NCBI RefSeq assembly: GCF_018324685.1
Contig: NZ_AP023354.1
Location: 2,108,001-2,172,000, forward strand
Source: Actinocatenispora sera
GTDB taxonomy: Bacteria; Actinomycetota; Actinomycetes; Mycobacteriales; Micromonosporaceae
Direction: 5' to 3'
DNA length: 64,000 bases
The notes under the pieces are model-generated. The model had not been told where the DNA came from. It did not search any database and worked only from the letters and a program-made list of their open reading frames with translations. Position 1 is the stretch's first letter. Each line of letters begins with the position of its first letter. The position numbers were made by a program, and so were the translations under genes. Positions 1 through 64,000 of the stretch are shown here, piece by piece.

Positions 1-2
1 CG

Positions 3-422
3 TGGGACCCGTACCTGGTGGCAAGCGACGAGCCGAAGGCGATCCAGACGCTGCAGTGCGCCTACCCGGGGCGCGCGGTCGACACCGACCCGCGCTTCGG
101 TGAGGTACGCCGGGTCGAGCCGGTCGACGACGGCTACGCGCAGCGGCGCCGGTCGTACGTCTCCGGTACCCCGCTGCCGCGCTGGGAACTGGCGTCGGCG
201 GTCGTGGCCCGGTTCGCCGCGGCGGTCACCGACCACCTGGCCCGGGCGGACGGGCGACCGCTCGTCATTGGTACCCACGGGATGGCGCTGACGGTGTGGC
301 TGGCCGCCGCGCTGCCGACCGCGCTGTCCGGCGGGCCGGCCGAGTTCTGGGCCGCGCTGGCGCAGCCGGACGTGTTCGCCGTCGACCTCGCCACCACCAC
401 CGTCGCCCGCCAGCCGGGCTGA
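3..422 (+). CDS. Histidine phosphatase family protein, 3' part
   Basis: The frame is open at the left window edge and reads into the window before the first in-frame GTG at 18, so the gene is truncated by the window and not short by nature. The segment VIGTHGMALTVWL matches the second-histidine region of the phosphoglycerate mutase-like (histidine phosphatase) superfamily. The N-terminal RHG motif would lie outside the window. The substrate cannot be told. It ends 26 bp before the hydrolase gene, so co-transcription is plausible. Confidence 0.7.
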   Translation, partial: WDPYLVASDEPKAIQTLQCAYPGRAVDTDPRFGEVRRVEPVDDGYAQRRRSYVSGTPLPRWELASAVVARFAAAVTDHLARADGRPLVIGTHGMALTVWLAAALPTALSGGPAEFWAALAQPDVFAVDLATTTVARQPG

Positions 423-448
423 CCTGCCGACACCAGGGAAAGGTCGAC

Positions 449-1243
449 ATGACCGAAGCGCAACTATCCACGATGGACGGATCGCGCGGCGAGATCGCCG
501 TGTACCGCTGGCCGCACCCCACCGCCACCCACCGGGTACTGCTGGTGCACGGCTACGGCGAGCACCTCGGCCGGTACGACCACGTCGCCGCGGCACTGCA
601 CGCCCACGGCGCCGAGGTCGTGGGGCCGGACCACCTGGGCCACGGCCGCTCCGCCGGCGAGCGGGTGCTCGTCCCCTCGTTCGACGACGTCCTCGCCGAC
701 CTGCGCGCCGTCGCCGACCGGGCCGGCACCGACCTGCCGGTGGTGCTCGTCGGCCACTCGATGGGCGGCATGATCGCCGCCCGGTACGCGCAGCTGCACG
801 GCGCCGGGCTGACCTCCGTCGTCCTGTCCGGGCCGGTACTCGGTAGCTGGGCGCCGGTCGCCCTGGCCGACGGCGAGATCCCGGACGAACCGCTCGACGT
901 GTCGACGCTGTCCCGCGACCCGGCGGTCGGGGAACGGTACGCGGCCGACCCGCTGATCTGGCACGGCCCGTTCAAGCGGGAGACGCTGCGCGCCCTCGGC
1001 CGCTGCCTGGACGAGATCAACACCGGACCGCGGCTGACCCCACCGACGCTGTGGCTGCACGGCGCCGACGACCAGCTCGTACCGATCGGGCCCAGCCGCG
1101 CCGGCATCGACCGCATCCGCGGCGACCGGTTCGAGCAGATCGCCTACCCCGGCGCGCGCCACGAGATCTTCAACGAAACGACCAACACCGCCGTGCTCGC
1201 CGACGTCACCAGGTTCATCGCCGGTACGCTGCCCACCGGGTGA
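449..1243 (+). CDS. Alpha/beta hydrolase, monoacylglycerol-lipase-like
   Basis: 264 residues. The nucleophile elbow GHSMGG and the early LLVHGYGEHLGRYDHVA segment with its oxyanion-hole HG are typical of the serine aminopeptidase/monoglyceride lipase (Hydrolase_4) group. An aspartate in HGADDQLVP and a histidine in GARHEIFNE complete the catalytic triad. The ATG at 449 was chosen because AGGGAAAGG lies just upstream and the family fold begins here; the longer open frame to 296 overlaps the preceding gene. Expected to hydrolyse acylglycerol or similar esters in the cytoplasm. Exact substrate unknown. Confidence 0.8.
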   Translation: MTEAQLSTMDGSRGEIAVYRWPHPTATHRVLLVHGYGEHLGRYDHVAAALHAHGAEVVGPDHLGHGRSAGERVLVPSFDDVLADLRAVADRAGTDLPVVLVGHSMGGMIAARYAQLHGAGLTSVVLSGPVLGSWAPVALADGEIPDEPLDVSTLSRDPAVGERYAADPLIWHGPFKRETLRALGRCLDEINTGPRLTPPTLWLHGADDQLVPIGPSRAGIDRIRGDRFEQIAYPGARHEIFNETTNTAVLADVTRFIAGTLPTG

Positions 1244-1260
1244 CGCGGGAGGTGTGCCTG

Positions 1261-1617
1261 ATGTCCGACGTGGATCGGATGTGTGCGGCCTGCGGCGCGC
1301 TGCCGGGGGCGGTCGAGACCTACCCGTTCGGCGACGGGGTCGCCGTGTTCAAGGTCGGCGGCAAGATGTTCGCGCTGGTACCGCTGAGCGGCGAGCCGGC
1401 GAGCGTCAGCCTCAAGTGCGACCCGGACTTCGCGCTGAGCCTGCGCGACCGGTACCCGGCGATCACCGCCGGGTACCACCTCAACAAGCGGCACTGGAAC
1501 ACGGTCGTACTGGACGGCTCGGTCCCCGACGACGAGATCCTCGAGCTCATCGACCACTCGTACGACCTGGTCGTCTCCGGCCTCCCCAAGGCCACCCGCG
1601 CCAACCTCACCCCCTGA
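1261..1617 (+). CDS. MmcQ/YjbR family protein
   Basis: 118 residues, the usual length for the YjbR/MmcQ family, which has a CyaY-like fold and is loosely called DNA-binding. Recognisable segments are the early ETYPFGDGVAVFKVGGKMFAL, SLKCDPDFALSLRDRYPAITAGYHLNKRHWNTV and the C-terminal ELIDHSYDLV. GGGAGGTG precedes the ATG and sets the start. It begins 17 bp after the hydrolase and likely shares its transcript. Molecular function in this family is not settled. Confidence 0.85.
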   Translation: MSDVDRMCAACGALPGAVETYPFGDGVAVFKVGGKMFALVPLSGEPASVSLKCDPDFALSLRDRYPAITAGYHLNKRHWNTVVLDGSVPDDEILELIDHSYDLVVSGLPKATRANLTP

Positions 1618-1658
1618 CACCGCACCGAGGCACGAGCGGCATCGTGCCGCCGGCAGTG

Positions 1659-2150
1659 TCAGCGGTAGTTGGTGAACTGCAGCGGGATGTCGAAGTCGGC
1701 GCCCTTGAGCAGCGCGATCACCGCCTGCAGGTCGTCCTTCTTCTTGCCGGTGACGCGCAGCTGGTCGCCCTGGATCTGCGCCTGCACGCCCTTCGGCCCC
1801 TCGTCCCGGATCAGCTTGCTGATCTTCTTGGCCTTGTCCTGCTCGATGCCCTGCACCAGCTTGGCGCTGATCTTGTACGTCTTGCCGGACTGCTGCGGAT
1901 CGCCCGCGTCCAGCGCCTTCAGCGACACGCCGCGCTTGACCAGCTTGTCGCGGAACACGTCGAGTGCCGCCTTCACCCGGTCCTCGGTCTCGGCGACCAG
2001 CGAGATCGCCTCCTCGCCGGACCAGGTGATCTCGGCGCCGGTGCCGCGGAAGTCGAACCGCTGGCTGATCTCCTTGGCCGCCTGGTTCACCGCGTTGTCG
2101 ACCTCCTGCCGGTCGACGTTGCTGACGATGTCGAAGCTCGGATTCGCCAC
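1659..2150 (-). CDS. YajQ family nucleotide-binding protein
   Basis: 163 residues, exactly the family length. It has the hallmark start [22 protein letters not shown], the [11 protein letters not shown] segment and the C-terminal [17 protein letters not shown] and [10 protein letters not shown]. YajQ proteins bind nucleotides or cyclic di-GMP and some act with transcription factors. The GTG at 2150 is chosen as start because GGGAG lies 8 nt upstream and the conserved N-terminus begins there. It is convergent with the YjbR gene, with only 41 bp between the stops. It sits next to a chromosome that also encodes a GGDEF-EAL protein, but no direct link is shown. Confidence 0.93.
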
Positions 2151-2321
2151 GAACAGTGCTCCCGTACTGCGTCGATGTCTGTTGATCCACCACGCCGCGG
2201 ACCTCCCGGCATCCCGCCGGCCGCCCGCGCGCCGCCTCGACGCTACCCGTTTGCGTACGGCCCCGGGTCTACCGCTATCCTTCTTCCGCACCCCGCGTTC
2301 CGCGCGAGGTGCCGTGCCCAC

Positions 2322-2403
2322 GGCGGGTTGCCCGAGCGGCCAAAGGGAGCGGTCTGTAAAACCGCCGGCATTGCCTACACTGGTTCAAATCCAGTACCCG
2401 CCA
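2322..2403 (+). tRNA. tRNA-Tyr (GTA), intact; AICE integration site
   Basis: Acceptor arms GGCGGGT and ACCCGCC pair fully. The anticodon stem GCGGT/ACCGC holds loop CTGTAAA (anticodon GTA). A long variable arm follows (stem GGC/GCC) and the T-arm is ACTGG TTCAAAT CCAGT. This class-II structure is diagnostic of tyrosine tRNA. CCA is not encoded directly at the 3' end. Its 3' half is the left copy of a 59-bp repeat that recurs at 17073 and 33836, so the functional 3' half was probably supplied by the integrating element. Confidence 0.97.
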
Positions 2404-2411
2404 CACCAGGG
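2353..2411 (+). repeat. att site A (left end of AICE 1, inside tRNA-Tyr)
   Basis: 59-bp core running from the anticodon loop (TCTGTAAAACCG) to ACACCAGGG just past the tRNA. It differs from copies B and C at five positions: 13, 18-20 and 36 of the core. All changes keep the tRNA fold or lie in the variable loop or T-loop. Confidence 0.9.
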
Positions 2412-2417
2412 TAAAGA

Positions 2418-2451
2418 GGCCCCTGGCCAGCAGAAATGCCGGCCAGGGGCC
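2418..2451 (+). terminator. Hairpin terminator after tRNA-Tyr
   Basis: Perfect 11-bp stem GGCCCCTGGCC/GGCCAGGGGCC around a 12-nt loop, immediately after the att core. Equivalent hairpins follow att copies B and C. It could end the tRNA transcript and the converging integrase transcript. Confidence 0.75.
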
Positions 2452-2602
2452 TCCTTCGTGTGTCCGGCTGTGTCCGGCGTTGACCGGCGGTCTACGGGTA
2501 GGCGCGGGGAATACGCGGGGGCGTTTTCGGGGCCGGACGCTCTCGCGCGGACACAGAAAACGCCCCCGGCCCCGCGCGTGGCGGGAGCGGGGGGCGGCAT
2601 GG

Positions 2603-4042
2603 TCAGCCTTGCTCGTCCTGGTCCGTGTCTTCTTGTCCTAGTCCTTCCGCTCCTAGTCCTTCCGCGATGCGACGCCGGGCGATGCTCTCCTGCCCATGGA
2701 TGCACTTGGCGTACGTGCGGAGCAGCACGGCGACGCTGTGCCCCGCCCACTCGGCCACCTGGGGCGCGGGCACACCGGAGTTCAGCCAGAGCGATACGGC
2801 GGCGTGTCGGAGGTCATACGGCCGGCGGGCGAGGGGCGATGTCGCTTCCGCGTCCGTCAGCGCTGCCCGCCGCGCGTCGCGCCACACCCGGCTGTACGTG
2901 TTGGTGGACACCGGCGAGCTGTACGGGCCGGCTATCGGTCGGCCGAAACGTCCGGTGCGCGTGACGAACAGCCGACCGTCCGGGCCGGTACCGAAGTCGG
3001 CCAGGTGCCGCCGGAGTGCGGCCACCAGGTCCGGACTGGCGGGCACGATGCGGGTGGCGTTCGCGGCGCGGTGCTTGAGGGCTCGGTCCTCCTTCGCTCC
3101 GTCGCCGTCGCCCCACGCGGTACCGACCTGCTGAGTCGAGCCGGTCAGCAGCAGCTCGCCCCACTGGTCGGCCGCATCCGCGGCAGGCAGGTTGCAGTTG
3201 CGTTGCCGCAGGTGGAGGACTTCGGCGGGACGGAGCGCGGCGTAGTACATGCACGCGAAGAACGCTTCGAGCTCAGGCGAGTTCTTCCGTACCGCAGCCA
3301 GCAGGCTCCGGGCTTGCTTCGGGTTGACGACCACGCGGCGGTCTACCTCCTCGGTGTTCTTCGGTGTCTTCCACTGGATGCGGTCAATCGGGTTGCCGCT
3401 GAGATAGCCGAGTTCGACGGCGTAGCGCAGCGCGTTGTAGAACACAGCACGTTTGCGGGCGATGGTGGTCGGTGCCGCCGGCTCGTTCTTACTCGTGACG
3501 GTGAGCGCGTCCAACGCCCGCCGAACGACCACGGGGTCCTGCAGATCGGCCAGGTCGATCGTGTTCGCGGCTGCCCACCGGGCCGGGCGTGATGTGGAGC
3601 GCTCGGGCTCAGCCGTACGGACGGCTTTGTTGAACGACCACGTGTAGAGCGTCGTGCGGAGCTGCTTGCGGTCGGGCATGCCGCGCGTGGTCGTGACCAG
3701 TGCCAGGGTCAGAGTCGTGAGAGCTTCCGCGATGCTCTTCCGGTGCCGCCCGGATGCGTGCGGCCACTTCATGTCGACGAACGCGCACGCGTGGTCGTAC
3801 CACGTGCGCTTGTTGCGTTCACGTTGCAGTGATACGGGGAGTCCGCTGTCCGCGTCGAACGCTTCGCCATCGCGAATGGCGGCCATCAAAGACGACCGGA
3901 ACGCGTCCGCCAGCTTGCGCGTCACGAAGGTGTCTTGCCGTTCCTTCCCGTCAACGACCCAGCGAACGGTGTAGGTGGTCTTTCGGGCGCCTCGGTTCGG
4001 GCGGATGCCCCAGATCTTGACGTTGAAAGTGGGGCGGGTCAT
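2603..4042 (-). CDS. int: Tyrosine site-specific integrase of AICE 1
   Basis: 479 residues. The C-terminal catalytic domain shows Arg in ALRPAEV (about 270), Lys in LKHR (about 323), the box YDLRH (about 408-412), His in GHS (about 434) and the nucleophile Tyr in RTYAKC (about 443). The first His of the HxxR box is Tyr here, as it also is in the element 2 integrase. The N-terminal part has an arm-binding/SAM-like layout. It catalyses recombination between attP and the tRNA-Tyr 3' end. It overlaps the excisionase by 4 bp (ATGA), so expression is coupled. Its 3' end faces att A at 190 bp. It is homologous to the integrase at 32314 (shared FYNAL.YAVE, NPID.I.WK, VDRR.V.NP). Confidence 0.95.
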   Translation of the reverse strand: MTRPTFNVKIWGIRPNRGARKTTYTVRWVVDGKERQDTFVTRKLADAFRSSLMAAIRDGEAFDADSGLPVSLQRERNKRTWYDHACAFVDMKWPHASGRHRKSIAEALTTLTLALVTTTRGMPDRKQLRTTLYTWSFNKAVRTAEPERSTSRPARWAAANTIDLADLQDPVVVRRALDALTVTSKNEPAAPTTIARKRAVFYNALRYAVELGYLSGNPIDRIQWKTPKNTEEVDRRVVVNPKQARSLLAAVRKNSPELEAFFACMYYAALRPAEVLHLRQRNCNLPAADAADQWGELLLTGSTQQVGTAWGDGDGAKEDRALKHRAANATRIVPASPDLVAALRRHLADFGTGPDGRLFVTRTGRFGRPIAGPYSSPVSTNTYSRVWRDARRAALTDAEATSPLARRPYDLRHAAVSLWLNSGVPAPQVAEWAGHSVAVLLRTYAKCIHGQESIARRRIAEGLGAEGLGQEDTDQDEQG

Positions 4043-4248
4043 GCAGCCTCCAAGGTTTCGAGCCAGGTTTCGAAGTCGGTGACGCGGATGCGCAGATCCC
4101 CGTTGGGCAGCTTGATCACGCGGGGGATGGCGCCTTTCGCGCGCCAGTCGTAGAACGTCGACCGGGCGATGCCGAGGGCATCGCACACGTCCTTGACGCT
4201 GAGGAACGGACGGCGGGTCTGTCGTGTTGGGCGGATGGGCGCGACCAT
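4039..4248 (-). CDS. xis: Excisionase, MerR-like helix-turn-helix
   Basis: 69 residues with a HTH_17-type motif: FLSVKDVCDALGIARSTFYDWRAKGAIP, followed by wing residues VIKLPNGDLRIR and FETWLETL. This is the standard AICE excisionase that bends att arms and steers the integrase to excision. It lies directly upstream of int with a 4-bp overlap. The paralogue at 32129 shares RSTxYxWR and LPNGxLRIR. AGAGG precedes the ATG. Confidence 0.9.
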   Translation of the reverse strand: MVAPIRPTRQTRRPFLSVKDVCDALGIARSTFYDWRAKGAIPRVIKLPNGDLRIRVTDFETWLETLEAA

Positions 4249-4575
4249 CAGAGGTGCCTCTTTCTGGGAGAGGTACAGCCCCGGCGCGGGTGCTGGCAGG
4301 CTTGCCGCGCCGGGGCTGGCTGACAGGGGCGGTGATGCGGCCCGTTCAGCGGCCCGTAGCCGGCCGCACCTGAACGGACCCGAGCGAGATGCGTGCGCGG
4401 CGCGCGTGCCGCTGCGGCTACCTCAGAGGCCGCTGAGACGGCTGTTGAGCGCCTAACGGGGCCGGGGGTATGGCTCAGTAGCCCCGAACCGGGTCGTGGC
4501 GGGTGTTCTGGGCGGTGCCGGCCTGACCGGAGTCGCGATGACATTCCGACAATCGGTCACTGACGGTAGTCGCGG
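4249..4575. other. Intergenic stretch between xis and replication genes
   Basis: About 330 bp with no frame of convincing composition on either strand. Promoter sequences for xis-int are expected here, but I cannot point to a clear -35/-10 pair. Confidence 0.4.
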
Positions 4576-5880
4576 TCATGGGGTCTGCGCCGTTGTGGTG
4601 GGGGAAGCCGTACCAGCCGTACCAGCCGTAGCGTCGCTGGTCAGGGGCGGTACGGCTTGGAGGCTGGTACGGCTTAAGCCGTACCGCTGGTCAAGGCGTA
4701 CCGGGTCTGACCTGGTCTGGGACGGCTGGTACGGCTGGTACGGCTCGGCCAGTTCCAGTGGTGGCCGTGCGTCGCCGTCGGCCGAATTCTGTGACGGTGT
4801 GTAGCGTTCCCACGCGTCGGTGAAGTCCGCGCGGGCGTAGCCTTTGGCCTGCCCGACCGGCGAGGGGAACCGCAGGGTGCGAGAGCGGATGTCGTACTCG
4901 CGCAGCAGGTCACCCAGCTTCATGCCGGTCAGGCCGGCGCCGGTCGGGCCGTAGGTTGCCCACGGCGCTTCCGGGTCGGACTTGAGCCGTTCCAACAGGG
5001 TCGTCGTGGGGATCTTGTCCAGCTCAGCGAACGCCGCCCGGCAGTCGGCCAACAGCCGGATCCGGTCCGACCCGCCGTTGGTGTCGTCGGCCTCCGCGGT
5101 CAGCGCCAGCGCCGCCGCGCGTGCCCGCACCGGCCATTCGCCACCCGCCAGATCCGCGACCGCGACGAGCGGTTCCCACGTGTCGGCAGCGCGATCCTCC
5201 AACGGCATCACCGGTTCTGCCGCCTCCAGCTCGGTCAGGTGGCCAGACAGCCAGTCGGCCAGCCGGACGCCGATCGCGTTGAGCCCTGGCCCGTCGCGCC
5301 GCACCCGGTAGGGGGCGACGGTTTCCCCGGGCGCCCGGCGGCGCATGCGCACCACTACGGCCCGGTCTTCGATGGTGTCGGGCATGGCGCCGATGCCGGC
5401 CAGCGCCGCCATGGCGAAGGTCGGGATGGTTTCGAGCGACCGGGTGGCGTTGTCCCAGCGGATCGCGGGCCGGTTGCGCTGGTGACCGGCGTTGAGCAGC
5501 CCGCGTAGATCCTCGTTCGAGTCGCCTGCCTTGGCGCCGAAGATCGTGTCGGCCTCATCGATCAGCAGCGTCGGCGGGTTGCCGGTGCCGATCGCCCGGT
5601 ACACGGCGGCCGGGGAGGCGTTGACGGTCATCAGCGCGGCGTGGCAGGTGGCTTCCACCACGTCCAACAGCCGCGATTTGCCGCAGCGGCGTTCGGGTGC
5701 GCGGATCACCAGCCGTGGCGCGTGCGCCCACGCCGGTTGCGCGTGCGTGGCGGCGGTCCACAGCGCCACCGCGTCGACCGCTTCCGCACTCGGCAGCGAC
5801 ACGTAGCGCGTGATCGCGTCGTGCATCGCGTCCAGAATCGCCGCGCCGTCCGGCGGTCCGGTGCTGGAGTCGGTGGTCAT
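4576..5880 (-). CDS. DUF3631 P-loop protein, AICE replication helicase-like
   Basis: 434 residues. Walker A-like APERRCGKSRLLD (about 66-78) and Walker B TLLIDEADTIF (about 108-118) are followed by EDLRGLLNAGHQR and a conserved C-terminal block typical of DUF3631. Such proteins pair with Prim-Pol proteins in the replication module of AICEs and act as putative replicative ATPases or helicases. It overlaps the Prim-Pol gene by 4 bp, so the two are translated together. Its last 60 codons encode a PYQPYQPSQ-rich tail made of short DNA repeats described separately; this tail is less conserved-looking than the body. Confidence 0.85.
   Translation of the reverse strand: MTTDSSTGPPDGAAILDAMHDAITRYVSLPSAEAVDAVALWTAATHAQPAWAHAPRLVIRAPERRCGKSRLLDVVEATCHAALMTVNASPAAVYRAIGTGNPPTLLIDEADTIFGAKAGDSNEDLRGLLNAGHQRNRPAIRWDNATRSLETIPTFAMAALAGIGAMPDTIEDRAVVVRMRRRAPGETVAPYRVRRDGPGLNAIGVRLADWLSGHLTELEAAEPVMPLEDRAADTWEPLVAVADLAGGEWPVRARAAALALTAEADDTNGGSDRIRLLADCRAAFAELDKIPTTTLLERLKSDPEAPWATYGPTGAGLTGMKLGDLLREYDIRSRTLRFPSPVGQAKGYARADFTDAWERYTPSQNSADGDARPPLELAEPYQPYQPSQTRSDPVRLDQRYGLSRTSLQAVPPLTSDATAGTAGTASPTTTAQTP
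4606..4745. repeat. Iteron-like GGTACGGCT repeats inside the DUF3631 gene
   Basis: The 9-mer GGTACGGCT or its complement AGCCGTACC occurs at 4606, 4615, 4649, 4666, 4677, 4728 and 4737. The pair at 4666-4685 makes a perfect 20-bp palindrome, GGTACGGCTTAAGCCGTACC. Clustered short repeats in both orientations next to a replication gene suggest a Rep-binding origin. The alternative is a by-product of the Pro-Tyr-Gln peptide repeat. Confidence 0.6.
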
Positions 5881-6755
5881 GCGGGGACCCCTTCAGCGGT
5901 GAAGCCGCCCACGATGGCGGCGCGGATGTCCCGGTCGGTCTGCTGTGCCTGCCGGCCGGCGTCGGTGAGCGCAGCGACGGCCGTGGCAGTGTCCAGCGCG
6001 CCGGACGCGACGATGCGCGCCACGCCACGGGCCGCGCCGTACAGGGTCGTGCGGCGCCGTCCCTCCGGTGCCGTGGTGACCCGCCGCAGGTTCGCCGCCA
6101 GCAGCGCCGCCGGGGATGAGATGCCCCCGCCCCCCGACGGCGGCCGATCGGCGTCCGTCGGGCGGGGCGCGGTGATCTGCGGCGGCCGGGAGAGCGCCGG
6201 GGCGGTCACCACGTCGGCAAGGCGCGGGGGCATCTCATTGACCGGCCGCCCACCCACCGGCACGTACGGGCGGCGCGCGACCGGGTGTACCGACGGCGGC
6301 GCGACGACGTAGCCGCCGTCGGCCTTGATGTCGATTCCCGACCGGCCCGGCATCGGTCGGGACATGACCGTCCCGCCCGGGTGGGCGTAGTACAGGTGCC
6401 AGCCACCCGACCCGGTGGCCACGGTGTAGGTGGGCGCCATCAGCGCTCGGTCAACCCGCCCGCCGTGGTCGGGGTCGATGTCGACCACCACCAGCCCGGC
6501 CGGCACCCCGGTACGGATCGCGAGCAGCCCGCCCGGCACGGCGGCCAGCATCGCGGCGATGCGGGCCGGGTCGGTGGTCGCGGCGTAGAACCCGTGGCAG
6601 GTCAGGCACTCGCAGGCTTCCCGATCGTGCCCCGGGTCGGTTTTGGCCGACGGGCACGCCGGGCAGTTGGCGACCGGGCGTTTCGTGCGTCCCAGCACGA
6701 ACACGGGCCAGTCACGGCCGGCAGCAGACAACGCGGCGTCAAGATGTGCGTTCAT
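5877..6755 (-). CDS. Bifunctional DNA primase/polymerase (Prim-Pol)
   Basis: 292 residues. The N-terminal Prim-Pol domain is evident from WPVFVLGRTKRP, the Cys-rich insert CPACP...CECLTCHGFYAATTDPARIAAML and the catalytic VVVDIDPDHGG. Later blocks are TGSGGWHLYY and GIDIKADGGYVVAPPSVH, the conserved Asp/His residues of this family. It primes and copies the excised element (RepPP class of AICE replication). The ATG at 6755 begins the family domain; the longer frame upstream overlaps other genes. It overlaps the DUF3631 gene by 4 bp. Confidence 0.92.
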   Translation of the reverse strand: MNAHLDAALSAAGRDWPVFVLGRTKRPVANCPACPSAKTDPGHDREACECLTCHGFYAATTDPARIAAMLAAVPGGLLAIRTGVPAGLVVVDIDPDHGGRVDRALMAPTYTVATGSGGWHLYYAHPGGTVMSRPMPGRSGIDIKADGGYVVAPPSVHPVARRPYVPVGGRPVNEMPPRLADVVTAPALSRPPQITAPRPTDADRPPSGGGGISSPAALLAANLRRVTTAPEGRRRTTLYGAARGVARIVASGALDTATAVAALTDAGRQAQQTDRDIRAAIVGGFTAEGVPA

Positions 6756-6781
6756 CAGGTGATCTCCCTTCGGACAGCGGA

Positions 6782-7024
6782 TCAGCCGGCCAACGGCAGC
6801 GACGAGCCGCCCGCCGTCCCGCTGGCTGGGTGCGCCGGGGCGGCCGGGGCGGCAGCGGCAGCGATGGACAGCCGCAGGTAGAGGCGGAAGCGGCCGGGTT
6901 GTTCGAGCGGGTGCAGCTCGCCCAGGTGCGTGACGGTGCCGAGCCGGTGCAGCGCCGCCCACGCGGCGCGCAGCTCGTCTTTGCTGCCGTTGAGCCAGAC
7001 TTCGACTCCGGTCAGCGCGGCCAT
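6782..7024 (-). CDS. Small hypothetical AICE protein
   Basis: 80 residues, not recognised. The first 50 residues (VEVWLNGSKDELRAAWAALHRLGTV and GRFRLYLRLS) look like a compact alpha/beta domain; the rest is Ala/Pro rich. It lies 26 bp upstream of the Prim-Pol gene in the same direction and likely shares its transcript, preceded by GGGAGG. A replication-module accessory role is only inferred from position. Confidence 0.7.
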   Translation of the reverse strand: MAALTGVEVWLNGSKDELRAAWAALHRLGTVTHLGELHPLEQPGRFRLYLRLSIAAAAAPAAPAHPASGTAGGSSLPLAG

Positions 7025-7045
7025 GGCGACGTCCCTCCCCGCGGG

Positions 7046-7294
7046 TTAGCGGCTGGACTTGACGAGACGCCGGAGCCGGTTGGTGATCAGGACTCCGAGC
7101 CGGAACCGGCCGCCGGATCCTTTGCAGCGGCGGCAGTGCCGGTACGCGCGGCCGGACGGCGACGCGTGGCGGCCGGTGCCGCCGCAGCGCGGGCAGTTCC
7201 GAAACGGCCAGATCGCGCACGCGGCGAGGTAACCGAGGGTGATGACGGGCAGGATGCAGCAGGTGAAGCTAGCGAGGGTGCGGAGGGGGTGCAC
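7046..7294 (-). CDS. Membrane-anchored zinc-finger-like small protein
   Basis: 82 residues. A hydrophobic segment (about residues 8-30) is followed by CPRCGGTG and CRRCKGSG, two DnaJ-type CxxCxGxG half-fingers that could bind one zinc. The Arg-rich C-terminus suggests nucleic-acid or membrane-surface contact. First gene of the run 7294-4576. Function unknown. Confidence 0.65.
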   Translation of the reverse strand: MHPLRTLASFTCCILPVITLGYLAACAIWPFRNCPRCGGTGRHASPSGRAYRHCRRCKGSGGRFRLGVLITNRLRRLVKSSR

Positions 7295-7378
7295 AACGGC
7301 TCCTCGGGCTGTTTTTGCACGTGATGGGCCGCAGGGCGCTAGTGGCTAGCGTCCTGGCCAGGGAATGTTTCAGGGGCT

Positions 7379-7430
7379 AGCGGGGCCGCTAGGTCTAGCG
7401 GCTGTGGCGGCTAGGTCTAGCGGCCCCGCT
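7379..7430. terminator. Long inverted repeat with internal CTAG palindromes
   Basis: AGCGGGGCCGCTAG (7379-7392) is the exact complement of CTAGCGGCCCCGCT (7417-7430). Within it lie CCGCTAGGTCTAGCGG and GCTAGGTCTAGC, and a further GCTAGtgGCTAGC sits at 7338. It follows the FtsK stop by 8 bp, so a terminator fits. The nested symmetric sites would also suit an operator for the next gene. Confidence 0.6.
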
Positions 7431-7437
7431 CGGCCGG

Positions 7438-9615
7438 CTACGGCTTGCCGGTCTGGTTACTCTCCGCATAGGCGGCTTCGATGTCGGCGCGGTGGATGCC
7501 CTTGCGGTTCGCGCCCTTGTTCGTGGTCGGGTCGGTGCCCCACACCTGCCGGGTCGGCACGGCCGACCGCCATGGCTTCAACGCCGCAGACAGCGCGTTG
7601 GCCCGGTCGGCCGGCTCCATGCCGGCCCACGGGTAGGCGTCGGGCCGCAGCTCGGCCAGCCGGGCCGCGACGGTTTCGCCCCACACCTTCGCCTCGGTCG
7701 CGGGGACCACGGCGAGGATGTCGGCGAGCAGGCTGTACGACGGTGCGGTGGTGACGTCGGTGTCGGCACCCAGCGCATGCCCGGTCAGCGTCCCGGCCTT
7801 GTCCTTCATCGCCCGTGCCCTCGCGACGATGATTTCGGCCGCCGGGCCGTCGATGTAGGCGGATCGCACGATCTGCGGGTCGTCACCTTCACCGGCGAGG
7901 TAGCCGATCCCCCGATCCCTACGGCTGAACATCGTGGCCCGGATGCCGTTGCGGTAGGCCGAGGTGCCGAGCACCATGTCGTTTTCGACCTGCCCCATGA
8001 CCTTGAGGCAGAACCGCAGCGCGGCGTTAGAGCTGATGCCGGTCGGCAGCGACTTGGAGTCCGGCCGCTGGGTGGCAAACCACACGTTGACCCCGGTCGC
8101 CGGCCCACGCCGCACGAGGTCTTCGCAGATCTCGGTGAACTCCTTCCCGTGCTCAGGGTGTTCGAACCAGCGCTGGCACTCGTCCACGCCCAGCACGATC
8201 GGATGCAGCCCCAGCGACTTCTTCGACGCCAACTCGCCGGTGACCTTGTTCTCCGGGCACACATCACGGGGCAGGTCGCGGATCACCTTGGTCCGGCGCC
8301 GCATCTCCGCGCGCAGCTCGCGCATGTCGGCCAGGGCGTAGGCGATGTCGTCGTCATCGTCGCCGGCCCGGTACCGGTGCGCGACGGGCTCCAACGCCGA
8401 AAAGTCGCCCGTGCCCTTGAGATCGTAGGCGTGCAGCTCGGTCCGCGGGTCCAGGCACGCGGCGAGCAGCACCAGCCGCAGCGAGAACGTCTTACCCATC
8501 CGCGGGATCGCGCCCATGATCCCCGAGGCGAACATCAGCGTGACCTCAACCAGCCGGCCGCGCGCGTCGACGCCGAACGGCACCGGCTCGAACAGATCCA
8601 CCACACCCGACTTCAGCAGCGGCCACGGCTTCGCCTTCGACCGCGACATGTCCTCATCGGCCACGAACAACACCAGCCGGCCCGGGTGCACTTCAGCGTT
8701 GCCCTCGGGCCACACACAGCCCAGCGGCCGGGACAGCGCTGCGGCAAGCTTCTCCCGCCGGTCCGCCACCTCCGAGACGGTCACGCCCGGCGGCAGATCC
8801 ACCTCGGCCCGCCACCCAGCACCGGCTTCACGCTGGATCGGCGACGGGAAATCGATCGCCTTGGGGTTCTTGGCCAACGCCTGCGTGACGCCGGCGATGC
8901 CCAGCACCGACAGGGCGTGCGTGACCATGTCCGACGTGAGCTTCGGGGCGTGCCGCATGCTGGTCACGGTGTCCAACAGCGGCCGGTCGGCCGGTGCACC
9001 AACCGCGCCCATGATCGCGGTAGCCACCGCCACGGCCACGATCCGGGCCGAGGTCGGGGCCATCGCCCAGAACACCACCGCACCGGCCACACCGAGCACC
9101 ACGGAGGCGGCCAGGATGATCGTGCGGGCACGCACCCGGTCGTCACGCTGCCGAGACAGCTTCAGGTACTCGTCGGCATCCTCACGCCGCACCGCGGCCA
9201 GGCGTACCGGGTGCCCCTCGGCATCCGATGCCCACCGGCCCGCGCCGCGGATCGTGCGGGCCACGCCGCGCGGGGCGCGCACGGCCAGCCGTCCGGCGTA
9301 CTTCGGGCTCCGCAGCGCGTGGTAGCCGGTGACGTGGGCGTAGTGCTTCGCCACCCAGCGGGTCGCGGCCAGAAACTCAGCCTTGGACTTCGCCCACGCC
9401 GGAACGATCGGCCGCCGCTCAGCCGTGCGGAACATGTCGAGACTGACCACGTCCGACCGCTGCGCTTCCGGCGAGTCGACCCGCCGCGGCCGGTCGGGTC
9501 CGTCCAACACCGCGGTAGTCGTGTCCGGGTCTGCACCCGGGTTGTCCTGCGCATCGCCGGTCAAGTCGACCAACGCGGCATCCCAATCCCGCTCGGGGTC
9601 GTTGGGGGTTGTCAT
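7438..9615 (-). CDS. FtsK/SpoIIIE-type DNA translocase (conjugative Tra protein)
   Basis: 725 residues. An N-terminal region with two hydrophobic segments (about 195-235) is followed by an ATPase domain with Walker A GAIPRMGKTFSLR (about 365-377), the adjacent AYDLKGTGDFSALE and Walker B IVLGVDECQRWFEH. ATQRPDSKSLPTGI resembles the FtsK sensor region. Such proteins form hexamers that pump double-stranded plasmid DNA between mycelial cells and are sufficient for AICE transfer. GGGAGCACC precedes the ATG at 9615. The C-terminal domain (GIHRADIEAAYAESNQ) resembles a winged-helix DNA reader. Confidence 0.9.
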   Translation of the reverse strand: MTTPNDPERDWDAALVDLTGDAQDNPGADPDTTTAVLDGPDRPRRVDSPEAQRSDVVSLDMFRTAERRPIVPAWAKSKAEFLAATRWVAKHYAHVTGYHALRSPKYAGRLAVRAPRGVARTIRGAGRWASDAEGHPVRLAAVRREDADEYLKLSRQRDDRVRARTIILAASVVLGVAGAVVFWAMAPTSARIVAVAVATAIMGAVGAPADRPLLDTVTSMRHAPKLTSDMVTHALSVLGIAGVTQALAKNPKAIDFPSPIQREAGAGWRAEVDLPPGVTVSEVADRREKLAAALSRPLGCVWPEGNAEVHPGRLVLFVADEDMSRSKAKPWPLLKSGVVDLFEPVPFGVDARGRLVEVTLMFASGIMGAIPRMGKTFSLRLVLLAACLDPRTELHAYDLKGTGDFSALEPVAHRYRAGDDDDDIAYALADMRELRAEMRRRTKVIRDLPRDVCPENKVTGELASKKSLGLHPIVLGVDECQRWFEHPEHGKEFTEICEDLVRRGPATGVNVWFATQRPDSKSLPTGISSNAALRFCLKVMGQVENDMVLGTSAYRNGIRATMFSRRDRGIGYLAGEGDDPQIVRSAYIDGPAAEIIVARARAMKDKAGTLTGHALGADTDVTTAPSYSLLADILAVVPATEAKVWGETVAARLAELRPDAYPWAGMEPADRANALSAALKPWRSAVPTRQVWGTDPTTNKGANRKGIHRADIEAAYAESNQTGKP

Positions 9616-9709
9616 GATGGTGCTCCCTCTGCTGGGTCGTGGTATCCGGTGGGTGGGGGCCGGGACACGGCCGTGGTTCCTAGGCCGTCAGGCCGTGTCC
9701 CGGGCGGAA

Positions 9710-10609
9710 CTATTCGGAGCGCACCAGGTGCGCCAGCGCCGCGCCCATGCCCAGTACCGCGACCGGGAGGCAGGCGACGAGCATGGTCACCGGCCACGGG
9801 GCGTGCGTGAAGTGCGCGGCGGACAGCAGGTGGTAGGTGACCTGCCCGGCGGCGCCGGTGATCAGCGACGCGATCGCGGACACCTTCGCGAACTTGCGGG
9901 CACGGGCCGGGATACCGACCGTCAGCCACACGTAGAGGGCGTAGGCGGCGTAGACCTCGACACCAATCGGCAGCGTGATCGCCGTGTTCAGCGTCAGCCG
10001 GTCCACGATGCCCGGCAGCGGGTGCACCACGCCGAAACCGGCCATGGCACCCAGCGACACCCACCCGGACCACACCGCCACCAGCGCCGGCAGCGTCAGC
10101 GCCATGACCGGCAGCACCGACACCTTCCGGTGCTCGCGTACCGGCTCGTCGGCCGGCACGGCCGGCTCGGTGGCCGGCTCCGGTGCTGTATCGGTGGCTA
10201 CCTGCGGCGCCGCCTCGTCGCCATCGGCGGCCGGCGGGTCAGTCGGCGTCGGCTCCGGCGCGGTGTCGGCGCCGGTGTCGTCGGGCTCGGGGGCGGGCAC
10301 GTCGGCGGTGCCGGGCTCGGTGGTGTCGGGCTCGTCGGCCGGGGCGTCCGGGGCCGGCTCGTCGCCGGTGCCGGTGCCGGTGCCGGGCACGATGTGTAGC
10401 TCCGGCCGCAGCAGCGCCGCGTGCACCTGGCGCGCCTTGGCCGACCCGATGTGCAGCAGCTTCGTCAGCTCGTTCTGCGAGGGAACCTCGCCGTCCCGGT
10501 CGGTGACGATCGCGCGGGCCTGCTCGATCAGCTCCGGCAGCGACCGGCGATACGCCGAACGCGGCTTCGGCCGGCGCTGCCGGCGCGGCTCGGTGGTGGC
10601 GGTACTCAT
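9710..10609 (-). CDS. DUF2637 membrane protein with N-terminal HTH region
   Basis: 299 residues. Residues 20-70 look like a helix-turn-helix (SQNELTKLLHIGSAKARQVHAALL). A 100-residue Pro/Glu/Asp/Thr-rich linker follows, then about four hydrophobic segments from residue 165 (VLPVMALTLPALVAVWSGW, TAITLPIGVEVYAAYALYVW and others) in DUF2637 style. These are Spd-like proteins thought to help element spread within the mycelium. It sits upstream of ftsK in the same direction, as in other AICEs. Confidence 0.8.
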   Translation of the reverse strand: MSTATTEPRRQRRPKPRSAYRRSLPELIEQARAIVTDRDGEVPSQNELTKLLHIGSAKARQVHAALLRPELHIVPGTGTGTGDEPAPDAPADEPDTTEPGTADVPAPEPDDTGADTAPEPTPTDPPAADGDEAAPQVATDTAPEPATEPAVPADEPVREHRKVSVLPVMALTLPALVAVWSGWVSLGAMAGFGVVHPLPGIVDRLTLNTAITLPIGVEVYAAYALYVWLTVGIPARARKFAKVSAIASLITGAAGQVTYHLLSAAHFTHAPWPVTMLVACLPVAVLGMGAALAHLVRSE

Positions 10610-10649
10610 CGTGTGCTCTCCTTACCGTCCAAACAGGACAGACGAATCG

Positions 10650-10859
10650 TTAAGACCAGATCCATGCGCCGATCGCATCCAGGCCCGACCGGATCGCATC
10701 CACCACGCTGTGCGCGGCATGCGCGACGTGACCGTCGGATCCGGCGATGACCACCCCCAGCAGCACGCCCACGATCACGGCGAGCGCGGCCCGTGTCTTC
10801 TTCCAGCCGAGCAGCACCGCTGCGGCCAGCAGCAACAGCCCGAAGATCGCCAAACTCAT
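10650..10859 (-). CDS. Small membrane protein, Spd-like
   Basis: 69 residues. Two hydrophobic helices (LAIFGLLLLAAAVLLGW and AALAVIVGVLLGVVIAG) are followed by an amphipathic tail ending in IGAWIW. The ATG at 10859 overlaps the stop of the upstream gene by 4 bp. Not recognised as a family. Position beside DUF2637/ftsK suggests a part in intramycelial spread. Confidence 0.7.
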   Translation of the reverse strand: MSLAIFGLLLLAAAVLLGWKKTRAALAVIVGVLLGVVIAGSDGHVAHAAHSVVDAIRSGLDAIGAWIWS

Positions 10860-11245
10860 GCCGCGGTCCCTTCCGCTGGCCCGTACTCGCAGTCCAGGCA
10901 GCGCCCGAACCGGCCCGGGATGACGTAGTCCTTGATGTGCCCGCACTCGGGGCAGGTGCGCCGCGCGGTGTTCGCCTTGTCCAGCGCCGCTCTCTGGCGT
11001 GGGGTGGCGGTCCGCTTCGGCTTCGCGGTGGCGATCGCGTACAGCAGCGCGATCCGGTCGCGGCGATGCCCGCGCCACATGATCTGGGCGACCGGATCGT
11101 GTCCGCCGGGCCGCAGGTTGAGCGTGGCGAGCTGGCGGCGGGTGGCCAGCCCCGGCGGTGCCAGACCCCAACAGAACGTCGGGATGCCGTACCGGTCGCC
11201 GTCGGGATCGATGTAGCGGGCCCGGATCCGCGACGAGTCGGCCAT
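10856..11245 (-). CDS. AICE RRQ-motif protein with C-terminal zinc ribbon
   Basis: 129 residues. Central ATRRQLATLNLRPGGHDPVAQIMWRGHRR is a block frequent in Streptomyces conjugative-element accessory proteins. The C-terminus has CPECGHIKDYVIPGRFGRCLDC, a four-cysteine zinc ribbon. The ATG at 11245 shares one base with the upstream stop (TGATG) and the downstream gene overlaps by 4 bp, so it sits in a tightly coupled operon. Function unknown; nucleic-acid binding is likely. Confidence 0.75.
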   Translation of the reverse strand: MADSSRIRARYIDPDGDRYGIPTFCWGLAPPGLATRRQLATLNLRPGGHDPVAQIMWRGHRRDRIALLYAIATAKPKRTATPRQRAALDKANTARRTCPECGHIKDYVIPGRFGRCLDCEYGPAEGTAA

Positions 11246-11475
11246 CAGTGCCCCGTATCGGTGTCGGAGACCTTCCGGCACGGCGGGTCGTTCACCCACC
11301 AGCCATGCCGGTCGGCCTTGGCGTCGGGCACGCAGTGACAGGCGGGGACCTTCCCGACAATGCGCCGGTCGGTGTGGCTGCCGTCCGGGCACTGGTAGTG
11401 GCGTCCGCAGCCGGCCGACAACGCGGCTGTCGCGGCGAGCACGAGCACGGCGGTTGCGGTGCGACGGTTGGCCAT
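11245..11475 (-). CDS. Putative small lipoprotein
   Basis: 76 residues. A short basic start (MANRRTA), a hydrophobic stretch and the lipobox LSAGC at about residues 18-22 predict signal-peptidase II processing and a lipid-anchored protein. The mature part holds six cysteines in total, including CPDGSHTDRR, ACHC and PPC, suggesting disulfides. Coupled by single-base overlaps to both neighbours. A surface role in mating pair contact or entry exclusion is conceivable but unproven. Confidence 0.7.
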   Translation of the reverse strand: MANRRTATAVLVLAATAALSAGCGRHYQCPDGSHTDRRIVGKVPACHCVPDAKADRHGWWVNDPPCRKVSDTDTGH

Positions 11476-11747
11476 CACGCCACCGCCCGTGTCCCGAACC
11501 GCCGCGCCACCGCCAGCCGCAGCCACGCGGCCAGCACGGCGCGTTCCGCGACGTGGTAGCGCTGCCAGTCCAGCTCCGTCGCCCGGCGGCGGCCGACGGT
11601 GATCAGCCGGATTTCCGCGTCGGTGAGCGTGACCTCGGCTTCGATGACCTCGTGCTCGTCTTCGATCGCGGCCAGGTCCGCCGCCGTCGGCTCCAGCTCG
11701 TCCCAGTCATTGTCCGAACCGCCATCCTCGTACGCCTCGTCGTTCAT
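11475..11747 (-). CDS. Small acidic protein, DUF6284-like
   Basis: 90 residues with an acidic N-terminus (MNDEAYEDGGSDNDWDELEPT) and a helical body AAIEDEHEVIEAEVTLTDAEIRL...TELDWQRYHVAERAVLAAWLRLAV. This layout is common in AICE and actinobacterial genomes under DUF6284; the assignment is from memory of the pattern and is tentative. GAGAGCACCTG precedes the ATG. It is the last gene of the cassette-like run and the first of the coupled run to 10650. No T-arm element follows it. Confidence 0.7.
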   Translation of the reverse strand: MNDEAYEDGGSDNDWDELEPTAADLAAIEDEHEVIEAEVTLTDAEIRLITVGRRRATELDWQRYHVAERAVLAAWLRLAVARRFGTRAVA

Positions 11748-11795
11748 CAGGTGCTCTCGCTTTCGGTGATGCGCCAACCGGTGTCGACGCTCAGC

Positions 11796-11835
11796 GCCCG
11801 CCCACGGCTCGAACGTGGGTGCCTGCCAGCCGGGC
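11796..11835 (-). repeat. T-arm-like structured element, copy 1
   Basis: On the minus strand: GCCCG, an 11-nt linker, CCCACG TTCGAGC CGTGGG, CGGGC. Outer and inner stems pair completely. It lies 8 nt after the stop of the 49-residue gene. Unlike the other copies, it is not followed by CACG on the minus strand. Confidence 0.8.
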
Positions 11836-11843
11836 GAGGGTGG

Positions 11844-11993
11844 CTACCGCAGGTGCCAGGGCAGACGCTTGCCCGCATCGGCCACGGCCTTGTTCGCCTT
11901 GAGGTAGTCGGACTCCTTGGCGTTCTTCGGCAGCCGGGCCAGGTTCTTCTTGGCCGCCTCGTACGCCTTGCGCGCCTCGTCGTGCTTGCTCAT
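11844..11993 (-). CDS. Small helical hypothetical protein
   Basis: 49 residues, very basic: MSKHDEARKAYEAAKKNLARLPKN then ESDYLKANKAVADAGKRLPWHL. Two predicted helices, possibly DNA or RNA binding by charge. GAAAGGA lies about 11 nt before the ATG. Followed 8 nt after its stop by T-arm element copy 1. No family recognised. Confidence 0.65.
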   Translation of the reverse strand: MSKHDEARKAYEAAKKNLARLPKNAKESDYLKANKAVADAGKRLPWHLR

Positions 11994-12040
11994 CGCGTGC
12001 GGGTCCTTTCTGCAGCGGCGCCGCAGGTCGGCGCCGTCGT

Positions 12041-12080
12041 GCCCGCCCACGGCTCGAACGTGGGTGCCTGCCTGCCGGGC
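12041..12080 (-). repeat. T-arm-like structured element, copy 2
   Basis: Same architecture as copy 1 (inner stem CCCACG/CGTGGG, loop TTCGAGC, outer GCCCG/CGGGC). It begins 8 nt after the 29-residue gene stop. A second 8-bp stem CGGCGCCG (12016-12023 with 12029-12036) lies between it and the next ribosome-binding site. Confidence 0.8.
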
Positions 12081-12088
12081 GATGCGGG

Positions 12089-12178
12089 TCAGTGGCCGGT
12101 GGCGGCCATGACGATGGCGAACACGAGCGCCGCCACCAGGGCGAAGATGCCGAGTAGGTACGCGCCAGAACCGCGCAT
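12089..12178 (-). CDS. 29-residue single-pass membrane peptide
   Basis: MRGSGAYLLGIFALVAALVF continues with a second hydrophobic stretch and ends ATGH. Almost the whole peptide is one transmembrane helix. GGAGG sits 7 nt before the ATG. It occupies a full unit between T-arm elements copies 3 and 2, which supports it being a real gene despite its size. Function unknown. Confidence 0.65.
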   Translation of the reverse strand: MRGSGAYLLGIFALVAALVFAIVMAATGH

Positions 12179-12211
12179 GATGTGCCTCCGTTGTCCGATG
12201 TAGACGGTCGT

Positions 12212-12251
12212 GCCCGCCCCGGGCTCGAACCGGGGTGCCTGCCGGCCGGGC
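12212..12251 (-). repeat. T-arm-like structured element, copy 3
   Basis: Inner stem is CCCCGG/CCGGGG instead of CCCACG/CGTGGG, a compensated change around the same TTCGAGC loop. Outer stem GCCCG/CGGGC is unchanged. It starts 17 nt after the stop of the 50-residue gene. Confidence 0.8.
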
Positions 12252-12268
12252 GCCTGTCTGGTGAGCGG

Positions 12269-12421
12269 TCAGCCGTGCAAGCCGTGGCCGCTGGCGATCA
12301 ACGCCGCGAGTTCACGGACGGCCTTGTCCTTGGCCGACTGCGACTTGCCGGACATCTGCCGGTTGACGATCTGGCGGGCGAGCTCGACATGCACCGTGGT
12401 CGGTGCCTTCGCGGCGGCCAT
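12269..12421 (-). CDS. Small hypothetical protein
   Basis: 50 residues: MAAAKAPTTVHVELARQIVN then a basic helix with SGKSQSAKDKAVRELAALI and a GHGLHG end. The ATG shares a base with the preceding stop (TGATG), so it is coupled to the 69-residue gene. The pair forms one unit, with no structured element between them but one (copy 3) after. Not recognised. Confidence 0.6.
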   Translation of the reverse strand: MAAAKAPTTVHVELARQIVNRQMSGKSQSAKDKAVRELAALIASGHGLHG

Positions 12422-12630
12422 CACAGACCCATCCGGCGCCGCTGAGCGGCGGGGATCTTCTTCAGGTCGGCCAGGCCGCGCTTGAAGTTGCCCTCTCCGA
12501 GGGTGGTGACGATGTCGCGGTACTGGCCCATCGACATGGACTCGGTACCGTGCTTGGCGTACTGGTTCCTGGCGCCGTTGATGGCGGCGCGGGCGGCGGC
12601 CTTGGCGATACGGGCGGCAAGGGATGCCAT
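12421..12630 (-). CDS. Small basic hypothetical protein
   Basis: 69 residues: MASLAARIAKAAARAAINGA followed by NQYAKHG, MGQYRDIVTTLGEGNFKRGLADLKKIPAAQRRRMGL. Strongly basic and helical. AGGAAGAGG lies about 10 nt upstream of the ATG. A 13-bp hairpin (12668-12709) lies upstream of this ribosome-binding site. Not recognised; nucleic-acid binding is possible on charge. Confidence 0.6.
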   Translation of the reverse strand: MASLAARIAKAAARAAINGARNQYAKHGTESMSMGQYRDIVTTLGEGNFKRGLADLKKIPAAQRRRMGL

Positions 12631-12667
12631 GATGGGGGTACCTCTTCCTGTATTGGGAGGGTGGTGG

Positions 12668-12709
12668 CCGGCCCAACCCCGTGCTTTCCAGGCCAAGGGG
12701 TTGGGCCGG
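12668..12709. other. Perfect 13-bp stem-loop between units
   Basis: CCGGCCCAACCCC (12668-12680) pairs exactly with GGGGTTGGGCCGG (12697-12709) around 16 nt. It lies between T-arm element copy 4 and the ribosome-binding site of the 69-residue gene. No T-tract follows on the minus strand, so a processing or stability role is as likely as termination. Confidence 0.7.
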
Positions 12710-12714
12710 TTCGT

Positions 12715-12754
12715 GCCCGCCCACGGCTCGAACGTGGGTGCCTGCCGGCCGGGC
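12715..12754 (-). repeat. T-arm-like structured element, copy 4
   Basis: Inner stem CCCACG/CGTGGG, loop TTCGAGC, outer stem GCCCG/CGGGC, linker GCCGGCAGGCA. It starts 8 nt after the stop of the 85-residue gene. Confidence 0.8.
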
Positions 12755-12762
12755 GGTGCGGG

Positions 12763-13020
12763 TCAGGACTTGCGAAGCTCGCGGTAGTGCTGCTGCTCGT
12801 CCCGCAGAGCCGCTTCGATCGCGCGGATCTCGCTTTCGGTCCCGCGGATGGCGTGCCTGTCGTTGCCGTTTACGGGCAGCTTGAGCAGCCGCAGGATGTT
12901 CTGTTCCTTCTTCAGGTCAGCACGCAGACGAGCCTGTACGGTCTCTGAGAAACGCAGGTACTTCGCCTTGTTCTTCTCGCGCTCCTCCCGCTCCGCCTTG
13001 CTGGGTCCAAACAGCCCCAT
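12763..13020 (-). CDS. Small coiled-coil protein
   Basis: 85 residues. MGLFGPSKAEREEREKNKAK, then long charged helices (RFSETVQARLRADLKKEQNI; TESEIRAIEAALRDEQQHYRELRKS) predict a coiled coil. AGGAG precedes the ATG. Own unit between T-arm elements copies 5 and 4. A 7-bp hairpin GCTTCGC/GCGAAGC (13044-13062) lies just upstream of its ribosome-binding site. No known family seen. Confidence 0.7.
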   Translation of the reverse strand: MGLFGPSKAEREEREKNKAKYLRFSETVQARLRADLKKEQNILRLLKLPVNGNDRHAIRGTESEIRAIEAALRDEQQHYRELRKS

Positions 13021-13067
13021 CGCTGTACTCCTGTGGTGTCGATGCTTCGCCTTGTGCGAAGCGCCGT

Positions 13068-13107
13068 GCCCGCCCACGGCTCGAACGTGGGTGCCTGCCT
13101 GCCGGGC
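13068..13107 (-). repeat. T-arm-like structured element, copy 5
   Basis: Identical inner stem and loop to copies 1, 2 and 4, linker GCAGGCAGGCA. It starts 6 nt after the stop of the 71-residue gene and is followed by the 13044-13062 hairpin. Confidence 0.8.
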
Positions 13108-13113
13108 GGGTGG

Positions 13114-13329
13114 TCAGACCCATCGGCCTTCGGTCCAGACCCGCAGGACCGTTCCGTCCGGGCCGCAGATCGAGACGTTGGCATGCTTGTCGCGCTTGGT
13201 TTCGCGGTCGACGACCGGGATGGCCTTGAACCAGCCGTCACAGCCGATCGGGTCGCCGTGGTCGGCGTGGCCGACGGGGAAGCGGGCGACGGTACGGCCG
13301 TTGACCTTCACGCTGACCTTCTGTGCCAC
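13114..13329 (-). CDS. Small beta-rich hypothetical protein
   Basis: 71 residues with a GTG start preceded by GGAGG. KVSVKVNGRTVARFPVG, FKAIPVVDRETKRDKHANVSI and GTVLRVWTEGRW alternate hydrophobic and polar residues as in a beta-barrel. Own unit between T-arm elements copies 6 and 5. Upstream hairpin GACGCCG/CGGCGTC (13351-13369). Not recognised. Confidence 0.65.
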   Translation of the reverse strand: MAQKVSVKVNGRTVARFPVGHADHGDPIGCDGWFKAIPVVDRETKRDKHANVSICGPDGTVLRVWTEGRWV

Positions 13330-13373
13330 GGTGTTCCTCCGGTGTGCGGTGACGCCGCTGGTCGGCGTCTCGT

Positions 13374-13418
13374 GCCCGCCCCGGGCTCGAACCGGGGTGC
13401 CTGCCTGTCAGGTCGGGC
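13374..13418 (-). repeat. T-arm-like structured element, copy 6
   Basis: Inner stem CCCCGG/CCGGGG around TTCGAGC, outer stem GCCCG/CGGGC. The linker is longer (16 nt) and can itself pair as CCTG-A-CAGG. It starts 10 nt after the stop of the DUF3307-like gene. Confidence 0.8.
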
Positions 13419-13428
13419 GAACAACGGG

Positions 13429-13890
13429 TTAGGCGCACGCGGCGAGGATCAGCGCGGCCACCAGCAGGAACAGGTAGTGCGCGGACTGATCGAGCGCGTA
13501 GGCGCCGGTGCCCAGCGACGGGTTGTCGTCGTGGCCGGGCCGGGGTGCGCCCATCCGCACGAAGTGCTTGGACCCGGTGTGTTCGGCCAGCCAGAAAAGC
13601 GGCCAACGCCGGTCGATCAGCCAATGCGTGACGCCGGAAACGGCCAGCCCGGCGGCGGTACCGGCCGCCGGCAACGGCAGCCCGATGGCCAGGTGCAAGG
13701 CGGCGAGCAGGACGGCACAGGTGGCGGTGTAGGTGGCCACGTGCCAGGTACAGGCGATACGGCCGGGCCAGCCCGGCAACGCCTTACGGCACGCCTGCCG
13801 GTCGGTCTGAATCCAGTGGTCTGCCAGCTGGTGGGCGACGAACAACGCGGCGAACGCCGCGCCGAACACGGCCAGCGGGGATACGAGCAT
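13429..13890 (-). CDS. DUF3307-like membrane protein
   Basis: 153 residues. AAFAALFVAHQLADHWIQTD, VTHWLIDRRWPLFWL, YALDQSAHYLFLLVAALILA and several hydrophobic helices fit the DUF3307 pattern, in which conserved HxxxD and DxxxH pairs lie in membrane helices. AGGAGT precedes the ATG at 13890; a GTG one codon upstream is an alternative, and the frame stays open further upstream through T-arm copy 7. First gene of the minus-strand run after the divergent regulator. Role in the element unknown. Confidence 0.7.
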   Translation of the reverse strand: MLVSPLAVFGAAFAALFVAHQLADHWIQTDRQACRKALPGWPGRIACTWHVATYTATCAVLLAALHLAIGLPLPAAGTAAGLAVSGVTHWLIDRRWPLFWLAEHTGSKHFVRMGAPRPGHDDNPSLGTGAYALDQSAHYLFLLVAALILAACA

Positions 13891-13946
13891 CACGACTCCT
13901 GACAACGGGAAACGTGGAAGAGAGGCGGCGCGGTGATCGCGCTCGT

Positions 13947-13992
13947 GCCCGTCCCGCGACTCGAACGCGGGTGCTGGCCTGCCAGGCCGGGC
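13947..13992 (-). repeat. T-arm-like structured element, copy 7
   Basis: Inner stem CCCGCG/CGCGGG around TTCGAGT, a third stem variant that is again fully compensated. Outer stem GCCCG/CGGGC with one unpaired A. The linker folds as GCCT/AGGC. It lies in the leader of the minus-strand run, with no confident gene before it. Confidence 0.75.
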
Positions 13993-14259
13993 GATGGTGT
14001 GCGGCCCTCGGTTGGGCGGGCGGGCGGACAAGTCATGCGGCCGGAACACGTCAACGGCCGACACCCGCGCGCCACCCCTAGGCCGCGTGCATCCGGAGCA
14101 ATCCGGCAGACGGATCTGCCTGCATCCGGGGATCCCCTGTCCAGTTGTGAAGCGACATGCGCACGGAAGGACAGAGGGCAACGCACGCCATGGCCAACCG
14201 GCCCGGAGACCGGCCCGGCATCGCTGCCTGTGACCCGCGTCTCGCGGTGTGCGTTGAAG
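13993..14259 (-). other. Leader/promoter region of the minus-strand run
   Basis: About 270 bp between the operators and copy 7. A weak minus-strand frame ending at 14078 (MSLHNWTGDPRMQADPSAGL then LRMHAA) has no convincing ribosome-binding site. I see no gene I would defend here. Confidence 0.35.
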
Positions 14260-14352
14260 CTAACAGTTGGTCTGAGACCGTGTCAACTGTTAGGTCAAGA
14301 TCAGTTAGAAAGTTGGCTGTGACCTGCGCAAACATCTCGGATCAACTGTTAG
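14260..14352. promoter_or_regulatory. Operator array for the GntR-type regulator
   Basis: CTAACAGTTG at 14260-14269 and its exact complement CAACTGTTAG at 14284-14293 form an inverted repeat, and CAACTGTTAG recurs at 14343-14352. They sit between the divergent regulator gene and the minus-strand run. Autoregulation and control of the transfer/cassette genes, as with KorSA of pSAM2, is the natural inference. Confidence 0.75.
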
Positions 14353-14404
14353 ATGCTCTGGTAGGGTGCTAGCTGTCCAGTACAGACGAAGGGCAGGGAG
14401 CACG

Positions 14405-15256
14405 ATGACCACCCCTGGTCAGCCGCTCAGCAAGTCCGAGCCGCTCACCCAGCAGGTCGCGCGGAACATCCGCAACGCGATCGAGGCAGGCACGCTGCGA
14501 CACGGGCAGATCCTTGCCTCTACCCGCGAATTAGCCCAGGAATGGGGCGTAAGTGTTTTCACGATCAATGAGGCGATGAAGACCCTCATTCAAGAGGGCA
14601 TCGTGGTGAGCAAGTCGCGTTCAAAGCGGATGGTCAACCACCCCGACGGCGAGCCGGACCGCCGGGTCACGCCATCGTCCAAACCGCGTGTGGTCTTCGT
14701 CGGCGGCTATGCCGGGAGCGGAAAGTCGGAGTTCGGGAGGATCCTCGCGCGCGAGACCGGTTGGCCGATCCTGGACAAGGACACCTTGACTCGCCCGGTC
14801 GTAGAAATGGCGCTGGAAGCCCTCGGCCTGTCGCCACACGATCGAGAGTCCGGCAAGTACCTGAGCACTGTTCGGCCGCGCGAGTACGAAGCCCTGATCT
14901 CTGCGACCAACGAGAACGTTGATTGCGGATTGAGCGCGGTTGTAACGGCCCCATTCCTCCGTGAATTCAGCGACGATGCATGGCTAGAACGCACCGTTGC
15001 TGCCCTCGCGGATCGTGGCGCCGTCGTGACTTTCGTATGGATTCACTGTGACGAAGACACGATGCGCACCTACATCCGCCACCGCGGTGCCGCCCGAGAC
15101 TCCGCAAAGATGGCCAACTGGTCCACGTACCTCGACGGGATTAACATCGACTTCCGGCCAGCCGTGGCGCACGTCGTAGTAGAGAACTCCGCCAGCAGTG
15201 CGCCGCTGAAGGTGCAAGCTGCCAAACTCATCGATAGCTTCATGGCTCAGCCCTGA
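14405..15256 (+). CDS. GntR-HTH regulator fused to a P-loop kinase domain
   Basis: 283 residues. The N-terminal winged helix of GntR type spans about 10-78 (LTQQVARNIRNAIEAGTLRHGQIL, ASTRELAQEWGVSVFTINEAMKTL, EGIVVSKSR). From about 95 a P-loop domain of AAA_33/zeta-toxin-kinase style follows: VVFVGGYAGSGKSEFGRILA, LDKDTLTRPVVEMAL and IHCDEDTMRTYIRHRGAARDS. The usual effector domain is thus replaced by a nucleotide-binding one. AGGGAGCACG precedes the ATG. Operators lie directly upstream. It resembles KorSA-type AICE repressors in position. Whether the kinase part phosphorylates a ligand or only senses a nucleotide is unknown. Confidence 0.85.
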   Translation: MTTPGQPLSKSEPLTQQVARNIRNAIEAGTLRHGQILASTRELAQEWGVSVFTINEAMKTLIQEGIVVSKSRSKRMVNHPDGEPDRRVTPSSKPRVVFVGGYAGSGKSEFGRILARETGWPILDKDTLTRPVVEMALEALGLSPHDRESGKYLSTVRPREYEALISATNENVDCGLSAVVTAPFLREFSDDAWLERTVAALADRGAVVTFVWIHCDEDTMRTYIRHRGAARDSAKMANWSTYLDGINIDFRPAVAHVVVENSASSAPLKVQAAKLIDSFMAQP

Positions 15257-15362
15257 GAAGCGGCCGGCCCGGTCCCGACGCGGAAACTCGGAGAATACCG
15301 GCTCGGTGGGCTAAGGTGTCACTATGTAATCGAATGCGCAGGTTATTTATAGCGAAGAGAAC

Positions 15363-15399
15363 GGCGTTGTCGGCGCACGTAGACTCGACCGACAACGCC
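15363..15399. terminator. Bidirectional hairpin between convergent genes
   Basis: GGCGTTGTCGG (15363-15373) pairs exactly with CCGACAACGCC (15389-15399), placed between the stop of the regulator and the stop of the PIN-like gene on the opposite strand. Confidence 0.7.
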
Positions 15400-15422
15400 C
15401 GTCTCTGCCGCGGATGGCCGCC

Positions 15423-16766
15423 TCAGGTGTCGCTTTCTCTTCCTTCGTTTAAGAGTCGACTTCTTTCCTCCAGTACCCGGCGTGCATGCTCGCTCCGGCG
15501 CCTCCGAATCTGAGCGTCCCGAATCTGGGACTCCCTATGCGCTCGCATGACTGCGCCTTTTTGTGACGTCTTTGGCCGGGATGAAAGCGATGAATCCATA
15601 AAGTGTTCGTCAACGTCCGTTAGCTGATCATAAAGGGCACCGATTCGTTGCCTCAGCACAGACAAAGCTTCTTCATGGACGGCAATGTCGGCCAGCAAGA
15701 CTGGACGGTCGTTCGAGTCGCCCAGGTCTGACTGCTCGTAAAGCAAATCTAGGTGCTTGCGCGTGTCTTCTTCCTCGGAGGAAGCTCGACGTATATCGAG
15801 GATGATCTCTGTGTGTCGCTTCTGCCAGTATTCCTTCTCTCCTCGTTTTATCAGTCGTTCGGGTGCCTCTTCCTCCACGCGTCGCGATTGCTCGATGGTA
15901 TTCGAGTCGATGTGTACAGACAGCGCAGACTTGGCTGCTTCTAGAAACGCTGCGGCGTCTAGAATCATCAGCCGCACTCCCGCACGTTCCTTCAGCTCTT
16001 CTACGAGTTGCAAGTTTGGCCCGACCGAATGGGTCCTGCTCTTCCTCCACCAGTCATCTTTGCCGTCATCCGTAACGATCAGAACATCTTGTTTCCGTCG
16101 CGATGCCTCAGCTATGGTTTCTTCCCAGATCAAGTAGTCACCTGACCTATTTTCTTCCTTATCGGCATCTCGGTAACCAGGCGGAATGCTCTCCTTTGCC
16201 CTTTCGTCAAACTGGGCCTCAAGGACAGCTCTTTGTTCCGATGTTGGTTGGGCTCCAATATATCTGGCGAAGATTGGATTTAGTTCATCCAGAACGGAAT
16301 CGCCTTCTAGTGACCCGACGACGGAGAACTCATACTTAGCCTGGTGCTCTGCGATTTGCTTGTGAATCTTGGCCAATGCGTGGTCTAAGCCAGCAGTTAG
16401 GTCATGTTTTTCCGCGGCCGTGAACTTGCACGTATTTGCGAAATGATTGAGCGTACCAAAGAGCTGCTCTTTGTGGGTGTTTAGCGCCTTCGAAAGCACG
16501 TCGTATTGCTTTACTTGCTGATCGATTATATCGATTCGCTTGTTGTGGAACTCAACAGCGACCTGAAACGGCATAAACAACCTGTCGCCGATGCGGTTGA
16601 TTGCCCGGAATAGTTCAACTCTGGCCGAGGCGGTAAATTTGTACAGTAGCAGGAGAACGTTGGTGTCGAGGACCACCATGCCGTTTCGTAGGAAATCATT
16701 CCGCTCGTCTCGCGAGGGACGCAAGTACGGGCTGAAATCAGGATGAAAGTAACGCCTTTTCGTCAT
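15423..16766 (-). CDS. PIN-like domain protein (PIN_8 type), cargo gene
   Basis: 447 residues. The PIN nuclease fold is indicated by MVVLDTNVLLLLYKF (first Asp), FMPFQVAVEFHNKR (Glu), and the distal acidic patch VLIVTDDGKDDWW. The C-terminal third is a highly charged helical or coiled-coil region. Proteins of this PIN_8/DUF4935 type are frequent in mobile islands and are suspected RNases. Base composition is clearly less GC-rich than its neighbours and codon use differs, so it was acquired from elsewhere. It sits at the right end of AICE 1, the usual cargo place. No antitoxin gene is apparent beside it. Confidence 0.8.
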   Translation of the reverse strand: MTKRRYFHPDFSPYLRPSRDERNDFLRNGMVVLDTNVLLLLYKFTASARVELFRAINRIGDRLFMPFQVAVEFHNKRIDIIDQQVKQYDVLSKALNTHKEQLFGTLNHFANTCKFTAAEKHDLTAGLDHALAKIHKQIAEHQAKYEFSVVGSLEGDSVLDELNPIFARYIGAQPTSEQRAVLEAQFDERAKESIPPGYRDADKEENRSGDYLIWEETIAEASRRKQDVLIVTDDGKDDWWRKSRTHSVGPNLQLVEELKERAGVRLMILDAAAFLEAAKSALSVHIDSNTIEQSRRVEEEAPERLIKRGEKEYWQKRHTEIILDIRRASSEEEDTRKHLDLLYEQSDLGDSNDRPVLLADIAVHEEALSVLRQRIGALYDQLTDVDEHFMDSSLSSRPKTSQKGAVMRAHRESQIRDAQIRRRRSEHARRVLEERSRLLNEGRESDT

Positions 16767-17072
16767 GTGGGCCTCCGAACGGGGTGAAGGCTACTAATCA
16801 CAGCGTAACGGTTCTTCATCAGGCTCGCGAGTTCTAGGGACGATTACCCCATTTATTGAAAAATTCGATAAGGGGTGGGCATTTGTTCGTAGGTGACGTC
16901 GACCTGCCACGTACATCCCCAGTCGCGCAGTCCCATATCCGAACACACGTTCGGGCTGAAGGCGGCCGGCCTACCCCGCCTCTGCGGCCGAACCCGGCGC
17001 CTTGCGGGGCATTCGCGGGGGCGCGGAGGCTGCCCGGACTGTTTGTACTGGCCAGGGCGTTGTCTTCCTCGC

Positions 17073-17131
17073 TCTGTAAAACCGTCGGCTACGCCTACAC
17101 TGGTTCGAATCCAGTACCCGCCACACCAGGG
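17073..17131 (+). repeat. att site B (junction of AICE 1 and AICE 2)
   Basis: 59-bp copy of the tRNA-Tyr 3' half, identical to copy C and differing from copy A at five positions. The tRNA 5' half is absent, so this is not a functional tRNA. Confidence 0.92.
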
Positions 17132-17137
17132 TCTCCA

Positions 17138-17171
17138 GGCCCCTGACCAGCAGAGATGCCGGTCAGGGGCC
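17138..17171 (+). terminator. Hairpin after att B
   Basis: GGCCCCTGACC/GGTCAGGGGCC 11-bp stem, the counterpart of the hairpins after att A and att C, with a compensated A/T pair inside the stem. Confidence 0.7.
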
Positions 17172-17665
17172 TTCCTCGTACGGTCCAGCGGTTCACGACC
17201 GTTCACGGCCGTTCGCGAGCGCTCAGGGGCAGGACAGGGGCAGTGATCTTGCGCCGCCCGGCCCGACAGCGCGGCGCCCGTGTGACTCCCGGCACGCCAC
17301 CCCGGCCACGGTGACGGCCCACGGACAGTGACCACCGGCTCCGGTGGCAAGGCGGCCCCGGTCCTGGGCCGCCGCGGCAGCGATCGCCCGCAAGCACCGA
17401 CCGCGGCAACCGCGCAGGGCGATCGTCGGCCTCGCGCCGAGGCGTCGTCCTGGTCCTGGCCGCCGTAGAGCGCTGATGGCGCCGGTGGGGCGGCGGCGTA
17501 CCGGCCCGTAGGCGCCAGCCGAAGGGCCGGGCCTTACCGCCGCCCCACCGGCGCGCGCCGCGCTTGCGCGGCGCCTTGATCCAGTAGAGACCAATTCGGC
17601 AGCGCGTCTTCCTGGACGGCACGGAAACACGGCAGCTCGGCCTAGATGTCCGACAGCTATAGGCA
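17172..17665. other. Gene-free left end of AICE 2 with an 18-bp inverted repeat
   Basis: No frame here has credible composition. It contains a perfect inverted repeat, GCGCCGGTGGGGCGGCGG (17479-17496) and CCGCCGCCCCACCGGCGC (17537-17554), with a 40-nt loop that itself has internal symmetry. It may be a terminator for the KAP gene, or a single-strand origin for the RepSA-type element. Confidence 0.5.
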
Positions 17666-19879
17666 TCACGGCTCGGCCTGAGCGTTTGAAGCATTGGGAT
17701 CTGCCAAGATCGACTGTGCGTATGAGATCCGTTCCTCGAGAGTAGGAGGATCTACAGTTCGCACCTCGGCATCCCTTATTGCAGGTGTGTTAGGTGAGAG
17801 ATTTAGCGTGTCGCGAACCCTTTGTAGCCCCAGGAGATTGTCGACGCTAGAAAGCTCGAAGGAGCCAAGCATCTTCCAAGTCTCTTGGCCTGAGCTGACC
17901 GTCGCTGTGCCCACCATGAGGCCAAGAAAATCTTCTAGGTTCCATGTTGACTTCTCGAAGATGTCCCATAAGATTTCCTGAATATAGGATGGGCTGTTTG
18001 TGGCACCAAGCATGGAACAGAGATCCACCAGTCGCGCATCCTCGAGCTTGATCGAATGGGTGGATTCCATGCGAAGCTTCTGCTCGGCTAAGTTGGAAAC
18101 AACAGGAATTGCAGCGTCTGTCCAGCCATGAAAGGAATCAGAAGGTTCACGTGTGGTAACGAACCGCACAATCTCGGTTGCTAGTATAAGGCCGGAGTTG
18201 GTCGCTCCTATGGCCTTCAGGGTATCAACGGCGGCCTCGACTTCTAATTTGTCAAGTAGTTCGATTGCCATGCTGCGAAACCATGAGTCTGGCCTTACGA
18301 AGGATTCGGGGTGCTGGCTCTTTATTTCAATGTAATTATGGCCAATCCACTCGATCCAAGGCACTGGCGAGAGCTCGCCCCGCCGACAGAACCGCTCTAG
18401 GCGTAAGCCGACTAGACCGGCGTCTGTTTGCAGTGCGTCGGTGACTGCCTGGATGGCAGTTCCCTCGCGCATATTCGCCATCTCGACTGCTGCGGATCGG
18501 ATTACACTGTCGGGAAGATCTTGGGCTGGGACAGTCATTTGTGTGTATCGATCAAAGAACTGTCTGCTCGCCACGCCTCTGCGATCGATAGTGTCTTCCG
18601 CGTGAGAATATCCAAACGTGATATTGTCGCGCGCGGCACGAAGGTACGGAAACAGATCTGCTAGCAGATTTTGAATTGACTCCGGGTGACGAGGATGGGT
18701 GCGTCCAATGTTGTTAATCCATCGTGTCCAACGGTCTGAGTTGGTTTCCTTCTGGTGCTCGTATGAGAACGTTTCACCTAGAAGTTCCGAGCGGAGTCGT
18801 AGGACTAGGTCGAAGGCTGATCGTTCGAACGTCTTTAGAAAGACTATTCCCATAAAGTCAACAAAGTCAACTTCGTCGGCAACACCGACCCAGGATGCGT
18901 CAAGCTGAGTAAATAGCCGCTTAATGGCCCTTGGCTGGATCATGTATGGTTCAACCGTCTTGATCCACATTCGCGATAAGCGATGGCTTATGTCTTGCCG
19001 AAAATCTATGGAGTGTCTTGCTATTAATTGATCTAGGAGCCTGTTGAAGAGGCCAAGCTTTTGACTCTCGAGTAGGGGTGGTATGTCTATTCTAATCTGT
19101 ACGATCTTCTCGAGATAATCCCTAGCTCGGCCAGGGTTATTACTAGCAAGATCCGTTCTTCCTAGAACGTCTTCGATTGTTTCCTCGTCATATGAAAGGA
19201 GGTAGTAGACGTTAGGTAACCGACCAGCGAGACGCACAAGTCGGAATGTGTGCAGTAGTTCTGCTGGTTCGAGTCGGTCCAGATCGTCCAAAATCACTAG
19301 AATCGGCTTATCTAATTCTCGCAACTCGCCCTCTGCTCGGGCTTTTGCTGCTTCTGGTGATTGATCTCCGCTAATTAGAGTTGCTGTCGCCTCGAGAGCA
19401 CGGGAGACGTCCACACCTATCAATCCGCCCAGGCTCCCATAAGGTGCGAGTCGAGCCGCTAGCTTTCCGATAGATCCTCGAGTGTCTCCCCTCCTTAGAT
19501 CCTCAGGTATGGCATGAGAGAGTTCAGAGAAGAAGCCGTTGGCGGCGGATTCATAGGAGTTATACATCCATGGGTTAAAGCTGGCTAAGTGCCATTTGTT
19601 GTCATTAGCTAGATGTTGTCTCAGCGAATTGAGCAGTGTAGTCTTGCCGCTACCCCACGGTCCGACGATGGCGGCGACCGCGCTCTCGCTTTGGCGCGTT
19701 ATTGACCCTAGCGTTCGTGCTAGGGAATCCACTAAACGTTGCCGATCTAGATCATCGTCCATTAGTTCAGATAGGGGATCGTCGCCGTAAAGACCATCTT
19801 CGTTGAGTTTAGGATGATCGGCTGCGGGCTTGTTTGTATCCCTCTCGACCGGCGGACTGGATCTGGGCTCACGCATCAC
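17666..19879 (-). CDS. KAP family P-loop NTPase, cargo gene
   Basis: 737 residues. Walker A GPWGSGKTTLLNSL (about 70-83), the FNPWMY motif that follows, and Walker B LVILDDLDRLEPAELL with YYLLSYDEETIEDVL are hallmarks of KAP NTPases. The usual transmembrane insert within the P-loop domain is not evident; the segment LAPYGSLGGLIGV is only weakly hydrophobic. The C-terminal half is a helical region without recognised domain. Base composition is much lower in GC than neighbours, indicating a foreign source. KAP NTPases in mobile islands are candidate anti-phage or exclusion proteins; that role is inference here. Confidence 0.85.
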   Translation of the reverse strand: MMREPRSSPPVERDTNKPAADHPKLNEDGLYGDDPLSELMDDDLDRQRLVDSLARTLGSITRQSESAVAAIVGPWGSGKTTLLNSLRQHLANDNKWHLASFNPWMYNSYESAANGFFSELSHAIPEDLRRGDTRGSIGKLAARLAPYGSLGGLIGVDVSRALEATATLISGDQSPEAAKARAEGELRELDKPILVILDDLDRLEPAELLHTFRLVRLAGRLPNVYYLLSYDEETIEDVLGRTDLASNNPGRARDYLEKIVQIRIDIPPLLESQKLGLFNRLLDQLIARHSIDFRQDISHRLSRMWIKTVEPYMIQPRAIKRLFTQLDASWVGVADEVDFVDFMGIVFLKTFERSAFDLVLRLRSELLGETFSYEHQKETNSDRWTRWINNIGRTHPRHPESIQNLLADLFPYLRAARDNITFGYSHAEDTIDRRGVASRQFFDRYTQMTVPAQDLPDSVIRSAAVEMANMREGTAIQAVTDALQTDAGLVGLRLERFCRRGELSPVPWIEWIGHNYIEIKSQHPESFVRPDSWFRSMAIELLDKLEVEAAVDTLKAIGATNSGLILATEIVRFVTTREPSDSFHGWTDAAIPVVSNLAEQKLRMESTHSIKLEDARLVDLCSMLGATNSPSYIQEILWDIFEKSTWNLEDFLGLMVGTATVSSGQETWKMLGSFELSSVDNLLGLQRVRDTLNLSPNTPAIRDAEVRTVDPPTLEERISYAQSILADPNASNAQAEP

Positions 19880-19999
19880 CTATCACCTGGTTTCGATCGG
19901 CAGTTGGTTAATTTTCTTCCGAGATGGCATTGTCCCACCCAACGGAAAGTAGGGTACGCTGCGACCGAGGTATTCACTGGTGCATGACCGGAGGTGGCC

Positions 20000-20872
20000 A
20001 TGACGTCGGCGCAGAGGGCGCGGGTGGGGGCTGAGCTGCGCCGGATCCGGCTAGCCGAGGGCCTGTCCGGTGAGGACGTCGGGGCGGCGCTGGGGTGGTC
20101 GCAGTCGAAGGTGTCTCGGATCGAGACGGGGCGGTTCGGGGTGAGCATCCCGGATCTGTCGGCGCTGCTGAGCTACTACGGCGTGCCGGAAGAGGTCAAG
20201 GCGGAGCTGCTGTCGACGGCGGCGGATGACGCCGGGATCGACGGAGCGTGGATCGTCCGGGCTGGCGGTACGCCGCGGCGGCAGGGCGAGGTGCAGGCCG
20301 TCGAGACGCAGTTGAAGCGGTTCCGGCAGCATCACCCGTTGCTGGTGCCGGGTCAGTTGCAGTCGGAGGAGTACGCGCGGGAGAACGCCCGGTTGGGGGG
20401 CTGGCCTGACCCGGACGGCATCGCTCGGCGCCGGATGGTGCGGCAGGAGCTGCTGGAAGGCAAGGGCGCGCCGCACTATGAAGTCATCCTCGACGCGCGG
20501 GCGCTCTGGTACTGGCCCGGCGACCGGTCGGTGATGAAGGGCCAGATCGATCACCTCATCGAGCGGGCGGCGCTGTCGTCGGTGACTATGCGGGTGATCC
20601 CGTTCGGGGCGGACCGCTCGGCGGTGGCGATGGCGCCGTTCATCCTCTACGACTTCACGAAGCAGACGAGCCCGCCGGTGGTGTTCCTGGAGGCGCAGAC
20701 CTCCGACACGTACCTGTCGGATCCGAAGGACGTGCAGACGTACTCGGAGCTGTTCGACAAGCTTGCGGCGGACGCACTTGATCATGCGGAGTCGATCAAC
20801 TACGTTGCGTCGCTGGGTAAGGAAATCCAGTCCTATCGATCCCGAGGAGGATCACGTGGCAAGCGTGCCTGA
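20000..20872 (+). CDS. XRE-family regulator with DUF5753 (WhiJ-like)
   Basis: 290 residues. The HTH is at about 5-60 (ELRRIRLAEGLSGEDVGAAL, GWSQSKVSRIETG). From about 95 a DUF5753 domain follows (LKRFRQHHPLLVPGQLQSEEYARENA, HYEVILDARALWYW, MRVIPFG). GGAGG lies 5 nt before the ATG at 20000. Its stop overlaps the start of the DUF397 gene, the usual WhiJ/DUF397 pairing in actinomycetes, where the small protein is thought to modulate the regulator. The target is unknown. Confidence 0.88.
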   Translation: MTSAQRARVGAELRRIRLAEGLSGEDVGAALGWSQSKVSRIETGRFGVSIPDLSALLSYYGVPEEVKAELLSTAADDAGIDGAWIVRAGGTPRRQGEVQAVETQLKRFRQHHPLLVPGQLQSEEYARENARLGGWPDPDGIARRRMVRQELLEGKGAPHYEVILDARALWYWPGDRSVMKGQIDHLIERAALSSVTMRVIPFGADRSAVAMAPFILYDFTKQTSPPVVFLEAQTSDTYLSDPKDVQTYSELFDKLAADALDHAESINYVASLGKEIQSYRSRGGSRGKRA

Positions 20873-21077
20873 CTTCGGCAATGCCAAGTGGCGCAAGAGC
20901 AGTACCAGCGACTCCGGCGGCTGCGTCGAGGTCGCCTACGCGGACGGCTTCATCGGGGTACGCGATACGAAGGACCACGGCGCCGGCCCGGTCCTGACCT
21001 TCAACCGGCACGAGTGGACGGCGTTCCTCGAAGGCGTGGGCAACCGCGAGTTCACGTTGGACGAGCTGAGCAAGTAG
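20856..21077 (+). CDS. DUF397 protein (partner of WhiJ-like regulator)
   Basis: 73 residues, family length. W-KSS block AKWRKSSTSDSGGCVEVA, then VRDTKDHGAGPVLTF and EWTAFLEGV are the DUF397 signature. The GTG at 20856 has GAGGAGG upstream and overlaps the regulator gene by 17 bp, so translation is coupled. Confidence 0.92.
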   Translation: MASVPDFGNAKWRKSSTSDSGGCVEVAYADGFIGVRDTKDHGAGPVLTFNRHEWTAFLEGVGNREFTLDELSK

Positions 21078-21081
21078 ATCG

Positions 21082-22287
21082 ATGGCCACCGGTACCGACG
21101 AACGGCAGACCGTGCGTAAGCGCGGCCTGGCGCCGCTGCTCGCCTCCACGGGCGTCTCGGTCACCGGTGACGGCATCTTCGCCGCGGCGGCTCCGCTGCT
21201 CGCGGCATCGCTCACGCGCAACCCGGTCGCTGTCTCTGCGGTCTCCGCGGCCGGGTACGCGGCATGGTTCCTCGTCGGACTCCCGGCCGGCGCGCTGGTC
21301 GACCGGTGGCACCGACGAGCCGTGATGATCACCGCCGACCTGGCGCGCTTCGTCGTCCTGGGCGTCCTCGCGCTCCTGCTGGTCACCGGACATGCGACGG
21401 TCGGCCTGCTGATCGTGGCCGTCTTCCTCGTCGGGGTCGGCGCCTGCTTCTTCGAACCGGCCGCGCAGGCTGCGGTACCGGCGATCGTGGGACGGGACAA
21501 GTCGGCGCTGTCCCGCGCGAACGGCAAGGTGTGGGCACTCGACACGTTCGGCCGAACCCTTGCGGGGCCACCGATCGGCGCGGCGTTGTTCGCCGCTGTG
21601 GTGGCTCTGCCGTTCGGTCTGGACGCCGCGTCCTTCCTCGTCTCCGCCGTACTCCTGATCGGCCTTCCGGCCGGCCGCGCCAAGTCGGCGGCGACTGAGC
21701 CGATCCTGTCCGCGGTACGCAACGGAGTCCGCTACCTCGTCCACTCGGCCGAACTGCGGACGCTCTCGCTCGGGATGGCCGCGTACAACTTTGGCTACAA
21801 CGTGGCGTTCGCGACGCTGGTGCTGTTCGCCGAAGACGTGCTTCACTTGGGCAACATCGGCTACGGTGCGCTCATCGCGACCGCCGCCGTCGGCGGTATC
21901 CTCGGCGGCTGGCTCGCGCCCCGCATCGGTCAACGCATGTCCGCCCGTCGCGTCTACGCGGTGGCGCTGCTCGTGCAGGGCGGTGCGTGGGCGCTGATGC
22001 TGTTCGGGAACCCGTGGGTCGCCGGCGTCGCCCTGGCCGTCGTCGGCATCGCATCCACCACGGTCAGCGTCGTAGGCGGCTCGGCGCGGCAACTGCTCAC
22101 CCCCGACAACATGCTCGGCCGGGTCACCGCGGCGACCCGGCTGCTCGGCATCGGCTCCGCCGGCGTCGGCGCCATGGTCGGTGGCGCCATCGCGCACGCC
22201 GGAACGCTGCACACCCCCCTGATCGTCGCCCCGATCCTGCTCGCCGTGCTGTCGGTGGTGTTCGGGCTGCGATCCAGTACGACCTGA
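21082..22287 (+). CDS. MFS transporter
   Basis: 401 residues with about 10-12 hydrophobic helices. VSAAGYAAWFLVGLPAGALVDRWHRRAVMI is the loop 2-3 motif of the major facilitator superfamily. DKSALSRANGKVWALDTFGRTLAGPPIGAALFA is typical of the EntS/macrolide-efflux-like subgroup (MFS_3). It probably exports a small molecule or drug by proton antiport in the inner membrane. It starts 4 bp after the DUF397 gene and is followed 12 bp later by a second XRE gene, so the three to four genes form one operon, likely regulated together. Confidence 0.88.
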   Translation: MATGTDERQTVRKRGLAPLLASTGVSVTGDGIFAAAAPLLAASLTRNPVAVSAVSAAGYAAWFLVGLPAGALVDRWHRRAVMITADLARFVVLGVLALLLVTGHATVGLLIVAVFLVGVGACFFEPAAQAAVPAIVGRDKSALSRANGKVWALDTFGRTLAGPPIGAALFAAVVALPFGLDAASFLVSAVLLIGLPAGRAKSAATEPILSAVRNGVRYLVHSAELRTLSLGMAAYNFGYNVAFATLVLFAEDVLHLGNIGYGALIATAAVGGILGGWLAPRIGQRMSARRVYAVALLVQGGAWALMLFGNPWVAGVALAVVGIASTTVSVVGGSARQLLTPDNMLGRVTAATRLLGIGSAGVGAMVGGAIAHAGTLHTPLIVAPILLAVLSVVFGLRSSTT

Positions 22288-22299
22288 CCGGAGGCGGCG

Positions 22300-23526
22300 A
22301 TGGCCCGCGGCGACGCTCACATCGGTACTCGGGTCCGCTACTGGCGTGGTCGCCGTGGCCTGTCGCAGGTCGCGCTGGCTGGACTCGCCGGCATGAGCCA
22401 GGCATACCTGAGCCAGATCGAAACCGGCGCCCGTACCGTCGACTCCCGCGCCACGCTCGCCCGCCTCGCCGAGGCGCTACAGGTCACCACCGCCAGCCTC
22501 GAAGGCCAACCCGCCGACCCGCGCACGCCGGAGCACTCCAGCGCATCCGCGGCGATCCCGGCGGTACGCGCCGCGCTCGTCGCTGCCTCGCTGGGGGATG
22601 ACGTCACGACCGGCCGCGGCATCGACGAGCTGGCCGCCGAGGTCGACCGCGCCGTACGTCTTCGCACCGAGGCGGACTACGCACGCCTCACGCCGCTCCT
22701 ACCCGACCTGATCAGCGACCTGCACGCGGCGACGTGCTCCGCCGACGAACAGACTGCGCGGATGGCGCTGCGGCTGATGGTGTCCGCGCTGTACTGCTGC
22801 ACGTTCACCGTGAAGTACCTCGGCTATCCGGACCTCGCGATGGCTGCCGCCGACCAGGCGCAGCGTGCCGCCGAACGGCTCGACGACCCGATGGTGCGCG
22901 GCATCGCCGACTTCGTACGCATCCAAAGTCTTCCCCCGGAGCTGGGCCGCCTGGCCCACCACCTGTCCGCCGATGCCGTCGACCGCCTGGCGGTGCTCGC
23001 CGACGACCCAACCGGCGGTCAGGTGTACGGCATGCTTCACCTCGTCTCCGCCCGCGTCTCCGCCGTCGACCGCCGCACCACCGACGTCGCTACCCACCTC
23101 GCCGAAGCCCGATCCGTCGCCACCCGACTCGGCGAAACCACCGATGGCGGCCCGGTCGCCCTCTGGTTCGGCCCGACCAACGTCTCCTTCTGGGAAACAG
23201 CAATCGCCGTCGAACTCAGCGAAGGCGCCCGAGTCCGTGAACTCGCCGCCGGTGTCACTCCCACCGCCGTACGTTCCGCTACCCGCCAGGCTTCCTGGTA
23301 CGCCGACCTCGGCCGCGGTCTGGCCCAAACCCGCAGAGCAGATCAAGAGGCAGTCGCCTACCTGACCCGCTCGGAACGCCTTGCCCCCCAACGTATCCAC
23401 CTCAACCCAACCGTTCGCGACTCCGTTGCCTTGCTCCTTCGTCGCGCTCGGCGCAAGCAACAAGTTGGTGACTTGCAGCGACTTGCCGATCTGGTTGGAC
23501 TATCAACGGGGACCAATCGTCGTTAG
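22300..23526 (+). CDS. XRE-family regulator with TPR-like C-terminus
   Basis: 408 residues. HTH at about 8-65 (RVRYWRGRRGLSQVALAGLAG, MSQAYLSQIETGARTVDSRATL). The remaining 340 residues are helical and Ala-rich (PSTALYC-like hydrophobic runs, ADQAQRAAERLDDPMVRGIADFVR) as in NsdA-like regulators that use TPR-like repeats. GGAGG precedes the ATG. Directly downstream of the MFS gene, suggesting it controls or reads out the transported compound. Base composition matches the host. Confidence 0.82.
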   Translation: MARGDAHIGTRVRYWRGRRGLSQVALAGLAGMSQAYLSQIETGARTVDSRATLARLAEALQVTTASLEGQPADPRTPEHSSASAAIPAVRAALVAASLGDDVTTGRGIDELAAEVDRAVRLRTEADYARLTPLLPDLISDLHAATCSADEQTARMALRLMVSALYCCTFTVKYLGYPDLAMAAADQAQRAAERLDDPMVRGIADFVRIQSLPPELGRLAHHLSADAVDRLAVLADDPTGGQVYGMLHLVSARVSAVDRRTTDVATHLAEARSVATRLGETTDGGPVALWFGPTNVSFWETAIAVELSEGARVRELAAGVTPTAVRSATRQASWYADLGRGLAQTRRADQEAVAYLTRSERLAPQRIHLNPTVRDSVALLLRRARRKQQVGDLQRLADLVGLSTGTNRR

Positions 23527-23623
23527 CGAGAGCCAGGTTCCGACTTCCAACGAGGCGTTTACGCGCGATCTGTAAGATCCGCGTAGCGATCGGCTAGTTG
23601 AGTACATACCCTACTCTTTATCC

Positions 23624-24289
23624 ATGTCTAAAAGAAATTTTGACAAGGCAGAGTTTCGGCGGTGGCTTATTGGCGGATCTGCAACGCTGCTATTTAGCGG
23701 TATTCTAATTTGTCTCCAGCGCGGCTCCGTTGGCCGTCTGATTCTCCTGCCATTCTTCTTTGCTGGGGTCGCGATGATATCGGTCTCGGCGGCATTATTT
23801 GACCCGGGTAGCCGCTTTAATAATAACGTGGTGGCTGGCGCCGTGTACGCGAGTCAAATCCTGTTCTTCTTTATCTCGTCAATGGTCGCTGTCTTCAGAC
23901 CTGTCGATCCAAATGTTCGCGTCCTCGGATCGGCCGTCTTAGTGGGAACACTGCTGTTGCTAACTGCCACGATTCAGAAAATTCGTTCGGTGCGGTCATC
24001 GCATCTCTCGCAACTTGAGCGTCAAGAGCTCCTTCAGAAGCTGGAGGAACACTACAACGAGCTAAATGAAACATTAAGAGACTTCGCGGTCGAGACCGCT
24101 AGGAAGAATGAGGAGTGTCCGCCAGTGGGCAGTAATCCCGCGGACATAGTTGTTTGTGGGAATGCCCGTTCAAGGCGTACTTCACGTCTCGTCTTAGGCC
24201 TCACTGTTGGTGTGGCAGCCGCCGCTGTGGTAGGAGTTGGATTTGGGCTCCGCCAGATAGGAAAGGCGCAGGGGAATCAGAAATCTTGA
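23624..24289 (+). CDS. Membrane protein with coiled-coil segment
   Basis: 221 residues. Four hydrophobic helices in the first 125 residues (FRRWLIGGSATLLFSGILIC; ILLPFFFAGVAMISVSAALF; VYASQILFFFISSMVAVF; VLVGTLLLLTATI) are followed by a charged coiled coil (LSQLERQELLQKLEEHYNEL) and a last helix near residue 195. Base composition is low in GC like the KAP gene. No family recognised. It may be cargo acquired together with the KAP NTPase, though they are separated by host-like genes. Confidence 0.6.
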   Translation: MSKRNFDKAEFRRWLIGGSATLLFSGILICLQRGSVGRLILLPFFFAGVAMISVSAALFDPGSRFNNNVVAGAVYASQILFFFISSMVAVFRPVDPNVRVLGSAVLVGTLLLLTATIQKIRSVRSSHLSQLERQELLQKLEEHYNELNETLRDFAVETARKNEECPPVGSNPADIVVCGNARSRRTSRLVLGLTVGVAAAAVVGVGFGLRQIGKAQGNQKS

Positions 24290-24656
24290 CTCTGATGTTG
24301 CTCCGACTATTCGGGAGGCTGAAACAGGGAAAGATTCCTTCTCTAGGCGGCGAAATGGAAGCCTCGACGTGCCGTGAACGCATGCTGTGTCAGTTTCCTG
24401 GAAGGCGCCCAGTCTAGGTCCAGGCCAAATCAAGCGTCGCGGTACTTCTATCACGCGGTTGAGCCGCGTATTGCCCACTGCTATATTCATCGGTGCATAG
24501 CGCCGTAGCGTGCTGGTAGCGGTCGTGGGAGGGCGGTTGGAACCTCCCGCGGTCGGTGTGCAGGGGCGGCGACGTTCGGTGCCTTGGCTGGCCGTACCCC
24601 AGTCAACTCCCTAGCCTGGGCGTCGCTGCCCCGCCAGACGCGAATGGAGGGGCAGC
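24290..24656 (+). promoter_or_regulatory. Leader region with inverted repeats upstream of the Prim-Pol-like/GGDEF cluster
   Basis: No gene seen. It contains the near-palindrome GTGGGAGG/CCTCCCGC (24526-24551) and CGCGGTTGAGCCGCG. A decayed copy of this leader and of the genes that follow lies at 35097. TGCATA at 24494 may be a promoter -10 or half of the operator motif seen at 26538. Confidence 0.45.
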
Positions 24657-24899
24657 GTGGTGCGACACGGAACCCTGGCGCCGGAGGAGGAACCGCCGGA
24701 CGGCGCGGATGTGCTGCTGTGGCGTAGCGCCCAGCGGATGCTGAGGACCCACCGACCTGATCCGGTCGACTCGACCAAGTGCGGATTCCCGGGGTGTCTG
24801 CGGCCGGAGCAGTACCCGTGCCCGGCGCGGCGCATCGCCGAGGCGGCGTTGACGTTGAGCATGTATGGGCACCGGATCACCCCGGCGTGGGGCCGGTGA
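24657..24899 (+). CDS. Small cysteine-containing hypothetical protein
   Basis: 80 residues, GTG start with GGAGGGG upstream. DPVDSTKCGFPGCLRPEQYPCPARRIAEAALTL has three spaced cysteines compatible with a zinc site. First gene of a cluster of four on the plus strand (24657-26437). A decayed copy of its C-terminal half is present at about 35245-35360. Not recognised. Confidence 0.65.
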   Translation: MVRHGTLAPEEEPPDGADVLLWRSAQRMLRTHRPDPVDSTKCGFPGCLRPEQYPCPARRIAEAALTLSMYGHRITPAWGR

Positions 24900-24926
24900 T
24901 GGGAACCGGCAGGGGAGGTGGTCGCC

Positions 24927-25571
24927 GTGGCGTGGCCGAGGCGGATTCTTCACGAGGCGCTGCGGTACGCGAAGTTCGGGTGGCCGGTGGCTCCCGGTGC
25001 ACGGGCGCTCGGCCCGGCTCGACGCTGGCAGTGGTTGCTCAACCCGGACGCGCCAGTGCCGCCCGTGCGTTGCGAATGCGGACCGAACTGCTCGATGCCT
25101 GCGGCTCATCCGACCGGCCCGGGGGTGACATCGGCCGCCGAGATACGGGCGATATGGGATGTCGCCGAGCCGCCGAACATTGTGCTCGCTTGCGGGGTCG
25201 GCTTCGACGTGATCCGGGTCGGCGGCCAGGTGGCGGCAGAGACCGAGAAGATCCTTGCCGCCTGGCGGGTGGCGCCGGCCATCGCGCTGACGGCAACCGC
25301 GGTCGTCCAACGGCTGCTGTTCGTCGCGTCGGGGGAGCCGGTCGAACTGCCGGCGGGCGCGGACTACCTCGGCCGCGGCGACTGGGTGCCGGCTCCGCCG
25401 TCGTCTCGCGGTCCCGCCGGCGAGGATCGATGGTTCTGGTCGTACGAGACACGATGGCGGACGCTGCCCAGCGCTGCGGAGGTGGCGCCTGCGGTGTGGC
25501 TCGCCGATCGCGAAGTACGGAGGTTTCGTGATGGCCTCTTCCCTCGCGGATCGGGTTCGCTACGCGCGTGA
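24927..25571 (+). CDS. Prim-Pol-like protein with degenerate active site
   Basis: 214 residues. The order of blocks follows the N-terminal Prim-Pol domain: ALRYAKFGWPVAPGARAL, a Cys/His cluster CECGPNCSMPAAHP, TSAAEIRAIW and PPNIVLACGVGFDVIRVGG. The catalytic DxD expected after the last block is replaced by DVIRVGG, so polymerase activity is unlikely. GGGGAGG lies upstream of the GTG at 24927 (an earlier GTG at 24918 overlaps the ribosome-binding site). It overlaps the GGDEF gene by about 40 bp. A decayed copy lies at 35440-35640. It may be a regulatory or structural relic of replication proteins. Confidence 0.65.
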   Translation: MAWPRRILHEALRYAKFGWPVAPGARALGPARRWQWLLNPDAPVPPVRCECGPNCSMPAAHPTGPGVTSAAEIRAIWDVAEPPNIVLACGVGFDVIRVGGQVAAETEKILAAWRVAPAIALTATAVVQRLLFVASGEPVELPAGADYLGRGDWVPAPPSSRGPAGEDRWFWSYETRWRTLPSAAEVAPAVWLADREVRRFRDGLFPRGSGSLRA

Positions 25572-26169
25572 GCGCAAGCCGGCGCCGGTCGCCGGCTCCT
25601 GGTGTTGGGATGCCCGGGACGAACCGAACACGGGCCTCGTCTGCTTCCCGGATCTCGACCAGCGGCTACCAGGCCATGTGGCGGCGGCGCTGGCCGCAGG
25701 GCACGGCATCGGTGTCGCGATCGGAGACGTCGACGGGCTGACGGAGTACGTCGAGGCGGCCAACCAGGCGGGTAGCTGGGGCCACCAGGCGGGCAACGAG
25801 CTGATGCGGCTCGCCGGGCTGATCGCGCGGGAGTGGTTCGCCGCGCGGGTCACGGACGGGTGCCTGTCGACGTTCGGCGGGGACGAGATCGTGTTGGTCG
25901 CCGAGTCCGATGACGCGGACCGGTTTCAGGGCCACGTGGACGAGTTGCGCGGGCTGCTGTGTGATCGGCTGGCGTGCACGGTGTCGTTCGCGGTCGGGTA
26001 CCTCGATCCGGCGTCGTTCGGTCCCTGGCTATGCGCGACGCTGCTCGGGGGAGTGGACCGGGCGTTGTTCGAGCGGAAGGCCACTCGTCGGCGAGGCGGC
26101 GACGTACCGGCGGGGTTCCTGCTGCGCGCGCCGCTGGCGCTGGTGCCGGGGAGGTCCGGTGGCTGCTGA
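25531..26169 (+). CDS. Element-borne GGDEF-domain protein
   Basis: 212 residues. GIGVAIGDVDGLTEYVEAANQAG supplies the metal-binding Asp. WGHQAGNELMRLAGLIARE corresponds to the GH..GN/D..L helix. STFGGDEIVLVAE gives the loop GGDEI, and VSFAVGYLDP follows as in diguanylate cyclases. No sensory domain is present; about 60 N-terminal residues are unassigned. So it is probably an active or near-active nucleotidyl cyclase carried by the AICE. GGAGG precedes the ATG at 25531. It lies between the degenerate Prim-Pol-like gene and a 92-residue gene, with overlapping frames on both sides. Product and target are unknown. Confidence 0.75.
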   Translation: MASSLADRVRYARERKPAPVAGSWCWDARDEPNTGLVCFPDLDQRLPGHVAAALAAGHGIGVAIGDVDGLTEYVEAANQAGSWGHQAGNELMRLAGLIAREWFAARVTDGCLSTFGGDEIVLVAESDDADRFQGHVDELRGLLCDRLACTVSFAVGYLDPASFGPWLCATLLGGVDRALFERKATRRRGGDVPAGFLLRAPLALVPGRSGGC

Positions 26170-26437
26170 GGTCATCGCCGGCGCGATCCCGCGACCGGGG
26201 CAACTCGTCTACCTGGGGCGGGAGGCGTCGCCGGAGTTCACGGCCAACCCGTTCCGGCTGCTGCTGACCGCGCCGGTACAGGCGTCCAGCGTCGACCTGG
26301 CCGCCGGCCGCTCGGTCGACGATGCCGCCTGGCTGCTGCTGACGGGCTGGGAGCTGGACGAGCGGCAACGGCGTCGGCTCCTCCGTACCGTCTCGGCCCG
26401 CCGGATGGGCCTGATCATCGTCGTCGGACCCCGGTAG
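26159..26437 (+). CDS. Small hypothetical protein, last gene of GGDEF cluster
   Basis: 92 residues with GTG start and GGGGAGG upstream. VYLGREASPEFTANPFRLLLTAPVQ, DAAWLLLTGWELDERQRRRLLRTVSARRMGLIIVV suggests a compact alpha/beta protein. It overlaps the GGDEF gene by 11 bp and is followed by a strong hairpin terminator, which closes the cluster. Not recognised. Confidence 0.65.
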   Translation: MAAEVIAGAIPRPGQLVYLGREASPEFTANPFRLLLTAPVQASSVDLAAGRSVDDAAWLLLTGWELDERQRRRLLRTVSARRMGLIIVVGPR

Positions 26438-26456
26438 CCGAAATCTGCTGTACCGC

Positions 26457-26486
26457 CCGCCCCGTGTCTGACCAGGCACGGGGCGG
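26457..26486 (+). terminator. Hairpin terminator after the GGDEF cluster
   Basis: Ten-base-pair stem CCGCCCCGTG/CACGGGGCGG with a 10-nt loop, followed by CTTCGTG. Confidence 0.8.
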
Positions 26487-26537
26487 CTTCGTGTGCCCGT
26501 CGGGCGAAAAAGGTGCCTTGCTTGGTTGCCGATCCTC

Positions 26538-26580
26538 TATGCACATGTGCATACTGGATCTCGTTATGCAGTAGTGCATA
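26538..26580 (+). promoter_or_regulatory. Paired palindromic operators upstream of pra
   Basis: TATGCACATGTGCATA (26538-26553) is a perfect 16-bp palindrome. TATGCAGTAGTGCATA (26565-26580) has the same 6-bp arms, with a centre-to-centre distance of 27 bp. The tandem sites lie about 54 bp before the pra start and probably bind the repressor of the element. Confidence 0.8.
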
Positions 26581-26633
26581 GCGCGGACATGATCGGTGCC
26601 GGGCACGTCCCGGCCGAGGCGGAGGTGCACAGA

Positions 26634-27083
26634 GTGGCTATCCCGATGGGCATCCGGGTGGAGATCCCGTCCGATGCGGCGTTTCCGAACGGCGCGCTGT
26701 TCCTCGGCGTGCAGGCGGAAACCGACTTCGACAAGCGCGGCCAGGGCGACGACCAGGCGCGCGACAAGCAGACCGGCCAGCGCGTCTGGGCGGTCACGGT
26801 GATGGACCTCGACCCGGAGGCGTCCCGGTTCGGCCGCAACGCGCAGGTCAAGGTCAAGGTGCTCGCCGACCAGCAGCCGGTGCCGCCGGCCGCGAGGATC
26901 CCCGGCTACCCGCCAGTGGTGGCGTTCGAGGGCTTGCAGTTCACGCCGTACGTCGACGACAAGAAGTGCCGCGCGCCCCGTGACGGCGGTGCGCACCGGT
27001 GCCGGGCGCAGCAGACGTACTCGTTTCGCGCCACCGGCATCTGCGAGCCGGCGCGCGTCGCGATGCCGGAACAGGTCGCCTGA
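26634..27083 (+). CDS. pra: Replication, integration and excision activator (Pra-like)
   Basis: 149 residues. Conserved blocks IPMGIRVEIPSDAAFPNGALFLGV, DKQTGQRVWAVTVMDLDPEAS, VKVKVLADQQPVPP, VVAFEGLQFTPYV and YSFRATGI match the Pra family named after pSAM2, which activates the rep-xis-int operon. The GTG at 26634 is chosen because GGAGG lies 8-12 nt upstream and IPM is the family N-terminus. It has its own promoter region with two palindromic operators and a terminator after it, as expected for a switch gene controlled by a repressor. Confidence 0.88.
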   Translation: MAIPMGIRVEIPSDAAFPNGALFLGVQAETDFDKRGQGDDQARDKQTGQRVWAVTVMDLDPEASRFGRNAQVKVKVLADQQPVPPAARIPGYPPVVAFEGLQFTPYVDDKKCRAPRDGGAHRCRAQQTYSFRATGICEPARVAMPEQVA

Positions 27084-27100
27084 GTCGTCCCCGATGAGGG

Positions 27101-27140
27101 GCGCGGGACGGCCGATGCTTGCCGGCTGACCGTCCCGCGC
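27101..27140 (+). terminator. Hairpin terminator after pra
   Basis: GCGCGGGACGG (27101-27111) and CCGTCCCGCGC (27130-27140) form a perfect 11-bp stem followed by TTCTCC. Confidence 0.8.
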
Positions 27141-27177
27141 TTCTCCTGACCGCTTCACGTTTCAGGAGGAAACCAGC

Positions 27178-27573
27178 ATGTCACGCCCCGATGTGGTGAG
27201 TTTGGCCTGCCCTGGGCTGGCCGAGGTGCGAGCCGCGTACTGTTCGTCGGCGTCGGACGCCGATCGGGTGGCCGCGCTCGTCGAGATCGCCGGTGCCGCT
27301 GCGGCGCTGGCCCGAACGATCTGCCGGTACCGGCACCTGGATCCTGTCCAGCTGGCGGAGCTGGTGTCGCGTCCGATCGACGTGCCTGCCGCGCTGGGCC
27401 GCGGAACGTGGTTGCCCACGATGGTCTTCAGCATCCCAACGAAGCCGGAACGAAACCCGTTGCGGCGCAAGACATCGAACAACACGCCGAGCGGCCGTGG
27501 TTCTACTTGTGCGGTTCAGTCGACGTTGTTCCCGGTCGTGCCGGCGTTTGCGAGCGCTGGGGGTGCCCGATGA
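27178..27573 (+). CDS. Hypothetical AICE protein
   Basis: 131 residues, ATG with CAGGAGG upstream. The first 80 residues are helical (LAEVRAAYCSSASDADRVAALVEI, AAALARTICRYRHL). The C-terminus is low-complexity with Asn/Thr/Ser-rich stretches and may be a late frame extension. First gene of the transfer-replication operon and coupled by ATGA overlap to the next gene. Not recognised. Confidence 0.6.
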   Translation: MSRPDVVSLACPGLAEVRAAYCSSASDADRVAALVEIAGAAAALARTICRYRHLDPVQLAELVSRPIDVPAALGRGTWLPTMVFSIPTKPERNPLRRKTSNNTPSGRGSTCAVQSTLFPVVPAFASAGGAR

Positions 27574-27818
27574 ACGGCCCCACGGACGACGGCTCTCGCG
27601 ATGCGCTGCCCGGTGAGCTGTGCACGTGTGGTCGTCAGGCGACCGCGGTGTTCTCGACCAGGTTCGGCCTCGTTGGTTCGTGCGGCATCGCGGACGGCGG
27701 CAGCGACGTTGGCCCGTGCCCGTTCTGCTCGTCGCCCCGTAAGCACTTCGACGAGCTGGGATACCCCGAACGTTGCCCGGACTACCGGCTGCGTCCGGTG
27801 ATGGGTGGTGGTCGGTGA
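27570..27818 (+). CDS. Small cysteine-rich protein
   Basis: 82 residues. LCTCGRQATAVFSTRFGLVGSCG and PCPFCSSPRKHFDELGYPERCPDY give seven cysteines in CxC and CxxC patterns, suggesting a zinc-binding module. It overlaps its upstream neighbour by 4 bp and ends in the TGATG that starts the FtsK gene, so it is translationally coupled at both ends. Function unknown. Confidence 0.65.
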   Translation: MNGPTDDGSRDALPGELCTCGRQATAVFSTRFGLVGSCGIADGGSDVGPCPFCSSPRKHFDELGYPERCPDYRLRPVMGGGR

Positions 27819-29416
27819 TGGCGGGGCGTCGTGAGCCGCAGTTGGTGCGGCTGCAGTCGTCGGTGTTCGCGCTGCCTCGGTGGGCGCTGCTGATCGGTCT
27901 CATCATCCGGTGCGTGTTCCGCGCTGTGCGGTTCGTGTTCCGGTACTGGCGGGTGACCGGACCGGCGTTCCTGCTCGCCTGGTTGGGCTTCAACGCCGGG
28001 TGGAAGACCGTGCCGATCCTGCTCGTCCTGGTGGCCGCCGCACTGTCTGGCTGGCGGGTCGGGCATCGCGAGTCGTTCGACCGCTGGGTCCGCTGGCCGT
28101 TCGCGTCGCGGTGGCGCCGGTGGTGGCTGTACCGGCGCGGTTGGGAACCGACGATGCGTGCGTGCGGGCTGTCGTTCGCACACGGGTCGGAGCAGTACTG
28201 GCCGCGCGTCCTCTCGGTCGCCTCGTCCGTCGCTGGTGATGTGGTGCGGCTGCGGATGCTGCGTGGGCAGACGCCGGAGCACTACACCGGCAAGTCGGCC
28301 GAGCTGGCGTACTCGTTCGGTACGCGGCTGTGCCGGGTGTTCTCCGGCCGGGTCAACGTCTCGCCGCGCGTGCACTCCGGGCGGCTCGGCGCCGTCGTGG
28401 CGTGGTGGGAGCGCCGCAAGTACGGCCGCGATCGTCCGACCGAGATGACGCTGGTGTTCGTCCGCGGTGACCTGCTCGCGTACGTGGTGCCTGCGATCGC
28501 AACGGATCGGATCGCCAGCGCGCCGGACCTGGCTCGACTGCCCGTCGGGCTCCGAGAGGACAACGCGCCGCTGCACCTGGTACTGGCGCAGACGCACGTC
28601 CTGATCGCGGGCGCCACCGGGGCCGGGAAGGGCTCGGTGATCTGGTCGATCCTGCGGGCGCTGGCCGGCGGGATCCGCAGTGGCCTCGTGCAGGTGTGGG
28701 CCATCGATCCGAAGGGTGGGATGGAGCTGGCGATGGGGCAGCGGATGTTTGCGCGCTTCGCGTACTCGTCGCTGACCGAGATGGCCGACGTCCTGGACCA
28801 GGCCGTCGACGTCATGCGCGAGCGGCAGACCCGGCTGGCCGGCGCCGTTCGCCAGCACACTCCGACTCCGCAGGACCCGACGATCGTCGTGCTCGTCGAC
28901 GAGCTGGCGGCGCTGACCGCGTACCTCACTGACAAGGATCTCCGGGCGCGGATCGATTCGGCGTTGGCGATGCTGCTGTCGCAGGGTCGGGCGCTCGGTG
29001 TGCACGTGATCGCGGCGGTGCAGGACCCGCGCAAGGAGGTCGTCAAGTTCCGCGACCTGTTCCCGACCCGGGTGGGCCTGCGGATGACCGAGGATGAGCA
29101 GGTCGACATGGTGCTCGGCGCGGGCGCTCGGAAGCGGGGCGCGCTGGCTGACCAGATCCCGGCCAGCCTGCCCGGCGTCGGCTACATGGTGCTCGACCAG
29201 CGGCCCGAACCGGTCCGGGTGCGGTTCACCCACGTCACCGACGAGCACATCCGGGACATGAACGCGCGGTTCGCCTGCCCGAACCCGTACCGCTCGGGTC
29301 CCGTCGACCAGGAAGCGTCGACGAGCCGGCCGACGGTACCGGCGCAGGCTCCGGCCGGTCGACGCGTCGGCGTCATGCCCGCGGGGCTGCTGGACAAGCT
29401 GAGGGCCGAGCAGTGA
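27818..29416 (+). CDS. FtsK/SpoIIIE-type DNA translocase (conjugative Tra protein)
   Basis: 532 residues. Two to three membrane helices at about 20-90 (WALLIGLIIRCVFRAVRFVFRYW, GPAFLLAWLGFNAGW, VPILLVLVAAALSGW). Motor domain: Walker A IAGATGAGKGSVIWSIL (about 265-280), AIDPKGGMELAMG and Walker B TIVVLVDELAALTAYL, then LGVHVIAAVQDPRKEVV. It moves double-stranded element DNA between cells. It is shorter than and only distantly similar to the AICE 1 translocase, showing that the two elements have independent transfer modules. Coupled to both neighbours. Confidence 0.92.
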   Translation: MAGRREPQLVRLQSSVFALPRWALLIGLIIRCVFRAVRFVFRYWRVTGPAFLLAWLGFNAGWKTVPILLVLVAAALSGWRVGHRESFDRWVRWPFASRWRRWWLYRRGWEPTMRACGLSFAHGSEQYWPRVLSVASSVAGDVVRLRMLRGQTPEHYTGKSAELAYSFGTRLCRVFSGRVNVSPRVHSGRLGAVVAWWERRKYGRDRPTEMTLVFVRGDLLAYVVPAIATDRIASAPDLARLPVGLREDNAPLHLVLAQTHVLIAGATGAGKGSVIWSILRALAGGIRSGLVQVWAIDPKGGMELAMGQRMFARFAYSSLTEMADVLDQAVDVMRERQTRLAGAVRQHTPTPQDPTIVVLVDELAALTAYLTDKDLRARIDSALAMLLSQGRALGVHVIAAVQDPRKEVVKFRDLFPTRVGLRMTEDEQVDMVLGAGARKRGALADQIPASLPGVGYMVLDQRPEPVRVRFTHVTDEHIRDMNARFACPNPYRSGPVDQEASTSRPTVPAQAPAGRRVGVMPAGLLDKLRAEQ

Positions 29417-29676
29417 CCGCCGCCGACACGTGGGCCGCTCGGCTGTGGCGGCTGCGCGTTCCGGACGTCCGTACGAAGGGCACCGCGGTGACCGTTCGCC
29501 TTGACGCCAACGAGACCGATGCCCGGATCTGGCTCGCGGTCGGGTCCGGGCATCGCCGGATGCCGCTGACGCTCCCGGAGGCGTGGGCGGTCGTGAAGCT
29601 CCTCGCTGAGGCCGTCGACTTCACCGGCGATCCGCCACCGTTCGTCGCTCGCACCGTCACCCCGACAACCAAGTAA
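29413..29676 (+). CDS. Small hypothetical AICE protein
   Basis: 87 residues starting in the 4-bp GTGA overlap with the FtsK gene. VTVRLDANETDARIWLAVGSGHRRMPLTLPEAWAVVKLLAEAVDFTG looks like a small alpha/beta fold. It is conserved in position between ftsK and DUF2637 genes of AICEs. Function unknown. Confidence 0.65.
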   Translation: MTAADTWAARLWRLRVPDVRTKGTAVTVRLDANETDARIWLAVGSGHRRMPLTLPEAWAVVKLLAEAVDFTGDPPPFVARTVTPTTK

Positions 29677-29685
29677 GGGACGCAC

Positions 29686-30309
29686 ATGCCTACGGGAGAG
29701 CAGGTGGAGAGCGTCGCGCGCGTCGGCATCCTGGCCGGTATCGGGGTGATGGCGGGCGCCGCGAGCTTCACGCACATGCACGACTGGACGATGGCCAACG
29801 CTCCGGCCGGCACCGGCGACTGGTTCGGCTGGGCGAACGCGATGGCCTCCGAGCTGACTCCGACCGTGGCGGTACTCGACATGCGCCGCCGGCGGCGAAC
29901 CGGTGCCTCGGTGCGGTTCCCCGCCGTCGTACTGGTCGGGTTCCTCGGCCTGTCGATGGCGGCGCAGTTCGCGCGTGCGAAGCCGTCGGTGTCCGGGTGG
30001 CTGCTGGCGGTCGTACCGGCTGTCGCGTTCGCCGTACTGAGCAAGATGGTGCTGACTGGTGGCCCTGCGACGAAGCAGGAACCGGTGCAGGACAACGGAA
30101 CGAGTGACCCGGCGTCCTCTGCATCGGTGGCTGCGTCGACCGGCGATGTCCCGGCACCTTCGCTTGTTCCGTCGACTTCGCTGCCGACTCCATCTGTTGG
30201 GCCGACCCGAATGGGCCCGCCGGCCCGGCCTACGGCTCCGCGCGTGGTGGTGCCGTCCCGACCGATCTCCCGTACGTCGCTCAACGGCAAGGAGGTACCG
30301 ACCGCATGA
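29686..30309 (+). CDS. DUF2637 (Spd-like) membrane protein
   Basis: 207 residues. Hydrophobic segments VARVGILAGIGVMAGAASFTHMHDWT, WANAMASELTPTVAVLDM, FPAVVLVGFLGLSMAAQFA and WLLAVVPAVAFAVLSKMVL form the four-helix DUF2637 domain with its conserved acidic ASELTP region. A Pro/Thr/Ser-rich tail follows. These proteins accompany FtsK-like transfer proteins and are linked to spreading inside mycelium. The gene overlaps repSA by 4 bp. Confidence 0.82.
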   Translation: MPTGEQVESVARVGILAGIGVMAGAASFTHMHDWTMANAPAGTGDWFGWANAMASELTPTVAVLDMRRRRRTGASVRFPAVVLVGFLGLSMAAQFARAKPSVSGWLLAVVPAVAFAVLSKMVLTGGPATKQEPVQDNGTSDPASSASVAASTGDVPAPSLVPSTSLPTPSVGPTRMGPPARPTAPRVVVPSRPISRTSLNGKEVPTA

Positions 30310-32111
30310 CCGCCCCGTCAACCGTTCCGGCCTCGCAGACGGTCGTCTTGCCTGGTCTCGGCCGGGAGGAGACTCCGCGGCCCGGATCTCGCGCGGCTCG
30401 GTTGTTGCAGCCGATCGCGAAGGACGTTGCCGCCGAGCTGGCGAAGAAGTTCGGGGTGTGCGTCAAACCGGTCTGGCTGCGCCGCACCAACACCGCCACC
30501 GGCGAAACCGAGCTGATCTCGGTACCCTGCGGGGCCACCTCGGCGGCCAAGTGTGAACCGTGCGCGGAAGCCAACCGTCGGCTGCGGATGCAGCAGATCC
30601 GCGAGGGCTGGCACCTGACCGACGAACCGGTCACGACCCCGGATGCTCCGACCGACGAGCAGCGGGAGCTGGTCGAGTACCGGGCCGTCCTGGAGTTCGC
30701 GCGCACGTCGGTGGTGATGGCGGCGGAGTGGGAGCAGGTCGCCGAGCTGGACGCGGAGATCGACCAGGTGGACGAGCAGATCACCGCGGCCGGCATCCGC
30801 GGCTCGGTCCTCCCCGGGGGCCGAAAGGACGGCACCGACGGGCAGGAGGCGGCTCCGGCGCGGAAGCGGTCGACCAAACGGCGGCAGGACGCACCCGACC
30901 TGCCTCGGCTGCCCGTGGCGAACCGCACAATCCCGCACCCGCACATCGGCACCGACGGCCGGGAGCACCGCGACTCGATGTTCCTGACGCTCACCCTCGG
31001 CTCGTACGGGCCGATCCACTCGGCGTACCACCGACGCGGACGCGTTCAGCCGTGCGAGTGCGGGGAGCTGCACGGCCAGCATGACCCGCGCCTCGGCACC
31101 CCGGTCGACCCCGACTCGTACGACTACCGGGCCGCGGCGCTGGACTGCATCCACTTCGCCAAGGTGCTCGACCGGTTCTGGCAGAACCTGCGCCGCGCCG
31201 TCGGCTGGAACGTGCAGTACGCCGGGTCAATCGAGATGCAGAAGCGGTTGGCTCCGCACGGGCACTTCGCGATTCGGGGTGCGCTGCCGCGCAAGCTGGT
31301 CCGGCAGGTGGCGGCGGCGACGTATCACCAGGTGTGGTGGCCCGCTCATGATCGGCTCGTGTACGACCCGGACGGCGCTCTGCCGACCTGGGACGCGACC
31401 GAGAAGACGTATCGCGACCCGGAAGCCGGGGCAGCGCTGCCGACCTGGGATGAGGCGCTGGACGCAATCGACGACGACCCGGACGCCGAACCGGCGCACG
31501 TGGCCCGGCTCGGCACGGTCAACGTCAAGGGCGTCCGCGGCGGCTCGGACAACGCCGAGAAAACGATCCGCTACATCACGAAGTACATCGCCAAAGACAT
31601 CACCGACGCCGTGTCGCCGGACTCGCGGGCGCAGGAAGACCACATGGCGCGCCTGGCGGCCGAGCTGCAAACCCTGCCGTGCTCGCCGACCTGCCCGAAC
31701 TGGCTGCTCTACGGCATCCAGCCGAAGAACGCGAAAGCGACCGCGCGGCCGGGGCGGTGCAAGGGCAAGGTGCATCAGCGGCGCACGCTCGGCTTCACCG
31801 GTCGGCGCGTCCTGGTCTCCCGGCAGTGGTCGAACAAGACCCTCGCCGACCACCGCGCCGACCGGAAGGCTTGGGTGAAGGCGCTCCTCGCCCTTTCGGC
31901 AACCGACGAGCAGGGCCAGGCGGACGACGCTGACGGCCCGGTACTCGACCGGTACGAGTACGCGTTGGCGTCCCGGGACGACCCCGACGTGCCGCCGGCG
32001 CACGTCCATTTCCTGCGCAAGATCGCCGAACGCCAGCAGTGGAAGGCGCAGCGCGATGCGGCCATGGAACGGCTGCGACTTCTTTCGGCAACTCCGAACC
32101 AAGCGGCATGA
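30306..32111 (+). CDS. repSA: RepSA-type rolling-circle replication initiator
   Basis: 601 residues. HUH-type Rep motifs: motif I FLTLTLGSYGPI (about 222), motif II APHGHFAI (HxH at about 318-320) and motif III ENTIRYITKYIAKD-like ENA..TIRYITKYIAKD with catalytic Tyr at about 420. The N-terminus has CGATSAAKCEPCAEANRRLR, a Cys-rich region usual in actinobacterial Rep proteins. It nicks the double-strand origin of excised AICE DNA. It lies in the operon DUF2637-repSA-xis-int with overlaps at both ends. Confidence 0.9.
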   Translation: MTAPSTVPASQTVVLPGLGREETPRPGSRAARLLQPIAKDVAAELAKKFGVCVKPVWLRRTNTATGETELISVPCGATSAAKCEPCAEANRRLRMQQIREGWHLTDEPVTTPDAPTDEQRELVEYRAVLEFARTSVVMAAEWEQVAELDAEIDQVDEQITAAGIRGSVLPGGRKDGTDGQEAAPARKRSTKRRQDAPDLPRLPVANRTIPHPHIGTDGREHRDSMFLTLTLGSYGPIHSAYHRRGRVQPCECGELHGQHDPRLGTPVDPDSYDYRAAALDCIHFAKVLDRFWQNLRRAVGWNVQYAGSIEMQKRLAPHGHFAIRGALPRKLVRQVAAATYHQVWWPAHDRLVYDPDGALPTWDATEKTYRDPEAGAALPTWDEALDAIDDDPDAEPAHVARLGTVNVKGVRGGSDNAEKTIRYITKYIAKDITDAVSPDSRAQEDHMARLAAELQTLPCSPTCPNWLLYGIQPKNAKATARPGRCKGKVHQRRTLGFTGRRVLVSRQWSNKTLADHRADRKAWVKALLALSATDEQGQADDADGPVLDRYEYALASRDDPDVPPAHVHFLRKIAERQQWKAQRDAAMERLRLLSATPNQAA

Positions 32112-32128
32112 GACCTGGGGGAAACAGC

Positions 32129-32317
32129 GTGTTGATCAAGGATGAGTGGTTGAGCATCGGCCAGATTGCCGCGGAGCTGCGGGTCTCGCGGTCGACGGTC
32201 TACTACTGGCGCCAGACCGGTACGGGTCCTCGCGCGACCCGACTCCCGAACGGGGAGTTGCGCATTCGCCGCAGCGTTCTCGACGCCTGGCTCGCGGATC
32301 GGGAGGAGGCCGCGTGA
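32129..32317 (+). CDS. xis: Excisionase, MerR-like helix-turn-helix
   Basis: 62 residues: WLSIGQIAAELRVSRSTVYY, WRQTGTGPRATRLPNGELRIRRSVLDAWL. The GTG at 32129 with GGGGGAAA upstream is preferred. An ATG at 32108 overlapping the repSA stop would add seven residues and remains possible. It overlaps int by 4 bp (GTGA). Confidence 0.88.
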   Translation: MLIKDEWLSIGQIAAELRVSRSTVYYWRQTGTGPRATRLPNGELRIRRSVLDAWLADREEAA

Positions 32318-33783
32318 ACAGCTATGACGTCCAGATCTCCGACGTCTGGAAGCGCAAGGACTCCGGAGGCGTTCGGCGGTCGAGGCCGTACCGGCTGCGG
32401 TGGAAGGTCGGCGGCCAACCCTTCGAGCTGTACTACCGGACGAAGGCGCTCGCGAACTCCGACCGCGCCCGCCTGGTCCACGCGGCCAACGCGGGCGAGC
32501 CGTTCGACACCGAGACCGGCCGTCCGGTGACCGAAGCGCGCACGCTGAACATGCCGACCTGGTACGAGCACGCTCGCGACTACGTGGCGATGAAGTGGCC
32601 GCGCGCGGCTGCGAAGACCCGGCGCTCGATGGTGGAGGCGCTGGTGGTGATCACGCCGGTACTGACGAAGCAGGTGAAGGGCCGCCCGCCGGCCGCGGTG
32701 CTCCGCCGCGCGCTCTACCTCTACGGGCTCAACCCGCGGCGCTGGGATGAAGAGGTACCGGCGCCGGAGGCGAAGGCGCTCGACTGGCTGGCCCGGGCAT
32801 CCCTGCCGCTCGACGCACTGGCCAACGCCGCGACGGCCCGGCGGGCTCTCGACGCGTGTGCGGTCCGGCTCGACGGGAAGGCCGCCGCCGCGACCACGGT
32901 CGCCCGGAAACGCGCCGTCTTCTACAACGCGCTCGGGTACGCAGTCGAGCGGGAACAGCTTTCGGCAAACCCGATCGACAAGATCGACTGGAAGGCACCG
33001 CAGGTCGCCTCGGCCGTCGACCGGCGCACCGTGGCCAACCCGGATCAGGTGGCGAAGATCCTCGACGGCGTGCGCTCGCTCGGGAAGCCGGGCCTGCGGC
33101 TGCTCGCGTTCTACGCCTGCATCTACTACACCGGCGCGCGTCCCTCCGAGGTCGCGTACCTGAAGCGGTCCGACTGCCGGCTTCCGGCAACCGGCTGGGG
33201 GAGGGTCACCTACGTCGAGACGCAACCGCGGGCCGGCGGGCACTGGACCGACGACGGCAGTCCGCGCGAGGTACGCGGACTCAAGCACCGACCCCGGAAG
33301 GAGACCCGCGAGGTACCGGCACCGCCGGAGCTGGTCGCGCTGCTCCGCGAGCACATCGATCGGGAAGGCGTCGCCGCCGACGGCCGGCTTTTCCGCAGCG
33401 CCCGGGGCAACCCGGTCTCGGACAGCGTGTACGACCGGCTGTGGAAGAAGGCCAGGAAGCAAGCGTTTACCGCGGAGCAGGTGGCCTCGCCGCTGGCCCG
33501 CCGTCCGTACGACCTGCGGCACGCGGCGGCGTCGCTCTGGCTCAACGCTGGTGTCTCGCCGACCCGCGTCGCCCGTCGGCTCGGGCACAGCGTCGAGGTG
33601 CTGCTTCGCGTGTACGCGAACTGCGTAGACGGTGACGAAGAGTTGATGAACCAGCGGATCGGCCAGGCGCTGACCGGCCGGGGCGTCACCGCGGCGCTCG
33701 ATCAGGCGGCCGAGGGCATCGCGGAGGGCAGGAACCGGGCCGGGGGCACGGCAGGGGCAGACGACCTCGCCGAGGGTGCCTGA
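32314..33783 (+). CDS. int: Tyrosine site-specific integrase of AICE 2
   Basis: 489 residues, GTG start with GGGAGGAGG upstream. Catalytic residues: Arg in GARPSEV, Lys in LKHRPRK, YDLRHAAASLW, His in GHSVEVLLR and Tyr in RVYANC. It is homologous along its length to the AICE 1 integrase and matches the same att core, so both use tRNA-Tyr. Its 3' end lies 53 bp from att C. In AICE 2 the core runs in the same direction as int, in AICE 1 in the opposite direction. A C-terminal tail of about 40 residues follows the catalytic Tyr region. Confidence 0.95.
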   Translation: MNSYDVQISDVWKRKDSGGVRRSRPYRLRWKVGGQPFELYYRTKALANSDRARLVHAANAGEPFDTETGRPVTEARTLNMPTWYEHARDYVAMKWPRAAAKTRRSMVEALVVITPVLTKQVKGRPPAAVLRRALYLYGLNPRRWDEEVPAPEAKALDWLARASLPLDALANAATARRALDACAVRLDGKAAAATTVARKRAVFYNALGYAVEREQLSANPIDKIDWKAPQVASAVDRRTVANPDQVAKILDGVRSLGKPGLRLLAFYACIYYTGARPSEVAYLKRSDCRLPATGWGRVTYVETQPRAGGHWTDDGSPREVRGLKHRPRKETREVPAPPELVALLREHIDREGVAADGRLFRSARGNPVSDSVYDRLWKKARKQAFTAEQVASPLARRPYDLRHAAASLWLNAGVSPTRVARRLGHSVEVLLRVYANCVDGDEELMNQRIGQALTGRGVTAALDQAAEGIAEGRNRAGGTAGADDLAEGA

Positions 33784-33835
33784 CGATGCCGTTGATGCAG
33801 GTAGGCGGGAGTTTGACGGCCAAGATCACGCGTTG

Positions 33836-33894
33836 TCTGTAAAACCGTCGGCTACGCCTACACTGGTTCGAATCCAGTACCCGCCACACCAGGG
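33836..33894 (+). repeat. att site C (right end of AICE 2)
   Basis: 59-bp copy of the tRNA-Tyr 3' half, identical to copy B. The upstream sequence does not complete a tRNA. Confidence 0.92.
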
Positions 33895-33900
33895 CTTCCA

Positions 33901-33934
33901 GGCCCCCGGCCAGCGCAAACGCTGGCCGGGGGCC
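33901..33934 (+). terminator. Hairpin after att C
   Basis: 15-bp stem GGCCCCCGGCCAGCG/CGCTGGCCGGGGGCC with a 4-nt loop and TTT after it, the third member of the hairpins that follow each att copy. Confidence 0.85.
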
Positions 33935-34041
33935 TTTCTCGTGTGTCCGGCCGTGTCCGGCGCCGACCGGCCGTCTACGGCTAGCCGCCCTGAATACGCC
34001 CCGAAATTCGTCCGGCGGATCCGACCGGCCCGCGAGCACGA

Positions 34042-34085
34042 AAAGGCCCCGGGGAACCGCCAGACGGCGACTCCCCGGGGCCTTT
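34042..34085. terminator. Symmetric hairpin terminator
   Basis: AAAGGCCCCGGGGA (34042-34055) and TCCCCGGGGCCTTT (34072-34085) form a perfect 14-bp stem with A and T tracts at the outer ends, so it can act on both strands. Confidence 0.8.
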
Positions 34086-34104
34086 ATCCCGTTCACGCAG
34101 GATC

Positions 34105-34437
34105 GTGCGTTACCAGGCAGCGTGCACGACACCGTCGCCGCGGCGGACCTGGACCATCCTTCCCGCACTACGCCAGGCGGGGCTGATCGCCCTGGGCGAC
34201 AAGGGCTACCACGGCATCGGCCCGGAAGTGATCACCCCGTACAAGGGCAAGGGCAAACTGGAGCCGCAGAAGGACGCCAACCGGGCCCACACGCGGCTAC
34301 GCGGACCTGGAGAACGCGCAAACGCGCAGCTCAAGACCTGGCGAATCCTACGCAAGCTGCGGTGCAGCCCCCATCGCGCGGGCCAGCTCGCCAGACCCAT
34401 CCATGTCCTCCACAATCACGAACTCACCGCAGGATGA
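34105..34437 (+). pseudogene. IS5-type transposase, 3' remnant with frameshift
   Basis: The fragment begins in one frame with PGSVHDTVAAADL and continues, after a frameshift near 34150, in another with LIALGDKGYHGIGPEVITPY, NRAHTRLRGPGERANAQLKTW and LRKLRCSP. These are the middle and C-terminal blocks of IS5-family DDE transposases, including the Glu of the DDE triad in GERANAQLK. About two thirds of the gene and both terminal inverted repeats are missing. It is non-functional. Confidence 0.8.
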
Positions 34438-34600
34438 AAAAGGCTCAGTAAGTGGGCCCCGTCTGAACGCCTGGTAACCGTTGGAAGACGATTGGCCGAG
34501 GCATTTGGGTCCTGGATTTGTGCTGGCAGCGTCCGTCGCGTGCAGCCATGTGCTCGTCGGAGTGAACGACATAATTCCGCGCAGACACTATGCTCGCGCC

Positions 34601-35068
34601 GTGGTCTGGCCAGTTGATTGGGACGAGCGTGTTGAGGGGTCTGCGTGCACCATGTGCACGGCGGACCGGCCGGATGAGTCGGATGCAGGCCTAAGAGTCT
34701 TCGCTGGTGACTTCACCGATGCTTACCTGGCAAGGCGGGCACTGGTACGTGGCTACGTTGTGGTCGTGTGGCGCGGGCGGCACGTGGTGGAGCCGCATCA
34801 CCTGACCGCCGATGAGGCTGTCGAGTACAACACGGACGTTCTGCACGTCGGACGGGGCGTCAAGGGCCACTTCCGCCCGTTGAAGATCAACTATCAGACG
34901 CTGGGCAACCGAATGCCCCACCTGCATACGCACGTCACGCCTCGCTATCGCGACGACCCGGCGCCCGGGGCGCCGCTTCCGGACGGCCCGAACCGGCCCG
35001 TGCCCGAGCGTCAATGGCGTGCGGATGCTCAGGCGCTGCGGCTGCGTCTGGGATTCAAGAACTCCTGA
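34601..35068 (+). CDS. HIT-family protein
   Basis: 155 residues from the GTG at 34601; the frame is open to 34481 and the true start is uncertain because no clear ribosome-binding site is visible. CTMC near the N-terminus and the active-site triad region MPHLHTHVTPRY (HxHxH) define a HIT nucleotide hydrolase/transferase. GNRMPHLHTHV matches the phosphate-binding loop. It is expected to hydrolyse nucleotide-phosphoramidates or AppA-type nucleotides. It lies among mobile-element relics, so it may be former cargo. Confidence 0.75.
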   Translation: MVWPVDWDERVEGSACTMCTADRPDESDAGLRVFAGDFTDAYLARRALVRGYVVVVWRGRHVVEPHHLTADEAVEYNTDVLHVGRGVKGHFRPLKINYQTLGNRMPHLHTHVTPRYRDDPAPGAPLPDGPNRPVPERQWRADAQALRLRLGFKNS

Positions 35069-35096
35069 AGCTGGATCGGCCTACGGGGCTGCCGCA

Positions 35097-35640
35097 TCGC
35101 TGTTGCAATATTCACCAGTGCATAGCGTCGTAGCGTGCTGGTAGCGCGGCGACGTTCGGTGCCTTGGCTGGCCGTACCCAATCAACTCCTTAGCCTGGGC
35201 GTCGCTGCCCAAAATGGAGGGGCGGCGTCGACTCGACCAGGTACGGCTCTGCGGATGCCCACGACCGGAGCAGTACCCGTGCCCGGCACGGCGTATCGCC
35301 GAGGCGTAGTTGACGTTGAGCCTGTATGGGCACCGGATCACCACGGCGTGGGGCCTGTGATGCGAACCGCGGCAGATGCTCGCAATCATCCGCTTGGTCC
35401 GGCGATGACCTTGGCCGTCGAGGTTCGGGACGGCATGGGGTCGCTGCCGACTCGCCGAGCATCGTGCTCGCGTGCGGGTCGGCTTCGACGTGATCCGGGC
35501 CGGCGGCCATCTGGCGGCCGGCCCGAGAAGATTCTTGCGGCCTGGCGGGTGGCGCCGGCCACCGCTCTGACGGCGACCGCGGTTGTGCAACGGCTGCTGT
35601 TCGTCGCGCGGGAGAACCGGTCGAGCTGCCGGCACTTCTG
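35097..35640 (+). pseudogene. Decayed copy of the AICE 2 region 24.47-25.36 kb
   Basis: Ordered matches to AICE 2 include TGCATAGCG.CGTAGCGTGCTGG, GCGACGTTCGGTGCCTTGGC, GGAGCAGTACCCGTGCCCGG, TGTATGGGCACCGGATCACC, TTCGACGTGATCCGGG and CCTGGCGGGTGGCGCCGGCC. Several internal segments are missing and the two reading frames (80-residue protein and Prim-Pol-like protein) are broken by deletions and stops. This shows a second, older element of the AICE 2 kind once stood here. Confidence 0.85.
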
Positions 35641-35655
35641 TATGGACGCCGGGCT

Positions 35656-36057
35656 CTATTCGGTCGCGGAGCCGGCCAGTGCATCGGCCGTGCGCTGTTC
35701 CCATTCGCCTGCGTTGTCGACGACGAAGCAGAACTCGTTTCCCTCGGGGTCGAGCATGACGACATACCCGTCCCCGCCGTCGTCGAGCCGTCGGCGTCCG
35801 GCCGTGTGGGCGCCGAGCGCGGTCGCACGAGCGATGGCTTCGACGGCATCCGGTACTTGGATGTCGAGATGCAGGCGGTTCTTCACCTGTTTCGGCTCCG
35901 GAACCTGTTGGAACGAGAGACGTAGAGGCTCGGCGGCGACCACGGCGAGGCGATCGCTGAGGACGCCCCGGCGACAGCGGAGCAGGTCGGCCCAGAACTG
36001 GGAGAGATCCGCTGGTCGGAGACAGTCGATCATGATCTCTTGGATGATCATTCGCAT
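35656..36057 (-). CDS. VOC (glyoxalase-like) family protein
   Basis: 133 residues as one betaalphabetabetabeta module pair: MIIQEIMIDCLRPADLSQFWADLLRC at the start, NRLHLDIQVPDAVEAIARATALGAH in the middle and YVVMLDPEGNEFCFVVD at the end. The ATG at 36057 is a compromise; a GTG at 36066 and an ATG at 36051 are in frame and no ribosome-binding site decides. Such single-domain VOC proteins are often of unknown substrate. It faces away from the TetR gene, and the 215-bp gap between them may hold both promoters. Confidence 0.82.
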   Translation of the reverse strand: MRMIIQEIMIDCLRPADLSQFWADLLRCRRGVLSDRLAVVAAEPLRLSFQQVPEPKQVKNRLHLDIQVPDAVEAIARATALGAHTAGRRRLDDGGDGYVVMLDPEGNEFCFVVDNAGEWEQRTADALAGSATE

Positions 36058-36272
36058 ATCGGACACGTTAGTGCGTTACGTCTCCGACTTCGGACCGGAC
36101 CGTGGGCTCCGGCGTCGAGCATTCGGCGCCATGCCACCGCCGAACGCCTGAACGCCAGCGCTGCAACGGCATGCCGGCGCAACGACATGAGCGCTGCAGC
36201 GGCATAGCGTGGACACGTCGTGGTCGGGCCGTTGAGACGGTGTATCGGGGCGGGCGATGTATCGTCGGCGCC

Positions 36273-36953
36273 GTGTTGGTGTGGGAGCGGCCGGAGCCGC
36301 CGGACCGACCGATCCCGGCGCCGCTGAGCCGGGAGCGGATCGTCCGGGCGGCGATCCGGCTGGCGGACGCGGACGGGCTGGCGGCGGTTTCGCTGCGCAA
36401 GGTGGCCGCGGCGCTGGAGGTCGGGCCGATGCGGCTGTACGGCTACCTCGACACCAAGGACGAGCTGCTCGATCTGATGGTCGACGAGATCTACGCGGAG
36501 ATTCGGCCGGTCGGGGACGGGTGGCGCCAGGTGTTGCACTCCCTGGCCGGCGCCACCCGGCAGGCCGTTCACCGGCACGAGTGGCTCGCCGACCTGATCG
36601 GCGGCCGGCCCGCGCTCGGGCCGTACGCGCTGGCCAGGGGAGAGGCGGTGGTGGCCGCGATGGACGGCGTCGACGTCGACCTGGTGATGCCGGTGGTCGG
36701 CGCTGTCGACGCGTACGTGATCGGTGTGGTGCGGCGCGAGATCGCCGAGCGGCGCGCCGAACGGGCCAGTGGCATGGACCAGCGGGAGTGGCAGCGGGCG
36801 TACGGGCCCTATCTGGAGCGAACGTTCGCCACCGGTCGGTTCCCCGCCCTCGCCACCGTCGTCCGCGACGCCACCCACCTGGACGCCGACGAGACTTTCC
36901 GGTTGGGCCTCGATTTCCTGCTCGATGGCATCGAGGCGCACCTCGAGCGCTGA
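36273..36953 (+). CDS. TetR-family regulator with TetR_C_1-type ligand domain
   Basis: 226 residues. HTH at about 20-65: SRERIVRAAIRLADADGLAA, VSLRKVAAALEVGPMRLYGYLDTKDELLDLMVDEIY. GPMRLYGYL (usually GPMSLYRHV) and the C-terminal part with RHEWLADLIGGRPALGP fit the TetR/AcrR group with C-terminal domain of tetracycline-repressor type. GTG at 36273 is preferred; TTG and GTG codons follow closely and the choice is not firm. The regulated genes may be the VOC gene or the DUF899/VOC genes on the opposite strand. Confidence 0.82.
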   Translation: MLVWERPEPPDRPIPAPLSRERIVRAAIRLADADGLAAVSLRKVAAALEVGPMRLYGYLDTKDELLDLMVDEIYAEIRPVGDGWRQVLHSLAGATRQAVHRHEWLADLIGGRPALGPYALARGEAVVAAMDGVDVDLVMPVVGAVDAYVIGVVRREIAERRAERASGMDQREWQRAYGPYLERTFATGRFPALATVVRDATHLDADETFRLGLDFLLDGIEAHLER

Positions 36954-36955
36954 CG

Positions 36956-37055
36956 CCCGGGCCGATCGCCGAGCGTCCAGCCCGGGCCGGTCGCCGAGTG
37001 CCCAGCCCGGGCCAGTCGCCGAGTGTCCAGCCCGAGCCGATCGCCGGCCGCCCAC
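36956..37055. repeat. Four tandem 25-bp repeats
   Basis: Units of the form CCCGGGCC-RR-TCGCCGAG-YG-YCCAG start at 36956, 36981, 37006 and 37031; the last is more divergent. They fill the gap between the converging TetR and VOC genes. Slippage products or a termination region are the simplest explanations. Confidence 0.85.
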
Positions 37056-37065
37056 TCCGGGCCGG

Positions 37066-37809
37066 TTACGCGGGAGAGGGGTCAGCGGGGCCGAGGATGC
37101 AGAACTCGTGGCCTTCCGGGTCGGCGAGGACCCGCCAGGTGACCTCGCCCTGGCCCACGTCGGCGGGCGTCGCCCCGAGCGCTTCGACCCGGGCCACCTC
37201 CGCGGCGAACCCCGAAACGGGGCGCGGCACCAGGTCGAGGTGGGCGCGGTGCCACCGGCTCGGCAGGTGCGGCGTACGGGCGAGTTCCAGGTACGGGCCG
37301 ATACCTTCGGCGGCGCGCAGCAGCGCGTGCTCGTCGGTCACGCCGTGCCGGGTCCAGCCCAGCACGTCGGTCCAGAATCGGGTCATGGCGCCGGGGTCGG
37401 TGCAGTCGACGACGATCGCGGCGATCGGTCCGGTGTCCCGGTAGTCCTCCCGCGGTTCCCGAACGCAGAACTGGTTGCCCTCCGGGTCGGCGAGTACCGG
37501 CCACGAGACGGCTGCCTCGACCGGGGTCGCGCCGAGGTCGCGCAGCCGCTCGACCAGCTCCGCCTGGTGCGCTGCGGAGGTGGTGGCGAGTTCGAGGTGC
37601 GTGCGGTACCGCACCGTTTCGGGGTCCGGTACGGCGATGAAGTCCAGGGAGCTCGTGGCGGCGGACGGCCAGTCGGTGCCGGCGGGCAACGCGCTGGCCG
37701 CGCCCGGCTCCTCGCTGGAGAACTCCCAGCCGAGGGCCGCCGCCCAGAACCGGCCCAGCGCTGCTTCGTCCCGCGCCTTGAGGTTCACCTGACCGAGTTG
37801 CAACGCCAT
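37066..37809 (-). CDS. Two-domain VOC (glyoxalase-like) protein
   Basis: 247 residues in two VOC repeats: VNLKARDEAALGRFWAAALGWEF ... VLADPEGNQFCV, then IVVDCTDPGAMTRFWTDVLGW ... VLADPEGHEFCILGP. Each half ends with the conserved metal-ligand Glu region. This resembles CFP32/YdeO-like antibiotic-resistance or glyoxalase-type proteins, but the substrate cannot be named. ATG at 37809. It is convergent with the TetR gene. Confidence 0.85.
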   Translation of the reverse strand: MALQLGQVNLKARDEAALGRFWAAALGWEFSSEEPGAASALPAGTDWPSAATSSLDFIAVPDPETVRYRTHLELATTSAAHQAELVERLRDLGATPVEAAVSWPVLADPEGNQFCVREPREDYRDTGPIAAIVVDCTDPGAMTRFWTDVLGWTRHGVTDEHALLRAAEGIGPYLELARTPHLPSRWHRAHLDLVPRPVSGFAAEVARVEALGATPADVGQGEVTWRVLADPEGHEFCILGPADPSPA

Positions 37810-37895
37810 GCCGCCGACCCTAGCCGCGGCCGGACGGGCGGCGTCGACCGAGTCGCAGCGGCGCTGGGCTCGCCGCTCAGCGCCGCCGTGGTGGG

Positions 37896-38582
37896 CTACG
37901 GCTTGGGGCCGTACAGGCGGGCGATCTTCTCCGAACCGGTCCAGCGGCTGTAGGTGGGTTCCTGCGGCCAGCCGTCGGGGGAGTCCTGCCATTCCTCCCG
38001 CCGCCCGTACGGGAGCAGGTCGATCAGCGGGAATGTGTGGGTCAGCTGCTCGGTACCGCGGCCGTTGGTGTGCCAGGTGCGGTAGACGGTGTCGCCGTCC
38101 CGGAGGAACACGTTGACCGCGAACCCGCCGCCGGGCGGGGCGTCGACGTCGGCGCCGAAGGAGCTGTTCGCGGTCGAGTACCAGGTCATCTTGTTGCCGA
38201 CCCGCTTCTTGTACGCGAGTGCCGCACCGATCGGCCCCTGCGTGACGATGACGAACCGTGCGTCGTACTCCTCGAGGAACTCCAGCCGGGTGTACTGCGA
38301 GGTGAACCCGGTGCAGCCCGGGCACTGCCATTCCTCGTCCGGGAACCACATGTGGTTGTAGACGATCAGTTGCGACTTGCCGTCGAACACGTCGGCCAGC
38401 CGGACCGGCCCCTCCTCGCCCTCCAGGGTGTACTCCGGCAGCTCGACCATCGGCAGCCGGCGGCGCTGCGCGGCGATCGCGTCGAGCTCCCGGGTCGCCG
38501 ACTTCTCCCGTACCCGCAGTGCGTCGAGCTCGCGGCGCCAGGCCTCGGCGTCGACGACCGGCGGTAGTGCAGTGGTGCCCAT
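37896..38582 (-). CDS. DUF899 thioredoxin-like protein
   Basis: 228 residues. RELDALRVREKSATRELDAIAAQRRRLPMVEL at the start, LIVYNHMWFPDEEWQCPGCTGF (CPGC site), NKMTWYSTANSSFGADV and VFLRDGDTVYRTWHTNGRGTEQL are the DUF899 pattern, a thioredoxin-like fold protein common in actinobacteria. The CxxC suggests redox activity; the physiological partner is unknown. GGGAGGCCCCC precedes the ATG. It is 86 bp upstream of the VOC gene and may share its transcript. Confidence 0.9.
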   Translation of the reverse strand: MGTTALPPVVDAEAWRRELDALRVREKSATRELDAIAAQRRRLPMVELPEYTLEGEEGPVRLADVFDGKSQLIVYNHMWFPDEEWQCPGCTGFTSQYTRLEFLEEYDARFVIVTQGPIGAALAYKKRVGNKMTWYSTANSSFGADVDAPPGGGFAVNVFLRDGDTVYRTWHTNGRGTEQLTHTFPLIDLLPYGRREEWQDSPDGWPQEPTYSRWTGSEKIARLYGPKP

Positions 38583-38761
38583 GGGGGCCTCCCGCGTGAG
38601 ACGTCTGATGATCCGTACGGGTAGACGCACCGCACCCGCCCAACTCATCGGTGCCCTCGCACCCGTCTCGGCACGCATTCGCCGCAGCACGGCGGCGGTC
38701 CGGCCGTGGACCAGCGGTCCGGCCGGGGCCAGCGGCCGCCGGCGGCGGCCCCGTCGACCGG

Positions 38762-39388
38762 CTATCCGCGCCATCGGGCGAGGATCGCGGCCGCGTCGTA
38801 CCTGACCCGATCCGGCTGGTTGAACCGCAGGAAGTCGCGGACCGCCCGATTGTCCGTCTGCTCGCCGAAGTCCTGCCCGGACACCAGATCGGGTGGTACC
38901 AGGTAGTGGTACCCGCGCTCGGCCGCACCGAGCACCGCGTACAGCACGCAGCAGACCAGCTCGACGCCGCAGATCACCAACCCGTCGATGTCGTACCGAT
39001 CCAGAAGGTCGGTGAACTCGCAGCTCTGCCAGCAGTCGAACCGGTCCTTGACGACCACCGTCGCGCCCGGCACGGGGTCGAGGAACAGCTCCGCTCCCCA
39101 GGAGCCGGCCGCGCACAGCCCGTCCGCGCGCTCCCACCGTCGTTGGCGCGGCGTGAGCCGATCGAGGTCGAGTACCTGCCGCGTGTACACCACCCGGGCG
39201 CCCAGCTCACCGGCCCGGCGGGCGAAGGTGTCCGCCCGCCGGGCCGCCTGCGCGTTGCGGGTGTTGCCGGGTGGTCGACCCGTACTGGCGTCGGGATGGC
39301 AGAAGTCGTTCTGGAAGTCCACCAGTACCACCGCCACCCGCTGCGGCTCCAGCTCGAAGAACCCGTCCACCGGCCCCGACCCGTCCAT
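38762..39388 (-). CDS. Isochorismatase-family cysteine hydrolase
   Basis: 208 residues. Catalytic triad: Asp in VVLVDFQNDFCHPDAS (about 22), Lys in VVVKDRFDCW (about 114) and Cys in LVICGVELVCCV (about 147). The GVELVCCVL segment matches the nucleophile elbow of nicotinamidase/isochorismatase-like hydrolases. Substrate may be nicotinamide-like amides or carbamates; not deducible. The next 470 bp on the other side hold the promoter of the GGDEF-EAL gene. Confidence 0.88.
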   Translation of the reverse strand: MDGSGPVDGFFELEPQRVAVVLVDFQNDFCHPDASTGRPPGNTRNAQAARRADTFARRAGELGARVVYTRQVLDLDRLTPRQRRWERADGLCAAGSWGAELFLDPVPGATVVVKDRFDCWQSCEFTDLLDRYDIDGLVICGVELVCCVLYAVLGAAERGYHYLVPPDLVSGQDFGEQTDNRAVRDFLRFNQPDRVRYDAAAILARWRG

Positions 39389-39740
39389 CCACGTAGTGTC
39401 GCGACGGGGTGGCCCGGCCGCGACCGGAAACGGCGCGAGACCGGCCTCGCCGCGGCACGGGTTCGGAGACGGACCGTGGTGACGTACTTGCGGAACGAAT
39501 ATTCGCCCGGCTGAAACGTCTGTGCCTGGTTTTCGGAAGGAAAGTTTAGAGGGCCCCTCGACCGGTCGCCGTGCCCGACATCCTTCCCGACAAAACGGTT
39601 GTTAAGGCGACGATCTGTGCGTGGACTCGGGTCGAAGCGCGCCCATACCCCTTCTACTCGCACCCCGGTAGCGGCTAACATCAGCTGGAGGCTGCGCCAG
39701 CAGTCGCACTCCCCCGCCTCGTTTGACAGGAGACACCGCG
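39389..39740. other. Intergenic region upstream of the GGDEF-EAL gene
   Basis: No gene of credible length. It should contain divergent promoters for the hydrolase and for the small frame and GGDEF-EAL gene. No clear operator stands out. Confidence 0.4.
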
Positions 39741-39803
39741 ATGCGTATGCATGTTGCCTCAGCGCACCGTACCGATTACGGCTGGAACATCCTCGGTCGC
39801 TGA
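39741..39803 (+). CDS. Candidate leader peptide upstream of the GGDEF-EAL gene
   Basis: A 20-codon frame MRMHVASAHRTDYGWNILGR with a good AGGAGA ribosome-binding site 7-12 nt before the ATG. It ends 59 bp before the start of the membrane GGDEF-EAL protein on the same strand. It may be a translated leader that tunes the downstream gene. Because short frames arise by chance, confidence is low. Confidence 0.4.
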   Translation: MRMHVASAHRTDYGWNILGR

Positions 39804-39862
39804 ATTCGTCACGGATTGCTTAACTCGGCTGGTGCTGGAGTGCGAGCCGGGAAGGTGAGCGG

Positions 39863-42385
39863 ATGGGCTCACTGACGAGCATCTCGGGCCGCCGGGCGCT
39901 CTACTCGTGGGCGTTCACGGTCGGCCTCCTCGTCGCAGCATTTGGGCTCACCGTGGTCAACCCGAGGGTCCACGGTTTCACCGTGGGCCCTGTTGGGTTG
40001 TTCGTGGTGCTCGCCGGTGGCCTGCTGCTGAGTCAGGCCGCCAAGCTGCACATCGAGATCGGTCGGCAGAACATCACGGTGTCGCCGATCGAGATCCCGT
40101 TCCTGATCGCACTGTTCGTGCTGCCGCCCGTGGGCGTGCTGGTCGCGCGCCTGATCGCCGGGGTCATCGTGTACCTCTGGCTCAGCAAGGACAGCACCAA
40201 GTACGTCTTCAACGTCGCGCTCTTCGCCGCCAGTACCGCGGTGGCGAACCTGATCGTCGCCGCGTTCGGGCCGCTGCAGATCTCGCAGCCACGAAGTTGG
40301 CTCGTTGGCCTCGCTGCCGTCTTGGCGCTCGAGATCTTCGCGTACCTGTGCGTCGCCGCCGTCGTGGGCATCATGCAGGGCTCGGTGTCGCCGGGCGACC
40401 TGCTGCGTAACGCCTCGTCACTTCTGTTCGGTGAGGCCGCGGCCGTGATCGGCCTGATCATGTTGCTCGCCATCCAGGTGACGCTGTGGGCCCTGGTTCC
40501 CCTCGCCGCGTTGGCGCTGATCGTCGCGTACGGGTTCCGGATGTACGCGCGGTTCATCAGCGAACACCAGAAGCTCGACGAGATGTACGAGTTGACCCGG
40601 GCGGTGCGGCAGGCGGCATCCGAGGGCGAACTGGCGGACATCCTGCTCAGCCGGGTTCGCGGAATGCTACGGGCCGAGTACGCGACGCTCTGGCTGCCCG
40701 CCTCCGGCCGGTACCCGGAGGTGCTGCTGACCGCGAAGGAGGGCGTCCGCGGCCTGCTCGACCGGGCTCCGGCGCCGGCCGACCTGCGGCGCGAGGCGTT
40801 CGCCGAGGGCGGCACGGTCGTGGTCGGGCCGAAGCTCGGCGACGACGCGCGGCGCGCGCAGCTGCTGGACAGCCGGACCAAGGACGTCATCATCGTGCCG
40901 CTGCGATCCGGCAGCGCGACCGTCGGCACGGTCGAGTGCGTGAACCGGCTGGGCGATGTGCACCAGTTCGGCCCGGCGGACGTGAACCAGATGGAGGCGA
41001 TCGCCTCGCAGACCGCCGCCGCGGTGGAGAACGCCCGGCTGGTGGAGCGGCTGCGGTTCGACGCGTACCACGACGCGCTGACCGGGCTGCCCAACCGGCA
41101 CCGCATGATCACCGCGATCGAGGAAGCGGTGAAGGTACGCGCGCCGGGCGAGGTGGTCAGCGTCCTGGTCTTCGACGTGGACGGGCTGCGCGACGTGAAC
41201 GACTCGCTCGGCCACGGCGCCGGCGACCAGCTGCTCGCCGAGGTCGGCAAGCGGCTGCAGTCGGCGGCGCCGGCCGGTTCGCTGGTGTCCCGGGTGGGCG
41301 GCGACGAGTTCGCGCTGCTGGTCCGGATGCTGGGGATCGACGACGCCGTCGCGCTGGCCCGTGAGCTGCGCACCGCGCTGCAGGAACCGATGCCGTTCGG
41401 CAACGCCCGGCTCGACGTGGACACCGCGGTCGGCCTGGCCATCCATCCCGATCACGGCAGCGAGCCGGAGGTGCTGCTGCAGCGCGCCGACCTCGCCAAC
41501 CTGGCCGCCAAGGGCACCCAGGCCGCGGTCCAGGTGTTCAACCTCGGGCTGGAGTCGAGCAGCGTCCGCCGGCTCGGCCTGGCCGGCGACCTGCGTCGCG
41601 CGATCGACGCGGCCGAGCTGGAGGTGCACTTCCAGCCCAAGATCGCGATCGGGCGGCGCGAGCTGATCGGCGTGGAGTGCCTGGCCCGGTGGAAGCACGC
41701 GACGCACGGCTGGGTCTCGCCGAGCGACTTCGTCGCCGTCGCCGAGCACACCGGCCAGCTGGGCCGGCTGACCGACCTGGTGCTGCGCGAAGGGATGCGT
41801 CGCTGCCGGGAATGGGTCGACACGGGGCACCCGCTCACCGTCGCGGTCAACCTCTCGCCCCGCACGCTGGTCGACCCGGTGTTCCCCAGCTACCTGCAGG
41901 AACTGCTCACCGAGTACGACGTGCCGCCGGAGCTGCTGACACTGGAGATCACCGAGGACCGGAACTTCAGCGATACCGACCGGCCGCTGCCCACGCTGCG
42001 CCGGCTGCGGGACACCGGGGTCCGGCTGTCGGTCGACGACTTCGGCACCGGCTACTCGTCCCTGTCGTACCTGCGCCGGCTGCCGGTGCAGGAGGTCAAG
42101 ATCGACCGGACGTTCGTGCAGGGGATGGCCACCGACGACGGCGACTACGCGATCGTCCGGGCGGTCGTCGACCTGGCCCGCCACTTCGGCCTCGAGGTGG
42201 TCGCCGAGGGGGTGGAGAGCGAGCTCGCGCTCAGCCAGCTGGAGGAGATGGGCTGCGACATCGGCCAGGGGTTCTACTTCTCCCGTCCGCTGTCGTACGA
42301 GCGGTTGGTGGCCTGGCTCGCGGCCCGCACCGAGCTGGCCGAGTCCGCCGGTGACAGCAGCCGCCGGCTGCGCGTGGTCACCTGA
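39863..42385 (+). CDS. Membrane-bound GAF-GGDEF-EAL protein
   Basis: 840 residues. Residues 1-230 hold about seven hydrophobic helices (ALYSWAFTVGLLVAAFGLTV; EIPFLIALFVLPPVGVLVAR; and others). A GAF domain follows at about 245-395 (ILLSRVRGMLRAEYATLWL ... VNQMEAIASQTAAAVENARLVERL). GGDEF is at about 405-560 with DALTGLPNRHRM and RVGGDEFALL; no RxxD inhibitory site precedes it. EAL is at about 575-820 with LEVHFQPKIAIG, ECLARWKH in place of EAL.RW, VNLSPRTL, LEITED, DDFGTGYSSLSYLRRLPVQEVKIDRTFV and VVAEGVE. The metal-binding Glu of ECL is kept. It probably makes and/or cleaves cyclic di-GMP in response to a membrane or small-molecule signal. Confidence 0.92.
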   Translation: MGSLTSISGRRALYSWAFTVGLLVAAFGLTVVNPRVHGFTVGPVGLFVVLAGGLLLSQAAKLHIEIGRQNITVSPIEIPFLIALFVLPPVGVLVARLIAGVIVYLWLSKDSTKYVFNVALFAASTAVANLIVAAFGPLQISQPRSWLVGLAAVLALEIFAYLCVAAVVGIMQGSVSPGDLLRNASSLLFGEAAAVIGLIMLLAIQVTLWALVPLAALALIVAYGFRMYARFISEHQKLDEMYELTRAVRQAASEGELADILLSRVRGMLRAEYATLWLPASGRYPEVLLTAKEGVRGLLDRAPAPADLRREAFAEGGTVVVGPKLGDDARRAQLLDSRTKDVIIVPLRSGSATVGTVECVNRLGDVHQFGPADVNQMEAIASQTAAAVENARLVERLRFDAYHDALTGLPNRHRMITAIEEAVKVRAPGEVVSVLVFDVDGLRDVNDSLGHGAGDQLLAEVGKRLQSAAPAGSLVSRVGGDEFALLVRMLGIDDAVALARELRTALQEPMPFGNARLDVDTAVGLAIHPDHGSEPEVLLQRADLANLAAKGTQAAVQVFNLGLESSSVRRLGLAGDLRRAIDAAELEVHFQPKIAIGRRELIGVECLARWKHATHGWVSPSDFVAVAEHTGQLGRLTDLVLREGMRRCREWVDTGHPLTVAVNLSPRTLVDPVFPSYLQELLTEYDVPPELLTLEITEDRNFSDTDRPLPTLRRLRDTGVRLSVDDFGTGYSSLSYLRRLPVQEVKIDRTFVQGMATDDGDYAIVRAVVDLARHFGLEVVAEGVESELALSQLEEMGCDIGQGFYFSRPLSYERLVAWLAARTELAESAGDSSRRLRVVT

Positions 42386-42476
42386 CCCGGCCCTCCGGGC
42401 AGGCAGGGGATCCGATTTTGGGCCGCCGAACCCACCGTGTACCCTTACCCAGGCACCTCCCCGCAAGGGGATGCGC

Positions 42477-42549
42477 GCCCCTTTAGCTCAGTCGGCAGAG
42501 CGTCTCCATGGTAAGGAGAAGGTCTACGGTTCGATTCCGTAAAGGGGCT
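42477..42549 (+). tRNA. tRNA-Thr (GGT)
   Basis: Acceptor GCCCCTT/AAGGGGC, anticodon stem TCTCC/GGAGA with loop ATGGTAA (anticodon GGT), T-arm TACGG TTCGATT CCGTA. 73 nt, discriminator T. Confidence 0.95.
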
Positions 42550-42768
42550 CGACATCCGGGTTTCCTGTGCCCGCCGAGAGCGCGGGCCGGGATGTCTCGC
42601 TGATGCCAGCCTGGGGGGCGACCCCCGGATCCCCGAATGTCAGGGGCTTCGCCCCCGAACCCCCGCCGGCCATGTTGCCGGCGAGCCGGGTTCGCGGCGG
42701 GCGCCTGGTCAGGCGGGCTCAAGGTTCGGCCCGACGCAGGTGATCGGCTTGCCTGGAGTCTGGTTTGC

Positions 42769-42841
42769 GGCGGTGTAGCTCAGTTGGCAGAGCAAGCGGC
42801 TCATAATCGCTGTGTCGCCGGTTCGAGTCCGGCCACCGCTA
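42769..42841 (+). tRNA. tRNA-Met (CAT), elongator type
   Basis: Acceptor GGCGGTG/CACCGCT (first pair G-U), anticodon stem AGCGG/TCGCT with loop CTCATAA (anticodon CAT), T-arm GCCGG TTCGAGT CCGGC. It lies 110 bp before rpmG, as in other actinobacteria. Confidence 0.93.
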
Positions 42842-42950
42842 CGAGACGTCGCCGATTTGGCGATGTATCTTTGTCCGGGCGCTTCCCTGAGCGCCTGACG
42901 ACGGCCGTTCGTGGCCGTCGAGACAGCACCGACGAGAAAGGCACTCCGCC

Positions 42951-43118
42951 GTGGCCAAGGCGACCGATGTACGTCCGAAGATCACGATGGCGTGCGTGGA
43001 GTGCAAGGAGCGCAACTACATCACGCGCAAGAACCGCCGCAACGACCCGGACCGCATGGAGCTGAAGAAGTTCTGCCCGCGTTGCGGCAAGCACACCGCG
43101 CACCGCGAGACCCGCTGA
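42951..43118 (+). CDS. rpmG: 50S ribosomal protein L33
   Basis: 55 residues: [54 protein letters not shown]. CxxC pairs are kept, so this is the zinc-binding (C+) form. GTG start with GAGAAAGG upstream. It belongs to the conserved rpmG-hadAB-trnW-secE-nusG block. Confidence 0.97.
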
Positions 43119-43276
43119 CCCGACGCCGCGCAGCCCAGCGGCTGCCGGCCGGCAGGTTCGCGCAACAGCACGTCACGACCGGCGCCCTCGGGCCGCCGGT
43201 CGTTTCGTGTCCGCCGCCACTTCGCTCGCGTGTTCCGGCCGGGTCGCCGGGACACCACATCCGACGGGGAGCAACG

Positions 43277-43732
43277 ATGCCGCTGGACAGCTCGTTCGTG
43301 GGCCGCAGCTACCCGCCCACCCCGGCGTACGAGGTGGGGCGGGAGAAGATCCGCGAGTTCGCCGCGGCGCTGGGCGACGACAACCCGGCCTACCGGTACC
43401 GGGATGCCGCCCGGGCACTCGGCCACCCGGACGTGATCGCGCCGCCGACGTTCGCCATCGCGTTCACCTGGCCGGCGAGCCAGCAGCTGATCCACGACCC
43501 GGAACTGGGGCTCGACTTCGGCCGGGCCGTGCACGGAGACCAGAAGTTCACCTACCACCGGCCGATCCACGCCGGTGATCGCTTGCGCAGCACGGTGATC
43601 GTCGAGAACATCCGTGCGGTGGCCGGCAATGACATGATCACCACGCGGATCGAAGTGACCGACGAGGCCGGCGAGCCGGTCGTGACTACCTGGTCCATGC
43701 TCGTGGTCCGGGCTGCGGAGGTGTCGGGATGA
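43277..43732 (+). CDS. MaoC-like (R)-hydratase subunit, HadA/HadC-like
   Basis: 151 residues of the FAS1-like/MaoC N-terminal hot-dog type: SYPPTPAYEVGREKIREFAAALGDDNPAY, HPDVIAPPTFAIAFTWPA and HGDQKFTYHRPIHAGDRL. This half lacks the catalytic D-H pair and partners with the next gene. In mycobacteria HadAB dehydrate (3R)-hydroxyacyl-ACP in mycolate synthesis; here a general fatty-acid role is likelier. The start ATG has GGGGAGC upstream. It overlaps the next gene by 4 bp. Confidence 0.88.
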   Translation: MPLDSSFVGRSYPPTPAYEVGREKIREFAAALGDDNPAYRYRDAARALGHPDVIAPPTFAIAFTWPASQQLIHDPELGLDFGRAVHGDQKFTYHRPIHAGDRLRSTVIVENIRAVAGNDMITTRIEVTDEAGEPVVTTWSMLVVRAAEVSG

Positions 43733-44148
43733 TCGCGTTCGACGAGGCCCCGGTCGGTACCGAGTTGCCGGTCCGAACGTTTCGGGTGACCCGTACCGAT
43801 CTGGTGCGGTACGCCGGCGCGTCCGGCGACTTCAACCTGATCCACTGGAACGAGCGCACCGCCACCGCGGTCGGGCTGCCGGACGTCATCGCACACGGCA
43901 TGTACACGATGGGGTTGGCCGGCCGGGCGGTCACCGACTGGCTGGGGGACCCCGGCGCGCTGGTCGACTTCGGGGTGCGGTTCAGCCGCCCGGTCGTGGT
44001 GCCGGACACCGACGACGGTACCGAGGTCCAGGTGGGCGGGGTGGTCAAGCGGGCCCTCGACGACCGCCAGGTGGTGATCGAGCTGACCGTCACCAGCGAC
44101 GGCGTCAAGGTTCTCGGGCAGGCCCGGGCCACGGTCCGGCTGAGCTGA
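43729..44148 (+). CDS. hadB: MaoC-like (R)-hydratase catalytic subunit, HadB-like
   Basis: 139 residues. Hydratase-2 motif YAGASGDFNLIHWNERTATAVGLPDVIAHGMYTM contains the catalytic Asp and His (D..x..H). FSRPVVVPDT and VQVGGVVKRALDDRQVVIELTV complete the hot-dog fold. It forms an obligate heterodimer with the upstream subunit, with which it shares an ATGA overlap. The position between rpmG and tRNA-Trp/secE is the same as hadB in mycobacteria (established synteny). Confidence 0.9.
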   Translation: MIAFDEAPVGTELPVRTFRVTRTDLVRYAGASGDFNLIHWNERTATAVGLPDVIAHGMYTMGLAGRAVTDWLGDPGALVDFGVRFSRPVVVPDTDDGTEVQVGGVVKRALDDRQVVIELTVTSDGVKVLGQARATVRLS

Positions 44149-44316
44149 CGAACGGGGCCGGCGAGCCGGCCGTGCGGCGCGGGTGGGGTGCCGGTTGGGA
44201 GATTGGGGTGGCAACCCGTACACTGGTCCGCCGGGGGTGCCGGTGCCTGCGGTGCGTGTCACCGAGCGTGCCAACACCCCCGCTGCGTGACGTGCCGCGA
44301 CAGCGTCGGGTCACGA

Positions 44317-44389
44317 AGGGGCGTGGCGCAATTGGCAGCGCAGCGGTCTCCAAAACCGCAGGTTGCAGGTTCGAATCCTGTCGCCCCTG
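44317..44389 (+). tRNA. tRNA-Trp (CCA)
   Basis: Acceptor AGGGGCG/CGCCCCT, anticodon stem GCGGT/ACCGC with loop CTCCAAA (anticodon CCA), T-arm GCAGG TTCGAAT CCTGT. Located upstream of secE as usual in actinobacteria. Confidence 0.96.
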
Positions 44390-44578
44390 CGCCGAGTACG
44401 TCCCGGCCGGATCCGGTCGGGTGGGCAGGCGTGGCAGCGCGTTGGTCCGCCGTCGCGCTGTCCCGACAATCCGGCGCGGATCCCGTCACGGGGTTGGCTC
44501 GGGAGCACGAATAGGCCAGGATCGAATGGCCCAGGACGTGGCTGGGATCGTGTTGGCATAGGACCTGAGAGGGCTGAA

Positions 44579-45118
44579 GTGGCCGAGAGGAAGCGACGCG
44601 GGGGCGACGCCGACGGCGGATCCGCCGACGACGAGGTCCGCGACAGCCTCGATGAGGCCGCCGCCGAAGAGACCCTCGAAGACGACATCGCGGACGAGTC
44701 GGACTCCAACGACGAGGGTTCCGCGAGCGACGAGGGCACGGCGAGCTCCGGGGCCAAGCGGTCCACCCGAGCCAAGAGCGCCGCCGGCAAGCGGGACGGC
44801 AAGAGCTCCGGCACCACCGCGGTGCGCAGCAAGAGCTCGAAGGCCGGCTCCGGCAAGTCCGGTGACAAGAAGAACGACAAGTCGAAGAAGGACAAGACCG
44901 ACGGACGGCCGCGTGGTCTGGGGCGGCTTACCCGGTTCGTTCGTGAGGTCGTCGCCGAGCTACGTAAGGTGATCTGGCCGACCCGCAAGGAGCTGGTCAC
45001 CTACGCGGTCGTGGTGATCATCTTCGTTGCGGTGATCCTGGCGATCGTGGGGCTGCTCGACCTTGGGTTCTCCAAGGCGGCGCTGTGGGTCTTCGGCGGC
45101 GGTAAGAATAACCAGTAG
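44579..45118 (+). CDS. secE: Preprotein translocase subunit SecE
   Basis: 179 residues. The C-terminal 60 residues carry the SecE domain: RFVREVVAELRKVIWPTRKE, LVTYAVVVIIFVAVILAIVGLLDLGFSKAA (single membrane helix). The first 115 residues are an acidic, Lys/Ser-rich extension of low complexity, longer than in E. coli but common in actinobacteria. GTG start with GAGAGGG upstream. It is cotranscribed with nusG. Confidence 0.95.
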   Translation: MAERKRRGGDADGGSADDEVRDSLDEAAAEETLEDDIADESDSNDEGSASDEGTASSGAKRSTRAKSAAGKRDGKSSGTTAVRSKSSKAGSGKSGDKKNDKSKKDKTDGRPRGLGRLTRFVREVVAELRKVIWPTRKELVTYAVVVIIFVAVILAIVGLLDLGFSKAALWVFGGGKNNQ

Positions 45119-45209
45119 ACGAAGCCCGCGGGGCCTGAGCGCCGCGTTCGCATCTCGGGTTGGCCGGCAACGCGGGCCGGCCCGTGATCCACATTGGAAG
45201 TGAGCAAGC

Positions 45210-46127
45210 GTGTCTGAGTTCGACGAGACCGGCCGGCCGACCGACGAGCAGGAGTCCTCGCCGGCGGCTGAGGCTGCCGCCACGACCGGTGGCGCGGCCG
45301 GGGACGGCGCCGCCGAGCAGGCCGGTACCGGTGCCGTGGCCACCGCCGTCGAGCCGGCGGCCGAGCCGACCGCCTCCGACCCGGCCGATGCCGAGCAGTC
45401 GGCCGACGCCGAGCAGGCGACCGACACCGTGTCGACCGACACCGAGGCGCCGGCCGACACCGACCTGGCCGAGTCCGAGCAGGCCGCCGACGAGCCCGCC
45501 ACCGAGGAAGAGGCCGCCGAGGTCGACCCGGTGACCGAGCTGCGGCAGGCGCTGCGGCACGCGCCCGGCTACTGGTACGTCGTGCACTCCTACGCCGGGT
45601 ACGAGAACAAGGTCAAGACCAACCTGGAGAGTCGGATCCAGAGCCTGGACATGGAGGACTACATCTTCCAGGTCGAGGTGCCGACCCGGGAAGAGGTCGA
45701 GGTCAAGAACGGCAAGCGGCAGAACGTCCAGAGCAAGGTCTTCCCCGGCTACATCCTGGTCCGGATGGACCTGATCCCGGAGTCGTACTCCTGCGTGCGG
45801 AACACGCCGGGTGTGACCGGGTTCGTCGGCGCCACCGACCGGGCCGACAACCCGTCGCCGCTCACCCTCGACGAGGTCATCAAGTGGCTCGCGCCGGGGG
45901 TCAAGGAGGAGAAGGCCGAGGCCGCTGCCGGCGCCGGTGCCAAGCCCGAGATCAAGGTCGACTTCGAGGTCGGCGACTCGGTCACGGTCATCGACGGCGC
46001 GTTCGCCTCGCTGCCGGCCAGCATCTCGGAGATCAACGCCGACCAGCAGAAGCTCAAGGTGCTGGTGTCGATCTTCGGCCGGGAGACCCCGGTGGAGCTC
46101 AACTTCAACCAGGTCTCCAAGATCTAG
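45210..46127 (+). CDS. nusG: Transcription termination/antitermination factor NusG
   Basis: 305 residues. A 110-residue acidic N-terminal extension rich in Ala, Asp and Glu precedes the NGN domain ([51 protein letters not shown]). The KOW domain is at the end ([42 protein letters not shown]). It binds RNA polymerase and couples transcription to Rho or the ribosome. The extension is typical of high-GC Gram-positives. GTG start with GGAAGTGAG upstream. Confidence 0.97.
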
Positions 46128-46281
46128 CGACAACCGAAGACGTCCGGCGCCCGGGGGCAGGCCCGGGTGCCGGTGTGTGGAAAACAAACCAGCGCCGCCG
46201 AGGACACGTCCGTGGCCGAGGCGGCCCAGTCCCGGGCCGGCCGGCAGCCGGTGCGGGGCGTGTAGGAGAAAGCCCAGGGTC

Positions 46282-46713
46282 ATGCCTCCCAAGAAGAAGC
46301 TCGTCACCACGTTCAAGCTCGAACTGCCCGGTGGCCAGGCGACGCCGGCTCCGCCGGTGGGTCCGGCGCTCGGTCAGCATGGCGTGAACATCATGGAGTT
46401 CTGCAAGGCGTACAACGCGCAGACCGAGTCGCAGCGGGGCGAGATCGTCCCCGCCGAGATCAGCGTGTACGAGGACCGCTCGTTCACGTTCGTTCTGAAG
46501 ACCCCGCCGGCGGCCAAGCTGCTGCTGAAGGCGGCCGGGGTGGCCAAGGGCTCCGGTGAGCCGCACAAGGACAAGGTCGGTACGGTCAGCCAGGCCCAGG
46601 TCCGCGAGATCGCGGAGCGCAAGATGGCCGACCTGAACGCGAACGACCTCGACCAGGCGTCGAAGATCATCGCCGGTACCGCCCGTTCGATGGGCATCAC
46701 GGTCCAGGACTGA
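46282..46713 (+). CDS. rplK: 50S ribosomal protein L11
   Basis: 143 residues, full family length: [40 protein letters not shown] and C-terminal [38 protein letters not shown]. It binds the GTPase centre of 23S rRNA, target of thiostrepton. GGAGAAAG upstream of the ATG. Stands 80 bp before rplA. Confidence 0.98.
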
Positions 46714-46793
46714 GAGCCCACCACCCAGTACGACCGTGGGAGGGGCAGGCGCTGCCCCGCACCACGCACCACACCACTCGTGGAGGAACACCA

Positions 46794-47513
46794 ATGGCGC
46801 AGCACGGCAAGCAGTACCGCAAGGCATCCGAGACGGTCGACGGCGACAACCTGTACAGCCCGCTCGACGCGATGCAGCTTGCGAAGGACACCTCGAAGAC
46901 CAAGTTCGACGCCACCGTCGAGGTCGCGATGCGACTCGGCGTCGACCCGCGTAAGGCCGACCAGATGGTGCGCGGCACCGTCAACCTGCCGCACGGTACC
47001 GGTAAGACCGCCCGTGTGATCGTCTTCGCCACCGGCGACAAGGCCACCGAGGCCATCGCCGCCGGCGCCGACGAGGTCGGTTCGGACGAGCTGATCGCCC
47101 GCATCCAGGGCGGCTGGCTCGACTTCGACGCGGCGATCGCGACGCCCGACCAGATGGCCAAGGTCGGCCGGATCGCGCGGATCCTGGGCCCGCGCGGTCT
47201 GATGCCGAACCCGAAGACCGGCACCGTCACCATGGACGTGACGAAGGCGGTCGCGGACATCAAGGGCGGCAAGATCGCCTTCCGGGTCGACAAGCACTCG
47301 AACCTGCACCTGATCATCGGCAAGGCCAGCTTCGACCAGCGTCAGCTGGTGGAGAACTACGCGGCCGCGCTGGACGAGGTGCTGCGGGCGAAGCCCGCAT
47401 CGGCCAAGGGCAAGTACCTGAAGAAGATCACCGTCTCCACCACGATGGGGCCGGGCATTCCGGTGGACACCAACCGGACCCGCAACCTCACCGAGGACGA
47501 GGTCGACGCCTGA
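46794..47513 (+). CDS. rplA: 50S ribosomal protein L1
   Basis: 239 residues: [56 protein letters not shown] and [15 protein letters not shown] are invariant L1 segments. Forms the L1 stalk of the large subunit and may repress its own operon by binding mRNA. GTGGAGG lies before the ATG. Confidence 0.98.
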
Positions 47514-47692
47514 TCCTCAACGGTACTCGTGGGCGGGGCGTGCCGAGCTTTCGGCGCGCCCCGCTGCCGTGTCCGGCGCTGCACACCCGGCGCGCCCCGC
47601 TGCTGTTGTCCAGCGCGGCCCGGCCGGCCGGGTGTGGCGTCGCCTACTCCGGTTGGCCGGGGTGCGGCGGCGTCGAGTAAGCTGAACAGGCT

Positions 47693-47931
47693 TTACCGAA
47701 GACCGCTGGTCACCGCGCCGAGTGCGCGGTCGAAGGCTCCGCTCGCCGCGGACGGCCCGCGCAGGGAAGACGGACGCGATCCAACACCACAGGTCATCCA
47801 GGCTCCCGGATGACGTCGGTGCCGGTGATCCGATCTGGTGGGCGGCACGCGCCACGTGGCGTCGGCCGGAGCCGGAGACACGGACACCGAGCTGGTTCCT
47901 CGCCCCGTGCGCCCTGCGCCGGGGCGTTTTT
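47693..47931 (+). ncRNA. Ribosomal protein L10 leader
   Basis: The 470-bp gap before rplJ holds ACCGAAGACCGCTGGTCACC, GAAGGCTCCGCTCGCCGCGG and ACGGCCCGCGCAGGGAAGAC, the conserved order of the actinobacterial L10 leader. The L10-(L7/L12)4 complex binds it to repress rplJL. The 3' limit is placed at the attenuator hairpin. Confidence 0.75.
47901..47931 (+). terminator. Attenuator hairpin before rplJ
   Basis: CGCCCC (47901-47906) pairs with GGGGCG (47921-47926) and is followed by TTTTT, a true rho-independent terminator 54 bp upstream of rplJ. It suggests that the leader controls transcription read-through. Confidence 0.8.
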
Positions 47932-47984
47932 CGTGCCTGCGGGTCTTCGACGAGACCGGCCCGAGCATGCACGAGAGGAGGGAC

Positions 47985-48539
47985 ATGGCGGACACACATG
48001 GCCGGACCAAGCCAGTACGCGAGGACAAGGCCGCTGCGGTCAACGAGATCGCGGACCGGTTCCGGGCCGCTTCGGCGACCGTGATCACCGAGTACCGCGG
48101 GCTGAGCGTTTCGCAGATCACCGAGCTGCGGCGCGCCCTGGGCGGGGACACGCACTACCGCGTCGCGAAGAACACGCTGGTGAAGATCGCGGCGACGGAG
48201 GCCGGCGTCGACGGTCTCGACGCACTGTTCGTCGGCCCGACGGCGGTCACGTTCGTCAACGGCGACGTGGTCGACGCGGCCAAGGGGCTGCGTAACTTCG
48301 CGAAGGACAACCCCGCGCTGGTCATCAAGGGCGGCGTCTTCGAGGGCAAGGCCCTCACCACGGACGACGTCAACAAGCTGGCCGACCTGGAGTCCCGCGA
48401 GGTGCTCCTCGCCAAGCTGGCTGGTGCCATGAAGGGCAACCTGTCGAAGGCCGCGAGCCTGTTCCAGGCTCCGCTGGCGCAGACGGCACGGCTCGCCCAG
48501 GCGCTGGCCGACAAGCAGTCCGGCAGCGAGGCTGCCTGA
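47985..48539 (+). CDS. rplJ: 50S ribosomal protein L10
   Basis: 184 residues: [52 protein letters not shown] and C-terminal [20 protein letters not shown] for L7/L12 binding. GAGAGGAGG precedes the ATG. The longer open frame to 47838 overlaps the leader and is not used. Confidence 0.97.
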
Positions 48540-48672
48540 CGGCCGTACGGCCGTCGCCATGTTCGAGGAACTCGCCGCGATTCGCTTGCGGCAGGCCTAA
48601 ACCGCCGCGAGTGGTTCGCGACGACAGACATAACCGCGAGGTAGTCGCGGGGTAGGAAAGGAAACCGCCACC

Positions 48673-49056
48673 ATGGCGAAGCTCAGCACCGAAGAGCTGC
48701 TCGACGCGTTCAAGGAAATGACGCTGATCGAGCTGTCCGAGTTCGTGAAGCAGTTCGAGGAGACCTTCGAGGTCACCGCGGCTGCTCCGGTCGCCGTCGC
48801 GGCCGCCGCCGGCCCGGCCGCTGCGGCCGAGGCCGCCGTCGAGCAGGACGAGTTCGACGTCATCCTCGACTCGGCCGGCGACAAGAAGATCCAGGTCATC
48901 AAGGAGGTGCGCGCGCTCACCAGCCTGGGCCTGAAGGAGGCCAAGGACGTGGTCGAGGGCGCCCCGAAGGCGATCCTGGAGAAGGTCACCAAGGAGGCCG
49001 CGGAGAAGGCCAAGGAGCAGCTCGAGGCTGCCGGCGGCAAGGTGACCCTGAAGTAA
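48673..49056 (+). CDS. rplL: 50S ribosomal protein L7/L12
   Basis: 127 residues: [20 protein letters not shown], an Ala-rich hinge [20 protein letters not shown] and the C-terminal domain [48 protein letters not shown] before the ATG. Followed by a strong hairpin. Confidence 0.98.
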
Positions 49057-49103
49057 GGGCCCGCACCGCGGTTCCACAGCGGCGAGCACGCCGCGAGTTC
49101 GAA

Positions 49104-49136
49104 GGGCGGCCGTCCCCACGGGGGCGGCCGCCCTTT
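49104..49136 (+). terminator. Terminator after rplL
   Basis: GGGCGGCCG and CGGCCGCCC arms with CCCC/GGGG in the inner stem, followed by TTTGCC. It separates the ribosomal operon from the mce operon. Confidence 0.8.
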
Positions 49137-49503
49137 GCCGCCTCCGAGTACGGGTGCCGGCCGGGTGCGCTCCTCCGGAGCCGGCGCCGGCCACCGGGGG
49201 AGCGTGGGGCAGATGCGTGACGTGGCTCAGGTCACGTAACGTTGTGGGGCAAGCCGGGCACTCTCGTCACGCTCGATCTGTCCGAAAGCTACGGAGAGCT
49301 ACGAAAGATCGCGACTGGTGCGCTAGGTCGAGAGAATCCTGACGTACGGCTCGACTTAGACGTTACTCGGAAGTTAACTTGTTCGCGTCACTACCGGCTC
49401 CGCGGCCTCCCGGGCACCGGCGGATCGCCGGGGCCGGGCCACATCGAGGCTGCGCCGGCCGTACCACGGCCGCAGCGGTGACCACGTCGGGAGGGAAGTA
49501 CGC
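49137..49503 (+). promoter_or_regulatory. Upstream region of the mce operon with a GTGAC/GTCAC dyad
   Basis: No gene in this stretch. CGTGAC (49216-49221) and GTCACG (49231-49236) form an inverted repeat with a 9-bp spacer, and CACGTAACG follows. This could be an operator for a TetR or GntR regulator controlling the mce genes. The start GTG of mkl has GGGAGG upstream. Confidence 0.5.
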
Positions 49504-50547
49504 GTGGGCGTCGAGGTGCAGATCGACGGGCTGACGAAGTCCTTCGGTCGGCAGAACATCTGGGCGGACGTCAGCTTCACCCTGCCCGAGGGTGAGATCT
49601 CCGTGCTGCTCGGCCCCTCGGGTACCGGTAAGTCGGTGTTCCTGAAGACGCTCGTCGGGCTGTTGCGGCCGGATCGCGGGCACATCTGGATCGAGGGCAA
49701 GGACCTGCCCGAGCTGTCCGAGCGCGAGCTGTACGAGGTGCGCAAGCTGTTCGGCGTGCTGTTCCAGGACGGCGCGCTGTTCGGCTCGATGAACCTGTAC
49801 GACAACGTCGCGTTCCCGCTGCGCGAGCACACCCGCAAGTCCGAGTCCGCGGTGCGCGACATCGTGATGGAGAAGCTCGACCTGGTCGGGCTCGCCGGCG
49901 ACGAGCGGAAGCTGCCGGGCGAGATCTCCGGCGGGATGCGCAAGCGGGCCGGGCTGGCCCGGGCGCTGGTGCTGGAGCCGGAGATCATCCTGTTCGACGA
50001 GCCCGACTCGGGCCTCGACCCGGTGCGCACCACGCTGCTCAACCACCTGATCGTCGATCTCAACCAGCAGACCGGTGCGACGTTTCTGATCGTCACGCAC
50101 GACATCAACACCGCGCGGACGGTGCCGGACAACATCGGCCTGATCTACCGCCGGCACCTGGCCATGTTCGGCCCGCGGGAGATGCTGCTGTCCAGTGAGG
50201 AGCCGGTGGTCCGGCAGTTCCTGAACGCGCAGCGGCACGGCCCGATCGGGATGGCCGAGGAGAAGGACGCGAGCGAGCTGGAGGCCGAGGCCGCGGCCGG
50301 CATCGAGCTGCCGATGCTGCCGCCGATCCCGCTGCAGATGCAGCCGACCGACGGCCGGCCGCGCTCCGCGGAGCGCATCCCGGGCGAGTGGTGCCGGGTC
50401 AACGGGGTGATCCCGCCGGTCGGTTCGTTCGCGCTGGACCAGCCGACGGTGCCCGCCCAGAGCGGCGTGAGCGAGTGGGCCGGGCCGGAGCACGTCGACC
50501 CGCACGCAGACACCGTCGTCATCGAACGGAGGGACGGCGGTGCCTGA
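49504..50547 (+). CDS. mkl: Mce-system ABC ATPase (Mkl/MlaF-like)
   Basis: 347 residues. Walker A LGPSGTGKSVFLKTLVGLL (about 40-58), signature ISGGMRKRAGLARAL (about 140) and Walker B EIILFDEPDSGLDPVRTTLL. The last 90 residues extend past the usual ATPase end. It energises lipid or sterol import by the Mce complex from the cytoplasmic face. Mkl lies next to rplL also in Mycobacterium tuberculosis, where it serves several mce loci. Confidence 0.92.
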   Translation: MGVEVQIDGLTKSFGRQNIWADVSFTLPEGEISVLLGPSGTGKSVFLKTLVGLLRPDRGHIWIEGKDLPELSERELYEVRKLFGVLFQDGALFGSMNLYDNVAFPLREHTRKSESAVRDIVMEKLDLVGLAGDERKLPGEISGGMRKRAGLARALVLEPEIILFDEPDSGLDPVRTTLLNHLIVDLNQQTGATFLIVTHDINTARTVPDNIGLIYRRHLAMFGPREMLLSSEEPVVRQFLNAQRHGPIGMAEEKDASELEAEAAAGIELPMLPPIPLQMQPTDGRPRSAERIPGEWCRVNGVIPPVGSFALDQPTVPAQSGVSEWAGPEHVDPHADTVVIERRDGGA

Positions 50548-50580
50548 GTGCAACACCGACGTCGGATCCGGGGGTGAGCG

Positions 50581-51354
50581 GTGAGCAACCCGGTCTCCGG
50601 CGCCCTGCGGCAGTCCGGTTCGTTCTTCGCGTACTGCCTGGACTGCCTGCTCGCGATCCCGCGCCGGCCGTTCCAGCTGCGCGAGATGATCCAGCAGGCC
50701 TGGTTCGTCTCCAGCGTGTCGATCCTGCCGACGGCGCTGGTGGCGATCCCGTTCGGTGCGGTGATCTCGCTCCAGCTCGGCACCCTGACCAGCCAGCTCG
50801 GCGCCCAGTCGTACACCGGAGCGGCGAGCGTGCTCGCGGTGGTCCGGGAGGCCGGGCCGATCGTGACGGCGCTGCTGATCGCCGGGGCGGGTGGTTCGGC
50901 GATCTGCGCGGATCTCGGCGCCCGGAAGATCCGGGAAGAGCTGGACGCGATGGAGGTGCTGGGCATCGACCCGGTGCAGCGGCTGGTGGTGCCCCGGATC
51001 ATCGCCTGCATGATCGTCGCGCTGCTGCTCAACGGCCTGGTCAGCGTCGTCGGCGTGGCCGGTGGGTACTTCTTCAACGTGGTGCTGCAGGGCGGTACCC
51101 CGGGGGCCTACCTGGCGAGTTTCCAGGCGCTGGGGCAGATCCAGGACCTGATCGCCGGTGAGTTCAAGGCGGTGGTGTTCGGCGCGATGGCGGCGCTGAT
51201 CGCCTGCTACAAGGGGATGACGGCGAAGGGCGGGCCGAAGGGCGTCGGCGACGCGGTCAACCAGAGCGTGGTCATCAGCTTCATGCTGCTGTTCGCGGTG
51301 AACTTCGTGATGACCTCGATCTACTTCCAGATCGTTCCGCAGAAGGGCACCTGA
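50581..51354 (+). CDS. yrbEA: YrbE/MlaE-type permease, first subunit
   Basis: 257 residues with about five to six membrane helices: VSSVSILPTALVAIPFGAVI, LAVVREAGPIVTALLIAGAG (with the MlaE-type EAGPI motif), GSAICADLGARKIREELDAMEVLGIDPVQRLVVPRI (EExDAmevmGidp block) and VISFMLLFAVNFVMTSIYFQ. The first permease subunit of the Mce transporter. GGGGTGAGC precedes the GTG at 50581. It shares one base with the next gene (TGATG). Confidence 0.93.
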   Translation: MSNPVSGALRQSGSFFAYCLDCLLAIPRRPFQLREMIQQAWFVSSVSILPTALVAIPFGAVISLQLGTLTSQLGAQSYTGAASVLAVVREAGPIVTALLIAGAGGSAICADLGARKIREELDAMEVLGIDPVQRLVVPRIIACMIVALLLNGLVSVVGVAGGYFFNVVLQGGTPGAYLASFQALGQIQDLIAGEFKAVVFGAMAALIACYKGMTAKGGPKGVGDAVNQSVVISFMLLFAVNFVMTSIYFQIVPQKGT

Positions 51355-52208
51355 TGGCGCCGCTGGGAGAGGGCCGTGCCGCAGGCGCGTGGTCCGGCAT
51401 TGCCCGAAAGCCGCTGGGGTTCCTGGACGACCTCGGCGGCCAGATGTCGTTCTACCTGCGCGCGTTCGCGTGGGCACCGCGCACCGTCCGGCGGTACAAG
51501 CGGGAGGTGCTGCGGCTGCTGGCGGAGGTGTCGTTCGGTTCCGGCGCGCTCGCGGTCATCGGCGGCACCGTCGGGGTGATCGTCGCGATGACGTTCTTCA
51601 CCGGGACGGAAGTCGGCCTGCAGGGGTACGAGGCGCTCAACCAGATCGGTTCGTCCGCGTTCACCGGCTTCATCTCCGCGTACTTCAACACCCGGGAGAT
51701 CTCGCCGCTGGTGGCCGGGATCGCCCTGTCGGCGACGGTCGGCTGCGGTTTCACCGCGCAGCTGGGCGCGATGCGGATCAACGAGGAGGTGGACGCGCTC
51801 GAGGTGATGGGGCTGCCGTCGCTGCCGTTCCTCGTCACCACCCGGATGATCGCCGGCCTGATCGCGGTGATCCCGCTGTACGTGATCGGGCTGCTGGCGA
51901 GCTATCTCGCCACCCGCGAGATGGTCACGCTCTACTTCGGACAGTCGTCCGGCACCTACGACTACTACTTCCACCTGTTCCTACCGCCCGAGGATGTGCT
52001 GTGGTCGTTCGGCAAGGTGCTGGTGTTCAGCATCATCGTGGTGCTGATCCACTGCTACCACGGGTACAACGCGTCCGGCGGCCCGGCCGGCGTCGGGATG
52101 GCGGTGGGCCGCGCGGTGCGGTCCTCGCTGGTGGCGATCAACGTGGTCGACTTCTTCCTCAGCCTGGCGATCTGGGGCGCCACCACGACCGTACGGATAT
52201 CCGGGTGA
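51354..52208 (+). CDS. yrbEB: YrbE/MlaE-type permease, second subunit
   Basis: 284 residues: VIGGTVGVIVAMTFFTGTEV, FTGFISAYFNTREISPLVAG, LGAMRINEEVDALEVMGLPS and MAVGRAVRSSLVAINVVDFF. Partner of the preceding subunit; the two form the membrane channel of the Mce complex. The start overlaps the first permease stop by one base, and mceA starts 7 bp after. Confidence 0.93.
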   Translation: MAPLGEGRAAGAWSGIARKPLGFLDDLGGQMSFYLRAFAWAPRTVRRYKREVLRLLAEVSFGSGALAVIGGTVGVIVAMTFFTGTEVGLQGYEALNQIGSSAFTGFISAYFNTREISPLVAGIALSATVGCGFTAQLGAMRINEEVDALEVMGLPSLPFLVTTRMIAGLIAVIPLYVIGLLASYLATREMVTLYFGQSSGTYDYYFHLFLPPEDVLWSFGKVLVFSIIVVLIHCYHGYNASGGPAGVGMAVGRAVRSSLVAINVVDFFLSLAIWGATTTVRISG

Positions 52209-52215
52209 GGCGCCG

Positions 52216-53547
52216 GTGTCGGTGACCAGGGTTTCGGACGTGCTGCGGCGCCGGTTGCTCGGCGTCGGGTTCATCGTGCTCGTCGCGGCGCTGCTGGCCG
52301 CGGCGGTCGGCGCGTACCAGAAGGTGTTCACCCCGGCGGTGTGGGTGACCGTGGTCGCCGACCACACCGGGCTGCAGGTGGACCGGAACGCCGACGTGAA
52401 GCTGCGCGGCGTGGTCGTCGGCCAGGTGCGCGACATCTCGGCGAACGGGCAGCGGGCGAAGCTGCGGCTCGCGCTCGACCCCGGCTCGGTACCGCGGATC
52501 CCGTCGAACGTGACCGCCACGATGCTGCCGAAGACGCTGTTCGGCGAGAAGTACGTGTCGCTGGACGCGCCGGCCCGCCCGTCCGGTCGGCCGATCACCG
52601 CCGGTGCGGTGGTGCACCAGGACCGGTCGGCCCGGGCGGTCGAGCTGGAGCGGGTGCTCGATCGCGCGCTGCCGCTGCTCAAGGCGGTACCGCCGGAGAA
52701 GGTCTCGGCCACGCTGACCGCGCTGGCGGCGGCGCTGCGCGGGCGCGGCGATCAGCTCGGCGACACGCTCGTCACGCTCGACAAGTACCTGAAGACGTTG
52801 AACGCCAACATGCCGACGATCCAGTCGGACATCCGCAAGCTGTCCGACGTGCTCGACACCTACACCGGCGCGCTGCCGGACCTGATGGCGATCCTGCGCA
52901 ACCTGACGGTGACCTCCTCGACGGTCGCCGAGCAGCGCGAGCAGCTGGCCGCCTTCTGGTCCGACACGACCGGGCTGGCCGACACCGCGACGCCGTTCCT
53001 GCAGCGGCACGAGGGCCGGCTGATCCAGCTCGGCCAGGTCAGCCGGCCGCTGCTGGACGTGCTCGCCGAGTACTCCCCGGAGTACCCGTGCCTGACCGCC
53101 GGCGCGGTGCGGCTGCAGCGCAACATCGAGGGCGCGTTCGACACCGGGCGGCTGCACATCACGCTGGAGATCACCAAGGACTCGGGCAAGTACGTCGCCG
53201 GCGACGAGCCGGCGAACCTGGCCGACACCGGGCCCAACTGCCGCGGCCTGCCGAACCCGGCGGTCCCGTACCCGGGCGGCACCGTCGCCGACGGCTACCA
53301 GCACGGCGCCTCGCATCCGGGTGGCGTGCTCACCGGCGGCGGCGACCCCGGTACCGCCGGGACCGGCCTGGGTGGCATCGGCGGCGGATCCGGCGTGGAC
53401 ATGGGTTATGCCGGTACGAGCGCCGAACAGTCGGTGGTCAACCCGCTGGTCGCGGCGGCCACCGGCCGCAACGTCACCGACCTGGGCGGCATCGACGACC
53501 TGCTCTGGGGCCCGCTGATGCGCGGATCGGTGGTGAGTGTGCAGTGA
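52216..53547 (+). CDS. mceA: Mce family protein, first subunit (MceA)
   Basis: 443 residues. One N-terminal membrane helix (LLGVGFIVLVAALLAAAVGA) precedes the MlaD/MCE domain (VTVVADHTGLQVDRNADVKL, RGVVVGQVRDIS, MLPKTLFGEKYVSLD). Then comes the Mce4_CUP1-type helical region (VSATLTALAAALRGRGDQLG and others) and a Gly-rich C-terminal tail. It forms part of the hexameric tunnel that carries hydrophobic substrates through the cell envelope. GTG start. Confidence 0.92.
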   Translation: MSVTRVSDVLRRRLLGVGFIVLVAALLAAAVGAYQKVFTPAVWVTVVADHTGLQVDRNADVKLRGVVVGQVRDISANGQRAKLRLALDPGSVPRIPSNVTATMLPKTLFGEKYVSLDAPARPSGRPITAGAVVHQDRSARAVELERVLDRALPLLKAVPPEKVSATLTALAAALRGRGDQLGDTLVTLDKYLKTLNANMPTIQSDIRKLSDVLDTYTGALPDLMAILRNLTVTSSTVAEQREQLAAFWSDTTGLADTATPFLQRHEGRLIQLGQVSRPLLDVLAEYSPEYPCLTAGAVRLQRNIEGAFDTGRLHITLEITKDSGKYVAGDEPANLADTGPNCRGLPNPAVPYPGGTVADGYQHGASHPGGVLTGGGDPGTAGTGLGGIGGGSGVDMGYAGTSAEQSVVNPLVAAATGRNVTDLGGIDDLLWGPLMRGSVVSVQ

Positions 53548-53551
53548 GTGA

Positions 53552-53708
53552 GCGTCAGCGAGCGAACCATGGGCATCGCGTGACTTGGTGCCTCATGAGT
53601 GTTCCGACGAAGGAGGAACGCTCATGAGTCTGCGTCAGCGAGCGAACCATGGGCATCGCGTGACTTGGTGCCTCATGAGTGTTCCGACGAAGGAGGAACG
53701 CTCATGAG
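53552..53708 (+). repeat. 77-bp tandem direct repeat at the mceA-mceB junction
   Basis: 53552-53628 recurs without change at 53632-53708 (period 80). Each copy contains AAGGAGGAACGCTCATGAG, so the mceB ribosome-binding site and start codon are duplicated. The second copy serves mceB; the first serves a 27-codon frame that ends in the mceB start. Confidence 0.95.
53624..53707 (+). CDS. 27-residue upstream frame coupled to mceB
   Basis: Starts at the first-copy ATG and ends at TGA overlapping the mceB ATG (CTCATGAG). Encodes a short basic peptide beginning MSLRQRANHGHRV. AAGGAGG lies 7 nt upstream. Produced by the duplication; probably only a coupling device. Confidence 0.45.
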   Translation: MSLRQRANHGHRVTWCLMSVPTKEERS

Positions 53709-54768
53709 CGGCAGGAGCAGTAGTCGGAGCGTGGCGCCGGCGCTGATCAAGCTGATCGTGTTCGCCGTGGTGACCATCCTGCTGACCGGGGTGCTCGCGA
53801 CGACCCTCGGCTCGCTGGACTGGTTCGGCGGCACCCGCTACAACGCGAAGTTCACCGACGTGACCGGCCTGTTGAAGGGCGACGACGTGCGGATCGCCGG
53901 CGTCAAGGTGGGCCAGGTCAAGAGCATCTCGCTGGTGCACGGGAAGACCGCGCAGGTGTCGTTCACCGTGGACGACACGGTGACGCTGCCGAAGTCGGTA
54001 CGGGCGAAGATCCGGTACCGGAACCTGATCGGCCAGCGCTACGTCGAGCTCACCGAGGGCACCGGCGACCCGGCGAAGCTGCCCGTCGGCAGCACCATCC
54101 CGCTGTCGCACACCGCACCGGCGCTCGACCTGACCGCGCTGTTCAACGGCTTCCAGCCACTGTTCGCCGGGCTGTCGCCGAAGGACGTCAACAAGTTCGC
54201 ATACGAGATCATCCAGGTGCTGCAGGGCGAGGGCGGCACGGTGAACGACCTGCTGGCCCGGACCGCGTCGCTGACCAACACGCTGGCCGACCGGGACAAG
54301 GTGATCGGCCGGGTGATCGACAACCTGAACAAGGTGCTCGCCACCCTGAACGCGCGCGACGACAAGCTGTCCGACATCATCTCGTCGTTGCAGGACTTCG
54401 TCTCCGGGCTGTCCGCGGACCGCAAGAACATCGGCGACTCGATCCAGAACCTGGGCGAGCTCGCCGGTACCACCGCGGATCTGGTGAAGGACGGCCGACC
54501 CGCGCTCAAGGACGACATCAAGCAGCTGCGTTCGCTCGCGACGACGCTCAACGCCAACACCGGCGTGATCGAGGGGACGCTGGCCCGGCTGCCGGTGCGC
54601 ACCGCGGCGCTGACCCGGACCGCGTCGTACGGGTCCTGGTTCAACTTCTACATGTGCAACTTCGACGGCACCGTGAACGTGCCGGGCATCGGCAACGTGA
54701 ACCCGGCGACGGTGTCGGCGACGGCGGCCCGCTGTACCTCGCCCGGATCGAGCGGGGGTGGCAAGTGA
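53704..54768 (+). CDS. mceB: Mce family protein, second subunit (MceB)
   Basis: 354 residues. Membrane helix LIKLIVFAVVTILLTGVLAT, MCE domain (YNAKFTDVTGLLKGDDVRIA, GVKVGQVKSI, IRYRNLIGQRYVELTEG) and a long helical needle part (DKVIGRVIDNLNKVLATLNARDDKLSDII). Start at 53704 uses AAGGAGG of the second repeat copy. The last 4 bp overlap mceC. Confidence 0.92.
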   Translation: MSGRSSSRSVAPALIKLIVFAVVTILLTGVLATTLGSLDWFGGTRYNAKFTDVTGLLKGDDVRIAGVKVGQVKSISLVHGKTAQVSFTVDDTVTLPKSVRAKIRYRNLIGQRYVELTEGTGDPAKLPVGSTIPLSHTAPALDLTALFNGFQPLFAGLSPKDVNKFAYEIIQVLQGEGGTVNDLLARTASLTNTLADRDKVIGRVIDNLNKVLATLNARDDKLSDIISSLQDFVSGLSADRKNIGDSIQNLGELAGTTADLVKDGRPALKDDIKQLRSLATTLNANTGVIEGTLARLPVRTAALTRTASYGSWFNFYMCNFDGTVNVPGIGNVNPATVSATAARCTSPGSSGGGK

Positions 54769-55940
54769 AGCCGTTCCGGCAGCGCAACCACCTGGTCATC
54801 GGGATGGCCGGGATCGCCGTCGTCGTGCTCGGCGTGCTCACCGCGTTCAACGCCGACAAGCTGCCGGTGATCGGCGGCGGCGACAGCTACTCGGCGGAGT
54901 TCACCGACGCGAGCGGCCTGGCCACCGACAACGAGGTACGCATCGCCGGCGTCAAGGTCGGCAAGGTGACCGGGATCGACCTGACCCACCACGACGGCAA
55001 GCCCGCGGTACGGGTCGACTTCCGGGTCGACCGCGGCATCTCGTTCGGGACGAAGACCGAGGCGACGATCCGGATCAAGACGGTGCTGGGGCAGAAGTTC
55101 CTCGGCCTGGACCCGGCCGGACCGGGTGCCATGCAGCCCGGCCAGCAGATCCCGCGCTCCCGCACCTCGTCCCCGTTCGACGTGGTGCAGGCGGTGAACG
55201 GGCTGGCCGACACCGTCGACAAGATCGACACGAAGCAGCTGGCGAAGGCGTTCGACACGCTGTCCGCGACGCTCGAGGACACCGCGCCGAACGTGCAGGG
55301 TTCGATCCACGGCCTGTCCCGGCTGTCGCGAACCGTCGCCAGCCGCGACGACGCGCTGCGCCAGCTGCTGCGCCGGGCCCGCGGTGTCACCCAGGTGCTG
55401 GCCAACCGGGACAAGCAGTTCCAGCAGCTGTTGACCGACGGCAACAAGCTGCTCAAGGAGGTCAAGGCGCGCCGGGACGCGATCCACCAGCTGCTGGTGA
55501 GCACCGACGAGCTGGCCAAGCAGCTGTCCGGGCTGGTCACCGACAACCAGAAGCAGCTCAACCCGGCGCTCAAGCAACTGCGCCAGGTGGTGCAGGTGTT
55601 GCAGGACAACCGCGACAACCTGACCAAGAGCATCCAGAACATGGCGCCGTTCCTGAACGCGTTCACCAACGTGCTGGGCAACGGCCGGTGGTTCGATTCG
55701 TACATCGATGCGCTGCTCCAGCCGTACACGGTGGGCGCGCCGCCGGCCCGCCCGCAGGGCGGCGACCAGGCCGGCTCCGCGGCCACCCAGACCGGCAGCC
55801 AGCACGGCGACAGCGGCCAGAGCGGTGCGGCGAAGCCGAAGTCCACCCCGTCGGCCGGGGCGACGCCGCCCGGCGGTACCGCGTCACCGGCGCCCGGCGG
55901 CGCACTGTCACCGTCCACGACCGCGAGCCCGGGTAGGTGA
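54765..55940 (+). CDS. mceC: Mce family protein, third subunit (MceC)
   Basis: 391 residues, GTG in the 4-bp GTGA overlap with mceB. Membrane helix HLVIGMAGIAVVVLGVLTAF, MCE domain (YSAEFTDASGLATDNEVRIA, GVKVGKVTGIDLTHHDGK, IKTVLGQKFLGLDPAGP), helical region and a Pro/Ser/Gly-rich tail of about 70 residues. The longer open frame upstream to 54654 is not used. Confidence 0.92.
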   Translation: MKPFRQRNHLVIGMAGIAVVVLGVLTAFNADKLPVIGGGDSYSAEFTDASGLATDNEVRIAGVKVGKVTGIDLTHHDGKPAVRVDFRVDRGISFGTKTEATIRIKTVLGQKFLGLDPAGPGAMQPGQQIPRSRTSSPFDVVQAVNGLADTVDKIDTKQLAKAFDTLSATLEDTAPNVQGSIHGLSRLSRTVASRDDALRQLLRRARGVTQVLANRDKQFQQLLTDGNKLLKEVKARRDAIHQLLVSTDELAKQLSGLVTDNQKQLNPALKQLRQVVQVLQDNRDNLTKSIQNMAPFLNAFTNVLGNGRWFDSYIDALLQPYTVGAPPARPQGGDQAGSAATQTGSQHGDSGQSGAAKPKSTPSAGATPPGGTASPAPGGALSPSTTASPGR

Positions 55941-57265
55941 GGGCGATGATGGTGCGCAGCCACCGGGACAGCCGTTCGCTGACCATCTTCCGCAGCCGGC
56001 TCGGCATCGGCCTGGCCGTCGCCGTGGTCGTGGTGCTCGGTACCGCGGTCGGGCTGGCGGTGTGGCGGATGGGCCCACCGCAGAAGACCCTGACCGCGTA
56101 CTTCAGCCAGTCGGTCGGCATCTACGCCAACTCCGACGTGCGGGTGATGGGTGTCAAGATCGGCCACGTCACCGCGGTCCGGCCGCGCGGCAGGACGGTC
56201 GCGGTCAGCATGACCTACGACGCCGACTACAAGATCCCGGCGAAGGCCAAGGCGGTCATCGTGCCGCCGAGCATCGTCGGCGACCGGTACGTGCAGCTCA
56301 CCCCCGGCTACGTCGGCGGCGCGGTGATGTCCACCGGCGCGGTGCTGCGCGGCGACCGGGCGGTCGTGCCGCTGGAGCTCGACGACGTGTACAAGGCGCT
56401 GAACAACCTCAGCGTCGCGGTCGGCCCGAACGGCGCGAACAAGAACGGATCGCTGAACAACCTGATCCGGACCGGCGCGAAGAACCTCAAGGGCAACGGC
56501 AAGGACCTCAACCAGACGCTGCGCGACCTCGCCGCCGCGCTGGACACCGTGTCCGACGGCCGGCAGGACCTGTTCGGCACGGTGGTCAACCTGCAGAAGT
56601 TCACCACCGCGCTGGCCGAGAGCGACGGCGCGGTCCGCGAGTTCAACAAGCAGCTGGCGGACGTCTCGGAGCAGCTGTCCGACGAGCGGGACGACCTGGC
56701 CGCGGCGCTGAAGGACCTCGGTACCGCGCTGAAGCAGGTCGCCACGTTCGTCAAGACCAACCGCAAGGAACTGACCGACAACGTCGACGCGCTGACCGAC
56801 ATCACCGGCGTGCTGGTCAAGCAGCAGAAGTCGATCATCGACGTCCTCGACCTGGCGCCGACCGCGCTGTCCAACCTGAACCTCGCGTACAACGCGCGCT
56901 CCGGCACCCTGGACACCCGCGACGACATCATCGGGCCGTACGACCCGGCGTCGTACGTGTGCTCGCTGGTCACCCACCTGGTGCCGGTCAAGCAGGTACC
57001 GGTCGCCTGCTTCGAGCTGGCCGCGTTCCTGGCCAGGGCCGGTTCGCCGCTGACCACCGAGCTCAAGCACCTGCTCAACCTGCTGCCGATTCCGGGCCTG
57101 AACCTCGGCGCGATCATCCAGCCGGACCCGGACGGGACCACCGGCGGTACCGACCGGGTCGGCCAGAAGCCGGTCGACGGCGAGACGACGCCGCAGGGCG
57201 ACCAGTCCGGCAGCGTCGCGGCCGACCCGACCCTCGGCGGCATCCTCGGAGGTGGTGGGAAGTGA
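55937..57265 (+). CDS. mceD: Mce family protein, fourth subunit (MceD)
   Basis: 442 residues from the GTG overlapping mceC by 4 bp; an ATG at 55946 is an alternative with GGTGAGGG upstream. Membrane helix GIGLAVAVVVVLGTAVGLAV, MCE domain (LTAYFSQSVGIYANSDVRVM, GVKIGHVTAVRP, VPPSIVGDRYVQLTPGY) and a helical part with alternating Lys/Asp-rich heptads. C-terminal low-complexity tail. Confidence 0.91.
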   Translation: MRAMMVRSHRDSRSLTIFRSRLGIGLAVAVVVVLGTAVGLAVWRMGPPQKTLTAYFSQSVGIYANSDVRVMGVKIGHVTAVRPRGRTVAVSMTYDADYKIPAKAKAVIVPPSIVGDRYVQLTPGYVGGAVMSTGAVLRGDRAVVPLELDDVYKALNNLSVAVGPNGANKNGSLNNLIRTGAKNLKGNGKDLNQTLRDLAAALDTVSDGRQDLFGTVVNLQKFTTALAESDGAVREFNKQLADVSEQLSDERDDLAAALKDLGTALKQVATFVKTNRKELTDNVDALTDITGVLVKQQKSIIDVLDLAPTALSNLNLAYNARSGTLDTRDDIIGPYDPASYVCSLVTHLVPVKQVPVACFELAAFLARAGSPLTTELKHLLNLLPIPGLNLGAIIQPDPDGTTGGTDRVGQKPVDGETTPQGDQSGSVAADPTLGGILGGGGK

Positions 57266-58449
57266 GGACCAGCATCCGCCGCCTGGTACCGGCGCTGCTC
57301 GGCCTGGTGCTCGTGGCCGGCTGCGGCTCGCAGGGGCTGTCCGGGGTGCAGCTGCCCGGTGGCGCCGGCGGCGGCGGCTACCGGTTGACGATCGAGTTCG
57401 GCAACGTGCTCGACCTGGTCCCGCAGGCGGCCGTGAAGAGCAACGACGTGACGGTCGGCAGCGTCCGATCGGTGACCCGCAAGGGCTGGCACGCGCAAGT
57501 CGAGGTCCAGGTCGACAAGGACGTCGAGCTGCCGGCGAACGCGGTCGCCTCGATCCGGCAGACCAGCCTGCTCGGCGAGAAGTTCGTCGACCTGGACGCG
57601 CCGGCCGACAAGCCGGCGACCGGCCGGCTGCGCGCCGGTGCCACCATCCCGCTGTCCCGGACCAGCCGCAACGTCGAGGCCGAGGAGGTCCTCGGCGCGA
57701 TGTCGCTGCTGCTCAACGGCGGCAGCCTGGAGAAGTTGAAGACGATCAACGACGAGGTGGCCAAGGTCTTCGACGGCCGCGAACCCGACGTCCGGGACAC
57801 GTTGAAGCAGCTGGACACGTTCGTCGGCGGGCTGGACGACCAGAAGAAGCAGATCGTGCGCGCGATCGACGCGCTGGACGCGTTCTCCAGCCAGGTCGCG
57901 AAGCAGAAGAACACGGTCGCGAAGGCGGTCGACGCGCTCGACCCCGGGCTGAAGGTGCTGGACGACCAGAAGAAGCAGCTGATCGACATGCTCGCCGCGG
58001 TCAAGAAGCTCGGCACCGTCGGTACCCGGGTGGTCAAGGAGAGCCGGCAGGACCTGCTGGCGAACCTGAAGTCGCTGCAGCCGACGCTGACCCAGCTGGT
58101 GAAGTCCGGCGACAACCTGCCGAAGTCGGTGGACCAGCTGCTGACCTACCCGTTCCCGCCGAACGTGGGTGGCGCGATCGTCGGTGACTACGTCAACCTG
58201 CACATCACCGTCGATCTCAACGTCACCGACATCCTGTCCAACCTGCTGACCAGCACCCCGGTGGGCGACCGGCAGGGCAAGGTCGCCGACCAGAACGGCT
58301 CGGTGCGGGACCCGAACGAGCCGGGGTCGAAGTCGACCACCGCCGAGCCGGGGCCGACCGACGACAAGGGTCGCAAGCTGCCGGCCGGCGAGTCGAATCC
58401 GCGGCAGGGCGACCTGCTCAGCATCCTGCTGGGAGGGCTGACCGGATGA
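57262..58449 (+). CDS. mceE: Mce family lipoprotein, fifth subunit (MceE/LprN-like)
   Basis: 395 residues, GTG in a 4-bp overlap with mceD. The signal peptide VRTSIRRLVPALLGLVLVAG ends in lipobox LVAGC (Cys at about 21), so the mature protein is lipid anchored, as in MceE/LprN of mycobacteria. MCE domain: YRLTIEFGNVLDLVPQAAVK, SNDVTVGSVRSV, IRQTSLLGEKFVDLDAP. Helical region with QKKQIVRAIDALDAFSSQVA and QKKQLIDML repeats. Confidence 0.92.
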   Translation: MRTSIRRLVPALLGLVLVAGCGSQGLSGVQLPGGAGGGGYRLTIEFGNVLDLVPQAAVKSNDVTVGSVRSVTRKGWHAQVEVQVDKDVELPANAVASIRQTSLLGEKFVDLDAPADKPATGRLRAGATIPLSRTSRNVEAEEVLGAMSLLLNGGSLEKLKTINDEVAKVFDGREPDVRDTLKQLDTFVGGLDDQKKQIVRAIDALDAFSSQVAKQKNTVAKAVDALDPGLKVLDDQKKQLIDMLAAVKKLGTVGTRVVKESRQDLLANLKSLQPTLTQLVKSGDNLPKSVDQLLTYPFPPNVGGAIVGDYVNLHITVDLNVTDILSNLLTSTPVGDRQGKVADQNGSVRDPNEPGSKSTTAEPGPTDDKGRKLPAGESNPRQGDLLSILLGGLTG

Positions 58450-59753
58450 CACCGCGCAGCGTCAAGATCAAGGTGCTGGCCTTCGTACTGGTCAGCGTGC
58501 TCGGCGTCTGCTACGTCGCGGTCCGCTACGTCGGGGTCGGCGCCGCGCTGCTGGGCAACACGTACGAGCTGGCCGCCGACTTCACCAACGCCGGCGGCAT
58601 CTTCACCAACGCCTCCGTCACCTACCGGGGCAGCCCGATCGGCAAGGTGACCTCGGTCGACCTGACCGCCAAGCAGGTACGGGTGACGATGCGCATCGAC
58701 CGCGGGGTGCGGGTGCCACGCGACCTGCGCGCCGTGGTCACCGACCGGTCCGCCGTCGGCGAGCAGTACCTGGACCTGCGCCCGAACACCGCCGCCGGCC
58801 CGTACCTGGCGCCCGGCGACGTGATCCCGGCGAGCAGGACCGGGATCCCGCTGCCGACCGAGACGCTGCTGACCAACCTGGACAAGCTGGTCAGCTCGGT
58901 CGACACCAAGGATCTGCAGGTGGTGGTGACCGAACTCGGCAACGCCTTCCAGGGCAGCGAGGGGTCGCTGCAGCAGATCATCGACTCCAGCGACAAGATC
59001 CTCGCCACCGCCAACCAGGACCTGCCGCAGACCGTCAAGCTGCTGCAGGACGGCCAGACCGTGCTGACCACCCAGCAGGCCAGCGCGGCCGAGATCCGCC
59101 GCTGGGCCAAGGGCCTCGCCGACCTGACCCACACCCTGCGCACCTCCGACGCCGACCTGCGCAAGGTGATCGCGAACGCGCCACCCGCGGCGAAGCAGGT
59201 GTCCGGCCTGCTGCGCGACGTCGACCCGAACATCGGGATGCTACTGGGCAACCTGATCACCGTCGGCGGCATCGCCACCCGCCGGCTGCCGGGCATCAAG
59301 CAGATCCTGGTGGTGTACCCGCTGGACATCGCCGGCGGTTTCACCGTGACGCCGGGCGACGGTACCGCTCATTTCGGGCTGGTGCTCGACGTCGACGATC
59401 CGGCCCCCTGCCAGTACATTCGCACCGGCGTGAAGACGGCCTGCACCGATTCGGAGCGGGCCAGCGGCTCCGCGGTACGCGGCAGCCAGAACGCACCGCG
59501 GCCCACCGGCCCGGAAATCACCCCGGTACCCGAAGGGTCCGGTGCGCTGCCGCCCGGCAGCACGACGTCCGGTTCGACCAGCGGCGGCAGCACGGCCAAG
59601 CCCGGCGCCGATCTCGCCGGGTACGACCCGTCGACCGGGCTGGTGCTCGGACCGGACGGGCAGCCACTACAGTTCGGCGGCACCGGCGGCCAGTACCAGT
59701 TGGCCGGCGACCAGTCCTGGAAGCAGCTGCTGCTCACGGGGCTGGAACCGTGA
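58446..59753 (+). CDS. mceF: Mce family protein, sixth subunit (MceF)
   Basis: 435 residues, ATG overlapping mceE by 4 bp. N-terminal helix VKIKVLAFVLVSVLGVCYVA, MCE domain (YELAADFTNAGGIFTNASVT, YRGSPIGKVTSVDL, VTDRSAVGEQYLDLRPNT), helical region and a C-terminal domain with CQYIRTGVKTAC and a Gly/Ser/Thr-rich tail. Last of the six tunnel subunits. Confidence 0.92.
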   Translation: MTPRSVKIKVLAFVLVSVLGVCYVAVRYVGVGAALLGNTYELAADFTNAGGIFTNASVTYRGSPIGKVTSVDLTAKQVRVTMRIDRGVRVPRDLRAVVTDRSAVGEQYLDLRPNTAAGPYLAPGDVIPASRTGIPLPTETLLTNLDKLVSSVDTKDLQVVVTELGNAFQGSEGSLQQIIDSSDKILATANQDLPQTVKLLQDGQTVLTTQQASAAEIRRWAKGLADLTHTLRTSDADLRKVIANAPPAAKQVSGLLRDVDPNIGMLLGNLITVGGIATRRLPGIKQILVVYPLDIAGGFTVTPGDGTAHFGLVLDVDDPAPCQYIRTGVKTACTDSERASGSAVRGSQNAPRPTGPEITPVPEGSGALPPGSTTSGSTSGGSTAKPGADLAGYDPSTGLVLGPDGQPLQFGGTGGQYQLAGDQSWKQLLLTGLEP

Positions 59754-59775
59754 TCGGAACGGAGCGCAGCACACG

Positions 59776-60549
59776 ATGAGCAAGGGCTCGACGTCGACGA
59801 AGTCGGCCAGCCGGGGCGCGCCGACCAGTTCGGCCGACCGGGGCCGGGCGAAGTCGGCCAACTCCGGATCGACGAAGCGCGGCTCGGCCAAGGGCAAGCC
59901 CGCGGACGAGACCAAGGCCGCAAAATCCGCGGAAGCGGAGGAGCGGGACGCGAACCCGCCCAGGCGCGGCTCGAAGCGCGGGCCGCAGGAGGCCACCAGC
60001 GCCGCCGCGGACGGCCGGCAGACGCCGTGGCAGCCGGTCACCGGGGCGTTCGGGCGGGCCTGGCGCTCGCTCGCCGCGACCCGGGTGGCGGTCGTGGTTC
60101 TCGCGCTGATCCTGGCCGGGGCGCTCGGCGCCGGTGGCTACGCCGGCTGGAAGCACTACCAGTACCGCCAGGACGAGCAGGCCCGTAACGCGGCCGTGTC
60201 GGCGGCGAAGACCACCGTCAGCAACTTCATGAGCATCAGCACCAGGACCGTCGATCATGACCTGAACCGGGTGCTGGCCGGCGCCACCGGCGACTTCAAG
60301 ACCCAGTTCAAGAACGGTATGGGCCAGACGAAGACCGCGGTGGTGGAGAACAAGGTCACCGCGAAGGCGCACGTACTGTGGGCCGGCGTCGTCACCAGCA
60401 AGCGCCGCTCGGCGACCGTACTGGTGGCGATGGACGCCACCGTCAGGAACACGAACGCGCCCAAGGGCCGGCTCGCGCACTACCGGGTCAAGGTGACCAT
60501 GGCCGAGCAGAACGGCAAGTGGCTGGTGTCGGAGCTCCAGTTCGTCTGA
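59776..60549 (+). CDS. Mce-associated membrane protein
   Basis: 257 residues. A disordered Lys/Ser/Arg-rich cytoplasmic stretch (about 1-100), one membrane helix (VAVVVLALILAGALGAGGYAGW) and an extracytoplasmic domain with NTF2-like pattern (AARNAAVSAAKTTVSNFMSI-like ARNAAVSAAKTTVSNFMS, HVLWAGVVTSKRRSATVLVA, KWLVSELQFV). Mas proteins stabilise Mce complexes in mycobacteria. GGAGCGCAGC precedes the ATG. It is 22 bp after mceF, the same operon. Confidence 0.85.
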   Translation: MSKGSTSTKSASRGAPTSSADRGRAKSANSGSTKRGSAKGKPADETKAAKSAEAEERDANPPRRGSKRGPQEATSAAADGRQTPWQPVTGAFGRAWRSLAATRVAVVVLALILAGALGAGGYAGWKHYQYRQDEQARNAAVSAAKTTVSNFMSISTRTVDHDLNRVLAGATGDFKTQFKNGMGQTKTAVVENKVTAKAHVLWAGVVTSKRRSATVLVAMDATVRNTNAPKGRLAHYRVKVTMAEQNGKWLVSELQFV

Positions 60550-60582
60550 TCAACCGCTGCACGCTACGGAGGAAGTCCCGCG

Positions 60583-61803
60583 ATGGCCCGTTTCATCCCA
60601 CGGACGCTGCGCGGCCAGATGCCGGCCAAGGACGGCACCCCGCGCCGCCCGGCCCGCCGCCGGTCCGGCGCCACCCGTAGCCAGCCGGCCCGCAGTACCG
60701 ACGACCGGCGGTACGACGAGCCGCCGGTACCGGCCGACCCGCCGGCCGACCCGGCCGAGTCGTCGACCGACGAACGACGCACCGACGAGCCGTCGACCCT
60801 CGACGAGCCGTTCCACCTTCCCCCGATCGCCGTCGAGCGCACCGACACCGGCTCCGTCGAGTCGAAGTCCACCGGGTTCGCGGACGCCGAGACCGGCGGT
60901 GCCGAGTCGACCGGGGCCGACTCCGACGGCGACCCGTCCGGTCGGCGCGACGGCGCCCGCCGGCCGAGCCCGCGCCCCCGGCCGGGCCGCGCCACGACGT
61001 CCGGTACCGACGCGGCCGGGGACCGCCGACGCCGACCGTCTCCGCGGCCGAAGCCGTCCCGGGCGACCGACGACGCGGACCGGGCGAGCGACGACGCGGA
61101 CCGGGCGAGCGATGACATGGACCGGGGGACCGACGGAGACGGTGCGGCACCGGCGAAGCCGGAGAAGGCGAGGCCGACCCGGCCTCCCGTGAAGGCGCCG
61201 GCACGGCCGAGTTCCGGCAGTCGCGGCGGGAAGAAGCCGAGCCGCGGCAAGCCAGGCAAATCGGGTCCGACCGGCAAGTCCGGTAAGGCGGCGCTGGCGC
61301 GCCGCCGCCGGGCCGAACGCTCGCTCAAGCGGACTCATCGGGCCATCGCGATCCTCGGTCTGCTCGCCGTGCTGGCGCTGGCCGCTGGCGGCAGTGCGTG
61401 GTGGATCCACCAGCGCGACGGCGCCGTCGACCAGGCCAGGGACCACGCGGTCTCGGCCGCCCAGGCGGCCGCACCGGCACTCCTCTCGTACGACTACCGG
61501 ACGTTCGATGCGAGCGTGCGGCGGGCGAAGCCGTACCTCGGCGGGAGCTTCGCGAAGAAGTACGCCAAGACGACGGCGTCGCTGAAGCACTACGCGGTGA
61601 AGCAGAAGGCGATCCTGACCGCGCGGGTGTCCGCCACCAGCGTGGTGTCCGCCCGGTCCGACCAGGTCGTGCTGCTGCTCTACGTCGACCAGTACAAGCA
61701 GAACAGCACGATCACCGGCCAGAAGGTCGACCAGAACCGGGTGGTGCTGACCATGACGCCGATCGCCGGCAAGTGGAAAGTGACGAAGGTCACCGCCATC
61801 TGA
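60583..61803 (+). CDS. Mce-associated membrane protein, long basic N-terminus
   Basis: 406 residues. The first 245 are disordered, rich in Arg, Pro, Asp and Ser, with short repeats such as DDADRASDDADRASDDMD. One membrane helix (IAILGLLAVLALAAGGSAWWI) follows, and then a domain with AVSAAQAAAPALLSYDYRTF, KKYAKTTASLKHYAVKQKAI and GKWKVTKVTAI, parallel to that of the previous gene. GGAGG precedes the ATG. The long N-terminus is unusual in length but not in kind. Confidence 0.82.
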   Translation: MARFIPRTLRGQMPAKDGTPRRPARRRSGATRSQPARSTDDRRYDEPPVPADPPADPAESSTDERRTDEPSTLDEPFHLPPIAVERTDTGSVESKSTGFADAETGGAESTGADSDGDPSGRRDGARRPSPRPRPGRATTSGTDAAGDRRRRPSPRPKPSRATDDADRASDDADRASDDMDRGTDGDGAAPAKPEKARPTRPPVKAPARPSSGSRGGKKPSRGKPGKSGPTGKSGKAALARRRRAERSLKRTHRAIAILGLLAVLALAAGGSAWWIHQRDGAVDQARDHAVSAAQAAAPALLSYDYRTFDASVRRAKPYLGGSFAKKYAKTTASLKHYAVKQKAILTARVSATSVVSARSDQVVLLLYVDQYKQNSTITGQKVDQNRVVLTMTPIAGKWKVTKVTAI

Positions 61804-62232
61804 CGGCGCGTCCGGGTCCCGTCGGGGCGGGAGTCGTGGTTGCAGTCGGCTTTCGCCGCTCTACCGACGGTTGTCTGGTTCGGTGATTCGGGTTTCCGGG
61901 CATGTTGACCGCGTGCCAGCCCTTGACGACCCAGTGGTATCCAGGCACGCTGATCCCTAGCTGCCTCTGCATCGCGCGGAAGCCGGCCGAACGAGAGTTG
62001 GTGTTGTGCTCGGAGGTGTCTCCTCCAGGGCGCTGTTGGCGCCGGCCACGGCCTGGCCTGGACAGCGGTGGGCCGTTCGGCTACACTGCTAGTTTGCGCT
62101 GCCTTCCAACTTCGAGCTCGCCGAAATTGTCTGATTGACCCTGTCTTGGGATCCTATTTGGGCGGTTTTTGGGGAGTCGTTTGGGGTGCGCGCGAAACGG
62201 CCGTCGCTGACAGGTCCTCGGAAGGACGCATC
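61804..62232 (+). promoter_or_regulatory. rpoB upstream region
   Basis: 430 bp without a gene I can support. GGCTACACTG near 62080 has a TACACT-like -10 and may be an rpoB promoter. The leader is T-rich before GGAAGGA at 62220, the rpoB ribosome-binding site. Confidence 0.5.
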
Positions 62233-64000
62233 TTGGCAGCTTCCCGCCCTGCGAAGACCCTGACCACGAGTGCATACGCTCCCCGCCGAGTCTCCTTCGG
62301 CAGGATCACCGAACACCTTGAGGTGCCCAACCTCCTTGCCATCCAGACCGAGTCGTTCGACTGGCTGGTGGGCAACGAGGCCTGGCGCGCTCGCAGTGCC
62401 GATGACTCCGCCGCTCGGAGTGGACTCGCGGAGATCCTGGAGGAGATCAGTCCCATCGAGGACTTCTCCGGCACTATGTCGCTTTCCTTCTCGAACCCTC
62501 GGTTCGACGAGGTGAAGGCGTCGATCGAAGAATGTAAGGAGAAGGACCTCACCTACTGCGCGCCGCTGTTCGTCACCGCGGAGTTCATCAACCACACGAC
62601 TGGCGAGATCAAGAGCCAGACCGTGTTCATGGGTGACTTCCCGATGATGACGAGCAAGGGCACGTTCATCGTCAATGGCACCGAGCGTGTCGTCGTGTCC
62701 CAGTTGGTCCGCTCGCCGGGTGTCTACTTCGACAAGCAGCCCGACAAGACGTCCGACCGCGATGTCTCCAGCGTGAAGGTCATCCCGAGCCGGGGTGCCT
62801 GGCTGGAGTTCGACATCGACAAGCGCGACACCGCCGGTGTGCGCATCGACCGCAAGCGTCGTCAGGCCGTCACCGTCCTGCTCAAGGCCATCGGTTGGTC
62901 GAACGAGCAGATCCGGGAACGGTTCAGCTGGTCCGAGATCATGCTGGCCACCCTGGAGAAGGACCACATCGGCAGCCAGGACGAGGCGCTGCTGGACATC
63001 TACCGCAAGCTGCGGCCGGGTGAGCCGCCGACGCGGGAGAACGCGCAGACGCTGCTCGACAACCTCTTCTTCAACCCGAAGCGGTACGACCTGGCCAAGG
63101 TCGGTCGCTACAAGGTGGACAAGAAGCTGGAACTCGACACGCCCATCACCACCGGGGTGCTGACCGAGGACGACATCGTCTCCACGATCGAATACCTGTG
63201 CCGTCTGCACACCGGCGAGGACGGGTACGACCCGGACGACATCGACCACTTCGGCAACCGTCGGCTGCGCACCGTCGGCGAGCTCATCCAGAACCAGGTC
63301 CGTGTCGGCCTGTCCCGGATGGAGCGCGTCGTGCGGGAGCGCATGACCACGCAGGACGTCGAGGCGATCACGCCGCAGACCCTGATCAACATCCGGCCGG
63401 TGGTGGCCGCGATCAAGGAGTTCTTCGGCACCAGCCAGCTCTCCCAGTTCATGGACCAGGCCAACCCGCTCACGGGTCTGACCCACCGCCGGCGGCTGTC
63501 GGCGCTGGGCCCGGGCGGTCTGTCCCGGGACCGGGCGGGCATGGAGGTCCGTGACGTCCACCCGTCCCACTACGGCCGGATGTGCCCGATCGAGACGCCG
63601 GAAGGCCCGAACATCGGCCTGATCGGCGCGCTGGCCGCGTTCGCGCGGGTCAACGCGTTCGGCTTCATCGAGACGCCGTACCGGAAGGTGATCGAGGGCA
63701 AGGTCACCGACGAGGTGCAGTACCTGACCGCCGACGAGGAGGACAGGTACGTCATCGCGCAGGCCAACGCGCAGCTGACCGAGGACGGGTCGTTCGTCGA
63801 GGACACCGTGCTGGTCCGTCGTAAGGGCGGCGAGTTCGAGGCCGTCGCGCCGGGAGCCGTCGACTACATCGACGTCTCGCCGCGGCAGATGGTCTCCGTC
63901 GCCACCGCGATGATCCCGTTCCTGGAGCACGACGACGCGAACCGCGCCCTGATGGGTGCGAACATGCAGCGTCAGGCGGTGCCGCTGATCAAGGCGGAGT
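62233..64000 (+). CDS. rpoB: RNA polymerase beta subunit, N-terminal half (cut by window)
   Basis: 589 codons are visible and the frame is open at the right edge. TTG start with GGAAGGA 6 nt upstream; the protein begins [80 protein letters not shown] and [11 protein letters not shown] are invariant. The rifampicin region reads [20 protein letters not shown] then [18 protein letters not shown]. The resistance hot spots corresponding to E. coli Asp516, His526, Arg529 and Ser531 are wild type; positions 518 and 522 are Ala and Thr. Confidence 0.98.

Follow-up and report, generated by a model that had tools for sequence, protein, structure and literature searches.

In mitochondrial tRNA punctuation, tRNA-shaped units between genes mark the sites at which the transcript is cut. 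The put RNA of phage HK022 has two adjacent RNA modules, as found in phage early operons, is not known to contain an elbow and is present once for each early promoter. In phages of cluster A and in R4-like phages, stoperators are fixed, repressor-bound DNA sites that occur at multiple intergenic positions. In tRNA itself, the elbow contacts are G18-Psi55 and G19-C56 (PMC4810234, available sections). The tRNA-like structures of plant RNA viruses (TYMV type) mimic this elbow with pseudoknotting and are reported substrates of RNase P (PMC4810234 and PMC11143913, available sections), an enzyme to which the latter source also ascribes the processing of phage RNAs, polycistronic mRNAs and viral tRNA-like structures. 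Cluster K mycobacteriophages carry repeated, oriented elements of unknown function (SAS/ESAS) upstream of some genes; the SAS is a 13-bp sequence, GGGATAGGAGCCC, next to the start codon, with 17-bp imperfect repeats, and the accessible part of the source describes no tRNA-like fold for these elements (PMC3203893).

The window analyzed here, 64,000 nucleotides of Actinocatenispora sera DNA, carries on its minus strand seven copies of an element that were found by sequence inspection and with a covariance model, and which lie along a run of small genes in an AICE (Table 1). A scan with the pattern YGGCAGRCANNNNNGTTCGAGYC, allowing up to 3 mismatches, gave 7 matches in the window, all of them in the array, against 0.71 expected, and none of 100 shuffles reached 7. 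Covariance-model E-values of the copies ranged from 1.3e-16 to 2.8e-7; since the model alignment included five of the seven, only the other two (3.1e-13 and 2.8e-7) are independent. The seven minus-strand copies named by the sequence-only reading are thus all present and above chance, and no copy beyond them was found in the 7.04-Mb host genome. Canonical geometry, with acceptor pairs 5/5, an 11-nt linker and T-stem pairs 6/6, is seen in five of the seven. Copy 1 consists of GCCCG, a 16-nt linker with a potential D-like hairpin of 3 bp (GCC[TGGCA]GGC), the T-arm CCCGCG-TTCGAGT-CGCGGG, a bulged A and CGGGC, followed by ACGA. For copy 2 there are two readings: the acceptor is GCCCG (5/5) when the linker is taken as 16 nt long, and ACCTG (4/5) when it has the standard 11 nt. 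A long hairpin, with arms at 12694-12709 and 12668-12683, lies just after copy 4.

Table 1. Element copies, genes of the run and AICE landmarks in the window.
Feature	Position	Strand	Remarks
Element copy 1	13947..13992	-	leader of first gene of run; 32.2 bits, E 2.8e-7 (covariance model)
Element copy 2	13374..13418	-	T-arm CCCCGG-TTCGAGC-CCGGGG, tail ACGA; 51.6 bits
Element copy 3	13068..13107	-	canonical geometry, tail ACGG; 61.9 bits
Element copy 4	12715..12754	-	canonical geometry, tail ACGA; 62.6 bits
Element copy 5	12212..12251	-	canonical geometry, T-stem CCCCGG/CCGGGG, tail ACGA; 59 bits
Element copy 6	12041..12080	-	canonical geometry, tail ACGA; 62.3 bits
Element copy 7	11796..11835	-	canonical geometry, tail GCTG; 62.2 bits
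GntR gene, divergent from run	14393-15256		
DUF3307 protein gene, first of run, 153 aa	13429..13890	-	PF11750, E 4.4e-9; start 56 nt past copy 1
71-aa gene between copies 2 and 3	13114..13329	-	no Pfam match
85-aa gene between copies 3 and 4	12763..13020	-	no Pfam match
69-aa gene after copy 4	12421..12630	-	no Pfam match; overlaps next gene, junction without element
50-aa gene before copy 5	12269..12421	-	
29-aa gene between copies 5 and 6	12089..12178	-	
49-aa gene between copies 6 and 7	11844..11993	-	
90-aa gene after copy 7	11475..11747	-	then overlapping genes, no more copies
Prim-Pol type replication protein frame	5877..6782	-	PF09250, E 1.2e-30
Tyrosine-recombinase integrase frame	2603..4186	-	PF00589, E 7e-9
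tRNA-Tyr, one AICE end	2322..2404	+	putative attachment site
Repeated 3' part of tRNA-Tyr, other AICE end	17074..17128	+	boundaries by eye

Relatives of the element number in the hundreds. They lie between genes of Arquatrovirinae Streptomyces phages, of a related Actinocatenispora AICE, of the Mycobacterium phages Papyrus and Konstantine, of a Riemerella phage and of Mu-like elements of Bacteroidota; distant relatives after stop codons, for which the sequence-only reading had proposed a search, therefore exist, and the array is not their sole source. Among 76 genome-contig loci, 16 match with acceptor 5/5 and a T-stem of at least 4/5 (11 in Actinomycetota, 3 in Bacteroidota and 2 in 'Gemmatimonadota' MAG stretches), and the remaining 60 were taken as chance. 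The MAG stretch (L188, L203), where the copies lie near an ORF read as terminase, is probably a phage, and we therefore claim no third phylum. Blast matches in Gordonia phage Ohgeesy, Fusobacterium phage Fnu1 and Pectobacterium phage My1 were set aside for want of a model match, and those shown for Vibrio, Erwinia, Serratia and Shewanella coincide with tRNA genes. DUF3307 is shared between the run and plasmid pCM32, in which no element was found. The phages concerned can be grown on laboratory strains, and the element is not annotated in the stretches of their records examined. Searches against Rfam 15 matched no copy to any family, the tRNA model included, and none came near a gathering score, either in window positions 11000-15000 (E up to 10) or in five phage loci (E up to 1).

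To define the fold we compared copies fetched with five patterns. The first two fixed G9, G10, G13, R14, U at loop base 2 and Y29; the third fixed G9, G10, C13, A14 and T29, and the fourth also A7 and T13; in the fifth, loop base 2 was set to G and any base was allowed at position 9. Because these patterns fixed letters, tallies on the larger sets are inflated, and our main tally uses 184 copies outside all five patterns, for which only the two helices were required together with T at loop base 1 and A at loop base 5, the equivalents of the tRNA elbow pair U54-A58. Alignment A2 held 70/71 dereplicated rows, A3 dropped 4 more as unlike the family, and A4 held 94/95 dereplicated rows plus 4 window copies. 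Tail, placement and leader-hairpin counts (n=255-258, 288 and 356) come from scans requiring both helices, and one of the larger-set tallies additionally required pairs 7-13 and 14-29.

Covariation in these sets makes it practically certain that the element adopts a fold with a 5-bp acceptor, a 1-bp mini D-arm, a 6-bp T-arm with its T-loop, a linker/T-loop pair 14-29 and a tRNA elbow. In the 184 copies, position 9 and loop base 2 (9/24, the G18/U55 equivalents) are G-U in 147, A-G in 26 and other in 11; after dereplication (n=117) the counts are 89, 17 and 11. Position 10 and loop base 3, equivalent to G19-C56, are G-C in 175 and other in 9. Pair 7-13 is standard in 177/184 (CG 94, AT 44, GC 19, TA 16, TG 3, GT 1), as is pair 14-29 in 171/184 (AT 64, GC 60, CG 26, TA 12, TG 6, GT 3). 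Scans that fixed G at loop base 2 with position 9 free returned A at position 9 in 67/67 copies among the matches listed. In a larger set inflated by pattern anchors (n=577), 9/24 was G-U in 482, A-G in 91 and other in 4, with 25 of the 91 A-G copies in loci fetched before the scans that fixed G at loop base 2. Among the matches listed, 7-13 was standard in 254/255 and 14-29 in 253/255, a tally independent for position 7 only, as its fetch pattern fixed position 13, R14 and Y29. Where the pattern left the acceptor free, acceptor pairs were 5/5 in 172/182 matches and in only 0-3/182 when one strand was slid by 1-3 nt. An additional pair 15-28 has modest support (C-G 151, G-C 10, U-G 2, G-U 1, U-A 1, other 19; n=184, 8 commonest types), and an extended acceptor pair -1:+3, Watson-Crick in 174/311 against 124 expected, is suggestive only. 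Taken singly, the seven window copies showed no advantage in folding energy over dinucleotide shuffles (z -0.65 to +0.48, for stretches one base short at the 3' end), so that the evidence for the fold is covariation and not stability. The same energies were also counted against a reading by RNase P.

Comparative evidence thus shows the element to be a compact equivalent of the upper half of tRNA, in which an acceptor-like helix is stacked on the T-arm and the G18/G19 equivalents of a minimal D-arm dock into the T-loop to give a tRNA-type elbow; a conserved R-C tail follows the acceptor stem. The sequence-only reading had described a tRNA-like acceptor/T-arm helix, an RNA on the coding strand and a conserved loop. 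Covariation and the G.U bias given below uphold the first two, and the T-loop is among the most conserved parts of the element. Its view that the D-arm is absent has to be given up, because the linker forms a mini D-arm, and between the loop of this arm and the T-loop there is covariation of the kind seen in the tRNA elbow (147 G-U, 26 A-G), so the arm is reduced rather than missing. With canonical tRNA the element shares the T-loop signature, G53-C61, docking of the D-loop GG in the T-loop, G1-C72 and a purine then C past the acceptor stem. It differs in having no anticodon arm, a 1-bp D-stem, 5 + 6 bp in acceptor and T-stem instead of 7 and 5, no CCA in place of the NCCA end, a T-loop base 60 that pairs with the linker, and a location within mRNA leaders. 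TYMV-type structures are larger and occupy the genomic 3' end of RNA viruses with an aminoacylatable CCA end, whereas the elements are internal, repeated, about 44 nt long, without CCA, and belong to dsDNA phages and ICEs.

Several results argue that the element acts as RNA. On its own strand G.U outnumbers A.C by 105 to 19 (56 to 13 after dereplication), and all copies lie on one strand in 90/90 multi-copy loci. A feature of DNA, such as a repressor-bound stoperator, a cruciform or a recombination cassette border, is therefore scarcely credible, although intergenic stoperators are reported in R4-like Streptomyces phages (PMC10276819, available sections). The phage groups with stoperators overlap with those that carry the element. 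Stems vary with compensation, and the element is defined by RNA covariation, a difference from stoperators as repressor-bound DNA sites. The SAS/ESAS repeats resemble the element in being repeated, oriented and upstream of some phage genes, and differ from it in their description as a 13-bp sequence with 17-bp imperfect repeats. We also rejected a cassette border that moves with its downstream gene. In a comparison of 347 elements, leaving out same-locus pairs and pairs more than 90% protein-identical, mean identity over 10 stem positions was 0.715 when only the downstream gene was shared, 0.723 when only the upstream gene was, 0.801 for both and 0.598 for neither. Element similarity thus tracks both neighbors equally, without favor to the downstream gene, and the cassette borders considered by the sequence-only reading find no support.

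The elements are placed at gene junctions, and mobile elements and phages bear several of them along one run of genes; in many cases a variable hairpin comes next on the 3' side and then the ribosome-binding site. For six of the seven window copies the distance from the stop codon to the start of the element is 6, 8, 8, 8, 10 or 15, and 17 nt, which confirms the 6-17 nt of the sequence-only reading. Copies are absent where genes overlap, at 12421 (TGATGG) and from 11475 onward, also in agreement with that reading. Over 288 elements, 214 lie 0-19 nt after the end of a frame of at least 60 codons (90/864 random), and 220 have a Shine-Dalgarno sequence and start 30-59 nt downstream (94/864 random), in keeping with the junction placement claimed. 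The rule 'after a stop codon' holds for most copies and is not the whole rule, because the first-gene leaders of the AICE run and of phage phiCAM bear a copy too; no recognizable gene precedes copy 1, which starts at 13992 in the leader of the DUF3307 gene. The tight spacing to the start and these leader copies would suit an element of translation, an elbow RNA that stays uncut, keeps a set distance from the Shine-Dalgarno sequence downstream of it and aids or times ribosome loading, for example via elbow-binding parts of the ribosome. The ribosome does read the tRNA elbow (PMC4810234, available sections), and the cluster K repeats occupy comparable places (PMC3203893, available sections). We consider this unlikely, as spacing to the upstream stop is about equally tight and the hairpin that lies between element and ribosome-binding site is variable, which makes a fixed ribosome geometry less likely.

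In 61% of 356 leaders, compared to 18% of mononucleotide shuffles, the element is followed by that second hairpin with 6 bp or more in its stem. Together with the knotted, elbow-locked fold this hairpin could block exonucleases, shield the gap from RNases or Rho and fix message ends without recruiting an enzyme. Untranslated gaps are indeed filled: in the stretches examined, an element sits in 8/8 of the phiCAM gaps of 80 nt or more between annotated minus-strand genes, and in 7/10 in Lika. However, any stable hairpin would serve this purpose, single copies are not unusually stable, and a further reason is needed for the covariation at the elbow and for a loop and linker so strictly conserved, so that a role in stability alone appears doubtful. 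A role in transcription, as a nascent-RNA antiterminator of the put kind or as a terminator, is improbable. The element is a two-module RNA on one strand of phage early regions, but it occurs once per gap and not, like put sites, once per promoter. The window copies have no T-run, and among three copies inspected in Bacteroidota, four T start 6 nt past the stem in one (L167) and none follow in the other two; as a rule, therefore, intrinsic termination is not what the element provides. The 3 terminator-like sites in 11400-14500 do not include any copy. Ordinary terminators with an unconstrained loop, one outcome that would have overturned the sequence-only reading, are not what we see, as the loop is highly conserved.

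We favor, at a probability of about 0.4, a reading in which host RNase P recognizes the element, as a mimic of the tRNA elbow, at gene junctions. With its elbow and acceptor end it would recruit a universal host tRNA-binding machine, for which RNase P is the best candidate, and occurrence in both Actinomycetota and Bacteroidota suggests that the reader is universal. The cut by RNase P would fall 5' of the acceptor stem and split the polycistronic message into units, each gaining a defined, structured 5' end, while the upstream message would be left ending a few nucleotides beyond its stop codon. The outcome would be a phage and ICE version of tRNA punctuation; mitochondria use true tRNAs, and the likeness lies in the proposed way in which the elements would work. 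At the level of sequence features, this plausible RNase P substrate has the elbow, the stacked acceptor/T helix, purine 73 and C74. The equivalent of G1-C72 is present in 246/255 copies and the purine and C of the tail in about 98% each of 258, among the matches listed; CG variants (C1-G72) make up 11/98. The stack is 11 bp (5+6) versus 12 in tRNA, and the full RCC contact is missing, because the third tail base (+3) is C in 3% of 258 and mostly T or G, among the matches listed. RNase P gives no explanation for the A conserved at -1 (73%, among the matches listed), and copies in first-gene leaders, which are not gene separators, count against punctuation by RNase P.

Copy numbers are high, with 13 in Papyrus and up to 11 in one other contig stretch, as might be expected of a decoy that sequesters a host tRNA-binding enzyme or defence nuclease; elbow mimicry by RNA viruses does engage host tRNA machinery (PMC4810234, available sections). 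A decoy would have no need of mostly one copy per gap at fixed spacing and would offer no anticodon arm to anticodon nucleases, which makes it very unlikely. Returning to RNase P, we tentatively propose, while thinking it somewhat doubtful, that the elements are compact tRNA-elbow RNAs of a class not described before, which phages and conjugative elements have spread over at least two phyla and which marks polycistronic gene junctions for processing by host RNase P (or RNase Z) like tRNA precursors.

The recurrence of a half-tRNA-like RNA between genes of phages and mobile elements suggests that these draw on the cellular machinery for tRNA in managing their own messages. The element looks like a new class of structured RNA whose tertiary contacts, including the swap at the G18-U55 elbow position, are legible from sequence alone, and as a compact natural elbow without an anticodon half it bears on the idea of the upper half of tRNA standing alone. 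Should the elbow prove to recruit the ribosome or RNase P, phages and ICEs would have made tRNA recognition a general tool for organizing operons and would provide a natural minimal substrate for what these machines must see. ARAGORN, run on the window and 21 loci, called none of the seven window copies as a cloverleaf tRNA; its single overlapping call, a 'tRNA-Ala' at 6880-6973 in locus L207 over the copy core at 6883-6922, seems to borrow the T-arm of the element.

All seven minus-strand copies of the element that the sequence-only reading had reported were recovered at the positions it gave, and no further copy was found elsewhere in the 7.04-Mb genome, a single contig, at E up to 0.001. 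With one copy as blastn query, 110 phage records were matched at E up to 10, the best being phiHau3, BroPlease and GreenWeasel (E 1e-8); many of the weak matches may be due to chance. These best three, and most of the best 60 of the 110 matches, fall in stretches without an annotated feature. In the best phage matches the acceptor letters vary from copy to copy, yet they pair in every copy. Pattern scans of viral contigs, in which only linker and loop letters were fixed, revealed a rigid geometry: a 5-bp acceptor, an 11-nt linker, a 6-bp T-stem and a 7-nt loop, usually followed by R-C. With the first pattern, which left the acceptor untouched, all five acceptor pairs were formed in 172 of the 182 distinct matches listed, compared with only 0-3 of 182 in six slid controls.

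Later searches relied on a covariance model, R1 (from alignment A3), and then on the broader R2 (from A4). Across whole Streptomyces phage records, R2 detected 6 copies in BroPlease, 6 in phiHau3, 10 in phiCAM and 8 in Lika, and all 30 lie on the minus strand at 43.0-50.1 kb. It further detected 13 copies in Mycobacterium phage Papyrus, 9 in Alsaber, 8 in Vanseggelen, 5 in Mycobacterium phage Konstantine, 2 in Riemerella phage vB_RanS_CRP19 and 1 in Actinomyces phage xhp1; Gordonia phage Ohgeesy, Fusobacterium phage Fnu1, Pectobacterium phage My1 and plasmid pCM32 gave 0 copies each. Viral loci that bear the element (n=189) span GC contents from 0.34 to 0.72, so the family is not a GC artefact. 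On one contig stretch (L207), a tRNA-Ala called by ARAGORN overlaps a copy of the element, an example of the way in which an annotation could mistake these elements for tRNA genes.

The 40-nt core folds into a helix (1-5/36-40), a pair 7-13 (the mini D-arm) that closes a loop at 8-12, commonly YGGCA, a linker R14 C15 A16, and a T-arm (17-22/30-35) with loop 23-29. Covariation was tested most decisively on 184 copies that matched none of the five fetch patterns and for which only the two helices, T at loop base 1 and A at loop base 5 were required. Position 9 and loop base 2, equivalent to tRNA G18 and U55, were G-U in 147 copies, A-G in 26 and otherwise in 11, while position 10 and loop base 3, equivalent to G19-C56, were G-C in 175 of 184. 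According to the accessible part of PMC4810234, residues 18-55 and 19-56 form the tRNA elbow. Pair 7-13 was standard in 177/184, with four Watson-Crick types, and pair 14-29 in 171/184, also with four types; the latter reaches across the T-stem from the linker to the final base of the T-loop and so counts as a tertiary or pseudoknot pair. In scans that required G at loop base 2 and allowed any base at position 9, A occupied position 9 in 67/67 copies among the matches listed. Larger tallies with pattern anchors pointed in the same direction and are inflated. The covariation score over 98 rows of A4, an alignment with preselected helices and one wrongly set tertiary pair, was 0.888, against 0.182 for shuffles and 0.097-0.155 for slid controls.

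We compared mismatches on the element strand in elements where 9 or more of the 12 pairs are strictly Watson-Crick. The cells that depart from Watson-Crick were G.U in 105 cases, A.C in 19 and other in 51 (n=481), and dereplication left G.U 56 vs A.C 13 (n=193). This excess of G.U indicates selection on the RNA strand, not on a DNA cruciform, and that the element is a DNA site is hardly credible. Subtypes were also apparent: loops UGCGA/UGCAA occur with A at position 9, and the phiCAM first-gene copy has the loop UCCGAGU. A relative in a Lika gap, with a longer linker and T-loop UGCAAGG (23.8 bits, E 3.2e-4), suggests further subtypes of the family. Its acceptor is GGGCG/CGCCC and it carries an ACTG tail.

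For 261 of 288 elements, a frame of 60 codons or more ended within 100 nt upstream (214 at 0-19 nt), and a Shine-Dalgarno sequence with a start followed within 120 nt downstream of 252 (220 at 30-59 nt). The opposite-strand control gave 121/281 upstream frame ends and 48/281 downstream starts, and random places gave 379/864 and 336/864, with 90 and 94 in those tight intervals. All copies lay on one strand in 90/90 multi-copy loci. In a stricter scan, the 7 Lika and 9 phiCAM copies were all sense and intergenic, apart from one copy with a 9-nt overlap at an annotated start, and gaps of at least 80 nt held an element in 8/8 cases in phiCAM and 7/10 in Lika. An RNA shaped like the tRNA elbow sits at gene junctions, and from its placement and strand bias we infer that the copies are transcribed.

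A variable second hairpin with a stem of at least 6 bp was present in 61% of 356 leaders, drawn from 459 elements, vs 18% of mononucleotide shuffles, and its 5' strand began at +3 to +6 in 169/216. Together with the placement data, this gives the usual order of the unit: stop, short gap, mini-tRNA, R-C, hairpin, Shine-Dalgarno, start. A role as a translation leader is doubtful, and a role in stability equally so; a role in transcription is less likely than either. The first gene of the AICE and that of phiCAM each have a copy in their leader; in the first-gene leader of Lika the same stricter annotation scan found no element. By eye, the leader of Lika's first early gene contains a larger fold ending GGGAGGC-ACTG, which resembles a longer acceptor plus tail.

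The reader of the element would be a host factor that recognizes tRNAs and is present in Actinomycetota as well as Bacteroidota. Elbow readers named in the accessible parts of PMC4810234 and PMC4919913 are the ribosome, RNase P, T-box RNAs, RNase Z, TruB and CCA-adding enzymes. That the element serves as a decoy seems very unlikely. Among the elbow readers, RNase P would fit best, and RNase P-type processing at the element is our tentative main reading, with a probability of about 0.4. In its favor, the G1-C72 equivalent is present in 246/255 copies among the matches listed, a purine and then C follow the stem (~98% each of 258), and the elbow is present; precedent for RNase P on polycistronic mRNAs, viral tRNA-like structures and phage RNAs appears in the accessible part of PMC11143913. 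Against it, the stacked pairs number 11, not 12, C at +3 is rare (3%), A at -1 (73%) is unexplained, and copies occur in first-gene leaders.

No Rfam 15 family matched a copy in the stretches searched. Among the open-access matches listed, judged by title and start of abstract, no description of the element was found, an earlier mention being possible in genome papers on R4-like and cluster H/R phages. We regard the element as a new kind because we know of none made up of stand-alone tRNA-elbow RNAs that recur at gene junctions; elbow mimicry itself has precedent in plant RNA viruses. The motifs described in the accessible parts of PMC2864571, PMC8040213, PMC3203893 and PMC10276819 are different ones; thousands of further, unnamed candidates stand behind PMC8040213.

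Among bacterial genomes, R1 (E up to 0.001) found the element in 15/200 from the bacterial family of the window's genome, 11/394 from its class and 6/198 from its phylum, each tally counting the window's own genome and some matches with E near the limit. Such sporadic occurrence fits what one would expect if mobile elements carry it. When 84,980 species genomes were scanned with a pattern, 76 loci were obtained; the structure was present in 16, three being Bacteroidota, namely Capnocytophaga felis (L167), Riemerella columbipharyngis (L230) and a Bacteroidetes MAG (L208). AAA_22 ATPases are encoded in L167 and L208, the latter with an integrase-core protein just under the Pfam cut-off, and viral contig L240 (GC 0.36) encodes a Mu transposase C-terminal domain and AAA_22; we read these three as Mu-like phages. 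Stretches L203 and L188 (CP070815.1, a MAG named Gemmatimonadota) hold several copies near a terminase-like ORF, with runs of N, and all structural matches listed there are followed by ACGATC. This stretch is probably phage DNA that was assigned to the MAG.

In the window, the array lies in a mobile element bounded by a tRNA-Tyr gene and a repeated tRNA-Tyr 3' part. Its Pfam content of integrase (PF00589), Prim-Pol (PF09250), DUF3631, DUF3307, GntR-AAA and PIN_8 fits an AICE; a 725-aa protein without a Pfam match is presumably FtsK-like. Actinocatenispora rupis (probably contig NZ_BOMB01000029.1) also has an element array, which lies in a related AICE since it adjoins relatives of the 725-aa protein (33% identity, E 1e-79) and of a 299-aa AICE protein (57% identity, E 2e-107).

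Coordinates of features in the window and in element-bearing stretches
Feature	Sequence	Coordinates	Strand
tRNA-Tyr gene, one AICE end	window	2322-2404	
Repeated tRNA-Tyr 3' part, other AICE end	window	near 17074-17128	
Third tRNA-Tyr 3' part (other copies 2384, 17104)	window	33867	+
Seven element copies	window	11796-13992	-
18-nt inverted repeat	window	14260-14277 / 14335-14352	
Divergent GntR-AAA regulator	window	14393-15256	+
447-aa PIN_8 domain protein	window	15423-16766	-
Longer-linker relative	Lika (L124)	~7010-7070	-
First early gene leader	Lika (L124)	14423-14700	-
tRNA-Ala call (element core 6883-6922)	L207	6880-6973	-

The third tRNA-Tyr 3' part, with T-arm ACTGG-TTCGAAT-CCAGT followed by acccgccacaccagg, suggests a second mobile element in tandem at roughly 17.1-33.9 kb. 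The divergent regulator has a GntR domain fused to an AAA_33/zeta-toxin-like P-loop domain, and the divergent promoter region between its gene and the array contains an 18-nt inverted repeat (89% complementary, starting CTAACAGTTG), a possible operator. The PIN_8 protein near the AICE end is possibly toxin or defence cargo. Because the elements repeat, plus-strand open frames across the array repeat peptides such as PRLERGCLPAG, and these frames could be annotated as false genes.
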